Below, piece after piece: positions 1-37,901 of a stretch of 37,901 nucleotides of DNA; position 1 is the stretch's first letter, and every line of letters starts with the position of its first letter. Position numbers and translations under genes: made by a program. The notes below the pieces were generated by a model, which saw only the letters and a program-made list of their open reading frames with translations, had not been told where the DNA came from and ran no database searches. The stretch is from Actinomycetota bacterium (GTDB lineage Bacteria; Actinomycetota; Coriobacteriia; Anaerosomatales; UBA912), in the NCBI GenBank assembly GCA_023488435.1, contig JAMDCK010000020.1, positions 1 through 37,901 of the forward strand. Direction: 5' to 3'.

Positions 1-12
1 AAGGGAGATCGG

Positions 13-885
13 ATGCTGTCATTAGCGCTGCCGAAGGGTTCGCTGGAGGAACAGACACTTGCGCTGTTCGCTCAAGCCGACCTAGAGGTCAAGAAGTCGA
101 GTCGGGCCTACAACCCCACGATCGACGATCCCCGTATCGCGAAGGTGAAGATCCTGCGCCCGCAGGAGATACCGCTTCTCGTACAGGACGGGTACTTCGA
201 CATCGGGCTTTCTGGGCACGACTGGGTGAAGGAAAGCGGCGCCGATGTGGTCGAGATCGCCGATCTCCCTTATGCGAAGACGGGAACCGGGCTGGTGCGC
301 ATGGTGCTCGCGGTACCGGAGGAGTCACAGATATCCTCGGTGGGGGATATTCGTGCGGGAAGCCGGATCACCACCGAGTTCCCGAAGGTCACTAAGGAGT
401 ACTTCGACCGGCTGGGCGTCGATGTTGAGGTCCACTTCTCGTACGGCGCAACCGAGGCCAAGGTGCCAGAGATCATGGACGCGCTGGTCGACCTGACCGA
501 GACCGGCGCGACCCTGAAACGCAACGGGCTGAAGATCATCGACACGATCATGGAGTCGACGACCCGCCTGCTGGCCAATCGGGCGGCGTGGGAGGACCCC
601 GTCAAGCGCGTGGCCATCGAGGAGGTTCGCACCTTGCTGCTCGGCGTGATCGAGGCGCGCGGCAAGGTGCTGCTCTCGATGAACGTGACCGAGGCGGCCC
701 TCGATGCGGTCGTCTCGGCATTGCCTGCGATGAAGCGGCCCACAGTGAACAGCCTCTATGGTTGCGACGGGTACGAGGTCACTACCGTTGCCGAGAAGAG
801 CACCGTCAACGTGCTGCTCCCGCAGCTCAAAGCCGCAGGGGCCACCGACATCCTCGAGATGCCGATCACCAAGATCGTCCGGTAG
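13..885 (+). CDS. hisG: ATP phosphoribosyltransferase, long form
   Basis: The enzyme condenses ATP with PRPP, the first committed step of histidine biosynthesis, in the cytosol. The 290-residue protein opens with the family signature LALPKGSL and carries the PRPP-binding stretch near residues 160-175 (DLTETGATLKRNGL). It continues for about 75 residues beyond the catalytic bilobal domain, ending ATDILEMPITKIVR. This C-terminal ACT-like extension marks the long, histidine-inhibited form that works without HisZ. The ATG follows AAGGGAG with good spacing. The gene lies at the window edge, so any upstream his genes are not visible. The next gene starts 20 bases downstream. No damaged motif was seen. 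Confidence 0.96.
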   Translation: MLSLALPKGSLEEQTLALFAQADLEVKKSSRAYNPTIDDPRIAKVKILRPQEIPLLVQDGYFDIGLSGHDWVKESGADVVEIADLPYAKTGTGLVRMVLAVPEESQISSVGDIRAGSRITTEFPKVTKEYFDRLGVDVEVHFSYGATEAKVPEIMDALVDLTETGATLKRNGLKIIDTIMESTTRLLANRAAWEDPVKRVAIEEVRTLLLGVIEARGKVLLSMNVTEAALDAVVSALPAMKRPTVNSLYGCDGYEVTTVAEKSTVNVLLPQLKAAGATDILEMPITKIVR

Positions 886-904
886 CGGCGAAGGCGGCGG
901 TGAG

Positions 905-1534
905 ATGCGGATTGCTGTCATAGGCGCGACCGGCAGGACCGGGCGCCACATCGTGAGTCAGGCTCTAGGGCAGGGCGATGACGTCGTCGCGCTGGTGCGG
1001 GACCCCTCGGCGTTGGGCGTCACCCATCCCCGGCTGGAGGCGTTCGCTGCCGACGTGCGTGACTTCGAGTCGCTTCGCGGTCCGCTTGCCGGTTGTGATG
1101 CGGTCGTCTCGGCGGTTGGGGAGAGGGCTTCGGCGAACACGGACCTGTATTCAGTGGGAATCGGCAACATCATGCATGCGATGGCCGCCAACGACGTCAT
1201 GCGGCTTTCGGCGATCAGCGCCGTGGGGACGTTCGCCCGCGGGCACCGGAACCTATCGCTGCCCTACAGGTTGCTGCTGCGCACGACCTACCGCACCATC
1301 TACGACGACCTGGAGCGGATGGAGACGCTCATCATGGCGAGCGGCATGAGCTGGACGATAGTCCGGGCGCCTCGGCTGGTGGACGGACCACGCACGGGAG
1401 AGTACCGAATCGGTCTGACGGGCCAACCGCTTGCTGCCGGCTCGAAGATCTCACGAGAGGACCTGGCCGGTTTCGTGCTAAAGTCCCTCAAAGTCGACAC
1501 TTGGCTGCACAGAGCGGTCGTCGTCTCGTACTGA
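905..1534 (+). CDS. NAD(P)H-binding Rossmann protein (atypical SDR)
   Basis: This is a 209-residue NAD(P)-binding protein of the atypical short-chain dehydrogenase / NmrA-like type (NAD(P)H-binding family). The N-terminus has a clear dinucleotide-binding motif, GATGRTGRHI, followed by alternating beta/alpha segments and the strand DAVVSAVGE. The chosen ATG at 905 begins exactly at the conserved strand MRIAVIGATG and follows a purine-rich GGCGGTGAG. The frame is open further upstream, but that part overlaps hisG and has no family resemblance. Proteins of this group reduce small substrates, bind flavin or quinone, or act as redox sensors; the substrate cannot be told from sequence. It is probably co-transcribed with hisG and the reductase that follows. 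Confidence 0.85.
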   Translation: MRIAVIGATGRTGRHIVSQALGQGDDVVALVRDPSALGVTHPRLEAFAADVRDFESLRGPLAGCDAVVSAVGERASANTDLYSVGIGNIMHAMAANDVMRLSAISAVGTFARGHRNLSLPYRLLLRTTYRTIYDDLERMETLIMASGMSWTIVRAPRLVDGPRTGEYRIGLTGQPLAAGSKISREDLAGFVLKSLKVDTWLHRAVVVSY

Positions 1535-1561
1535 CAGGATTTTCCGATTCCCGAAAGGCCG

Positions 1562-2395
1562 ATGATGTCACTCACTATCACGAGCACGGTGGAGCTATCC
1601 AATGGCGTGAAGATGCCGCTGCTGGGGTTCGGCACATTCAAAATCACAGATGAGCGCCAGGTGGTCGAGTCGGTCCTGACAGCGCTGGAGGTCGGATATC
1701 GCCTCATCGACACGGCGTCGTTCTACGACAACGAGGCCGCGGTCGGGCGCGCGATCCGCGAGAGCGGGATTCCGCGCGACCAGCTCTTCGTCACCACAAA
1801 GTGCTGGAACGACGAACAGGGATACCCCGATGCCCGCGATGCCTTCGAGCGCAGTTGCGAGCGGCTGGACATCGGCGTCATCGACCTCTACCTTATCCAC
1901 TGGCCGCTGGCCAGCAAGCACGCTGGAACCTGGCGGGCGTTCCAAGAGCTCTACGCCGAGGGGCGCATGCGGGCGATCGGCGTGAGCAACTTCATGCCTG
2001 AGCATCTCGAGCAGCTCGCCGAAGTGGCCGAGATCCCGCCGACCGTCGACCAGGTGGAGTTCCACCCCAGGATGCAAGTCCCCGAGCTGGTCGAGCATTG
2101 CCAGCGACACGGGATCGCACTGCAGGCGTGGGCGCCGCTCATGCGCGGAGCGATCGGCGGCGAAGCCGAAATCGCACGGATCGCGGCAGCGCACGACCGG
2201 ACTCCGGCGCAGGTGACGTTGCGCTGGCTTTTGCAGCGCGGAATCGCCACGATCCCCAAGTCCGTCCACAGAGAGCGGATCATCGAGAACGCCGCCATCT
2301 TCGATTTCGAACTGACTGCCGAGGGGTGCGCCCGAATAGATGGGCTCGATACCGGCGTAAGAACGGGCAGGCATCCGGATAGCTGGGGAAGCTAG
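1562..2395 (+). CDS. Aldo/keto reductase
   Basis: A 277-residue (beta/alpha)8 aldo/keto reductase that uses NADPH to reduce aldehydes or ketones. The catalytic tetrad is complete: Asp50 and Tyr55 in LIDTASFYDNE, Lys80 in FVTTKCWND, and His113 in YLIHWPL. The 2,5-diketo-gluconate-reductase-like signatures GVSNF and IPKSVHRERI (cofactor 2'-phosphate binding) are present. Two adjacent ATG codons (1562 and 1565) follow GAAAGG; either could start the protein. It sits 27 bases after the NAD(P)-binding gene on the same strand, which suggests one transcript from hisG. The physiological substrate is not evident; family members are often promiscuous. Confidence 0.93.
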   Translation: MMSLTITSTVELSNGVKMPLLGFGTFKITDERQVVESVLTALEVGYRLIDTASFYDNEAAVGRAIRESGIPRDQLFVTTKCWNDEQGYPDARDAFERSCERLDIGVIDLYLIHWPLASKHAGTWRAFQELYAEGRMRAIGVSNFMPEHLEQLAEVAEIPPTVDQVEFHPRMQVPELVEHCQRHGIALQAWAPLMRGAIGGEAEIARIAAAHDRTPAQVTLRWLLQRGIATIPKSVHRERIIENAAIFDFELTAEGCARIDGLDTGVRTGRHPDSWGS

Positions 2396-2455
2396 AGGGA
2401 TGCAGGAGGCGTCTGTGCTTGGGACTGAGTGGATTTGCGGATGACTGGAGCTGGC

Positions 2456-4936
2456 ATGCAATCGCGTATGGCACTCTCAGTCTTGATAGCGGCATGTGTG
2501 ATTCTGGCTGTTGGTGCCACGGCTGCCCTTTCGGCACCTTTTTTTGAGAGAAATGCCGCCGGTTCGCCCACACACGAAGATATGATCATCAGACCTCAGG
2601 CAATCTATGACCCGGTGAGCAATCAGACTTTCATCGTCTACCAAGGCTTCCGGCTCAACCCCTTCATCACCGCCTATGATCATTCAGCACGTGAGTGGAT
2701 AGGTCCCTACCAGATCGGTACTAATCCGCTCAGCACGAGTATGCACGGAGGGCCGTCCCTGGTGATGCGATCAGATGGTCACCTGGTCGTCTTCTATGGG
2801 GGGCACCTGACGCCACTGCTTCATTCGGTGAGCAGGAGATCACGCGACATCTCCGGGTGGGTTTTTCTGGGGCCGATCACCGTGGAGATGACGGGGACTT
2901 CGGTCACGACTGGGACGGTCGCGCCGATAGGCTCGGCAATCCAGACTGGTGCGGTTGAGCCAACCAGGACTCCCATCTCAGCAACGTATCCACAGCCTGT
3001 GTACGAAGGGAACGGAGTCATTGCGCTCTACTTTAGACGAGATGACCCGATTCCAGAGAGGGGAGACTGGCAGGTCGTGCGCTCTGGTCAGCGCGGACCG
3101 AGAACCATCACGTGGGGTCAACCCCAGATGGTCCTGGACGGCTCGGTGTTTCAAGACGGATCAATGTTGCAGCCCCCCGGACCTGATGTGCCTGAGTCCT
3201 ATTGGTATGTGAACATCGACCACGACAATGTGCATGGCACCGCCGTCGGGGCTATTCGGCGCATCTCTGCCCGGTCACAAGGGAATGACATGGCAGTTCG
3301 CCGAGGTGTCTACTACATGGAACAGTCGGTCGGGGGTACCTGGACGGCGGTTGGAGGAGAGCCGATCGATCCAGTGCGCGACCGTGTAGCGATGCAGGCT
3401 TCCGCAGTCGTTGTGCCTGAGGATGAAGCTACAGTAATCAACCAGGTCGTCTTGCGCCGGGATGCCTCCGGTAATCCGGGGATGATCTATCTGATGGGGT
3501 CCCATGCTAGTCGCAAGTACGAATGGCGCTTCTCGCAATGGAATGGCACACGATGGATTCACACGACCATCGCCGAAACCGACAATTTCTTCGACGCCGG
3601 GACCTTCGAGTTCCTGCCAAATGGCACGATTGAGGCCTTTCTGACTACGGGTGGCACACCAGACGATCAGTGGTTCAATGACTTGCGGACCACTTTCGAC
3701 GAGTCGATGCGAGCAAGTAGGGGAGGAGATATCACGCAGTGGCGCTCGGTTGACGACGGTTCGAGTTGGACCAATGTTCGCACCATCATCGAATCACCTG
3801 GCCCGCATGCGCGCTACAACAACCCGCAGATCGTCGAGGGCTATCATGCGTCCGCCCGCATGATATTCAGCGAGTGGAACAACGACTCATCAAGCTTCAT
3901 ACAAAAGGCATTCCTGTGGGGGCAGAGAGGGTTTATCGAGCGACGCTTCACCCCGGATTTCCATCGGCTGGATGGTAGAAATCGGATTGAGACAGCCATT
4001 GAGGTATCGCGACAGGGGTTTCCCACAGGATCTAGGACCGTCCTAATTGCGGCAGCCCATGACTTCCCTGATGCGATTTCAGGTGTGCCACTGGCGCATG
4101 CCCTCAGGGCACCCATACTTCTTTCCCACAGGAGCGCACTTGATCCAACGCTCGTCTCGGAGATTACTCGCTTGAATCCGAACAACATCATAGTGCTGGG
4201 CGGAGCGGGCGCAATATCAGTCGAGGTTAGCGATGCCCTGGGTCGATTGACCAACTCTCGGGGGGTCCGGATAGGAATAGAGCGTATCGGTGGAGCCAAT
4301 CGATACGACACATCGGCTCTGATCGCAAGGCGACTCGCGGAGATCCGCGGGGCTCCCTCCTCGGCGGTTTTGGTGTCAGGGGAGGCTTTTCCCGATGCCT
4401 TGGCTGCTGCTCCGTTTGCGGCGCGTCGCGGTTATCCCGTAATCCTGACTCCGCCAAGGCAAACCCACGCCTCCACCATGGCCTTTTTCGCCGACTCCTA
4501 CATCGATAGAGTAATCACGGTGGGAGGACTCGGTGCCATCGAAGCGACTACCGTGGCCGCCTACGAGAACACGATGGGAATTCCTCCTGGGCCGCGGTGG
4601 GAGGGGCCCGATCGCTTCGAGACGGCACGTGTTGTCGCCGAGCAATCGCTTGCGGCCGGACACACCCTTGAGCGCTTCATCGTCGCGACCGGTGAGGACT
4701 TTCCCGATGCCTTGACGGGCGGAGTGCTTGCTGCGAGATACAACACCGTCGTTCTCACTTCGCCTCCTGGGCAGTGGCACCCGACGATGCGACAGCTACT
4801 TCAGGAGCGGGCGTATTCTCCCGGAAGCAGCGTGCTCGATGTCTTTCTTCTTGGAGGAGAGGCTGCAATCGCTCCAGAGCTCGAAAGGGAACTCGCATCT
4901 CAATTGATGCTCCTGCAGTCACAACTTAGGCGCTGA
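2456..4936 (+). CDS. Secreted BNR/Asp-box protein with three cell-wall-binding type 2 (CWB2) repeats
   Basis: A secreted surface protein of about 826 residues. After a signal peptide (hydrophobic run MALSVLIAACVILAVGATA, then ALSA), the N-terminal ~480 residues look like a BNR_4/sialidase-type beta-propeller. A GGH-containing strand, an HSVSRRSRDISGW-like segment and a perfect Asp box SVDDGSSW support this. The C-terminal ~310 residues hold three CWB2 repeats, beginning at GRNRIETA, GANRYDTS and GPDRFETA. Each carries the FPDA motif and a VLGG/VGG strand; in other bacteria such triplets bind anionic wall polymers. ATG 2456 is preferred because GGAG lies five bases upstream. ATG 2441 is possible: an AGGAGG at 2404 opens a nine-codon minicistron whose TGA overlaps it. 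Base composition is less GC-rich than in its neighbours. The glycan substrate, if any, is unknown. Confidence 0.88.
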   Translation: MQSRMALSVLIAACVILAVGATAALSAPFFERNAAGSPTHEDMIIRPQAIYDPVSNQTFIVYQGFRLNPFITAYDHSAREWIGPYQIGTNPLSTSMHGGPSLVMRSDGHLVVFYGGHLTPLLHSVSRRSRDISGWVFLGPITVEMTGTSVTTGTVAPIGSAIQTGAVEPTRTPISATYPQPVYEGNGVIALYFRRDDPIPERGDWQVVRSGQRGPRTITWGQPQMVLDGSVFQDGSMLQPPGPDVPESYWYVNIDHDNVHGTAVGAIRRISARSQGNDMAVRRGVYYMEQSVGGTWTAVGGEPIDPVRDRVAMQASAVVVPEDEATVINQVVLRRDASGNPGMIYLMGSHASRKYEWRFSQWNGTRWIHTTIAETDNFFDAGTFEFLPNGTIEAFLTTGGTPDDQWFNDLRTTFDESMRASRGGDITQWRSVDDGSSWTNVRTIIESPGPHARYNNPQIVEGYHASARMIFSEWNNDSSSFIQKAFLWGQRGFIERRFTPDFHRLDGRNRIETAIEVSRQGFPTGSRTVLIAAAHDFPDAISGVPLAHALRAPILLSHRSALDPTLVSEITRLNPNNIIVLGGAGAISVEVSDALGRLTNSRGVRIGIERIGGANRYDTSALIARRLAEIRGAPSSAVLVSGEAFPDALAAAPFAARRGYPVILTPPRQTHASTMAFFADSYIDRVITVGGLGAIEATTVAAYENTMGIPPGPRWEGPDRFETARVVAEQSLAAGHTLERFIVATGEDFPDALTGGVLAARYNTVVLTSPPGQWHPTMRQLLQERAYSPGSSVLDVFLLGGEAAIAPELERELASQLMLLQSQLRR

Positions 4937-4943
4937 AGGCACG

Positions 4944-5870
4944 TTAGCTGGAAGAGCCAAGCCCCGACTTGGCCGGGGCAGCCGAGCGGAGTGCGTCCAG
5001 TGCTGCGCTGATGGCGGGATGGCCACTGCTGCCCGCCCTGATGAGCGCAGCGATCCGGCGTTGAATTCGGATGTCTTCAGGTAGGCGGAAGACCACGTCG
5101 GCAGATTCGGCGAATACCGCCAGTGGGGGCACAAGAGCCACCCCAAGCCCGGCCGCTACCGCAGCGAGAATCACCTGGTAGTCGTTGCTGTGGAAGTCGA
5201 TACGCGGCTCGTACCCGGCAAGGTTCGAGACACGGACCTGCACTTCAAGGAATGGCGAACCGTCCCTTCCAACAATCCAGCCCTCATCGGCGAAATCGGC
5301 GATCCGGACCGGCCCTGCGGCTAACGGGTGCTCCCGGGACATCGCGATGTACATCGACTCGGCTGCCAGCAGATGCCTTTCGATGCCGTTGGTCGAGGTG
5401 GGGGCCAGCTGGTCGAATTCGTAGGTGAGAACGACGTTCATCTCACCGCTTTTGAGCATTGGGATGCTCTCTTCGGGCTCATGGTCGCTCACAATGGGGG
5501 CTAGTAGTGGATGAGACTGTCTCAGGGCGGCTACTGCCGGGACCAGTATGGTTCGTGCGGCGGTGGGAAAGGCACAGATTCGCAGCGGGCCTACGGCGGT
5601 GTTGCCGCTAGCTAGGGTTGCGAGCTCGGCTTGGGCCTCTTCGAGGACGGCGAGGACCCTCTCGGCGTGGGCGACAAGCTTGTGTCCCGCTGGTGTCAGC
5701 CGGACTCCGCGTCCCGACCGCTCGAGCAGGTTCACGCCGGTCTCGCGCTCGAGTGCGACCATCTGCTGTGACACGGCAGATGGCGACATGTATAGCGCTT
5801 CAGCGGCCGCAGCGATGCCGCCGCGGGAGTGGACTTCTCGGAGCATGCGCATTCGGGTGACGTTTATCAT
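4944..5870 (-). CDS. LysR-family transcriptional regulator
   Basis: A 308-residue LysR-type regulator. The N-terminal winged helix-turn-helix spans about residues 3-60, with AAAEALYMSPSAVSQQMVAL as the recognition region and GVRLTPAGHKLV closing the wing. The rest is the periplasmic-binding-like effector domain (about 90-295), with strands such as GPLRICAF and GLGVALVPP. Starting at ATG 5870 matches the usual LysR N-terminus, but there is no Shine-Dalgarno sequence. A promoter lies so close that the transcript may be leaderless (see 5872-5907). The gene converges with the CWB2 gene, with only seven bases between the stops. Effector and targets are unknown. Confidence 0.93.
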   Translation of the reverse strand: MINVTRMRMLREVHSRGGIAAAAEALYMSPSAVSQQMVALERETGVNLLERSGRGVRLTPAGHKLVAHAERVLAVLEEAQAELATLASGNTAVGPLRICAFPTAARTILVPAVAALRQSHPLLAPIVSDHEPEESIPMLKSGEMNVVLTYEFDQLAPTSTNGIERHLLAAESMYIAMSREHPLAAGPVRIADFADEGWIVGRDGSPFLEVQVRVSNLAGYEPRIDFHSNDYQVILAAVAAGLGVALVPPLAVFAESADVVFRLPEDIRIQRRIAALIRAGSSGHPAISAALDALRSAAPAKSGLGSSS

Positions 5871-5871
5871 T

Positions 5872-5907
5872 TAAGTAAATCTTACATGAGAGTGAAGAAA
5901 ACGGCAA
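5872..5907 (-). promoter_or_regulatory. Putative sigma70-like promoter and T-N11-A box for the LysR gene
   Basis: Reading the minus strand, TTGCCG (5902-5907), a 17-base spacer and TAAGAT (5879-5884) resemble -35 and -10 elements. The -10 ends eight bases before the LysR ATG, so transcription would start at or next to the start codon; this fits the missing ribosome-binding site. The same stretch contains TAAGTAAATCTTA (5872-5884), an imperfect dyad with the LysR-box spacing T-N11-A, which would suit negative autoregulation. The promoter call is inference from sequence only. Confidence 0.42.
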
Positions 5908-5988
5908 TGGAACTGACGCGTTTAAGAGTGCATAATGCTCGTGTACCCCTTGCCGTCACTGGTGCCCACCGGTGGCGGCGCTCCATTT

Positions 5989-6489
5989 CTAGGGGGCCGA
6001 TTCGCGCTCCAGCAGCGTGCGTTTGCGCTCCACTCCCCAGCGATATCCACGCAACGAGCCGTCGGAACCGAGTACACGGTGGCACGGGACGAGCATCAGG
6101 ACCGGATTTGCACCACAGGCACTGGCAACCGCTCGAGTCGCCGAAGGCCGGCCGATGCTCTCGGCGATCTGCGCGTAGGATGCGGTCTGACCCGGTGATA
6201 TCCCGCGCAACGCTTGCCAGACTTCCTGCTGGAACTTGGTTCCGCAGATGTCGAGCGGGACTTCAGCTGGCCGAAGGGGGTCTTCGAGTAGCCCGGCTAC
6301 CGCGCGGACCCAGGGGGCGTCGGTCTCGCGGGTGATGGCGGGTGCGCGAAGCCTCGACTGCGTCTCGCGTAGAAGCTGCTCGTCGCAATCCCCGAGAGCC
6401 GCGAAGCACACGCCCGCATCAGTCCAGGCGACGATCAGCCTGCCCAGTGAGGTGTCGGCGTAGTCGTAGCGGACGGATTGCGTGCCCAA
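5989..6489 (-). CDS. ogt: Methylated-DNA–[protein]-cysteine S-methyltransferase
   Basis: A 166-residue suicide repair protein that transfers an alkyl group from O6-alkylguanine in DNA to its own cysteine. The active site PCHRV (Cys136) is present, with the preceding helix-turn-helix (FQQEVWQALRGISPGQTASY), the conserved AVASACGANP segment and the C-terminal SLRGYRWGVERK. The start is set at the TTG at 6489, because AGGAG lies six bases upstream and translation from there gives the normal Ogt N-terminus. A longer open frame runs into the 191-bp duplicated block and is not family-like. Without that duplication the TTG would lie about 25 bases after the radical SAM stop codon, implying a shared operon. 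Confidence 0.92.
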   Translation of the reverse strand: MGTQSVRYDYADTSLGRLIVAWTDAGVCFAALGDCDEQLLRETQSRLRAPAITRETDAPWVRAVAGLLEDPLRPAEVPLDICGTKFQQEVWQALRGISPGQTASYAQIAESIGRPSATRAVASACGANPVLMLVPCHRVLGSDGSLRGYRWGVERKRTLLERESAP

Positions 6490-6510
6490 GTCCGGACTCC
6501 TTCCGAGTTC

Positions 6511-6892
6511 TCCCCTAACTGCAGGCTCCCGGAGCGCAGCAAGGCGCGGCCATTCGGACCAGTCGCTCAGAGCGCTGGAACTCGGGATCGAGCATGCAGG
6601 TCGGATCCTCGCCCATGGGATCGCCTTCGGCGTGCCACGCCTTTGTGCGGCAGCCGTAGCAGATGTGGAGGTACTCACACTCGCCGCACTTGCCGGTCAC
6701 GTCCCCTAACTGCAGGCTCCCGGAGCGCAGCAAGGCGCGGCCATTCGGACCAGTCGCTCAGAGCGCTGGAACTCGGGATCGAGCATGCAGGTCGGATCCT
6801 CGCCCATGGGATCGCCTTCGGCGTGCCACGCCTTTGTGCGGCAGCCGTAGCAGATGTGGAGGTACTCACACTCGCCGCACTTGCCGGTCACG
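6511..6892. repeat. Exact 191-bp tandem duplication covering the 3' end of the radical SAM gene
   Basis: Bases 6511-6701 and 6702-6892 are identical throughout, and identity stops exactly at the unit length at both outer edges, so the junction has no microhomology. The right copy (6702-6892) is the genuine 3' end of the radical SAM gene, including its TAG. The left copy is a remnant encoding the same last ~62 residues from CGECEYLHICYGC to PGACS in another frame, with no start of its own. The duplication separates the radical SAM gene from ogt. It may be a real recent event or an unmerged overlap between assembly contigs. Confidence 0.97.
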
Positions 6893-7887
6893 GGGACGTG
6901 CCTGAGTTCGAGCAGGTTGTCCGAAGCCTGCCTGAAGGTGGTGTCGCGGATGTTGCCGATCGTCCAGTCCTGTGCGAACTGGCAAGGCATGATGCCGCCC
7001 TCGGAGTTGATGTTCATGAGTCCCTTGCCCACGGGGCAGGCGGTCATGATCTTGAGACGCTCCAGGGTGTCGGTGAGGTCGTATCCGAGTTCGACGAGCT
7101 TCTCGGCGATGTAGGGGACGAACGATGGCATGGCGCCGATGTCGTACTCGAGGCTCTTCTCGCCGCTCTCGATGGTCTCCAGGGTGTCCTTAAGGATGAA
7201 GTCGGCGAGCTCCCGCCATTGATCCGCCGAGATGCGGTTGTCCTCGCCCTGCTCCGAGCGGCCCGAGGTGATGAGATCGCACAGGTAGATCAGCCCGGCA
7301 TCGAGGTCCTTGGCCTCCTGGATGAGGTCGTAGACGTGGGGCCAGGTGTCCTTGGACACCGCGGTCTTGATGGCCACGCCCACGCCTTCCTCGCGAAGGA
7401 TCTTGATCGCCTCGACGACGCGCTTGCGGGTTCCAGGCACGCCGACAAGGGCATCGTGGAACTCCTCAGGTCCGTAGAGCGAGGTGGCGATGTAGCCGAT
7501 ACCGATCGACTTGAGCCTCTTGGCGGTTTCGCGGTCGATGAGGGTGGCGTTGGTGGAGATGGTCACCCGGATGTCTTGCTTGCGGGCCTCGGTCAGCATC
7601 TCCCAGAAGTTGGGACGCATCATTGGCTCGCCACCGGACATGAAGAGCAGCGGCAGTTGGGATGCCCCCATCTGGCGGATGATGTCGATGGTCTCCTCGT
7701 CTGTGAGCTGCTCGGGCTTCGCGTTGGCATCGGCTGCCATGTAGCAGTGGTCGCACAGCAGGTTGCAGCGGTTGGTGATGTTCCAGATCACTTCGCTAGG
7801 GCGTCCAAGTTTGGAGGCCTGGACAGCCTTGTTCTCGATCTCTGTGAGGGGCCCTTGCTTGAAGAACAGTGAACGTACGTGTGCCAT
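6706..7887 (-). CDS. Radical SAM/SPASM domain protein (NirJ/AhbD-like)
   Basis: A 393-residue radical SAM enzyme. The [4Fe-4S] motif CNLLCDHCY gives Cys41, Cys45 and Cys48, followed by the SAM-binding FMSGGEPMM motif. The C-terminal third is a cysteine-rich SPASM/twitch region with CPVG, PCQF, CGECEYLHICYGC and CMLDP that could hold one or two further clusters. The protein ends in the unusual CCAPGACS. Its layout resembles NirJ/AhbC/AhbD tetrapyrrole enzymes and related peptide- or cofactor-modifying proteins; the substrate cannot be fixed without neighbours of those pathways. ATG 7887 follows AAGGA with good spacing. The gene is intact, but its last 191 bases are repeated immediately downstream. 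It probably belongs to one transcript with ogt. Confidence 0.9.
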   Translation of the reverse strand: MAHVRSLFFKQGPLTEIENKAVQASKLGRPSEVIWNITNRCNLLCDHCYMAADANAKPEQLTDEETIDIIRQMGASQLPLLFMSGGEPMMRPNFWEMLTEARKQDIRVTISTNATLIDRETAKRLKSIGIGYIATSLYGPEEFHDALVGVPGTRKRVVEAIKILREEGVGVAIKTAVSKDTWPHVYDLIQEAKDLDAGLIYLCDLITSGRSEQGEDNRISADQWRELADFILKDTLETIESGEKSLEYDIGAMPSFVPYIAEKLVELGYDLTDTLERLKIMTACPVGKGLMNINSEGGIMPCQFAQDWTIGNIRDTTFRQASDNLLELRHVPVTGKCGECEYLHICYGCRTKAWHAEGDPMGEDPTCMLDPEFQRSERLVRMAAPCCAPGACS

Positions 7888-8046
7888 AGCCGAGTCCTTC
7901 TTCCAGATGTCGCGGGTTGCCTGCTGCGGCGGGGCTACGAAGACCCTGCGCCGAAGGTATATTGCATGCGCAAGTTTATCACGCCGAAGGGTGCAGCGTC
8001 GAAGGAGCGTGGTGGTTCGTGTGGGACGGCGGCCTCTAGACTGCTG
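7888..8046. other. Intergenic region between pknB-like gene and radical SAM gene
   Basis: This 159-base gap separates the 3' end of the PASTA kinase gene from the start of the radical SAM gene, both on the minus strand. It contains the radical SAM ribosome-binding site (minus-strand GAAGGAC). A minus-strand TATACC about 75 bases upstream of the ATG could be a -10 element, but no good -35 partner is visible. No terminator hairpin with a U-tract was seen. Confidence 0.4.
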
Positions 8047-9870
<1,824 letters not shown>

Positions 9871-9946
9871 GTGGTGGTTCCTTTCGCTTCCCTCGGCAGG
9901 CGTCATCCGTGCGGACGTCTCGCTATAGTGTAGCCCAAAATGCGCT

Positions 9947-12694
9947 TCATCGTCCCAGTGCCGCCTGCATTATCTCACGGGCGGCGGGTGCGGCCTGGCG
10001 CCCGCCGGTTCCAGCATTTTCAAGCACGATCGCAACGGCGACCGTGGGATTGTCGGCAGGCGCGAAGCCGATGAACCAGGCGTGCGGCGTGGCGTCGCCC
10101 CCAGTCTCGGCTGTGCCGGTCTTGCCCGCGACCTTCACGCCGCGGATCACGGCGGCCCTTCCGGTGCCGCGTTCGACCGCGTCGACCATCATCTCGCTGA
10201 CGGCGTTCGCTGTCGCCGATGAGCAAGCGGTGCGCCATATCTGCGGGCGGTTGCTTGAGATCACGAGCCCGGCGCGATCGGTGACGTGGTCGATGAGCTG
10301 CGGTCGCATGATGACCCCGTCGTTGGCGATCCCCGCGGTCAGCAGGGCCATCTGCAGCGCTGTGACCTGGGGGCCAGGGCGGTCATGCTCTCCGACAGGC
10401 TGGCCGATGCCGGCCCATGCGGTCTCCCACGTGGTCATCTGCGCAGGATCGGGCATGACGGAGACCGCCGCGGGTATCTCGAGCGGTAGGGGTTCGTTGA
10501 AGCCGAAACGCTCCGATTGCGCGACGAGGCGCTCCGCACCCAGGTCGACGGAAAGCTGGCCGAAGACGGTGTTGATCGAGGCGGATGTGGCCCGCCGAAG
10601 GTCGACGAGGCCGTACGAACCGCCCTCGAAGTTGGTGACCGGTGCGCCCCCGATCTCCATCCGGCCCGGTCCGGGGTACTGCGTCGATGGCGTTGCGACA
10701 TCTTCCTCGAGTGCGCCTGCCAGCGTGGCGATCTTGAAGGTGGAGCCGGGCGGGTACAGCGATTGCGTGGCGCGGTTGAGCAGCGGGGCATCCGTCGCCG
10801 CAGAGTACTCCTGCCAGCGGGTCGCCACCGCACCCGGGTCGAAGTCGGGGGTCGCGGCCATCGCAAGGATGCGGCCGGTGGCGGGCTCGATGGCGACGGC
10901 AGTTCCTCGGCGGCCTGCAAGCGCTTCTTCGGCGGCTCGCTGCACGGCAGAGTCGATGCTCAGCGCGACGTCAGCGCCGGGGGTGGGAATGCCGGCCGCG
11001 ACCCGGATCGCCTCGCCCAGCGTCTGGAAGTCGCGGCGGCCGGCGAGCGTCTCGTTGGCGGCGGCCTCGATGCCGCTTCGGCCCAGCGTGATGCTGTGGT
11101 ACCCGACGACGTGCGCGGCGAAGGCGCCCAGCGGATAACGCCTGGCGTAGGTGCCGTCCTCGGCGGGTACGGACTCGGCGAGCAAGACGCGGTCGCTCGT
11201 GAGGATCGCCCCGCGCGGGGTGCGCTGCTCGATGAGGATCGCACGTGTGTTGGCGGGGTGGGAGACGAGCGCTTCGGCTTGCACGACCTGCAGCCAGGTG
11301 AGGTTGACTATGAGCGCCGTGAGCAGCAGCGCGATCACACTGCCGAGGCGGGCGAGGCGTCTGGAGAGCGCGATCCGCCCGAGCGTGCCGGCGGGGCTGG
11401 GGGTCGCGGTCTGCACCTCGGCGGCAAGGCCGGTGCCAGCGTCGCCCGCGCGCAGCAGTAGCGCGAGCAGCACGAAGTTCGCGAGGATCGAGCTGCCGCC
11501 GTAGCTCACGAACGGCAGCGTGATTCCGGTCATTGGGATCAGGCGGGTCACGCCGCCGATGATCACGAAGACCTGCAGGGCGAACGCCCCCACGAGGCCT
11601 GCAGCGATCAGCGCGGCGACATCGGAGCGGGCCCGGGCGGCGGTCGACAGTCCGCGCATGCAGAACACGAGGTAGGTGAGGATGAGCGCGACACCGCCGA
11701 TAAGCCCGACCTCCTCGGCGATGGCGGTGAAGATGAAGTCGGTCTCGACGAACGGGATGCGCTCGGGGAAGCCCTTGCCGATGCCCAGTCCAATCAGCCC
11801 GCCGTCGGCCAGCGCAAAGAGAGATTGCGCGAGCTGATAGCCTCGGCCGGTGACGTCGGCGAACGGGTCGAGCCAGATCTCGACGCGGGTGCGCACGTGC
11901 GAGAAGAGCGAGTACGCCACTGTCGCGCCGCCCGCGAAGAGCACGGCGCCGGTGAGCACCCACGAGGCGCGGCCGGTGGCCACGTAGATCGTCGCCAGGA
12001 AGATGCCGAAGAACAGCAGGCTCGACCCCAGGTCCCGCGACGCCACGAGCACGAAGAGCGAGACCGCCCACGTGAGCAGCAGCGGCCCTAGCTGGCGCGC
12101 AGGTGGAAGCCAGATGCCGAGCACGCGGCGCGTCGATACCGAGAGGACCTCGCGCTTCTCGGCGAGATAGGCCGCGAGGAAGATGACGAGGAGGATCTTG
12201 GCGACCTCGGCAGGCTGGAAGGACATGCCGCCGAAGCGCAGCCAGAGCTTCGCGCCGTTGACTTCCACGCCGAAGAGCGCCGGCGAGACCAGCAGGGCGA
12301 GCCCCGCCAGCCCGATCAGGTACTTGTAGCGTGCCAGGCGCTCGAGCGACGGGACCGCGAACAGCGTGAGGACGAGCATCGCGATGCCTACGAGGAACCA
12401 AGTGAGCTGCTCGTCGGCTTGCTCGGGCGAGACGCGGGCGACCCACGCGAGGCCCAGGCCCGAGAGCAGCATCACGAGCGGCAGAAGCACCGGGTCGGCG
12501 GCAGGCGCGCGCCAGCGGATCGCCAGGTGAGCGAGCACGAACGCCGCGATCAGGCCGCCGGGCACGAGCAGCGCCGACCACCCGAACGCACCCGTGCGCG
12601 ACGCATCGAGCAGCACGTGTACAAGCAGGATCGGCAGGCCGGCGGCGGCCATCAGGAGTGCTTCTGTCGTTCGGCGGTCGAACACGGCTGTCAC
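9947..12694 (-). CDS. FtsW/RodA glycosyltransferase – penicillin-binding transpeptidase fusion
   Basis: One uninterrupted 915-residue frame joins two normally separate peptidoglycan enzymes. Residues 1 to about 430 form a polytopic SEDS (FtsW/RodA/SpoVE) glycosyltransferase, with family stretches such as RDLGSSLLFFGIF, GKGFPERIPFVETDFIF and TGITLPFVSYGGSS. After a short linker and another membrane helix (about 450-470) comes a class B PBP transpeptidase with all three active-site motifs: STFK near residue 650, SIN in ATSASINTVF, and KTGT in VAGKTGTAE. The enzyme would polymerise and cross-link lipid II in the membrane. GTG 12694 follows the phosphatase stop by 18 bases and has only a weak ribosome-binding site. 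In Mycobacterium rodA and pbpA are neighbouring separate genes in this position. Confidence 0.94.
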   Translation of the reverse strand: MTAVFDRRTTEALLMAAAGLPILLVHVLLDASRTGAFGWSALLVPGGLIAAFVLAHLAIRWRAPAADPVLLPLVMLLSGLGLAWVARVSPEQADEQLTWFLVGIAMLVLTLFAVPSLERLARYKYLIGLAGLALLVSPALFGVEVNGAKLWLRFGGMSFQPAEVAKILLVIFLAAYLAEKREVLSVSTRRVLGIWLPPARQLGPLLLTWAVSLFVLVASRDLGSSLLFFGIFLATIYVATGRASWVLTGAVLFAGGATVAYSLFSHVRTRVEIWLDPFADVTGRGYQLAQSLFALADGGLIGLGIGKGFPERIPFVETDFIFTAIAEEVGLIGGVALILTYLVFCMRGLSTAARARSDVAALIAAGLVGAFALQVFVIIGGVTRLIPMTGITLPFVSYGGSSILANFVLLALLLRAGDAGTGLAAEVQTATPSPAGTLGRIALSRRLARLGSVIALLLTALIVNLTWLQVVQAEALVSHPANTRAILIEQRTPRGAILTSDRVLLAESVPAEDGTYARRYPLGAFAAHVVGYHSITLGRSGIEAAANETLAGRRDFQTLGEAIRVAAGIPTPGADVALSIDSAVQRAAEEALAGRRGTAVAIEPATGRILAMAATPDFDPGAVATRWQEYSAATDAPLLNRATQSLYPPGSTFKIATLAGALEEDVATPSTQYPGPGRMEIGGAPVTNFEGGSYGLVDLRRATSASINTVFGQLSVDLGAERLVAQSERFGFNEPLPLEIPAAVSVMPDPAQMTTWETAWAGIGQPVGEHDRPGPQVTALQMALLTAGIANDGVIMRPQLIDHVTDRAGLVISSNRPQIWRTACSSATANAVSEMMVDAVERGTGRAAVIRGVKVAGKTGTAETGGDATPHAWFIGFAPADNPTVAVAIVLENAGTGGRQAAPAAREIMQAALGR

Positions 12695-12712
12695 CTTGTC
12701 GGCGTAAGACCC

Positions 12713-13822
12713 CTACTGGGGCGTGAGGACTTCGGGCTGCGGCGTGGCTTCGAGGCTCTCGGCGATCATTTGCTTGTATTCGTCGATCACGGTGCGCCCG
12801 GCATCGACATCCTCTACGGGGATGCCCTGCGCCAGCCGGGCTGCCAGGACCGGCCCCAGCGCCCGCGGGGTGATGGTGGTCTCCTGCTCCCGCCACCTCA
12901 GCGACACGCCGAGGACATCCTCGGGCAGACCTCGGTAGAGTACGACGCGGTCGTCCTGAGAGATGAGGAACGCCTGCGCATCTGCGTAGCGCCACATGCC
13001 GAAGGCGGTCACGCCTAGGAGCGCAAGAAAAGCGACCATCCACACGAACACGCCAGCTAGCCCGGTGCCGCGCGGGGCGCCTCGCTTGCCGGAAGTGGCG
13101 GAGGGCCCGCCGGTCACGTCCACGACCACGAGCGAGATGTTGTCCTGCCCGCCGGCGGCGTTCGCGGCGTCGATGAGTGCTTTGACCGCGGAGTCCGGAT
13201 CCGGGTACAGGCTCAGGATGTCGGCGATAACGGCATCTGTGAGCATCCCGCACAGGCCGTCAGTGCAGAGCAGCAGGCGGTCGCCGGGATGGGCATCGAC
13301 CTCGTAGACGTCCGCGTACATGTTGGGATCGGAGCCCAGGGCCCTAGTGATGATGCTCCTGTTGGGGTGGTGGCGTGATTGCTCCTCTGTGAGCAGGCCT
13401 TGGCGCACCAGGTCGGCTACCATCGAGTGGTCCTCGGTGATGCGCTCCAAGATGTTGTTGTGGAACAGGTAGGCCCGGCTATCGCCCACGTGAGCAATCG
13501 CTATCGAGGAGCCCTCGATCATCGCGGCCGTCAGCGTGGTGCCCATGCCGCTGCGCCCCTCGCCAGCCTCGGCGGCGTCGATCACAGCCTTGTTGGCGAC
13601 CCTGACCGCACGGCCCAGCGCCTTGGCGTCCACCCGCTGAGGCATGTGTGCGAGCAGCGCTTCGATCGCGATACTGGAGGCTATCTCGCCAGCGTGGTGG
13701 CCCCCCAGCCCGTCGGCGACGGCGAACAGCGGCGGCGAGAGCAGGACCGCATCCTCGTTGTGGGTGCGGACGCGCCCAACATCGGAAAGACCTGCGTATG
13801 TATGCGCCGAACCCCTCGCCAT
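12713..13822 (-). CDS. pstP: PP2C-family Ser/Thr protein phosphatase (PstP/Stp type)
   Basis: A 369-residue metal-dependent phosphatase that removes phosphate from Ser/Thr kinases and their substrates. Metal-binding motifs are intact: NED at 22-24, DGLGGH at 37-42, GDSRAY at 113-118, CTDGL at 186-190 and GQDN at 225-228. A single membrane helix lies at about 254-275, followed by an extracytoplasmic tail of about 90 residues, the PstP architecture. The ATG overlaps the TGA of the preceding FHA gene by one base (TGATG), so translation is probably coupled. It counteracts the two kinases encoded on either side of the cluster. Confidence 0.94.
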   Translation of the reverse strand: MARGSAHTYAGLSDVGRVRTHNEDAVLLSPPLFAVADGLGGHHAGEIASSIAIEALLAHMPQRVDAKALGRAVRVANKAVIDAAEAGEGRSGMGTTLTAAMIEGSSIAIAHVGDSRAYLFHNNILERITEDHSMVADLVRQGLLTEEQSRHHPNRSIITRALGSDPNMYADVYEVDAHPGDRLLLCTDGLCGMLTDAVIADILSLYPDPDSAVKALIDAANAAGGQDNISLVVVDVTGGPSATSGKRGAPRGTGLAGVFVWMVAFLALLGVTAFGMWRYADAQAFLISQDDRVVLYRGLPEDVLGVSLRWREQETTITPRALGPVLAARLAQGIPVEDVDAGRTVIDEYKQMIAESLEATPQPEVLTPQ

Positions 13823-14241
13823 CAGCGATCCACTTTCAGGCGCACTGTGCCAAGGTCGATTTCGTCGCCCGGCGCGAGTGTGACCGGCGAGGTTATCCTT
13901 CGGCCGTTGACGACGGTGCCGTTGGTCGAGCCGAGGTCCTCAAGCACGATCCGCTCACCAGAGGGTACGATCCTTGCGTGCGCCGAAGAGATGTAGTCAT
14001 CGGCGATCACGATATCGGAGCCAGGGGAGCGCCCGATTGTCACCGGACCGGCGACTGGCAGACGCAAACCCTTGAGCTCGCGCGGGCCGCGTTCCACCCG
14101 TATCTGATGAGTCGCGGCGCCCGCGGCAGCAGGTCCGGCGCTCCGGATGATCCCCAAGCCCGAACGGACAGCCGCGAACAAGAAGAGATAGATGAGTGCC
14201 AGCAAGAGTGCCTTGCCTGCGAGCAGAATCATGTCTACCAC
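13822..14241 (-). CDS. fhaB: FhaB-like membrane-anchored FHA domain protein
   Basis: A 139-residue protein with an N-terminal membrane helix (about residues 4-25) and a C-terminal forkhead-associated domain that reads phosphothreonine. FHA residues are present: GRS at 70-72, SSAH at 85-88 and GSTNGT at 104-109. This is the layout of mycobacterial FhaB (FipA), a phosphothreonine adaptor for the division and cell-wall machinery. It starts only three bases after fhaA and overlaps the phosphatase start by one base, so the three genes are tightly coupled. The binding partner is inferred from family and context. Confidence 0.93.
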   Translation of the reverse strand: MVDMILLAGKALLLALIYLFLFAAVRSGLGIIRSAGPAAAGAATHQIRVERGPRELKGLRLPVAGPVTIGRSPGSDIVIADDYISSAHARIVPSGERIVLEDLGSTNGTVVNGRRITSPVTLAPGDEIDLGTVRLKVDR

Positions 14242-14244
14242 GAC

Positions 14245-14979
14245 TCACCTCCTCGGGTCATGGAAGACGAGCTCTGTGGCTCCTACCTGGATCACGTCGC
14301 CATGCTGTAGCCGGGTGCGACCGATGGGCTTTCCGTTGACCAGAGTGCCGTTGGTTGAGCCTAGGTCTTCGACGGCCCACCCAGCACCCTCAGGCTCGAA
14401 AGCCAGATGCTGGCGGGACACGTTCGAGTCTTCCAGGGTGATGTCGCACTCTGCCAGACGCCCTACGACTACCCTGTTGCCGGTCAGCACCACGTCATGA
14501 GCACTTCCACTCACGCTGACGGTCGCGAACGTCCGGGTGGCCGGGGTCCGCTCATATGGCTCGGCGACGAAACGTGCCTGCGCCTCCTCGGCAGGTTCAT
14601 AGATGTCTTCATTGGAGACGAGCTCGGCGTAGGTCTCGAAGCGCCCGAGCCTGAGTTCGGGGTCGACCACGAAGCGCACGATGGGCTTGGAGGTCAGGTC
14701 GTACTGCCGCTCATTCGCATACGCCGAGAGGTACGTTGACAGTTCGCCGGCCAGGGTCGAGAGGAATCCGCCGAAACGCTCGTCGTCATCGGGGGAGAGC
14801 ACGACCGTGTACAGGTTGGGGCCATAGACTTTGTCGATGCCGATGGTGCGGCCTTTGTCCATTCGCCGTCCGAGTTCCTTGGCGATCTCTGCCGGTTGTA
14901 CTGGCGAGCGAAAGGCGCTCGCGAAAAAGCCCTCGACAGCGTTGGCGATGCGGTCTTCGAAGTCCGACAATATGCTCAT
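14245..14979 (-). CDS. fhaA: FhaA-like DUF3662/FHA domain protein
   Basis: A 244-residue cytosolic protein. Residues 1 to about 115 are the DUF3662 domain (start MSILSDFEDRIANAVEGFF, with VQPAEIAKEL), and the C-terminal ~90 residues are an FHA domain with GR at 173-174, SRQH at 188-191 and GSTNGT at 207-212. A linker between them contains Thr-rich YERTPATRT, a plausible phosphorylation segment. Mycobacterial FhaA binds the phosphorylated MviN/MurJ pseudokinase and restrains peptidoglycan synthesis; the same role is inferred here. The ATG follows AAGGAG at ten bases. It lies downstream of the multi-membrane kinase and upstream of fhaB. Confidence 0.94.
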   Translation of the reverse strand: MSILSDFEDRIANAVEGFFASAFRSPVQPAEIAKELGRRMDKGRTIGIDKVYGPNLYTVVLSPDDDERFGGFLSTLAGELSTYLSAYANERQYDLTSKPIVRFVVDPELRLGRFETYAELVSNEDIYEPAEEAQARFVAEPYERTPATRTFATVSVSGSAHDVVLTGNRVVVGRLAECDITLEDSNVSRQHLAFEPEGAGWAVEDLGSTNGTLVNGKPIGRTRLQHGDVIQVGATELVFHDPRR

Positions 14980-15009
14980 ACTCGAAAAACTCCTTCGTGC
15001 ACTATCGGG

Positions 15010-16731
15010 TTACTCGTCCTCGGCCCTCACTGGAGGACCCGCTATGACGACCAGCATCATCAGTATAGAGGACGCTGCGATATGTGGGGCGAAGGCGGCG
15101 ACCGACCATGCGGCATCGACGCCGAAAGAGGCCGAGATCGGGGCGATGACCGTGTATGCGACCGAGTAGAGCCCGGCGGTCAACGCTATGCCTATGGCGG
15201 CTGACAGGCGTGTGGCCTTACCTGCTGCTACCGACATGACGGCTCCGGCAACAGCCCAGGTGATGATGATCGACCAGATCAAGACTAATTCGGGCCTTTC
15301 GATGATAGCGATGGCGGTGTGTTGTCCTAGTGGATCAGCGAGCCATTCGGGGTCCACTGATAACCACGGGCCGGGCGCCCCAGAGGCGGCTGAGGCCAGC
15401 AGGGTCAAGGTTGCCGCATGGGCGGAAAACACAGCTGCTGCCCACGGCCTAATCGTGAAGCCGAGGATGAGCGGTGCGAAGGGAGAAAGATAAGCAACAC
15501 CGAGGAGAGGGGACACGAGCACCACGGCTAGGCCCGCAGACCGGGGTCCGCCCATCCAGGCGACCATCACGGCCGCAAGAGCTAGCAGTAAGCCAGAGAT
15601 CCAGGTGCCGGATACAACCACGGCTGCCAGGAAGACCAGATAGCCTATCAGAACCCCGAATCCGGGGATGAACAAGCCCCCAAGGGCGCAAAGGATAGCG
15701 CCAGCGACGGCTGCAGGCGGCGAAACGAAACCCATGGCATCGAGGCCGACATAGCCTACTCCGCCGCTGACCGTAGCGCATAGCCCCCTGGTCGCCGGTC
15801 CTCCAAGATGGGCAAAGCGGTCCCAAAGTCCGATGGTCGGCCAACCTATGGCTCCGCCATCGCCCTCGGTAGCTAGCTCTTGAACGGTCTGCGAGAGGGA
15901 CTCGCGCCCTCGAGAGCTATCCCCGAGGTGGGGCATCAGGTCCGCGGCGAGCTCCATCACCCCTGTATGTCGGCTTGTAGGGTGGAGTGACAGTGCCTGG
16001 GCTAGGACATCATCCAGCTGCGGCGGGGAGTTGCGCTTGAAGTCGGAGAGCGCCGGGGGTTCGATGATGCTCGCTTTGAAGATCGCGCCTTCGATTGAGT
16101 CATCCGAGAATGGGTTGTCACCGGAAAGGGCCTCGAACACCAGAGCAGCGAATGCCCACACATCAGTCCGCTCGTCCACCCGGTCGTTGGCGAGCTGTTC
16201 CGCCGGCATGTAACCCATTGTGCCACCAAGCGTGGGCTGATGGCCGGATGCCGTGGACAAGCTTGCGACTCCGAAGTCGGTGACTTTCACCCGTCCATCC
16301 AGCGTTATCAGCACGTTGGCGGGCTTCAGGTCGAGGTGGAGGACGCCGTTCTCATGTGCATGATCCAGCGCTTCGGCGACTGCCGTCACGACCGTGGCAG
16401 CCTCGTCGAGGGTCAGTGGGCGCTGATCAAGCACTTGGGCGAGGGAAGCGCCTTCGAGGTACTCCATGATGATGAATGCCTCGTCGCTGTCGGTATCCCA
16501 CTCGTAGACAGTCACGATCGAGGGGTGATTCAGCAGTGCGGCTGTTCGGGCTTCTGCGAGCCCGGCCGGGAACTGCAGCTTGCCGAAGCGATTCCTGGGG
16601 AAAGGCAGACGCTTGAGGGCTACTCGGCGTTGCATGTGGGTGTCGTAAGCCAGGATGACATCGGCAAAGCCCCCACTCGCAAGGTGCTCGAGTGGTCTGT
16701 AGCGATCCAGGATCAGCTGCGTTTCCATCAT
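15010..16731 (-). CDS. Ser/Thr protein kinase with polytopic membrane C-terminus
   Basis: A 573-residue protein; adjacent ATGs at 16731 and 16728 are equally likely, and an upstream extension looks non-coding. Counting from 16728, the kinase domain (about 10-270) has the glycine loop LASGGFADV, Lys39, DFG at 151-153 and YMPAEQ. The catalytic loop reads HLDLKPANV (131-139), so the usual HRD arginine is a leucine, while Asp133 and Asn138 are retained. This suggests an active non-RD kinase that does not rely on activation-loop phosphorylation. From about residue 320 the protein is a block of roughly eight or more hydrophobic helices instead of a PASTA sensor. It is the first gene of the minus-strand cluster; a TAGAAT about 15 bases upstream could be a -10. 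The signal sensed is unknown. Confidence 0.92.
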   Translation of the reverse strand: MMETQLILDRYRPLEHLASGGFADVILAYDTHMQRRVALKRLPFPRNRFGKLQFPAGLAEARTAALLNHPSIVTVYEWDTDSDEAFIIMEYLEGASLAQVLDQRPLTLDEAATVVTAVAEALDHAHENGVLHLDLKPANVLITLDGRVKVTDFGVASLSTASGHQPTLGGTMGYMPAEQLANDRVDERTDVWAFAALVFEALSGDNPFSDDSIEGAIFKASIIEPPALSDFKRNSPPQLDDVLAQALSLHPTSRHTGVMELAADLMPHLGDSSRGRESLSQTVQELATEGDGGAIGWPTIGLWDRFAHLGGPATRGLCATVSGGVGYVGLDAMGFVSPPAAVAGAILCALGGLFIPGFGVLIGYLVFLAAVVVSGTWISGLLLALAAVMVAWMGGPRSAGLAVVLVSPLLGVAYLSPFAPLILGFTIRPWAAAVFSAHAATLTLLASAASGAPGPWLSVDPEWLADPLGQHTAIAIIERPELVLIWSIIITWAVAGAVMSVAAGKATRLSAAIGIALTAGLYSVAYTVIAPISASFGVDAAWSVAAFAPHIAASSILMMLVVIAGPPVRAEDE

Positions 16732-16853
16732 CGTTCTTGAAGGATATTCTACCGAGCTGCTTCGGCGATAGGGGGAATCGGGCATTCGCGACTACCAGAC
16801 ATCGGTGTTTTCCGCCGCGGTGTCGATGTGGTACCCTCTCATACGCATGTTGG

Positions 16854-16939
16854 GCGGGTGTGGCGGAACGGCAGACGCGCATGGTTCAGGTCCATGTGGG
16901 GGCAACCCCGTGGAGGTTCAACTCCTCTCACCCGCACCA
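16854..16939 (+). tRNA. tRNA-Leu (anticodon CAG)
   Basis: A complete class II tRNA. The acceptor stem GCGGGTG pairs with CACCCGC (16929-16935), followed by discriminator A and an encoded CCA. The anticodon stem CATGG/CCATG encloses the loop TTCAGGT, giving CAG at 16887-16889. A long variable arm (GTGGGGGCAACCCCGT) and a T-loop GGTTCAACTCC are present. It reads leucine codon CUG, the commonest leucine codon expected in this GC-rich genome. No convincing promoter could be assigned upstream. Confidence 0.97.
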
Positions 16940-16955
16940 AGATGTGAGTTCTTCC

Positions 16956-16974
16956 CGACGGCGGCTAGCCGTCG
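16956..16974. terminator. Hairpin between tRNA-Leu and the small secreted-protein gene (weak terminator candidate)
   Basis: CGACGGC (16956-16962) and GCCGTCG (16968-16974) form a perfect seven-base-pair stem with a five-base loop. It overlaps the stop codon of the minus-strand gene and lies 17 bases after the tRNA. There is no T-run on either side, so intrinsic termination is uncertain; it could serve both convergent transcripts or only mark RNA ends. Confidence 0.3.
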
Positions 16975-17279
16975 CTCACCAGCGACAGGACCGAGCTGCC
17001 CGTTGGTAGTGGGACGAAATCTCCGGCAGTGGGGCCGCCGCGGATGACGGTCGGCGGGGCTCCCCAGGGCGGGACCACCTCCATGCGCCATGCAGTGTTC
17101 GATTGCACATACACTCCCTGAGCCGAGAAAGTCGCCGATATCTTTTGGTTGACGGTGACGCCGACTGTTACTTCTGATCCGTAACCGCTTGGTGGGGGCG
17201 AGACAAGTGAAATGCTGAGTGTCAGAGCGGCTATCCCGACAATCGTGAGAAGGAGTCCCCTTGACTTCAGTGTATGCAC
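16965..17279 (-). CDS. Small exported protein of unknown function
   Basis: A 104-residue protein not assigned to a family. It starts with a GTG that has a strong TGGAGGAC ribosome-binding site seven bases upstream, which supports it as a real gene. Residues about 7-27 form a hydrophobic signal or anchor segment (LLLTIVGIAALTLSISLV) after a short basic start. The remaining ~75 residues are beta-rich with many Val, Ser and Thr (EVTVGVTVNQKISATF). They have no cysteines and no recognisable motif. It may be a secreted or surface protein. Its 3' end converges on tRNA-Leu. Confidence 0.62.
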   Translation of the reverse strand: MHTLKSRGLLLTIVGIAALTLSISLVSPPPSGYGSEVTVGVTVNQKISATFSAQGVYVQSNTAWRMEVVPPWGAPPTVIRGGPTAGDFVPLPTGSSVLSLVSDG

Positions 17280-17551
17280 CGCTCGTCCTCCAAAATTGCC
17301 GCCTAGCTATCCCATCCACTACGCTTATCGGCATATACTGCCGGTAACATGAGGACGAACGGTCGCTATAAGCAGCAAACGGGAATTTCGGACGACAAAC
17401 GGCGACGCAAACGCATGACAAGCGGTGACCTTGAGGGCGAGGGTTGGCTGACCGTAGCGCCTGCGATTGTTTTGTGGGATGATTCCGGGGGAGGGAGGGG
17501 GTCGGGGCAGGCGTGATCGGATATCGCATGGGGCCTGTCAGGAAGGGAATC
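17280..17551. other. Divergent intergenic region with an inverted repeat
   Basis: About 270 bases separate two divergent small genes. CGGCA-TATAC-TGCCG (17329-17343) is a perfect five-base inverted repeat around a TATAC core that could double as a -10 for either direction, although -35 partners are poor. Downstream lies a purine-rich run (GGGGGAGGGAGGGGG, about 17487-17502). No RNA gene was recognised. If the 70-residue gene begins at an upstream in-frame GTG (17513), this region is shorter. Confidence 0.35.
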
Positions 17552-17764
17552 GTGGACGCATATTCACCCATAAAGTCGAAGTGCGTATGGTGGCGCGAGA
17601 TGCTTGATGCCGAGGAGCGGTACAATACGCGCATCAAGCCTGACGATGTAAGGGTCAATTGCACTTGCTTCGTCGAGGGCTACGTCTGGGCGATGCGCAA
17701 GGCCGAAGTCCCAGCGAACTGTCCCAAGTCACGAACTTGTCGCTACTACATACTGCACACCTGA
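17552..17764 (+). CDS. Small cysteine-rich protein of unknown function
   Basis: A predicted 70-residue protein. The GTG at 17552 is chosen because AGGAAGG lies five bases upstream; in-frame GTG 17513 or ATG 17528 would add up to 13 residues. It contains six cysteines, arranged as KCVWW, NCTCF, NCPKSRTCRYY, and many aromatic residues (WW, YVW, RYY). This fits a metal- or cluster-binding or disulfide-linked miniprotein, but no family was recognised. It faces larC tail to tail with 19 bases between the stops. Coding status rests on the ribosome-binding site and the ordered composition. Confidence 0.55.
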   Translation: MDAYSPIKSKCVWWREMLDAEERYNTRIKPDDVRVNCTCFVEGYVWAMRKAEVPANCPKSRTCRYYILHT

Positions 17765-17783
17765 CCTGCCAACGGGCTAACGC

Positions 17784-19007
17784 TCACTCCTCCTCGCGGC
17801 TCTGAGCAGCGTTCTCGAGCCTGCGCCTTACTTCTGCGTAGGATTCTCCAGACTCGCGACTTGCCCGTGCGATGTCCTCGTGCTCAGGGCGTACTCGGGC
17901 ACTTTCGCCCACGCCCGACACCTTCACGCGAAACGCCCCCCACGGGCCCTCACGCTGGAGTACCTCGCGCCGGAGCACGCTTCGCGACAGCAGCGTCCTA
18001 CGCACGCCGAGGGAGCCCGTCAGCTCGTGGATGCGCGCAGCGAACTTCTCCGCATGGGTTGGAATCACCAGGACGCGTAACTCGATGCCGAGCCGCCCTT
18101 TCTTCATAGCCGCCGGGACCAGCCACGCATCCAGCGGCCCTTCTGCCCGCAGCTCTTCGGTGATGAAGCCGACGTGCTCTGGCGTGAGGTGGTCGAGCAG
18201 CGTTTCGAGGAGCACAACGGGCCCGGAGGCGCCCTCGGCGGACGTCGCAGGCGCGTCGAGCCCGGGCGCCAGCGCATGGCCGAGGAGCAGGCGTGCGACG
18301 TTGGGTGTGCCGGGGGTCTCGCGGGTGCCCGCGCCGTAGCCGACCCGCGTGAGCGTCATGTCGGGCATCGGTCCGAAGCTATCGACGTTGGCGGCCAGCA
18401 GCGCGGCGCCGGTCGGGGTGGTGAGCTCGCCGGCGGAGGCGCCGGCCTCGACCGGTACGCCGACAAGCAGCTCTAGCACAGCGGGTGCGGGGACCGGAAG
18501 CGTCCCGTGCTCACAGGTTATCGTGCCGCCAGCCCCGAGAGCGACCGGCGAGCACGACAGCCACTCGATCTCCAGGAGCTCGAGGCCTAGAGACACGCCG
18601 ACGACATCGACAATGGAGTCGATGCCACCGACCTCGTGGAAGTGCACGCACTCCGGATCCGCAGCGTGGATCTTCGCTTCAGCCGCCGCCAGCCCGCCGA
18701 AGGTGCGCAGAGCCCGGTGTCGGACCGCCGCACTCAGCGATGAGCCCTCGATCAGCGCGCGGATGTCGCGCCAATGCCGGTGCGCCGAGGCGGTCGTCTC
18801 GGCAGGGGTTACGTTGACGTGGAGCCCAGCGATGCCGCTGCGAGTCACGCGGTTCGTCACGACCGAGACATCATCGAGCCCGAGCGCCTCGATCGCATCG
18901 CGCAAGTGGTCGAGACGGAACCGGCCGTCGGCCTCGCCCGCATCGAGCAGCGCAGCGAGGAACTTGTCGCCCGAGATACCGCTTGAGCAGTCCAGATGTC
19001 CGAGCAT
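17784..19007 (-). CDS. larC: Nickel-pincer cofactor biosynthesis protein LarC
   Basis: A 407-residue LarC, which inserts nickel into pyridinium-3,5-bisthiocarboxylic acid mononucleotide to complete the nickel-pincer cofactor of lactate racemase and related enzymes. Signatures include the N-terminal HLDCSSGISGDKFLAAL, CVHFHEVGGIDSIVDV, ELTTPTGAALLA and VGYGAGTRE, plus the C-terminal LarC2 region (LLETLLDHLTPEHVGF). Both halves lie in one frame; in Lactiplantibacillus they are separate frames joined by programmed frameshifting. ATG 19007 has AGGAAG four bases upstream and is eight bases after larB. A longer open frame upstream only mirrors larB. LarE and a target racemase are not in the window. 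Confidence 0.95.
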   Translation of the reverse strand: MLGHLDCSSGISGDKFLAALLDAGEADGRFRLDHLRDAIEALGLDDVSVVTNRVTRSGIAGLHVNVTPAETTASAHRHWRDIRALIEGSSLSAAVRHRALRTFGGLAAAEAKIHAADPECVHFHEVGGIDSIVDVVGVSLGLELLEIEWLSCSPVALGAGGTITCEHGTLPVPAPAVLELLVGVPVEAGASAGELTTPTGAALLAANVDSFGPMPDMTLTRVGYGAGTRETPGTPNVARLLLGHALAPGLDAPATSAEGASGPVVLLETLLDHLTPEHVGFITEELRAEGPLDAWLVPAAMKKGRLGIELRVLVIPTHAEKFAARIHELTGSLGVRRTLLSRSVLRREVLQREGPWGAFRVKVSGVGESARVRPEHEDIARASRESGESYAEVRRRLENAAQSREEE

Positions 19008-19015
19008 TGCGCTTC

Positions 19016-19804
19016 CTAGCCTGCGTGACCGGAGGCGGGCTCGTGCACTTCGGGGGTCGTGAGAGCGTTGATCCGTGCGGCCAGCGTGCCAGCGCCGAAG
19101 CCGTTGTCGATGTTGACGACCCCCACGCCGGAGGCGCACGAGTTCAGCATCGTGAGTAGCGGTGCCAGGCCGCCGAAGTGCGCTCCGTAGCCAACGCTCG
19201 TCGGCACGGCGATGACTGGGCACGAGACCAGGCCTCCGACGACCGAGGGCAGCGCACCCTCCATGCCAGCGACGGCGACGATGACGCGCGCATCGAGCAG
19301 CAGGTCTGCATGGGCGAGCAGGCGGTGAACCCCAGCGACTCCGACGTCGTAGAGCCGAGTGACCCGCGCGCCCATGAGCTCCGCAGTGATGGCGGCCTCC
19401 TCGGCGACGGGCACATCGGCGGTGCCGCCGGTCGCGATCAGGACCTGACCGACCGAGCGGGGCTCCTTGCGTCTGTCCACGACAATCAGCCCGGCGGTCT
19501 CGATGTACCGCGCATCCGGAACAACCTGCGATAGAGCCTGGTACTGCGCCACGTTCGCCCGCGTGGCGAGGAGCACGTCCTCGCGGGTCAGGAGCTCCTT
19601 GCCTATCGAGCGCACCTGCTCGGGGGTTTTGCCCTGACACAGAATCACTTCCGGAAAACCGCAACGCAAGGCCCGGTGGTGATCAACCTTCGCATCGTGC
19701 TGGTCAACAAAGAGGGGCGCACTCAGTTTGCGATATGCCGAATCAACCGAGTCGGTACCTTCGGCAACGGACCTGAGCAGTGAAAGCAAGGCTTCTGAGT
19801 TCAT
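19016..19804 (-). CDS. larB: Pyridinium-3,5-biscarboxylic acid mononucleotide synthase LarB
   Basis: LarB (about 262 residues) carboxylates and hydrolyses nicotinic acid adenine dinucleotide, the first step of nickel-pincer cofactor synthesis. The N-terminal segment (HRALRCGFPEVILCQGKTPEQV) and the PurE-like core are typical, with GTADVPVAEEA, DVGVAGVHRLL, VAGMEGALPSVVGGL and PTSVGYG. ATG 19804 is used because GAAGGAGAG lies about ten bases upstream. A GTG seven codons earlier overlaps that site and is less likely. It is followed directly by larC and is divergent from the GGDEF gene. Confidence 0.94.
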   Translation of the reverse strand: MNSEALLSLLRSVAEGTDSVDSAYRKLSAPLFVDQHDAKVDHHRALRCGFPEVILCQGKTPEQVRSIGKELLTREDVLLATRANVAQYQALSQVVPDARYIETAGLIVVDRRKEPRSVGQVLIATGGTADVPVAEEAAITAELMGARVTRLYDVGVAGVHRLLAHADLLLDARVIVAVAGMEGALPSVVGGLVSCPVIAVPTSVGYGAHFGGLAPLLTMLNSCASGVGVVNIDNGFGAGTLAARINALTTPEVHEPASGHAG

Positions 19805-19867
19805 GATTGTGACACTCTCCTTCACGAATGGGCAGATGACTGGTCGACGAAGCGGCTACGAGGTGGC

Positions 19868-19903
19868 ACTATATTGACATATACACTGCCGGATGTACGG
19901 CAG
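19868..19903. promoter_or_regulatory. Putative divergent control region of larB and the GGDEF gene
   Basis: A perfect six-base inverted repeat, CTGCCG-N6-CGGCAG (19886-19903), sits between the divergent larB and GGDEF genes. Next to it are -10-like TATAGT on the minus strand (19868-19873) and TATACA on the plus strand (19880-19885). Neither has a good -35 element, which is compatible with control by a bound regulator. A consensus TTGACA at 19874-19879 has no -10 at proper spacing. This is a weak, sequence-only assignment. Confidence 0.32.
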
Positions 19904-19926
19904 AGTCAGCGCACGAGGATCCGTGG

Positions 19927-21483
19927 ATGACCGAAGACTACCTCATAGAGAGCTTCGACCGCTCGAGATACTGGTATCTCATACTGCGGATCTTGATGCT
20001 GGTAATTACCTTCTTGTGGACGGTTTGGGCTGCCCTGGCTCACGCCGATGTGATTGGAGTGCCGCTGGCCGCAGCCGCCACGCTTATACATGCGGTCACC
20101 ACAGTGGTAGCGATTTTTGTGACCAAGATCCCATCCCTGCGGTCAGGACGAACGCTTCTTTGGTTCGCAGTTCCAGACTTGGTCTATGTCACTTTGCTCG
20201 GACTGGCCTTCGCAGGGTACGAGGACCCGACGTATTCGCTGCTGTTCGCCCTGGCAACACTCTATGCGCTATTCGTCAGGCATCCGGCCGCATGGACCGT
20301 CGGACTTGGAGCCACGTTCGTGTTCCTCGCGATTCAGGCGACCATTGCACAGCCAGGAGCGATGGCGATATCGATCATCGTGCTCAAGGCGGCCCAGCTC
20401 TTTGCCATCTCCTTCGTTCTGCACAAGACATCTTTAGGGCTAGGACAGAGGCAGCAGGACGCGCTTCTCAGTCACCGAAAGGAGGCGGAGCTCAATCGGC
20501 AGCTACAGAGTCGCGTCAGTGAGCTTCGGGCCATCTCCAAGATCGGCGACATCCTTCACTCCCAACTCGATTTCGATCGCACGGGACTTGTCGCCGTCGA
20601 GATCCTCTCGAAAATCATCAATGTCCCTGCGTGCTGCCTGTTCGTGATCGACAAGAGCGAGTCGAAGACGGTGTTCTCGGCGAGTGTCGGGCTTACTGAC
20701 ACCGTCAGTGTCCCCGCGATGGATGCGACGCTCATGGATTCCTGGGACACCCTTGACGATCACTTTTCGTGCCTGCCTCTGGTGGAGTTCTCAAGCCTGA
20801 TGGTCGTTTTTTGCGCCGATGCCGAGAGGATCGAAGCAATGACCGATGAGGACAGGATCGTCCTTGAGACTGTGGCAAGCCAGCTGGCAGTGGCTGTCGA
20901 GAACTCCCAGCTCTACAAGCTCACTAGGCGCATGGCAATCACCGATGACCTGACTGGCCTATACAACTACCGCTACCTGCAGCAGAGACTCGACGATGAA
21001 TTGAAGCGGGCGACCCGTTACGAGAAGGACCTTTCCCTACTGATGATCGATGTGGACGACTTCAAGGGCTTCAACGACACGCGGGGCCATGTCGAGGGCG
21101 ATAGCGCACTGAGAGAGCTCGGAGAGGTAATCTCCCACTCGGTTCGAACCGTGGATGCCGTATGTCGCTATGGCGGAGAGGAATTCTCGGTCATACTGCC
21201 AGAGACCGATGTTTCTGGCGCGCTGGTCACTGCAGCCAAGATCCGTGAGGCGGTCAGCCAGCATCTGTTCGGTAGTCTTTCGGAGCGCGGGGGAGCGAAT
21301 CTGACGGTGAGCATCGGCTTGGCGACCTTCCCCACGCATGCGAAAGACAAGGAGTCCCTGCTCACCATAGCGGACGATGCGCTGTACAGGGCGAAGAGCA
21401 CAGGCAAGAACAGGGTCCGCTCTCCGTTGAGTGGCCAGTCGGAAGCAGAGATATCAGGGGCGCCGGTTAATGCAGACAGTTGA
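19927..21483 (+). CDS. Membrane GAF–GGDEF diguanylate cyclase
   Basis: A 518-residue protein predicted to make cyclic di-GMP from two GTP. About six membrane helices occupy residues 20-175, followed by a short coiled coil (RQQDALLSHRKEAELNRQL), a GAF-like sensor (about 200-330) and a GGDEF domain (about 345-500). The active site is GGEEF at 416-420. The inhibitory site RxxD is present as RTVD (407-410) exactly five residues upstream, so product inhibition is expected. ATG 19927 has GAGGA seven bases upstream. No EAL or HD-GYP partner is encoded nearby. The input signal is unknown; a membrane-embedded 6TM sensor is inferred from hydrophobicity. Confidence 0.93.
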   Translation: MTEDYLIESFDRSRYWYLILRILMLVITFLWTVWAALAHADVIGVPLAAAATLIHAVTTVVAIFVTKIPSLRSGRTLLWFAVPDLVYVTLLGLAFAGYEDPTYSLLFALATLYALFVRHPAAWTVGLGATFVFLAIQATIAQPGAMAISIIVLKAAQLFAISFVLHKTSLGLGQRQQDALLSHRKEAELNRQLQSRVSELRAISKIGDILHSQLDFDRTGLVAVEILSKIINVPACCLFVIDKSESKTVFSASVGLTDTVSVPAMDATLMDSWDTLDDHFSCLPLVEFSSLMVVFCADAERIEAMTDEDRIVLETVASQLAVAVENSQLYKLTRRMAITDDLTGLYNYRYLQQRLDDELKRATRYEKDLSLLMIDVDDFKGFNDTRGHVEGDSALRELGEVISHSVRTVDAVCRYGGEEFSVILPETDVSGALVTAAKIREAVSQHLFGSLSERGGANLTVSIGLATFPTHAKDKESLLTIADDALYRAKSTGKNRVRSPLSGQSEAEISGAPVNADS

Positions 21484-21510
21484 TCAAGCTGATCACGAGA
21501 GGGTGAGGGA

Positions 21511-22338
21511 ATGAGCCGGTTCGCGTATCTGGGTCCAGCGGGGACTCATAGTCATAGGGCGCTACTGTCGATCATCGGTCCGGAGGACGAGACCGAGCCA
21601 TGCGCCACCATCGAAGAGGTCTTCACCGCAGTTGAGCGCGGCAAGGTCGAGTTCGGCTTGGTGCCAATCGAGAACTCGGTGGAAGGTGCGGTGAACGCAA
21701 CACTTGACTCGCTGGCTTTCGACAGCGAGCTGGAGATTCAGCAAGAAGTCGTCCGCGACATCCACCATGCGCTTTGCGTGGCACCCGGTGTGACACTCGC
21801 CGAGGTCACGCAGATCGTCTCGCATCCGCAGGCGCTGGCACAGTCCCGAAGGTGGATCACGAGCAACCTACTCGGCAAGCCGGTGGTCGCTGCCACATCG
21901 ACAGCGGAGGCCGTACGAATGGCCACTGAGCAACCCGGAGTTGCGGCTATCGGTAGCGAGTTTGCCGCCGAGACATACGGCGCGGAGGTCCTCTTCGACT
22001 CGATTGAGGACTACGCGGGCAATCAGACGCGTTTCGTGTTGATCGGCAGGGGGATGCACGAGCGTACGGGGGAGGACAAGACCTCGTTGGCTTTGTTCAT
22101 GAAGGCCGATAGACCCGGGACGCTGAATATGATCCTCTCGGAGTTTGCATTCGCAGGGATCAACCTCACCAAGATCCAGTCGCGACCGACCCGTAAGGCT
22201 CTGGGCGACTACATGTTCTTTATCGACCTGATCGGGCATGTCGACGACGAGAACGTCAGGCTAGCCCTGGACTGCCTGCGCCTCAAGCTGCGTCGGGTAA
22301 AAGTGCTGGGCAGCTACCCACGGGCGGTCAAGGCGTGA
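21511..22338 (+). CDS. pheA: Prephenate dehydratase
   Basis: A 275-residue monofunctional enzyme that converts prephenate to phenylpyruvate for phenylalanine synthesis. It starts with FAYLGPAGTHSHRAL, carries VPIENSVEGAVNATLD and the catalytic TRF triad (residues 173-175), and ends with an ACT domain (about 190-270) with the LTKIQSRPTR effector-binding segment for phenylalanine feedback. ATG 21511 follows GTGAGGG. Its TGA overlaps the GTG of the hydrogenase protease gene (GTGA), so the two are translated together although their functions are unrelated. Confidence 0.96.
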   Translation: MSRFAYLGPAGTHSHRALLSIIGPEDETEPCATIEEVFTAVERGKVEFGLVPIENSVEGAVNATLDSLAFDSELEIQQEVVRDIHHALCVAPGVTLAEVTQIVSHPQALAQSRRWITSNLLGKPVVAATSTAEAVRMATEQPGVAAIGSEFAAETYGAEVLFDSIEDYAGNQTRFVLIGRGMHERTGEDKTSLALFMKADRPGTLNMILSEFAFAGINLTKIQSRPTRKALGDYMFFIDLIGHVDDENVRLALDCLRLKLRRVKVLGSYPRAVKA

Positions 22339-22853
22339 TCGGGGACAGCGAAGATCAACCGGACGAATCCCAGCCGAAGATACTGATTCTAGGCATTGGC
22401 AACATCCTCATGAAGGACGAGGGCATCGGCTGCCGCATTGCACAGGAACTGGAAGACCGATACGACTTCCCTGAAGGTGTGGATGTCGTCGATTCGGGCA
22501 CAATGGGGCTCGTACTGCTGAACATGCTGCGTGAGTACGACTTCGTGATCGTGGTCGATGCTGTGGACGGGACCGGCTATCCGCCAGGTACGGTCGTCCG
22601 GATGTCACCTGAGGACATCGCCCCTAACCAGGTAATGCACTCGCTCCACGACATGCGGTTCATAGACGTGCTAGAGGCTGCGATGCTCATCGGGGTTGAG
22701 ATCGAGGGGCACGTAATCGGCGTTCAGGTCGAAGATATGGACCCGCCGGAGCTGTTCATCGGATTGTCCAACTCGCTCGAAGATGCTGTGGATACCGCAA
22801 TAGACGCTGTACTTACGGTACTTGCAGAGAGAGGCGTTGAGCCGCTAGCGTGA
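22335..22853 (+). CDS. Hydrogenase maturation protease (HyaD/HycI family)
   Basis: A 172-residue endopeptidase that trims the C-terminus of a NiFe-hydrogenase large subunit after nickel insertion. The family motif GIGNILMKDEGIG is at 20-32. By comparison with HybD, the nickel-sensing ligands are probably Glu29, Asp75 and His105 (all present). VVDSGTMGLVLL follows the first motif. The first ~14 residues are acidic and variable. GTG 22335 overlaps the pheA stop. No hydrogenase structural gene lies in the window, so the target is encoded elsewhere; the gene shows the organism has at least one NiFe hydrogenase. Confidence 0.92.
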   Translation: MIGDSEDQPDESQPKILILGIGNILMKDEGIGCRIAQELEDRYDFPEGVDVVDSGTMGLVLLNMLREYDFVIVVDAVDGTGYPPGTVVRMSPEDIAPNQVMHSLHDMRFIDVLEAAMLIGVEIEGHVIGVQVEDMDPPELFIGLSNSLEDAVDTAIDAVLTVLAERGVEPLA

Positions 22854-22866
22854 GTCGGCCTAAAGC

Positions 22867-23298
22867 TTAGGGCTGCGCCTCCAGGTAGACGAATCCGGCA
22901 TCATAGACCCCAGGGTCGCCCTCGAGTCGCCGGACTATGTCTCCCTCGATCCGGTCCTCTGTGCCGATTACGAACGTTCCTTCGCCAAAGGGCAGGAACC
23001 GCGCTCCCCCGAGGTCGTTGCGATCAAGGACCTCGGTTATTGAGACCCCGGGATTGAGCCACACGGCCACCGCCCCGTCCATCTCGTCGAGATTCTCAAC
23101 GGTTTCTACAACCGGGTCGCCTGCGGCAAAACCATCGCCCTGCTGAGCCGCACTACAACCGCGCCAGAAAATCAGAACCGCAATTACGATGACAGCGATG
23201 ACAAGTATCTTGGCGACAAGACGTAGCGTCTCATGTTCGTTGTCGCTTCCTCTGTCGCTGGGCGGCTGATTCATCTCGGGCGATTGCATTTCGGCCAT
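22867..23298 (-). CDS. Single-pass membrane protein of unknown function
   Basis: A 143-residue protein with an acidic, Gln/Pro-rich cytosolic N-terminus, one membrane helix (about 27-46, LVAKILVIAVIVIAVLIF) and an extracytoplasmic domain of about 95 residues. The outer part contains WLNPGVSITEVLDRNDLGG and ends FVYLEAQP. ATG 23298 is selected because AGGGGG lies five bases upstream; a longer upstream frame is not supported. No known domain was recognised. It converges with the hydrogenase protease gene (13 bases between stops) and diverges from serS. Confidence 0.75.
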   Translation of the reverse strand: MAEMQSPEMNQPPSDRGSDNEHETLRLVAKILVIAVIVIAVLIFWRGCSAAQQGDGFAAGDPVVETVENLDEMDGAVAVWLNPGVSITEVLDRNDLGGARFLPFGEGTFVIGTEDRIEGDIVRRLEGDPGVYDAGFVYLEAQP

Positions 23299-23324
23299 TT
23301 CGACCCCCTGATCGGCATATAGTT

Positions 23325-23369
23325 CAAGTATAGACGATGAGTGCGGCGTGTGGGTGTACGATATACTTG
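23325..23369. promoter_or_regulatory. Symmetric divergent -10 elements between the membrane-protein gene and serS
   Basis: CAAGTATA (23325-23332) and TATACTTG (23362-23369) are exact inverted copies. Read in their own directions each gives TATACT, a 5/6 match to the -10 consensus. The resulting leaders would be about 20 bases for the minus-strand membrane protein and about 34 bases for serS. Recognisable -35 elements are poor, so the inverted repeat might instead, or also, be an operator. There is not enough room for a T-box riboswitch before serS. Confidence 0.38.
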
Positions 23370-23408
23370 CCACGACAGACTACACTCGTGCTTTCGCGGA
23401 GGAATAAC

Positions 23409-24683
23409 ATGCTGGATGCCAGATTCGTGCGTCAGAATGCCGAGCTCGTGCGGCAGGCGCTCCGTGATCGCGGCTCGGATTGGGATCTGGACCGGTACAT
23501 CGAGCTCGATACAGTCCGCCGTGAGCTGCTAGCCGAGCTCGAAGCCGCTCAGGCTCGCCGAAACACCGACTCGAAGGCCATCGGCGGGCTGATGAAGGAA
23601 GGCCGACGCGAGGAAGCGGAAGCCCTGAAGGCCGAGGTGCACTCGGTCAACGAGACCATCGCAACGACCGAGGCCTCGCTCGCGAAGATCGACGGCGTGG
23701 TCCAAGAGATGATGCTCACAATCCCGAACCTCCCCGACGCAAGTGTTCCCGTCGGCGCAAATGAGCAGGACAACGTTGAGGTCCGACGCTGGGGTACTCC
23801 GCCAGAGTTCGATTTCGAGCACAAGGCCCACTGGGATCTCGGTCCCGGGCTCGGCATCGTGGACTTCGAGAGGGGCGTGAAGCTCGCGAAATCGCGCTTC
23901 GTGGTTCTCGGCAGGGATGGCGCGCGGCTGAATAGGGCGCTCATCAACTTCATGCTCGACACCCATGGCGGTCGCGGCTACACCGAGTGGTCGGTGCCGG
24001 CGATGGCCAACACCGAGACGCTCACGGGGACGGGCAACCTCCCCAAGTTCGAGGACGACCTCTTCGCCGCTGGGGAGGGCCTCTATCTGATTCCGACCGC
24101 GGAGGTGCAGCTCACCAACTTGCATCGCGCCGAAGTGCTCGATGCAAGCGATCTGCCGCTTGACTACACCGCTTACACGCCGTGCTTCCGCGAAGAGGCC
24201 GGTGCCGCTGGCCGAGACACCCGCGGGATGATTCGCGTGCATCAGTTCGACAAGGTTGAGCTGGTCAAGTTCGCGACCCCTGAGGCCAGCTTCGGCGAGC
24301 TCGAGAAGATGGTGGCCGACGCCGAGAACATCCTTCAGCAGTTGGGCCTAGCGTACCGGGTAATCACCCTGTGCACGGGCGACATGGGATTCGCCGCCGC
24401 AAAGACTTACGACATCGAGGTGTGGCTGCCAAGCTACTCCGGGTATAAGGAGATATCGAGCTGCAGCAACTGCACCGACTTCCAGGCCCGCAGGGCGGCT
24501 ATCAAGTACCGCAGCCCCAAGGAGTTCGGCGGTAGTCGGTTCGTGCACACACTGAACGGAAGTGGCCTGGCGGTCGGCAGGACACTGGTGGCGATCTTGG
24601 AGAACTATCAGCAGGCCGACGGGACCGTGGTGGTGCCCGAGGTGTTGCGTCCGTACATGGGAGGGCAAGAGGTAATCCAGTAG
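23409..24683 (+). CDS. serS: Serine–tRNA ligase
   Basis: A 424-residue class II aminoacyl-tRNA synthetase charging tRNA-Ser. The N-terminal coiled-coil arm that grips the tRNA-Ser variable arm spans about residues 30-100. Catalytic motif 2 is [21 protein letters not shown] and motif 3 is [31 protein letters not shown] is the usual serine-site signature. ATG 23409 follows GGAGG at six bases; a frame extension upstream is not family-like. Two tRNA-Ser genes lie about 3-4 kb downstream. The Zwf–Gnd fusion follows after 12 bases and is probably co-transcribed. Confidence 0.97.
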
Positions 24684-24695
24684 GAAGGGGCTCGG

Positions 24696-27065
24696 ATGAC
24701 ACCCTCGGCTAGCGACCCTACGATCCTGGTGATCTTCGGAACCACGGGGGATTTGATGGGACGCAAGATCACCCCGGCGCTCTACTACCTTGCCAGCAAA
24801 GACGCCCTACCCGAACGCTTCCAAGTAGTGGGGCACTCGCGTCGGGCCTGGTCCGATGAGGACCTGCGCGGTCATGTGCGGTCGATCCTCAAGCACAGTC
24901 AGATTGCCTCGGCAGACGACCCCGCGCCGGCTGAGGGGTTCCTCGACATGTTCACCTACTCGGTGGGCGAATTCAACGACACGCAAGGGTACCGCGGACT
25001 CGCCGAACACCTCGCGAGAATCGACGAGGAGTGGGGCGTCTGCGCGAACAAGCTCTTCTACCTGGCTGTCCCGCCCGAGCACTACGCCACGATCCTCAAG
25101 CATCTCGCCGAAGGGGGACTCACCGGAACGTGCGGTCAGGGTGGCGGTTGGACGAGGGTGCTGGTGGAGAAGCCGTTCGGGCACGATGCAGAGACTTCGG
25201 CGATGCTCGACGAGACGCTGGGCGAGCTTTTTGCCGAGGAGCAGATATATCGCATCGATCACTACCTCGCCAAGGAGATGCTGCAAGGCATCCTGAACTT
25301 CCGGTTCGCGAACAACCTGTTGGAGACGAGCTGGGATCGCTCCGCAATCGAGTCCATCGAGGTCGTACTGCACGAGACGCTGGGCGTCGAGCATCGCGGG
25401 TGGTTCTACGACGGGGTCGGAGCACTGCGCGATGTTGGGCAGAATCATCTGCTACAGATGCTGGCGCTAATCACGATGGAGCAGCCGGAGTCCTGTACCG
25501 CCGCTGCAATTCGTGACTCTCGCGCAAAGGCGGTGCGCGATGTGTTGCGCCCGATGACGGTCGAGCAGGTGGCCCTGAACACCTACCGCGCGCAGTACGA
25601 CGGGTACAAACAGATTGAGGGAGTGGATTGCTTCAGCGAGACGGAGACGTTCTTCCGGCTTCGCACCACGATGCGCGGTTCCCGCTGGGCGGGCGTGCCG
25701 GTCGTCTTCGAGAGCGGCAAGCGCCTCGCCGAAGTGCGCAAGGAGATAGTAGTCACCTTCCGCCATCCCGATCCTTGCATCTGCGACGAGGACTCCCACC
25801 ACAAGAACCAGGTGATATTCACGCTGGATCCATCGGACACGATAAAGATCGTCTTCTGGGCCAAGAAGCCCGGCTTCGATCGCGAAGTCGAGCGGCGAGA
25901 GTTCACTTTCTTCCTCTACGAGAAGGAAGCCAAGATCCAGTACGTCGAGGAGTACGCGAAGTTGCTGCTAGACGCTATCCGTGGGGACCAGACGCTGTTC
26001 CTCTCCACGGATGAGACGCTCGCGATGTGGGAGTTCGTCGACCCGATCACGCGAGCGTGGGCCGACGAGGTCACGCCTCTGCACACTTACCCGCCGGATA
26101 CGCTGCGTGCGCCCGAGCAAGCCATCGAGGCGCTGGCGGCAACGCCGAAGTGCGGACAAGTCGGCGTGGTCGGGCTGGGCAAGATGGGTGCGGGCCTCGC
26201 ACTCAACCTGCTCGATCACGGCTGGTGCGTGACCGGTTACAACCGTACCGCCGAGAAGGCGCTGGCCCTGGAACCCGCCGGTCTGGTCGCGGCTGCCTCA
26301 CTGGCCGAGCTCGTTGAGACGCTGCCTCGGCCTCGGGCCGTCTGGGTCATGCTCACGGCCGGCGCCGCAGTGGATGGCGTGCTCTTCGGCGGGGTTGACG
26401 GGCAACCGGCGCTCATCGACCTGCTCGAGGAAGGCGATGTAGTAATCGACGGCGGCAACTCGTACTTCAAGGACGCTGCCGTCCGAGCCGAGCGACTAGC
26501 CGAGCGCGGGATACGCTTCCTGGATTGCGGAACCAGCGGCGGACCTGGCGGCGCCCGTAACGGCGCGTGCCTCATGATCGGCGGCAGGCGCGAGGACTTC
26601 GAGGGACTGGAGCCGATGTTCGCCGACGTCGCGCGCATCGACGGGTACCGGTTCTTCGAGGGCCATGGCGCGGGCCACTTCGTGAAAATGGTGCACAACG
26701 GCATCGAGTACGGCATGATGCAAGCGATCGCCGAGGGATTCCAGTTGATGCGCGCCTCGGACTTCGAGCTCGATCTGTCGCAGGTCGCCGAGGTCTACCA
26801 GCGTGGCAGCGTCATCGAGTCGCGGCTCATCGGCTGGCTGCAAGACGCCTTCGTGGAGCTGGGAGATTCGCTTGACGGAGTCAGCGGCATCGTGCGGCAT
26901 ACCGGCGAGGCCGAGTGGACCGTCCGCACCGCCGAGGAGATGGGGCTCGAAGCGCGAATCATCGCTGGAGCGCTGGAGTTCCGGGTCGAGTCGGAGCGCA
27001 ATCCGAGCTACGCTGGGCAGGTACTCAGCGCGCTTCGCAACCGCTTCGGCGGGCACGCGATGTAG
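24696..27065 (+). CDS. Glucose-6-phosphate dehydrogenase – 6-phosphogluconate dehydrogenase fusion
   Basis: One 789-residue frame contains two oxidative pentose-phosphate enzymes. Residues 1 to about 475 are glucose-6-phosphate dehydrogenase (Zwf), with the nucleotide motif FGTTGDLMGRK near 14-24, VEKPFGHD, and the catalytic RIDHYLAKEM near 186-195. Residues from about 487 to the end are a short-type decarboxylating 6-phosphogluconate dehydrogenase (Gnd), with VGLGKMGAG, YNRT (suggesting NADP), the substrate loop GTSGGPGGARNG and the catalytic Lys/Asn in FVKMVHNG. The linker is only about 12 residues. The 6-phosphogluconolactonase between these steps is absent, so lactone opening must be spontaneous or encoded elsewhere. 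The ATG follows GAAGGGG. No repeat or frameshift marks the join. Product: ribulose 5-phosphate, CO2 and two reduced cofactors. Confidence 0.95.
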   Translation: MTPSASDPTILVIFGTTGDLMGRKITPALYYLASKDALPERFQVVGHSRRAWSDEDLRGHVRSILKHSQIASADDPAPAEGFLDMFTYSVGEFNDTQGYRGLAEHLARIDEEWGVCANKLFYLAVPPEHYATILKHLAEGGLTGTCGQGGGWTRVLVEKPFGHDAETSAMLDETLGELFAEEQIYRIDHYLAKEMLQGILNFRFANNLLETSWDRSAIESIEVVLHETLGVEHRGWFYDGVGALRDVGQNHLLQMLALITMEQPESCTAAAIRDSRAKAVRDVLRPMTVEQVALNTYRAQYDGYKQIEGVDCFSETETFFRLRTTMRGSRWAGVPVVFESGKRLAEVRKEIVVTFRHPDPCICDEDSHHKNQVIFTLDPSDTIKIVFWAKKPGFDREVERREFTFFLYEKEAKIQYVEEYAKLLLDAIRGDQTLFLSTDETLAMWEFVDPITRAWADEVTPLHTYPPDTLRAPEQAIEALAATPKCGQVGVVGLGKMGAGLALNLLDHGWCVTGYNRTAEKALALEPAGLVAAASLAELVETLPRPRAVWVMLTAGAAVDGVLFGGVDGQPALIDLLEEGDVVIDGGNSYFKDAAVRAERLAERGIRFLDCGTSGGPGGARNGACLMIGGRREDFEGLEPMFADVARIDGYRFFEGHGAGHFVKMVHNGIEYGMMQAIAEGFQLMRASDFELDLSQVAEVYQRGSVIESRLIGWLQDAFVELGDSLDGVSGIVRHTGEAEWTVRTAEEMGLEARIIAGALEFRVESERNPSYAGQVLSALRNRFGGHAM

Positions 27066-27070
27066 CTTTG

Positions 27071-27147
27071 TGGTGCGCCCTGAGAGATTCGAACTCCCGA
27101 CCTTCTGATTCGTAGTCAGACGCTCTATCCGGCTGAGCTAAGGGCGC
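27071..27147 (-). tRNA. tRNA-Arg (anticodon ACG)
   Basis: A complete 77-base tRNA with encoded CCA. The acceptor stem GCGCCCT/AGGGCGC is perfect. The anticodon arm TCTGA-CTACGAA-TCAGA gives ACG, and the T-arm contains GGTTCGAATC-type sequence (GTTCGAATC). A34 should be edited to inosine by TadA, encoded about 1 kb away, so that it can read CGU, CGC and CGA. It lies 55 bases after tRNA-Ser(GCT) in the same direction and is likely processed from the same transcript. Confidence 0.97.
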
Positions 27148-27202
27148 GCTTGCCCGATGTGGGCTTGGTAATCCTGCCATTCGCAGGCGGTTTTAGTCAA
27201 GT

Positions 27203-27295
27203 GGCGGAGAGTGAGGGATTCGAACCCTCGAAGAGGCTATAAACCCCTTACTCGCTTAGCAGGCGAGCGCCTTCAGCCGACTCGGCCAACTCTCC
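27203..27295 (-). tRNA. tRNA-Ser (anticodon GCT)
   Basis: A class II tRNA of 93 bases with encoded CCA and discriminator G. The acceptor stem GGAGAGT pairs with ACTCTCC. The anticodon arm CTCGC-CTGCTAA-GCGAG gives GCT (reads AGC and AGU). A long variable arm and GGTTCGAATCC T-arm are present. It is charged by the SerS encoded upstream. It is the first of two tRNAs in a minus-strand pair with tRNA-Arg. Confidence 0.97.
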
Positions 27296-27327
27296 GTACA
27301 GCGCCGACAAGGCGGCGAAGCGTCGAT

Positions 27328-27333
27328 ATTGTA
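27328..27333 (-). promoter_or_regulatory. Putative -10 element for the tRNA-Ser/tRNA-Arg pair
   Basis: On the minus strand TACAAT matches the -10 consensus at five of six positions and lies about 32 bases before the tRNA-Ser 5' end. The -35 region (around CCGATG) is poor. A start near 27321 would give a short leader removed by RNase P. Confidence 0.38.
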
Positions 27334-27361
27334 GCATGTTGCAGCCACGTCATCGGAAGTC

Positions 27362-27383
27362 GGTTCGAATCGATTCTCGAACC
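27362..27383 (-). terminator. Hairpin downstream of the mgtE-like gene (weak)
   Basis: GGTTCGA (27362-27368) and TCGAACC (27377-27383) form a perfect seven-base-pair stem about 20 bases after the stop of the minus-strand MgtE-like gene. The centre also contains the palindrome GAATCGATTC. No U-tract follows, so intrinsic termination is doubtful. Confidence 0.25.
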
Positions 27384-27403
27384 TGCCGAAGGGGCGGGTC
27401 GCA

Positions 27404-27961
27404 TCACAAGCGGAACAGCATCGTTGCCGCGACTGCGAAATACACCAGCAGGCTCAGGTTGTCGGTCAAGGCGGTGGTGAGCTCGTCGGTGCCGACCGCC
27501 GGATCTCGGCGCAGCAGGGAGAAGATCACCGGCATCATCATCCCGATGACCACCGCCATCAGCCCGTTGATGACCAGAGTGCTCCCGACCACGACAGCCA
27601 ACTCGATATCCCTGAACCACAAGTAGGCGAACAGACCCAGCGCCGCGCCGGCGATCGCGCCCAACGACAGCCCGACGAGGATCTCCTTGAGGAGGATGCG
27701 GGACAGCTTGAGGCGACCCAGCGCGAGCTCCCGGACGAAAAGCGCCACCGTCTCGGTGCCGATCGCGCCACTCATGTACACGATCACCGGGATGAACAGC
27801 ACGAGTTCGACCTTCGCCGAGAAAGCCTCCTCGTACGCCTGGCCGATGAAGATCATGACGATTCCCGCGGCGACCGCCAACAGAATCCACGGCGCCCGGC
27901 GCCTGACCTCGCTACCGAAGTGGGCTTGAGCGATGTTCAGCTCGGCCTTTGGTTCTTGCAT
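27404..27961 (-). CDS. MgtE-type divalent cation transporter, membrane domain only
   Basis: A 185-residue polytopic protein matching the C-terminal membrane domain of MgtE/SLC41 magnesium channels. It has about five helices: RRAPWILLAVAAGIVMIFIG, the segment FIPVIVYMSGAIGTETVALFVRELALG, and RRDPAVGTDELTTALTDNLSLLVYF, whose acidic residues line the ion path in MgtE. The usual cytosolic N domain and paired CBS domains that gate full-length MgtE (about 450 residues) are missing. The ATG has its own GGGAG site six bases upstream, so this looks like a natural stand-alone form rather than a fragment. It would probably dimerise. It lies 36 bases after tRNA-Ser(TGA) in the same direction. Magnesium is the likely ion, by family. 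Confidence 0.88.
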   Translation of the reverse strand: MQEPKAELNIAQAHFGSEVRRRAPWILLAVAAGIVMIFIGQAYEEAFSAKVELVLFIPVIVYMSGAIGTETVALFVRELALGRLKLSRILLKEILVGLSLGAIAGAALGLFAYLWFRDIELAVVVGSTLVINGLMAVVIGMMMPVIFSLLRRDPAVGTDELTTALTDNLSLLVYFAVAATMLFRL

Positions 27962-27997
27962 CGCGGCTCCCGTGTCACGTCCTCAGTGCCATGCGGC

Positions 27998-28085
27998 TGG
28001 CGGAGGGGGTGGGATTCGAACCCACGGACCCTTGCGGGTCAACGGTTTTCAAGACCGTCGCAATCGTCCACTCTGCCACCCCTCC
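27998..28085 (-). tRNA. tRNA-Ser (anticodon TGA)
   Basis: A class II tRNA of 88 bases with encoded CCA and discriminator G. The acceptor stem GGAGGGG pairs with CCCCTCC. The anticodon arm ACGGT-CTTGAAA-ACCGT gives TGA (reads UCA, UCG, and by wobble UCU). A long variable arm GACCCGCAAGGGTC and GGTTCGAATCC T-arm are present. It is divergent from tadA. Confidence 0.97.
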
Positions 28086-28140
28086 GCGAGATGACTTGAC
28101 GCGATGAGCAGTCTATCATGCCATTCTAGTCAGAATCGAG

Positions 28141-28635
28141 ATGAAGGCGGCATTGCGCTTGAAGCACTCCGACGAACACTACATGGACCTGGCCCTCGAG
28201 CAGGCGGGTCAGGCTGCGCTTGCCGATGAGGTGCCTGTGGGCGCGGTCGTCGTCTGCGATGGCGAGGTCGTTTCGGCAGCTTATAACCGCCGAGAGAGCG
28301 ACCACGACCCCGCGGGACACGCCGAACTGCTGGCGATCCGTGAGGCATCGGCGCGACTCGGGCGCTGGCGCTTGTCGGATTGCACGGTCTACGTCACGCT
28401 CGAGCCATGCCCGATGTGCGCCGGCCTCATGCACCAGGCACGCATCGCACGCTGCGTTTTCGGTGCGCCGGACCCGAAGTCGGGTGCGCTGGGGACCCTG
28501 TATGCACTCCACGAAGACGAGCGGCTCAACCATCGGTTCGAGGTGACCTCCGGGGTCCGCGAGCAGGAGAGCGCGGCGCTGCTACGGGCGTTCTTCGGCA
28601 GACGGCGGGGGAAAGGTCATCGTCCGTTGGGATGA
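28141..28635 (+). CDS. tadA: tRNA-specific adenosine deaminase
   Basis: A 164-residue zinc deaminase that converts A34 to inosine in tRNA-Arg(ACG). Zinc-site motifs are complete: HAEL (His60, Glu62 as proton shuttle) and PCPMC (Cys90, Cys93). VPVGAVVV and the C-terminal LLRAFFGRRR are typical. ATG 28141 is kept because the family normally has about 10-15 residues before HYMDLAL; the ribosome-binding site is weak. An ATG at 28183 would cut the first helix. The substrate tRNA gene lies about 1 kb upstream on the other strand. The gene ends 23 bases from the end of the convergent restriction endonuclease gene. Confidence 0.95.
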   Translation: MKAALRLKHSDEHYMDLALEQAGQAALADEVPVGAVVVCDGEVVSAAYNRRESDHDPAGHAELLAIREASARLGRWRLSDCTVYVTLEPCPMCAGLMHQARIARCVFGAPDPKSGALGTLYALHEDERLNHRFEVTSGVREQESAALLRAFFGRRRGKGHRPLG

Positions 28636-28658
28636 TGGGCCGGGGACGTGTGCTCCTA

Positions 28659-29360
28659 TCAGGCTAGAATCTCTGCTACGCGTCCGCGTATCGATGTTTC
28701 GAACTTTACCCAAGAGAGATCACGGGCTGGTTCCTGAATACCCTCTACGGTACCTTCCCCGTTGCCAGTAACGAACCACGCCGCGTTGTATAAGCGTTGC
28801 AGGACTAGTCGCCGGCACATGAGGATCGCCCGGTCTTGGTACGAGGAGTCGCTGAACTCCGGATCCACTGGGAAATGCGTTTGGCGTACTCTCACGGGGG
28901 ATCGCGAAGAAGGCTCATCCTGCATGAGAAAAACGTATCCCAGCCATGGAGGTTTTACTCCCAATAGTCCCTTTTCGGCGGCCTCCAGAAGATCAGTGGC
29001 ATTTCCCAGCGCCTCCTCGGCGCGATTGTTCATGTTGTTGCCATAGCTGCCTAGAATAGACTTGAACTCCACAGCTACAACCACAGTCCCGTCGTGGACA
29101 GCGACAACATCCCACTTCTTCTCTGGCCTGTAGTATCCAGGCAGTTCCACACCGCGATCCTTGTGGACACTGGACTGCGGCAATCCCGCATCGACAAGGA
29201 CTTTTTCTATAAGTTGAGCTAAGGAATCAAGGTGTTTTCCGCTTGTCACTCCCGCGCGCAAACCGGGATCCGTGCTTCCTCGCATGAGTGCCCTATTCGC
29301 GGCATCCGTTCGCATTTTCCAGCAACTAGCCGCTGCCTCGCGATAATCCTCTAAGGGCAC
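28659..29360 (-). CDS. XhoI/PaeR7I-family type II restriction endonuclease
   Basis: A 233-residue endonuclease close in size to PaeR7I. The family segment FKSILGSYGNNMNNRAEEAL is well conserved. The PD-(D/E)xK active site appears as Asp84 in KKWDVV with Glu98 and Lys100 in VEFKS. PaeR7I and XhoI cut CTCGAG; the same specificity is inferred, not shown. GTG 29360 follows the methyltransferase stop by eight bases, with AGGAG overlapping that stop, so the pair is one operon with the methyltransferase first. The gene looks intact although the methyltransferase reading frame is broken. CTCGAG is common in this window (for example 853, 2006, 5721, 5748), so loss of methylation would be lethal if the nuclease is active. 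Confidence 0.88.
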   Translation of the reverse strand: MPLEDYREAAASCWKMRTDAANRALMRGSTDPGLRAGVTSGKHLDSLAQLIEKVLVDAGLPQSSVHKDRGVELPGYYRPEKKWDVVAVHDGTVVVAVEFKSILGSYGNNMNNRAEEALGNATDLLEAAEKGLLGVKPPWLGYVFLMQDEPSSRSPVRVRQTHFPVDPEFSDSSYQDRAILMCRRLVLQRLYNAAWFVTGNGEGTVEGIQEPARDLSWVKFETSIRGRVAEILA

Positions 29361-29368
29361 GGTGTCTC

Positions 29369-31353
29369 CTAGTCCGGGATTCTATCAATCCCATAAGCCA
29401 GTAGGGCTGCAGCTGTGGCTGCTTCGACGTCGCGGTTGTTGAATGCATCTATAAGAGCTGTTGCAACCTCCGCTGGGATGCCGGCCGGATCTGGAACTCT
29501 GATCCGTCTGAGGTACTGAGCTTGGAATCTTAGCGTTCCGCCCCGCATTCGTACCGCATATGAAGCGATGAAGAACTCAGCGACACGCGACAGTAGCAAG
29601 CCGCCAAGGACCCGAACGTCCCAGCTACCGGGCTCAATCCAATAGAGATTGTGGTGTGGGTAGTACGCGCCTTCGTCAAGAACTGGAGCGATGGTCGTCT
29701 TCATATCAGGAAGAAGCAGCTTGTGCTTGCGCTGAAGATCAGGGTTCACCTTGTCGATCGTTCTGTACCAGGCCCCATTGCTCTTCTTGGCTACGTGGCG
29801 ACTTCGGAGTTGTTCCGAATGCGTGGTCAGGTATGCTGCCAACCTAGGGTAGCCTTCTAAGCTGACGAGAGAGCCTTGCGTGTCCCAAGGATTCACCAAC
29901 CAGCTCCCCTGCCAGACAACTCGCCCGCTGGAGATATCTGTAGTTTTCAACAGCGGCAGCAGACGGCTTTCTTCCACGAGTGATGCGTCGTCCGTAACGA
30001 ACACAGCATCGGCACCTGTTGCGATGCCGATTCCAACCCTGGCACCCGTGTTCTCAAGAAGAGGCAGCCGGTCTTCTAAGTCTCGCAGGAAGGCAATCCT
30101 CTCGGGCGATCCGGTCGGCCATGAAGTTTCGGTTCGAAACCAGTCTTCGAGGACCGCTGCCGAGAAATCCCGATCCCGTACTGATCCGGAGCCATTAGCG
30201 GCCCATTGCTCCAGTCGGGTCGAGGCCTCCCCATTGAAAGTTTGGTGCGCGACTGCATACCGCACAGGCCCTTGGGTGCCACGGCCGATGAGAGTCACGG
30301 CAGGATAGGCACTCACTTCTTCAGCAAAAGCGTCCACGCCGTGCATCTCGTACACCGCGCGGACGTCGTAGTCTTCGGGATGCCGATTCCAACCCTGGCA
30401 CCCGTGTTCTCAAGAAGAGGCAGCCGGTCTTCTAAGTCTCGCAGGAAGGCAATCCTCTCGGGCGATCCGGTCGGCCATGAAGTTTCGGTTCGAAACCAGT
30501 CTTCGAGGACCGCTGCCGAGAAATCCCGATCCCGTACTGATCCGGAGCCATTAGCGGCCCATTGCTCCAGTCGGGTCGAGGCCTCCCCATTGAAAGTTTG
30601 GTGCGCGACTGCATACCGCACAGGCCCTTGGGTGCCACGGCCGATGAGAGTCACGGCAGGATAGGCACTCACTTCTTCAGCAAAAGCGTCCACGCCGTGC
30701 ATCTCGTACACCGCGCGGACGTCGTAGTCTTCGGAAACCATTTGTCGCAGACGCTTCCCGTAGGCGTTGCGCATCCATCGATCGGCGCAGATGAAACAGA
30801 GTACCCCGTTCGGCTTGAGTGAGCGAAGACCGATCTCGTAAAAGGCGACATAGATGTCGCTGCCATCGGTCATCGTGTGACATTTCTCGACGTATGCCGA
30901 TCGTAGGTCGCGGGGAATCGACTCAGCCCTGATGTAAGGTGGATTGCCGACCACTAAGTCTGCGTTTTCGTTCTCTGAGCCTCTAAGTAGATAGTCTTCA
31001 CATGAGACCCAGCACTCGGCGAGTTCAGCGGCCGTTCGTTCGGTCCATCCGTCTTCAAGCAGCCAGCGGGTTACCCCCATCCTGCATGTTGCCACATGTT
31101 CCGGCTGCAAATCGAACGCCCGGATGGCCGGTCGTGCATCCAGGATGTCTATGCCCCAAGTCCTGCATGACTTGGACAGCCGTTCGACAATCGGCAGGAG
31201 AAAAGCCCCATCTCCGCACGAAGGCTCCACCACGACACGCTGTGCCAGGTTCTCGTCTGGCGTATAGCCACAGAGATCCAGCATGAAGTCGACCATCCAT
31301 GGCTTCGTAAAGACAGCCCCATGTTCTTTGACACGCTCCAACGATGCCTCCAT
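29369..31353 (-). pseudogene. Type II N6-adenine DNA methyltransferase (PaeR7I/XhoI type), frame broken by a tandem duplication
   Basis: The cognate methyltransferase. The N-terminal part (frame 30313-31353) has the SAM motif VVEPSCGDGAFLLP (about 41-54) and the catalytic NPPY at 137-140. The C-terminal part (frame 29369-30355) holds the target-recognition region. An exact 356-bp tandem duplication (30023-30734) shifts the frame: after VGIGI the first frame reads into 21 unrelated residues and stops. Removing one copy joins the parts perfectly into 542 residues, close to M.PaeR7I length. As written, no full protein can be made. The likeliest explanations are an assembly duplication (gene really intact) or a very recent inactivation. 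It lies upstream of, and is co-directional with, the endonuclease gene. Confidence 0.88.
30023..30734. repeat. Exact 356-bp tandem duplication inside the methyltransferase gene
   Basis: Bases 30023-30378 and 30379-30734 are identical. The match ends exactly at the unit length on both sides, so the junction carries no microhomology. 356 is not a multiple of three, which breaks the reading frame. The pattern repeats that of the 191-bp duplication at 6511-6892 and is what an unmerged contig overlap would produce. Confidence 0.97.
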
Positions 31354-31365
31354 AACGTTACCCCC

Positions 31366-31393
31366 ATAATAGCCTGAACCGTCAGCCTGACAA
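31366..31393 (-). promoter_or_regulatory. Strong putative promoter of the restriction-modification operon with overlapping palindrome
   Basis: On the minus strand TTGTCA (31388-31393, 5/6 match), a 16-base spacer and TATTAT (31366-31371, 5/6 match) form a good sigma70-type promoter. Transcription would start near 31359, only about six bases before the methyltransferase ATG (31353), giving an almost leaderless mRNA. The palindrome GTCAG-C-CTGAC (31381-31391) overlaps the -35 element and could be an operator, for example for autoregulation by the methyltransferase. No separate controller protein gene is visible. Confidence 0.5.
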
Positions 31394-31640
31394 CGACTCA
31401 GAGTACCCAGCTGGTCGAAACCCGTTCTTCCTACTTTCTATCTTGGGCGACTATGGTGGGATGGAGGGGATGGCTTGTTGGCCCAGAGACCGTTTTCCCA
31501 CTCTCGCCACACACCGATTCGATGTGACGTTCGGCACATCAACCCTAAACATCTGCCCAGAAGTGCCGACATAGGCAGTAGAAGCACACTTTCGATGTCG
31601 ATAGGTCGACCGTGGCCGGATGTTAGGAGATCTGCAACAG
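31394..31640. other. Intergenic region upstream of two small genes
   Basis: About 250 bases between the divergent restriction-modification operon and the 127-residue membrane-protein gene. It contains CGGCAC (31532-31537) and GTGCCG (31563-31568) as inverted arms around a 25-base loop, and the ribosome-binding site AGGAG near 31625. No open reading frame with coding character, RNA gene or clear plus-strand promoter was recognised. Confidence 0.4.
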
Positions 31641-32024
31641 ATGGAACAGTGGGTCCTTGAACTGCCGACGTACTTCATAGGGATCGCCAGCCTGCTGGCC
31701 GCGGCGTTCCTCTTGGTGAACACGGTGCTTCTGCGCCGCGTCGCCAAAGGCGGTGCCATCGCCGAGAACATCAGCTTCCTGATCCTCGGGATAGCCTGCC
31801 TGGCCGCATCGGTCTTGTCGCGATGGATCGTGGAGCAGCTTTCGATATGGGCCGAGGTCCCGCAGCCCTGGCTTGCCTCCGATGGGCTGGTCTTGCTGGC
31901 GATGGTCTTCATGGGCCTGTACTTCTGGCGTGTGCGCAAGTCGCTGCAGGGCTACCTGACAGCGGCTCAGGAGTACGCGAAGGCCGGCGATGCGAACTCT
32001 GCCGAGGAGATGCAGGATGCCTAA
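31641..32024 (+). CDS. Small three-helix membrane protein of unknown function
   Basis: A 127-residue protein with about three membrane helices: YFIGIASLLAAAFLLVNTVLL, ISFLILGIACLAASVLSRWI and LVLLAMVFMGLYFWRV. A cytosolic helical tail (SLQGYLTAAQEYAKAGDANSAEEM) follows. ATG 31641 is preferred because AGGAG lies 11 bases upstream; an ATG at 31620 precedes that site. No family was recognised. Its stop overlaps the next gene by eight bases, so the pair is translationally coupled. Confidence 0.75.
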   Translation: MEQWVLELPTYFIGIASLLAAAFLLVNTVLLRRVAKGGAIAENISFLILGIACLAASVLSRWIVEQLSIWAEVPQPWLASDGLVLLAMVFMGLYFWRVRKSLQGYLTAAQEYAKAGDANSAEEMQDA

Positions 32025-32247
32025 CCTGCTCGCAGAGAGAGTCGAGGAGACGCTGCGCCCAGTGATCGGCACGGTGTTGGCGACGGTGTCTGTCGACGTG
32101 GAGTCCAAGCGCATCGGCAAGACCGTCGACACCCTTGAGCGGGCCGATCTCCCCGTAATCGCCGAGAACCTGACGACCGCGCTGCGTCTCGTAGTGGGTC
32201 AGGAGCTAGCCGAGGCCGCCGCCAAGAAGGTCCGCGAGATCGCGTGA
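32017..32247 (+). CDS. Small helical protein of unknown function
   Basis: A 76-residue, probably all-helical protein starting MPNLLAERVEETLRPVIG and ending AAAKKVREIA. It contains no cysteine and no membrane segment. ATG 32017 has GAGGAG in the end of the preceding gene, with which it overlaps by eight bases. Its 3' end overlaps the convergent ligD by 42 bases, a tail-to-tail antisense overlap. No known domain was recognised; pairing with the small membrane protein suggests they act together. Confidence 0.68.
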   Translation: MPNLLAERVEETLRPVIGTVLATVSVDVESKRIGKTVDTLERADLPVIAENLTTALRLVVGQELAEAAAKKVREIA

Positions 32248-34509
32248 GCGTGCGGCATAGTCTGGCCACGGGTCTTCGGTCTGCTGTCTGAGCCGAAGCG
32301 GCACCGAGCGGACATCGAAGGCAGCCGGATCGAGGCCGGGCGTGACTTCCTCCCACGACACCCTGACGGCCACCGGTAGCCCGGGTCGGGCTCTCGCCGA
32401 GAGCGCCGCGACCGCGGTGGCCCCACCCGCGTTGCGCAGGTAGTCGATGAAGATGCGCCCGGGTCGCTCGCTCTTCGCCATCCGCGACGTGAACCGGGCC
32501 GGCGCATCGGCGGCGAGCTCTTCGGCGAACGCCTTCGCGAAGGCACGCACGGTGTCGTAGGGCAGCGTCGGCGCTATCGGCACGACCAGGTGCAGACCGG
32601 ACCCACCCGTGGTCTTGGGAAACGCCGCCAAGCCGAGCAGGTCGAGCGCCTCGCGGATCTCGCGTGCGGCTGCGCAGACGCCGGCCCACGTCACGCCCGG
32701 GCCGGGATCCAGGTCGAAGATGACGCGGTCGGGGGTGGCCGGGCGCTCGGCAGTGGAGTTCCAGGTGTGGAACTCGATCGCGCCCAGGCGCACCAGCGCG
32801 AGGATGCCTTCCGGCGAATCGACGTGCATGTACACGCGCTGCTCGCCGTGTTCGAGGATGTCGACCCGGCGCACCGAGTCGGGGAAGCCGCGCGGATGCG
32901 GATGCTTCTGGTAAAAGCAGCTCTCGATCTGCCCGTGTGGGCATCGCACCAGCGTGAGCGGCCTGCCGAGGAGCTCGGGCAGCAGGTGCTCGGCGACAGC
33001 CTCGTAGTAGCCGAGGAGGTCGGCCTTCGTGCGCTCCCCGGGGGTTGCGGGCGGGGGGACTGGCGGCTCGGCGGTAGGCTTCGCCGCGGGCTCCTCGGCG
33101 GGAGGCGCTTCCACGAGCTGCACGAACGACGGGTGGCGCAGGTGGCCCTCGGCGGTCCACTCGGCGAACTTGACCTCGGCGACGAGCTCGGGCCGCACCC
33201 AGCGCACTTCGGGCATCCGGCCGCGCGGGGGCTCGGCGAAGGGCGACTCGTCGGTCGCGATCGCGTCGAGGCGAGCGCGGATGTCGCGCAGCGCGGCGTC
33301 GCTGAAGCCCGTTCCGACGCGGCCCGCGTAGTGCAGCCTGCCCGCGGGGGCGCCCCCGCCGCCCTCGGCGTCGCCGAGCAGCAGCGCCCCGAAGCCTGCG
33401 CGCGAGCCCGCTGGCAGCGTGAATCCGCCGACGACGAAGCGCCCGCGCATCGAGCACTTCACCTTGAGCCACTCGCGCGAGCGGCCGGGCGCGTGGGGGC
33501 GGTCGGCGCGCTTGGAGACGACGCCCTCGAGCGAGAGCGCGCACGCCTCGCGGTAGAAGCCCGCGCCTTGCGACTCGATGTGCTCGGCGAGCAGCAGGCC
33601 GCTGCCCGCGGCTCCGCCAGCGCCCTCGACGAGCGCGCGCAGCGACTCCTTGCGCTCGCGAAGCGGCAGGCCGCGCAGGTCGCGACCGTCGAGGAAGAGC
33701 AGATCGAAGGCGACGTACACCACGCTCGCCGAGTCGCCCGCACCCAACGCCTGCTGCAGCGCGCTGAACGCCGAGACCCCGCGCTCATCGAAGACGACCG
33801 CCTCGCCATCGAGCACCGCCGAGTGGCAGGGAAGCTTCGCGATCGCCGAGGCGACCCCCGGAAACCGCTCGGTCCAGTCGAGGTTGTTGCGGGTGAGCAG
33901 CCGGACGTCGGCGGCGTTCCTGACGGCCTGCAGTCGGTAGCCGTCGTACTTGATCTCGTGGATCCACTCGGGGCCAGTGGGAACCTCGGCGGCAAGCGTC
34001 GCGAGCTGGAAGTCGACCGGCTCGGCGGGGTCGTGGCGCTCCTTGATGAGCAGCCAGTTGTCGCCGCGCTCGTTGCCGCGCGGTTTGAGCGGGACCAGCG
34101 TGAAGCCGCCCGCGAGGCGCTGCCCGCGCAGCACGAACTTGAGTGGCTGGCGCGCCGAGAGCGCCGCATCGAAGTCGCCGAGCGGCTCGTACGTGCCCGA
34201 GTCCCAGATCTCGACGGTCCCAGCGCCGTACTGGCCCTCGGGGATGACGCCCGCGAACGCGGCGTACTCCAGCGGGTGGTCCTCCACGTGGACCGCGAGG
34301 CGCTTGTCGGCCGGGTCGAGCGACGGGCCCTTGGGTACCGCCCAGCTCGCCAGCACACCGCCGGTCTCGAGCCGGAAATCGTAGTGCAGGCTGCGCGCGG
34401 CGTGCTTCTGCACCACGAAGATGCGCGCGCCGGCCGCTGCCTCGCCGCCGCCAGCGGGCTCCGGCGTCACCCCGAAACTGCGCTTCTCCCTATAGCGATC
34501 GAGCGGCAT
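32206..34509 (-). CDS. ligD: Multifunctional non-homologous end-joining DNA ligase LigD
   Basis: A 767-residue LigD with its domains in the order phosphoesterase–ligase–polymerase. The N-terminal 3'-phosphoesterase (about 30-155) has HAARSLHYDFRLE and FAGVIPEGQYGAG. The ATP-dependent ligase (about 165-465) has the nucleotidyl lysine Lys187 in EIKYDGYR and the motif VLDGEAVVF. The C-terminal primase-like polymerase (about 500-767) has FDLDPGPGVTW near 596-606 and GLHLVVPI. Together with Ku it repairs double-strand breaks without a homologous template. ATG 34509 lies six bases after the ku stop. The gene itself looks intact; its last 42 bases overlap the convergent small gene. Confidence 0.95.
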   Translation of the reverse strand: MPLDRYREKRSFGVTPEPAGGGEAAAGARIFVVQKHAARSLHYDFRLETGGVLASWAVPKGPSLDPADKRLAVHVEDHPLEYAAFAGVIPEGQYGAGTVEIWDSGTYEPLGDFDAALSARQPLKFVLRGQRLAGGFTLVPLKPRGNERGDNWLLIKERHDPAEPVDFQLATLAAEVPTGPEWIHEIKYDGYRLQAVRNAADVRLLTRNNLDWTERFPGVASAIAKLPCHSAVLDGEAVVFDERGVSAFSALQQALGAGDSASVVYVAFDLLFLDGRDLRGLPLRERKESLRALVEGAGGAAGSGLLLAEHIESQGAGFYREACALSLEGVVSKRADRPHAPGRSREWLKVKCSMRGRFVVGGFTLPAGSRAGFGALLLGDAEGGGGAPAGRLHYAGRVGTGFSDAALRDIRARLDAIATDESPFAEPPRGRMPEVRWVRPELVAEVKFAEWTAEGHLRHPSFVQLVEAPPAEEPAAKPTAEPPVPPPATPGERTKADLLGYYEAVAEHLLPELLGRPLTLVRCPHGQIESCFYQKHPHPRGFPDSVRRVDILEHGEQRVYMHVDSPEGILALVRLGAIEFHTWNSTAERPATPDRVIFDLDPGPGVTWAGVCAAAREIREALDLLGLAAFPKTTGGSGLHLVVPIAPTLPYDTVRAFAKAFAEELAADAPARFTSRMAKSERPGRIFIDYLRNAGGATAVAALSARARPGLPVAVRVSWEEVTPGLDPAAFDVRSVPLRLRQQTEDPWPDYAARSRDLADLLGGGLG

Positions 34510-34515
34510 CGTCGC

Positions 34516-35181
34516 CTAGCCGCTCTGGGCGGAACGCGCGGACTTCGCCTTCTCCAGCGAGCGCTTGAGGAGCGAAGCGATGTCGATGACCTCGCCTTCT
34601 TCCTCCCCAACCGCCGAAGGGGCGGGTGGTGGCTCGACGGTCACCGCGCCTTCGGCTTTGCGCTCGATGAGCGCGAGCAGCTCGTCGTGGTAGGTGTCGC
34701 GGTATGCCGGGTCGGCCGGGTCGAAGTCGGCCTCGATCATGTGGACGAGCTCGGCGGCGATCGCCAGCTCGGCCTCGGTGACGCCGATAGCCTTCAGGTC
34801 CGCCGAGGGCAGGTCCAACGCCGAGGCGTCGCGCAGCTCGTGCGGGTAGCGGATCACGGCGAGCAGCAGCAGGTCGCCGCGCGGGATGAGCGCGACCAAG
34901 CGCTGGCGTGTGCGGATGACGACCTTGCCCAGGGCCACGCGCCCGGCCCGCGCGAGCGCTTCGCGCAGGAGAGCGTAGGCCTTGCGGCCGGCCTTCGTGG
35001 GCTCGAGGTAGTAGGGGCGCTCGAAGTATTCGGGGGCGATCTCCTCGGCGGATACGGCGGCGAGGATGTCGATCGTCTGCGTCGCCTCGACGTTGGCCGC
35101 CTTGAAGTCGCCGTCCTCGATGACGACCCAGCGCCCGGGCGTGACCTCGTGGCCCTTGACGATGCGGTCCCAGGGCACCTC
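34516..35181 (-). pseudogene. ku: Ku end-binding protein, 5'-truncated
   Basis: About 221 residues of a bacterial Ku are recognisable, starting EVPWDRIVKGHEV and continuing through FERPYYLEP, GKVVIRTRQRLVALIP, LHMIEAD-like dimer segments and a charged C-terminal tail that would contact LigD. The first ~50 residues of every normal Ku (IWKGSISFGLV... to the zinc-site-derived strand) are missing. Upstream of about 35,181 the reading frame stays open to 35,256, but that stretch is antisense to an amine oxidase gene and is not Ku. The gene directly precedes ligD in an operon. Either a deletion or a misassembly removed the start; if genuine, Ku function and ligD expression would be affected. Confidence 0.85.
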
Positions 35182-35190
35182 CAGGCGAGG
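35170..35190. other. Chimeric junction between ku and an FAD amine oxidase gene
   Basis: Recognisable Ku coding (minus) ends near 35,181 and recognisable oxidase coding (plus) begins at or near 35,182, with no intergenic DNA, promoter or start codon for either. Two divergent genes each lose their 5' part at the same point. A single deletion across the divergent starts (about 150 bases of ku, the promoter region and over 1 kb of the oxidase gene), or a misjoin of two contigs, would explain it. The exact base is uncertain by about ten. Confidence 0.75.
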
Positions 35191-35463
35191 GTCCCGGCGA
35201 TACAGGGCGTGGATCGGGTGTGGTTCGCCGGCGCATGGACCCGCTACGGCTTCCACGAAGACGGCATCCTCTCCGGCGTCAAGGTCGCCGAGGCGCTCGG
35301 CGCAACGCTCCCGTGGGGCGACGAGCTCGATTCGACCCGCACACGCGTGAGGCGGGGCGCACCGATCCCGATGATGGGCCAGACCCGGGCGCTGCTCTCC
35401 GGCGAGACGCCACTTTGGGCTGCCGAGGAGGGCGCATCCGACCGGGAGGAGCCTCGGACATGA
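35182..35463 (+). pseudogene. FAD-dependent amine oxidase, C-terminal fragment
   Basis: About 93 residues remain of a flavoprotein normally around 420-450 residues long. IQGVDRVWFAGAWTRYGFHED followed by GILSGVKVAEALG is the typical C-terminal FAD-contacting motif of the amine oxidase / phytoene-dehydrogenase-like protein found beside DUF1365 and cyclopropane synthase genes. The N-terminal dinucleotide-binding domain and most of the protein are missing because of the junction at about 35,181. The frame happens to stay open upstream, antisense to ku and ligD, but that part is not oxidase. Its TGA overlaps the ATG of the DUF1365 gene (ATGA). Confidence 0.82.
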
Positions 35464-36224
35464 GGTCCAGACTCTACGTCGGGCATCTGTGGCACGAGCG
35501 CAAGAGCCCGGTTCACAACGAGTTCCGTTACCCTATCTACTGCCTCGGGCTCGATCTGGACGAGATCGATGCGCTCGATGCCAAGCTGCGTGTCTTCTCC
35601 TACAACCGCCCCGGCCTGGTGTCGTTTTGGGATCGCGATCATGGGCCGCTGGATGGTTCGCCACTCAAGCCGTGGATCACTGAGGTCGTAAGTCGCGTCG
35701 GCATCGACCTGACCGGAGGGCGAGTCGTTCTCCTGACTCTCCCAAGGGTCTTCGGCACCGGCTTCTACCCGGTGTCTTTCTGGTACTGCTTCGGCGCTGA
35801 TTCGACGCCTCTTGCGGTACTGGCCGAGGTGCAGAACACCCACCGCGACCACCACAACTACCTGCTCCACAACAACGGCGCACCGTTCGATTGGGACTCC
35901 AAGCCCACTGCCACCAAGGTCTTCTACGTCTCGCCGTTCATTCAGATCGAAGACGTGGAGTACGACTTCCACTTCTCGCCGCCCGGCGATGATCTCTCGG
36001 TCGTCATCCGCGATACCGTCGAGGGCACGCACATCTTCACGGCGGCGATCAAAGTGCGCGCACATGAGCTTACGGACTCCGCGCTCATCCGCACGGTCGC
36101 AAGTCACGGTCCGGTGAGCGGCGTGGCCCTCATCAGGATCCACTGGCAAGCACTCAAGCTGATCGCCAAGAAAGTCCCCTTCCACCAACGCGTACCCGCC
36201 CCCTCCGAGAGGACATCACTGTGA
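35460..36224 (+). CDS. DUF1365 family protein (cyclopropane fatty acid cluster)
   Basis: A 254-residue DUF1365 protein. It begins MRSRLYVGHLWHERKSPV with RYPIYCLGLDLDE, and contains LTLPRVFGTGFYPVSFWYCF and EVQNTHRDHHNYLL with the KVFYVSPFI segment typical of the family. The biochemical role is not established; family members sit between an FAD amine oxidase and a CFA-synthase-like methyltransferase, and are thought to take part in modifying membrane lipid acyl chains. Here the ATG overlaps the oxidase stop and its own stop overlaps the methyltransferase start, so the operon is tightly coupled. Confidence 0.92.
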   Translation: MRSRLYVGHLWHERKSPVHNEFRYPIYCLGLDLDEIDALDAKLRVFSYNRPGLVSFWDRDHGPLDGSPLKPWITEVVSRVGIDLTGGRVVLLTLPRVFGTGFYPVSFWYCFGADSTPLAVLAEVQNTHRDHHNYLLHNNGAPFDWDSKPTATKVFYVSPFIQIEDVEYDFHFSPPGDDLSVVIRDTVEGTHIFTAAIKVRAHELTDSALIRTVASHGPVSGVALIRIHWQALKLIAKKVPFHQRVPAPSERTSL

Positions 36225-37444
36225 TGTCAGCGCCGCACCGATCCAGCCGAACCATTCCAGGCCCGCTGCACCTTGCAGCAGGCGCGGTGCTGCGGAGGGT
36301 CCGGTGTGGTGATGTCACCATCGAGCTTCCGGACGGAGGGCAGCATCGGTTCGCAGGACCCCAGCCTGGGCCTTCGGCGTTCCTAAAAATCCACGACAAT
36401 GCCGTTGTCCGCCGAATCATCTCAGGCGGCACCATCGCAGTCGCGGAAACCTACATGGACGGCCTGTGGGACTCGCCAGACCTTGGAGCCGTGTTGGACT
36501 TCGGGCATGCGAACCTCTCGGCAGGTTGGGTCGCCAACGTCCCACCGATCATGCGGCCGTTCCATCGGCTCTGGCATCAGAAGCGCGACAACGATCCGAG
36601 CGGCGGAGCGAAGCGCAACATCGCCTACCACTACGACCTGGGCAACGACTTCTACAAACTGTGGCTCGACGAAACGATGACGTACTCCTCGGCGTGCTTC
36701 ACGGGTGCTGGGGGCGAGGGGCTCGGCCGAGACCAGCTCGCCACCGCTCAGCGCCGCAAGTGGGACCGCATCCTCGACCTGCTGCAGCCGGGCGCTCGCG
36801 ACCACATCCTCGAGCTCGGGTGCGGCTGGGGCGGATTCGCGGCACACGCAGCGAAGGAGTCTGGCTGCCGAGTCACCGGGATCACGCTTTCCGAGGAGCA
36901 AGCCCAACTCGCGCGCGAGCTCGTCCGCCGAGAAGACCTCGAAGGGCGGGTGGACATACGCCTGCAGGACTACCGAGAGATGCCGGGGACATTCAGCGGC
37001 ATCGCATCGATCGAGATGTTCGAGGCGGTCGGCGAGAAGTGGTGGCCAACGTTCTTCCGCAGCGTAAAAGGGCTGCTCGATCCGGGTGCTGCCGCTGCCA
37101 TACAGGTGATCACGATCGAAGACGCACGATTCGAGGAGTACCGAAGGATCCCCGACTTCACCCAGCGCTACATCTTCCCGGGCGGGATGCTGCCAAGCCC
37201 CGAGCGGTTCAAGAGCGTCGCGCAATTCGAGGGCCTGGCGGTGTCCGAGCCGTACTTCTTCGGCAGGGATTACGCGCGAACGCTGGAGGCCTGGGCAGAG
37301 CGGTTCGAGGCTGCGTTACCGCAGGTCAGAGAGCTCGGTTTCGACGAGCGCTTCATTCGGATGTGGCACTACTACCTGGCTTACTGTCGGACCGGGTTCT
37401 TGTTTGGAAGCATCGATGTCATGCAGGTCAAGCTCGAGTCGTAG
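36221..37444 (+). CDS. Cyclopropane-fatty-acyl-phospholipid synthase family methyltransferase
   Basis: A 407-residue SAM-dependent methyltransferase of the CFA synthase family, which adds a methylene (or methyl) group to unsaturated acyl chains in phospholipids. Family features are NIAYHYDLGNDFYKLWLD near 132-149, the SAM motif LELGCGWGGFA near 198-208, MTYSSACF, and the C-terminal FIRMWHYYLAYCRTGF. GTG 36221 (GTGA overlap with the DUF1365 stop) or ATG 36224 can start it; GAGAGGA lies upstream. The presence of the DUF1365 and oxidase neighbours suggests a branch distinct from Escherichia coli Cfa. The exact product is unknown. Confidence 0.92.
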   Translation: MMSAPHRSSRTIPGPLHLAAGAVLRRVRCGDVTIELPDGGQHRFAGPQPGPSAFLKIHDNAVVRRIISGGTIAVAETYMDGLWDSPDLGAVLDFGHANLSAGWVANVPPIMRPFHRLWHQKRDNDPSGGAKRNIAYHYDLGNDFYKLWLDETMTYSSACFTGAGGEGLGRDQLATAQRRKWDRILDLLQPGARDHILELGCGWGGFAAHAAKESGCRVTGITLSEEQAQLARELVRREDLEGRVDIRLQDYREMPGTFSGIASIEMFEAVGEKWWPTFFRSVKGLLDPGAAAAIQVITIEDARFEEYRRIPDFTQRYIFPGGMLPSPERFKSVAQFEGLAVSEPYFFGRDYARTLEAWAERFEAALPQVRELGFDERFIRMWHYYLAYCRTGFLFGSIDVMQVKLES

Positions 37445-37480
37445 TCTCGCGGATGCGGCTCGCGGATCAGGAGGTCGCTC

Positions 37481-37891
37481 ATGTCACTCATAGATTTGGT
37501 CGTTCTGTACTTGATCTGCGCGGCGGTGTTCTTCGCGATAGACCTGGTGTGGCTGCTCACGGCGACACCGCGGATATACAAGCCGCTTCTGGGCGACTTA
37601 CTCGCCGACAATCCCAAGCTCGGGGTGGCAGCAGGCTTCTACCTGCTGTACGTGGTCGGCGTCATCGCGCTCGCTGTCCTGCCTGGAGTCGAGGAGGGCC
37701 AAGTCGGAGGTGCTCTTTGGCGAGGGGCGCTCCTGGGCTGTCTTGCCTACGCGACCTACGACCTAACCAACCTGTCGACCATACGCGGCTGGCCCTGGAA
37801 GATCTCGGTGATAGACATCGCATGGGGTACGGCTTTGACCAGCGTGGTCGCTGTCGCAGGTTTCTATGCGGCGGTGTGGCTCGGCATGTGA
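37481..37891 (+). CDS. DUF2177 family membrane protein
   Basis: A 136-residue membrane protein with four predicted helices, including LIDLVVLYLICAAVFFAIDL, GFYLLYVVGVIALAVL, WRGALLGCLAYATYDLTNLS and the C-terminal TSVVAVAGFYAAVWLGM. The YATYDLTNLSTIRGWPW motif is characteristic of DUF2177. Its function is not established. It follows the CFA-like methyltransferase after 36 bases with an AGGAGG six bases before the ATG, and is a common last member of this lipid-modification cluster. Confidence 0.9.
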   Translation: MSLIDLVVLYLICAAVFFAIDLVWLLTATPRIYKPLLGDLLADNPKLGVAAGFYLLYVVGVIALAVLPGVEEGQVGGALWRGALLGCLAYATYDLTNLSTIRGWPWKISVIDIAWGTALTSVVAVAGFYAAVWLGM

Positions 37892-37901
37892 TTCGAGCGA
37901 C

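Follow-up and report, generated by a model that had tools for sequence, protein, structure and literature searches.

A Fused Glucose-6-Phosphate and 6-Phosphogluconate Dehydrogenase Gene in the Anaerosomatales, an Order with No DevB-Type 6-Phosphogluconolactonase Found

Organization of the Fusion Gene and Its Neighborhood

The window, a stretch of 37,901 nucleotides from a metagenome-assembled genome (MAG) of the actinomycetotal order Anaerosomatales, carries a zwf–gnd fusion gene at 24696–27065 on the forward strand, which is a single ATG-initiated open reading frame encoding 789 amino acids plus a stop, with no internal stops. The glucose-6-phosphate dehydrogenase (G6PDH) part (residues 8–477; 24717–26126, +) matched TIGR00871 nearly end to end (437.8 bits against a cut-off of 400.6; positions 2–473 of 486 in the profile) and contained the catalytic Asp-His dyad, His, and Lys of the DHYxxK, NH, and GK motifs (D188, H189, K193, H251, and K342), together with R49/R50 in the NADP loop. 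The short-type 6-phosphogluconate dehydrogenase (6PGDH) part (residues 488–789; 26157–27062, +) was likewise matched over its full length, residues 488–788 scoring 331.9 bits with NF007161 (cut-off 271) and 305.7 bits with TIGR00872 (cut-off 297.2). It contained GLGKMG, the NRT NADP motif, and the catalytic residues of SGG (S614-G615-G616) and KxxHN (K664, H667, and N668), as well as E671 and the C-terminal R781 and H787. The Pfam domains followed one another in the order G6PD_N (PF00479), G6PD_C (PF02781), NAD_binding_2, and 6PGD; Pfam recognised nothing resembling a lactonase domain in the protein.

Both enzymes are thus encoded in one unbroken frame, and the open reading frame and the profile matches agreed with the original prediction of a complete G6PDH running uninterrupted into a complete short-type 6PGDH; the sequence motifs that it had quoted were all present, and the physical linkage of the two dehydrogenases that it had proposed holds, as linkage only. 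The short variable linker lies in the gap between the domain matches, at about residues 478–487 (26127–26156, +). Its estimated length of about 12 residues was fair, since approximately 7–18 residues separate the recognised domains, and an alignment of 50 fused sequences showed that the linker is variable in sequence and differs in length by a few residues.

Directly upstream lies serS (23409–24683, +), encoding a seryl-tRNA synthetase with the Pfam domains tRNA-synt_2b and Seryl_tRNA_N. The 12-nt gap between the serS stop and the fusion ATG (24684–24695, +) holds AGGAAGGGG, which from its position just before the start codon is likely to be a ribosome-binding site. The two genes are probably co-transcribed, from which we draw no functional link. 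Directly downstream, and convergent with the fusion gene, a tRNA cluster (Arg-ACG, Ser-GCT, and Ser-TGA; 27071–28085, −) surrounds an MgtE-like transporter gene. Farther along, an XhoI-family restriction endonuclease gene (28659–30355, −; PF04555, 187 bits) stands beside a gene for a TaqI_C-like specificity-domain protein, and the two form a probable restriction-modification locus. A tRNA-Asp called by ARAGORN at 29046–29143, inside the endonuclease gene, is probably false.

Authenticity and Distribution of the Fusion

The window genome is a 1.70-Mb MAG of 62 contigs with 96% completeness, and its fragmentation is the point in favor of an assembly or binning artefact that joined two genes. The evidence makes such an artefact exceedingly improbable. 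A sister species (L024) carried the same fusion with 95% amino-acid identity, and the comparison of the two gave dN/dS ratios of 0.066 for the G6PDH part and 0.082 for the 6PGDH part, with 0.32 across the linker region (residues 455–487); these values indicate that strong purifying selection is acting on both halves. The GC content at third codon positions remained steady over the junction (0.78–0.88) with the frame unchanged. In addition, the fusion was present in G014, a genome assembled as a single contig of 1,838,614 bp (locus G+C content of 67.7%). Chance and assembly error were excluded because the same architecture occurred in 46 genomes of the order.

We determined the distribution of the fusion among 61 genomes of the order. 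G6PDH was found in 52 of them, and a 6PGDH match above the cut-off lay in the same open frame in 46; the shorter frames whose sequence was read stopped at contig ends. Nine of the 61 genomes gave no G6PDH match, so that some members of the order may manage without the function. The fused protein was the sole G6PDH of the window genome, and no other form of the enzyme was found in the order; a split zwf and gnd arrangement was observed in none of the 46 sampled genomes with an uncut locus. The possibility, raised with the original prediction, that the close relatives would all have zwf and gnd as distinct genes here was therefore not borne out, since wherever a relative from the order had a locus uncut by a contig end, its two genes were fused. 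An extra stand-alone 6PGDH was found once, in G015.

In a class-wide sample, G6PDH was found in 55 of 300 genomes, every one from this order, and in none of the 233 sampled genomes from other orders of the class. Across the phylum (297 genomes), no fusion was observed among the 20 longest G6PDH frames read, among the matches listed. A long frame alone was rejected as a sign of fusion in high-GC genomes, since these 20 long-frame actinomycetotal loci included no fused gene. The 1,079-residue frame of G346 (L198) was also rejected as a fusion; its N-terminus appeared antisense-like, and gnd was separate.

Fusions in Patescibacteria and the Evolution of the Gene

Beyond the order, verified fusions were found in at least 13 of the 380 Patescibacteria genomes surveyed. 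The fused records (L035–L037, L039, and L041) come from Wolfebacteria, Doudnabacteria, Magasanikbacteria, Parcubacteria, and others, and two further records (L034 and L038) are less certain. In many other Patescibacteria, zwf and then gnd are adjacent as two frames. Such adjacent pairs, which were also seen in Paenibacillus and Anoxybacillus, share the gene order of the fusion but encode two polypeptides in separate frames rather than one chain, and a PF01182 (pgl-type) protein is encoded in addition by many of the Patescibacteria genomes with such pairs. The adjacent pair is likely to be the ancestral arrangement. Other combinations were observed in Parcubacteria: one MAG (G310) carried both a fused zwf–gnd gene (L039) and an unfused zwf and gnd pair (L060), and in another a short-type 6PGDH was followed by a divergent lactonase domain (44 bits with TIGR01198) in one frame of 547 residues (L055: 7438–9078, +), which forms a gnd–pgl fusion beside zwf.

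We addressed the origin of the fusion with quick maximum-likelihood tree searches, one per half, in which support was moderate in places. The sequences of the order formed one clade in both the G6PDH tree (SH-aLRT 98) and the 6PGDH tree (SH-aLRT 95), and in both this clade was nested within a mostly patescibacterial group, beside fused sequences; L032 and L033 matched sequences of the order identically over both halves. The fused label changed six times on one tree and eight times on the second, and the AU test rejected a topology that unites all fused sequences in one clade (p-AU 8e-8). These results indicated that fusion arose repeatedly, was sometimes undone, or both. We accordingly set aside a single origin in which all fusions form one clade, although fission could also produce the pattern. 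We proposed that an adjacent zwf–gnd pair of the Patescibacteria type would have given rise to a fused gene, which would then have been transferred horizontally into the order. From the tree topology, the most likely course is that the gene was already fused when it passed from a source resembling Patescibacteria to the ancestor of the order, both the transfer and its direction being inferred. At the junction itself, a Met just before β-strand 1 of the 6PGDH part was observed in L006, L025, L028, L139, and L197 and was absent from the window protein; in those fused proteins it resembles the start codon that gnd would once have had as a separate gene.

Predicted Activity and Cofactor Use

The residues expected for catalysis were strongly conserved. 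D188, H189, K193, H251, and K342 of the G6PDH part were invariant among the 50 fused sequences, as were S614-G615-G616, K664, H667, N668, E671, R781, and H787 of the 6PGDH part (50/50). An AlphaFold2 model of the monomer (mean pLDDT 88.4; pTM 0.81) showed both halves well folded; its first part resembled the Leuconostoc G6PDH 1dpg (TM 0.89 by target length), and the closest solved structures to the gnd half were 6vpb, 10gw, and 8ihe. On the strength of these sequence and model features, both halves should be active, the N-terminal part predicted to convert glucose-6-phosphate to 6-phosphoglucono-δ-lactone and the C-terminal part to convert 6-phosphogluconate to ribulose-5-phosphate by oxidative decarboxylation.

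Each dehydrogenase step would reduce one molecule of pyridine nucleotide, and the product is most likely NADPH. For the G6PDH half, the NADP-loop arginines R49 (49/50 fused sequences) and R50 (46/50) suggest NADP. For the 6PGDH half, the NRT motif (N516-R517-T518) suggests the same cofactor, with Asn in 44 and Arg in 41 of the 50 fused sequences, so that some fused relatives may differ; NCBIfam models named NADP-dependent and NAD-dependent both matched this half. The characterised short-type 6PGDHs (NF007161/TIGR00872; 6vpb, 10gw, Mycobacterium tuberculosis Gnd2 8ihe, and 4e21) have approximately 300 residues and the same catalytic motifs as the gnd half, but they stand alone, whereas here the N-terminus continues from G6PDH. 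In addition, the cofactor loop here is the NADP-like NRT, whereas the NAD-dependent Gnd2 (8ihe) aligns without Asn-Arg-Thr.

As for the metabolic setting, the first cultured Anaerosomatales did not use sugars and were without glucokinase and phosphofructokinase; fructose-1,6-bisphosphatase was present, and the pentose phosphate pathway was described as incomplete (PMC9686372). In such largely gluconeogenic bacteria, the fusion would divert glucose-6-phosphate toward the formation of pentoses and NADPH. We infer a biosynthetic role for it, with gluconeogenic glucose-6-phosphate as the source of both products. In one genome (L128), the fusion is followed by a transketolase gene.

Absence of a Recognised Lactonase

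The reaction between the two dehydrogenase steps is ordinarily that of 6-phosphogluconolactonase, which the original prediction took the fusion to skip. No lactonase domain lay in the chain: among the 46 fused proteins scanned, none carried PF01182 or any extra domain, and solely G6PDH and 6PGDH domains were found. No added domain thus pointed to lactone opening in the space shared by the two halves, one of the routes offered with the original prediction. A search for pgl elsewhere in the window genome, as had been advised, gave no separate recognised lactonase. No genome of the order (0/61) had a pgl match to TIGR01198 above the cut-off, and a DevB-type lactonase was not found in the 61 genomes, whereas positive controls gave matches in the lactonase searches. 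PF01182 gave only marginal matches in the order; those of G042 and G040 were examined and rejected as lactonases, being NagB-like instead, and those of G054, G055, and G302 were similarly weak. In the window genome, no match was found to PF10282, or to the SGL-type PF08450 at E ≤ 1e-6; two strong SGL matches occurred in the order, both in G059. At 96% completeness, one gene absent from the window MAG means little, and it is the order-wide absence that carries weight. As the searches turned up no dedicated lactonase from the known families, the lactone would either hydrolyse spontaneously or be opened by a hydrolase that went unrecognised, and a lactonase of an unrecognised family may be present in these genomes. 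In the literature, the 6-phosphogluconolactone step is described as occurring spontaneously at least in part (PMC4470864), and Pgl of Staphylococcus aureus as the one enzyme of the oxidative branch that is not essential (PMC10399904); by contrast, Stover et al. state that the γ-lactone can accumulate when the lactonase is missing (PMC3148214).

We then compared fused and unfused lineages. Within Patescibacteria, PF01182 was found in 0 of the 13 verified fused genomes versus 59 of 89 genomes with unfused G6PDH (Fisher p = 3.9e-6). On the tree, the association of fusion with the lack of PF01182 was reduced to two independent well-supported pairs and was not significant when corrected for descent; it is therefore suggestive and not independent of phylogeny, and we rejected it as proof of compensation. 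Moreover, a fused genome outside the order, G305 (L034), encoded a genuine pgl, scoring 200 bits with TIGR01198, which shows that the fusion does not require the absence of pgl.

Possible Reasons for the Fusion

Loss of a stop codon between adjacent, co-transcribed genes may have joined the two enzymes as a neutral by-product, harmless and with 1:1 stoichiometry but no metabolic coupling, the lactone opening spontaneously. We consider this a serious possibility, with a little less than an even chance of being correct. It is consistent with the unfused close relatives, in which zwf and gnd stand next to each other in the order of the fusion, with the six to eight changes of the fused label and the rejection of one fused clade, and with the old-start-like Met kept at the junction of five fused proteins; the lack of any split locus among the 46 uncut loci of the order argues against it. 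Alternatively, the fusion may replace the lactonase, tethering, a channel, or a promiscuous site limiting the free lactone, which would explain why fused lineages are without pgl. The lack of any DevB-type lactonase found in the 61 genomes of the order and the patescibacterial contrast point this way, and the pTM of 0.81 for two large domains is compatible with a defined mutual arrangement. However, 30 of the 89 unfused Patescibacteria genomes are also without pgl, the association falls to two independent pairs after correction for descent, and L034 has both the fusion and a genuine pgl; furthermore, there is no extra domain and no conserved linker, and the AlphaFold2 model is of a monomer. 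We thus regard replacement as rather unlikely, and we hold as equally doubtful its strongest form, in which, in the order and several patescibacterial lineages, the lactone would be trapped or hydrolysed between the fused active sites and a three-step pathway completed in one polypeptide.

An unrecognised or non-homologous lactonase might also act in trans, and one candidate is a probably membrane-anchored neighbour with PEGA and β-propeller domains found in several families of the order. PF10282 and PF08450 matched these propeller neighbours weakly, and PF10282 lay within a few kilobases of the fusion in many genomes (e.g., G013–G015, G025, G029, G031, G046–G048, G050–G052, G056, G057, G059, and G060). 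However, no such PF10282 match was found in the window genome or its family, PEGA domains were present in three of the four propeller neighbours scanned with just one or two blades matching, and the neighbours lie on the strand opposite to the fusion, convergent with it (L115: 8220–9950; L117: 7764–9410; L124: 5682–7334; L126: 11221–12930). We therefore rejected these β-propeller, mostly PEGA-containing and probably membrane proteins as the lactonase, and lactone opening in trans along these lines appears improbable. Whatever joined the genes, our preferred reading of the gene product, which we consider probable, is a bifunctional enzyme that forms ribulose-5-phosphate together with two NADPH; the lactone in between would open by itself or be hydrolysed by an enzyme that went unrecognised.

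Relation to Known Fusions and Significance

Fusions of G6PDH with 6-phosphogluconolactonase are known as H6PD of animals, GluPho of Plasmodium, and the proteins of Giardia and Trichomonas. They likewise join G6PDH to another enzyme of the oxidative pentose phosphate pathway, but their partner is the lactonase, whereas here the partner is 6PGDH and the lactonase is the missing enzyme; with no PF01182 in the 46 fused proteins, the present fusion falls outside this group. The original prediction had called a direct G6PDH–6PGDH fusion unusual. Its rarity was partly right, but the fusion is not unique, having been published in PMC3148214 and PMC11237513. In the diatom Phaeodactylum tricornutum, the same two enzymes are in frame across 39 nucleotides (Stover et al. 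2011, PMC3148214); this case is eukaryotic and limited to a single species, its authors mention doubts over the gene model, and P. tricornutum possesses in addition a 6PGL and two 6PGDs that stand alone (PMC3148214). In prokaryotes, a G6pd–Pgd fusion was reported for a Diapherotrites (DPANN) MAG and 60 bacterial candidate-phyla assemblies (mSystems 2024, PMC11237513). It joins the same two enzymes and is given in one sentence, as cluster 1367 of an archaeal fusion survey; that passage mentions neither Actinomycetota nor Anaerosomatales, and neither domain order, lactonase absence, nor phylogeny. The candidate-phyla set of that passage very likely overlaps the patescibacterial fusions found here. 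The kind of fusion is thus already known, and novelty is limited; in the literature searched, no paper was found that described it in Actinomycetota, as the only form of an order, or in connection with a missing lactonase.

The affinity of the gene to Patescibacteria provides an example of probable inter-phylum transfer of a gene of core metabolism, and the fused enzyme could serve as a compact module for NADPH regeneration. It also appears that a whole order has a single fused protein, and no known lactonase, for its only oxidative pentose phosphate route. Cultured members of the Anaerosomatales exist, and the order offers a natural test of whether 6-phosphogluconolactonase is needed, or whether spontaneous opening or the coupling of the two dehydrogenases is enough.
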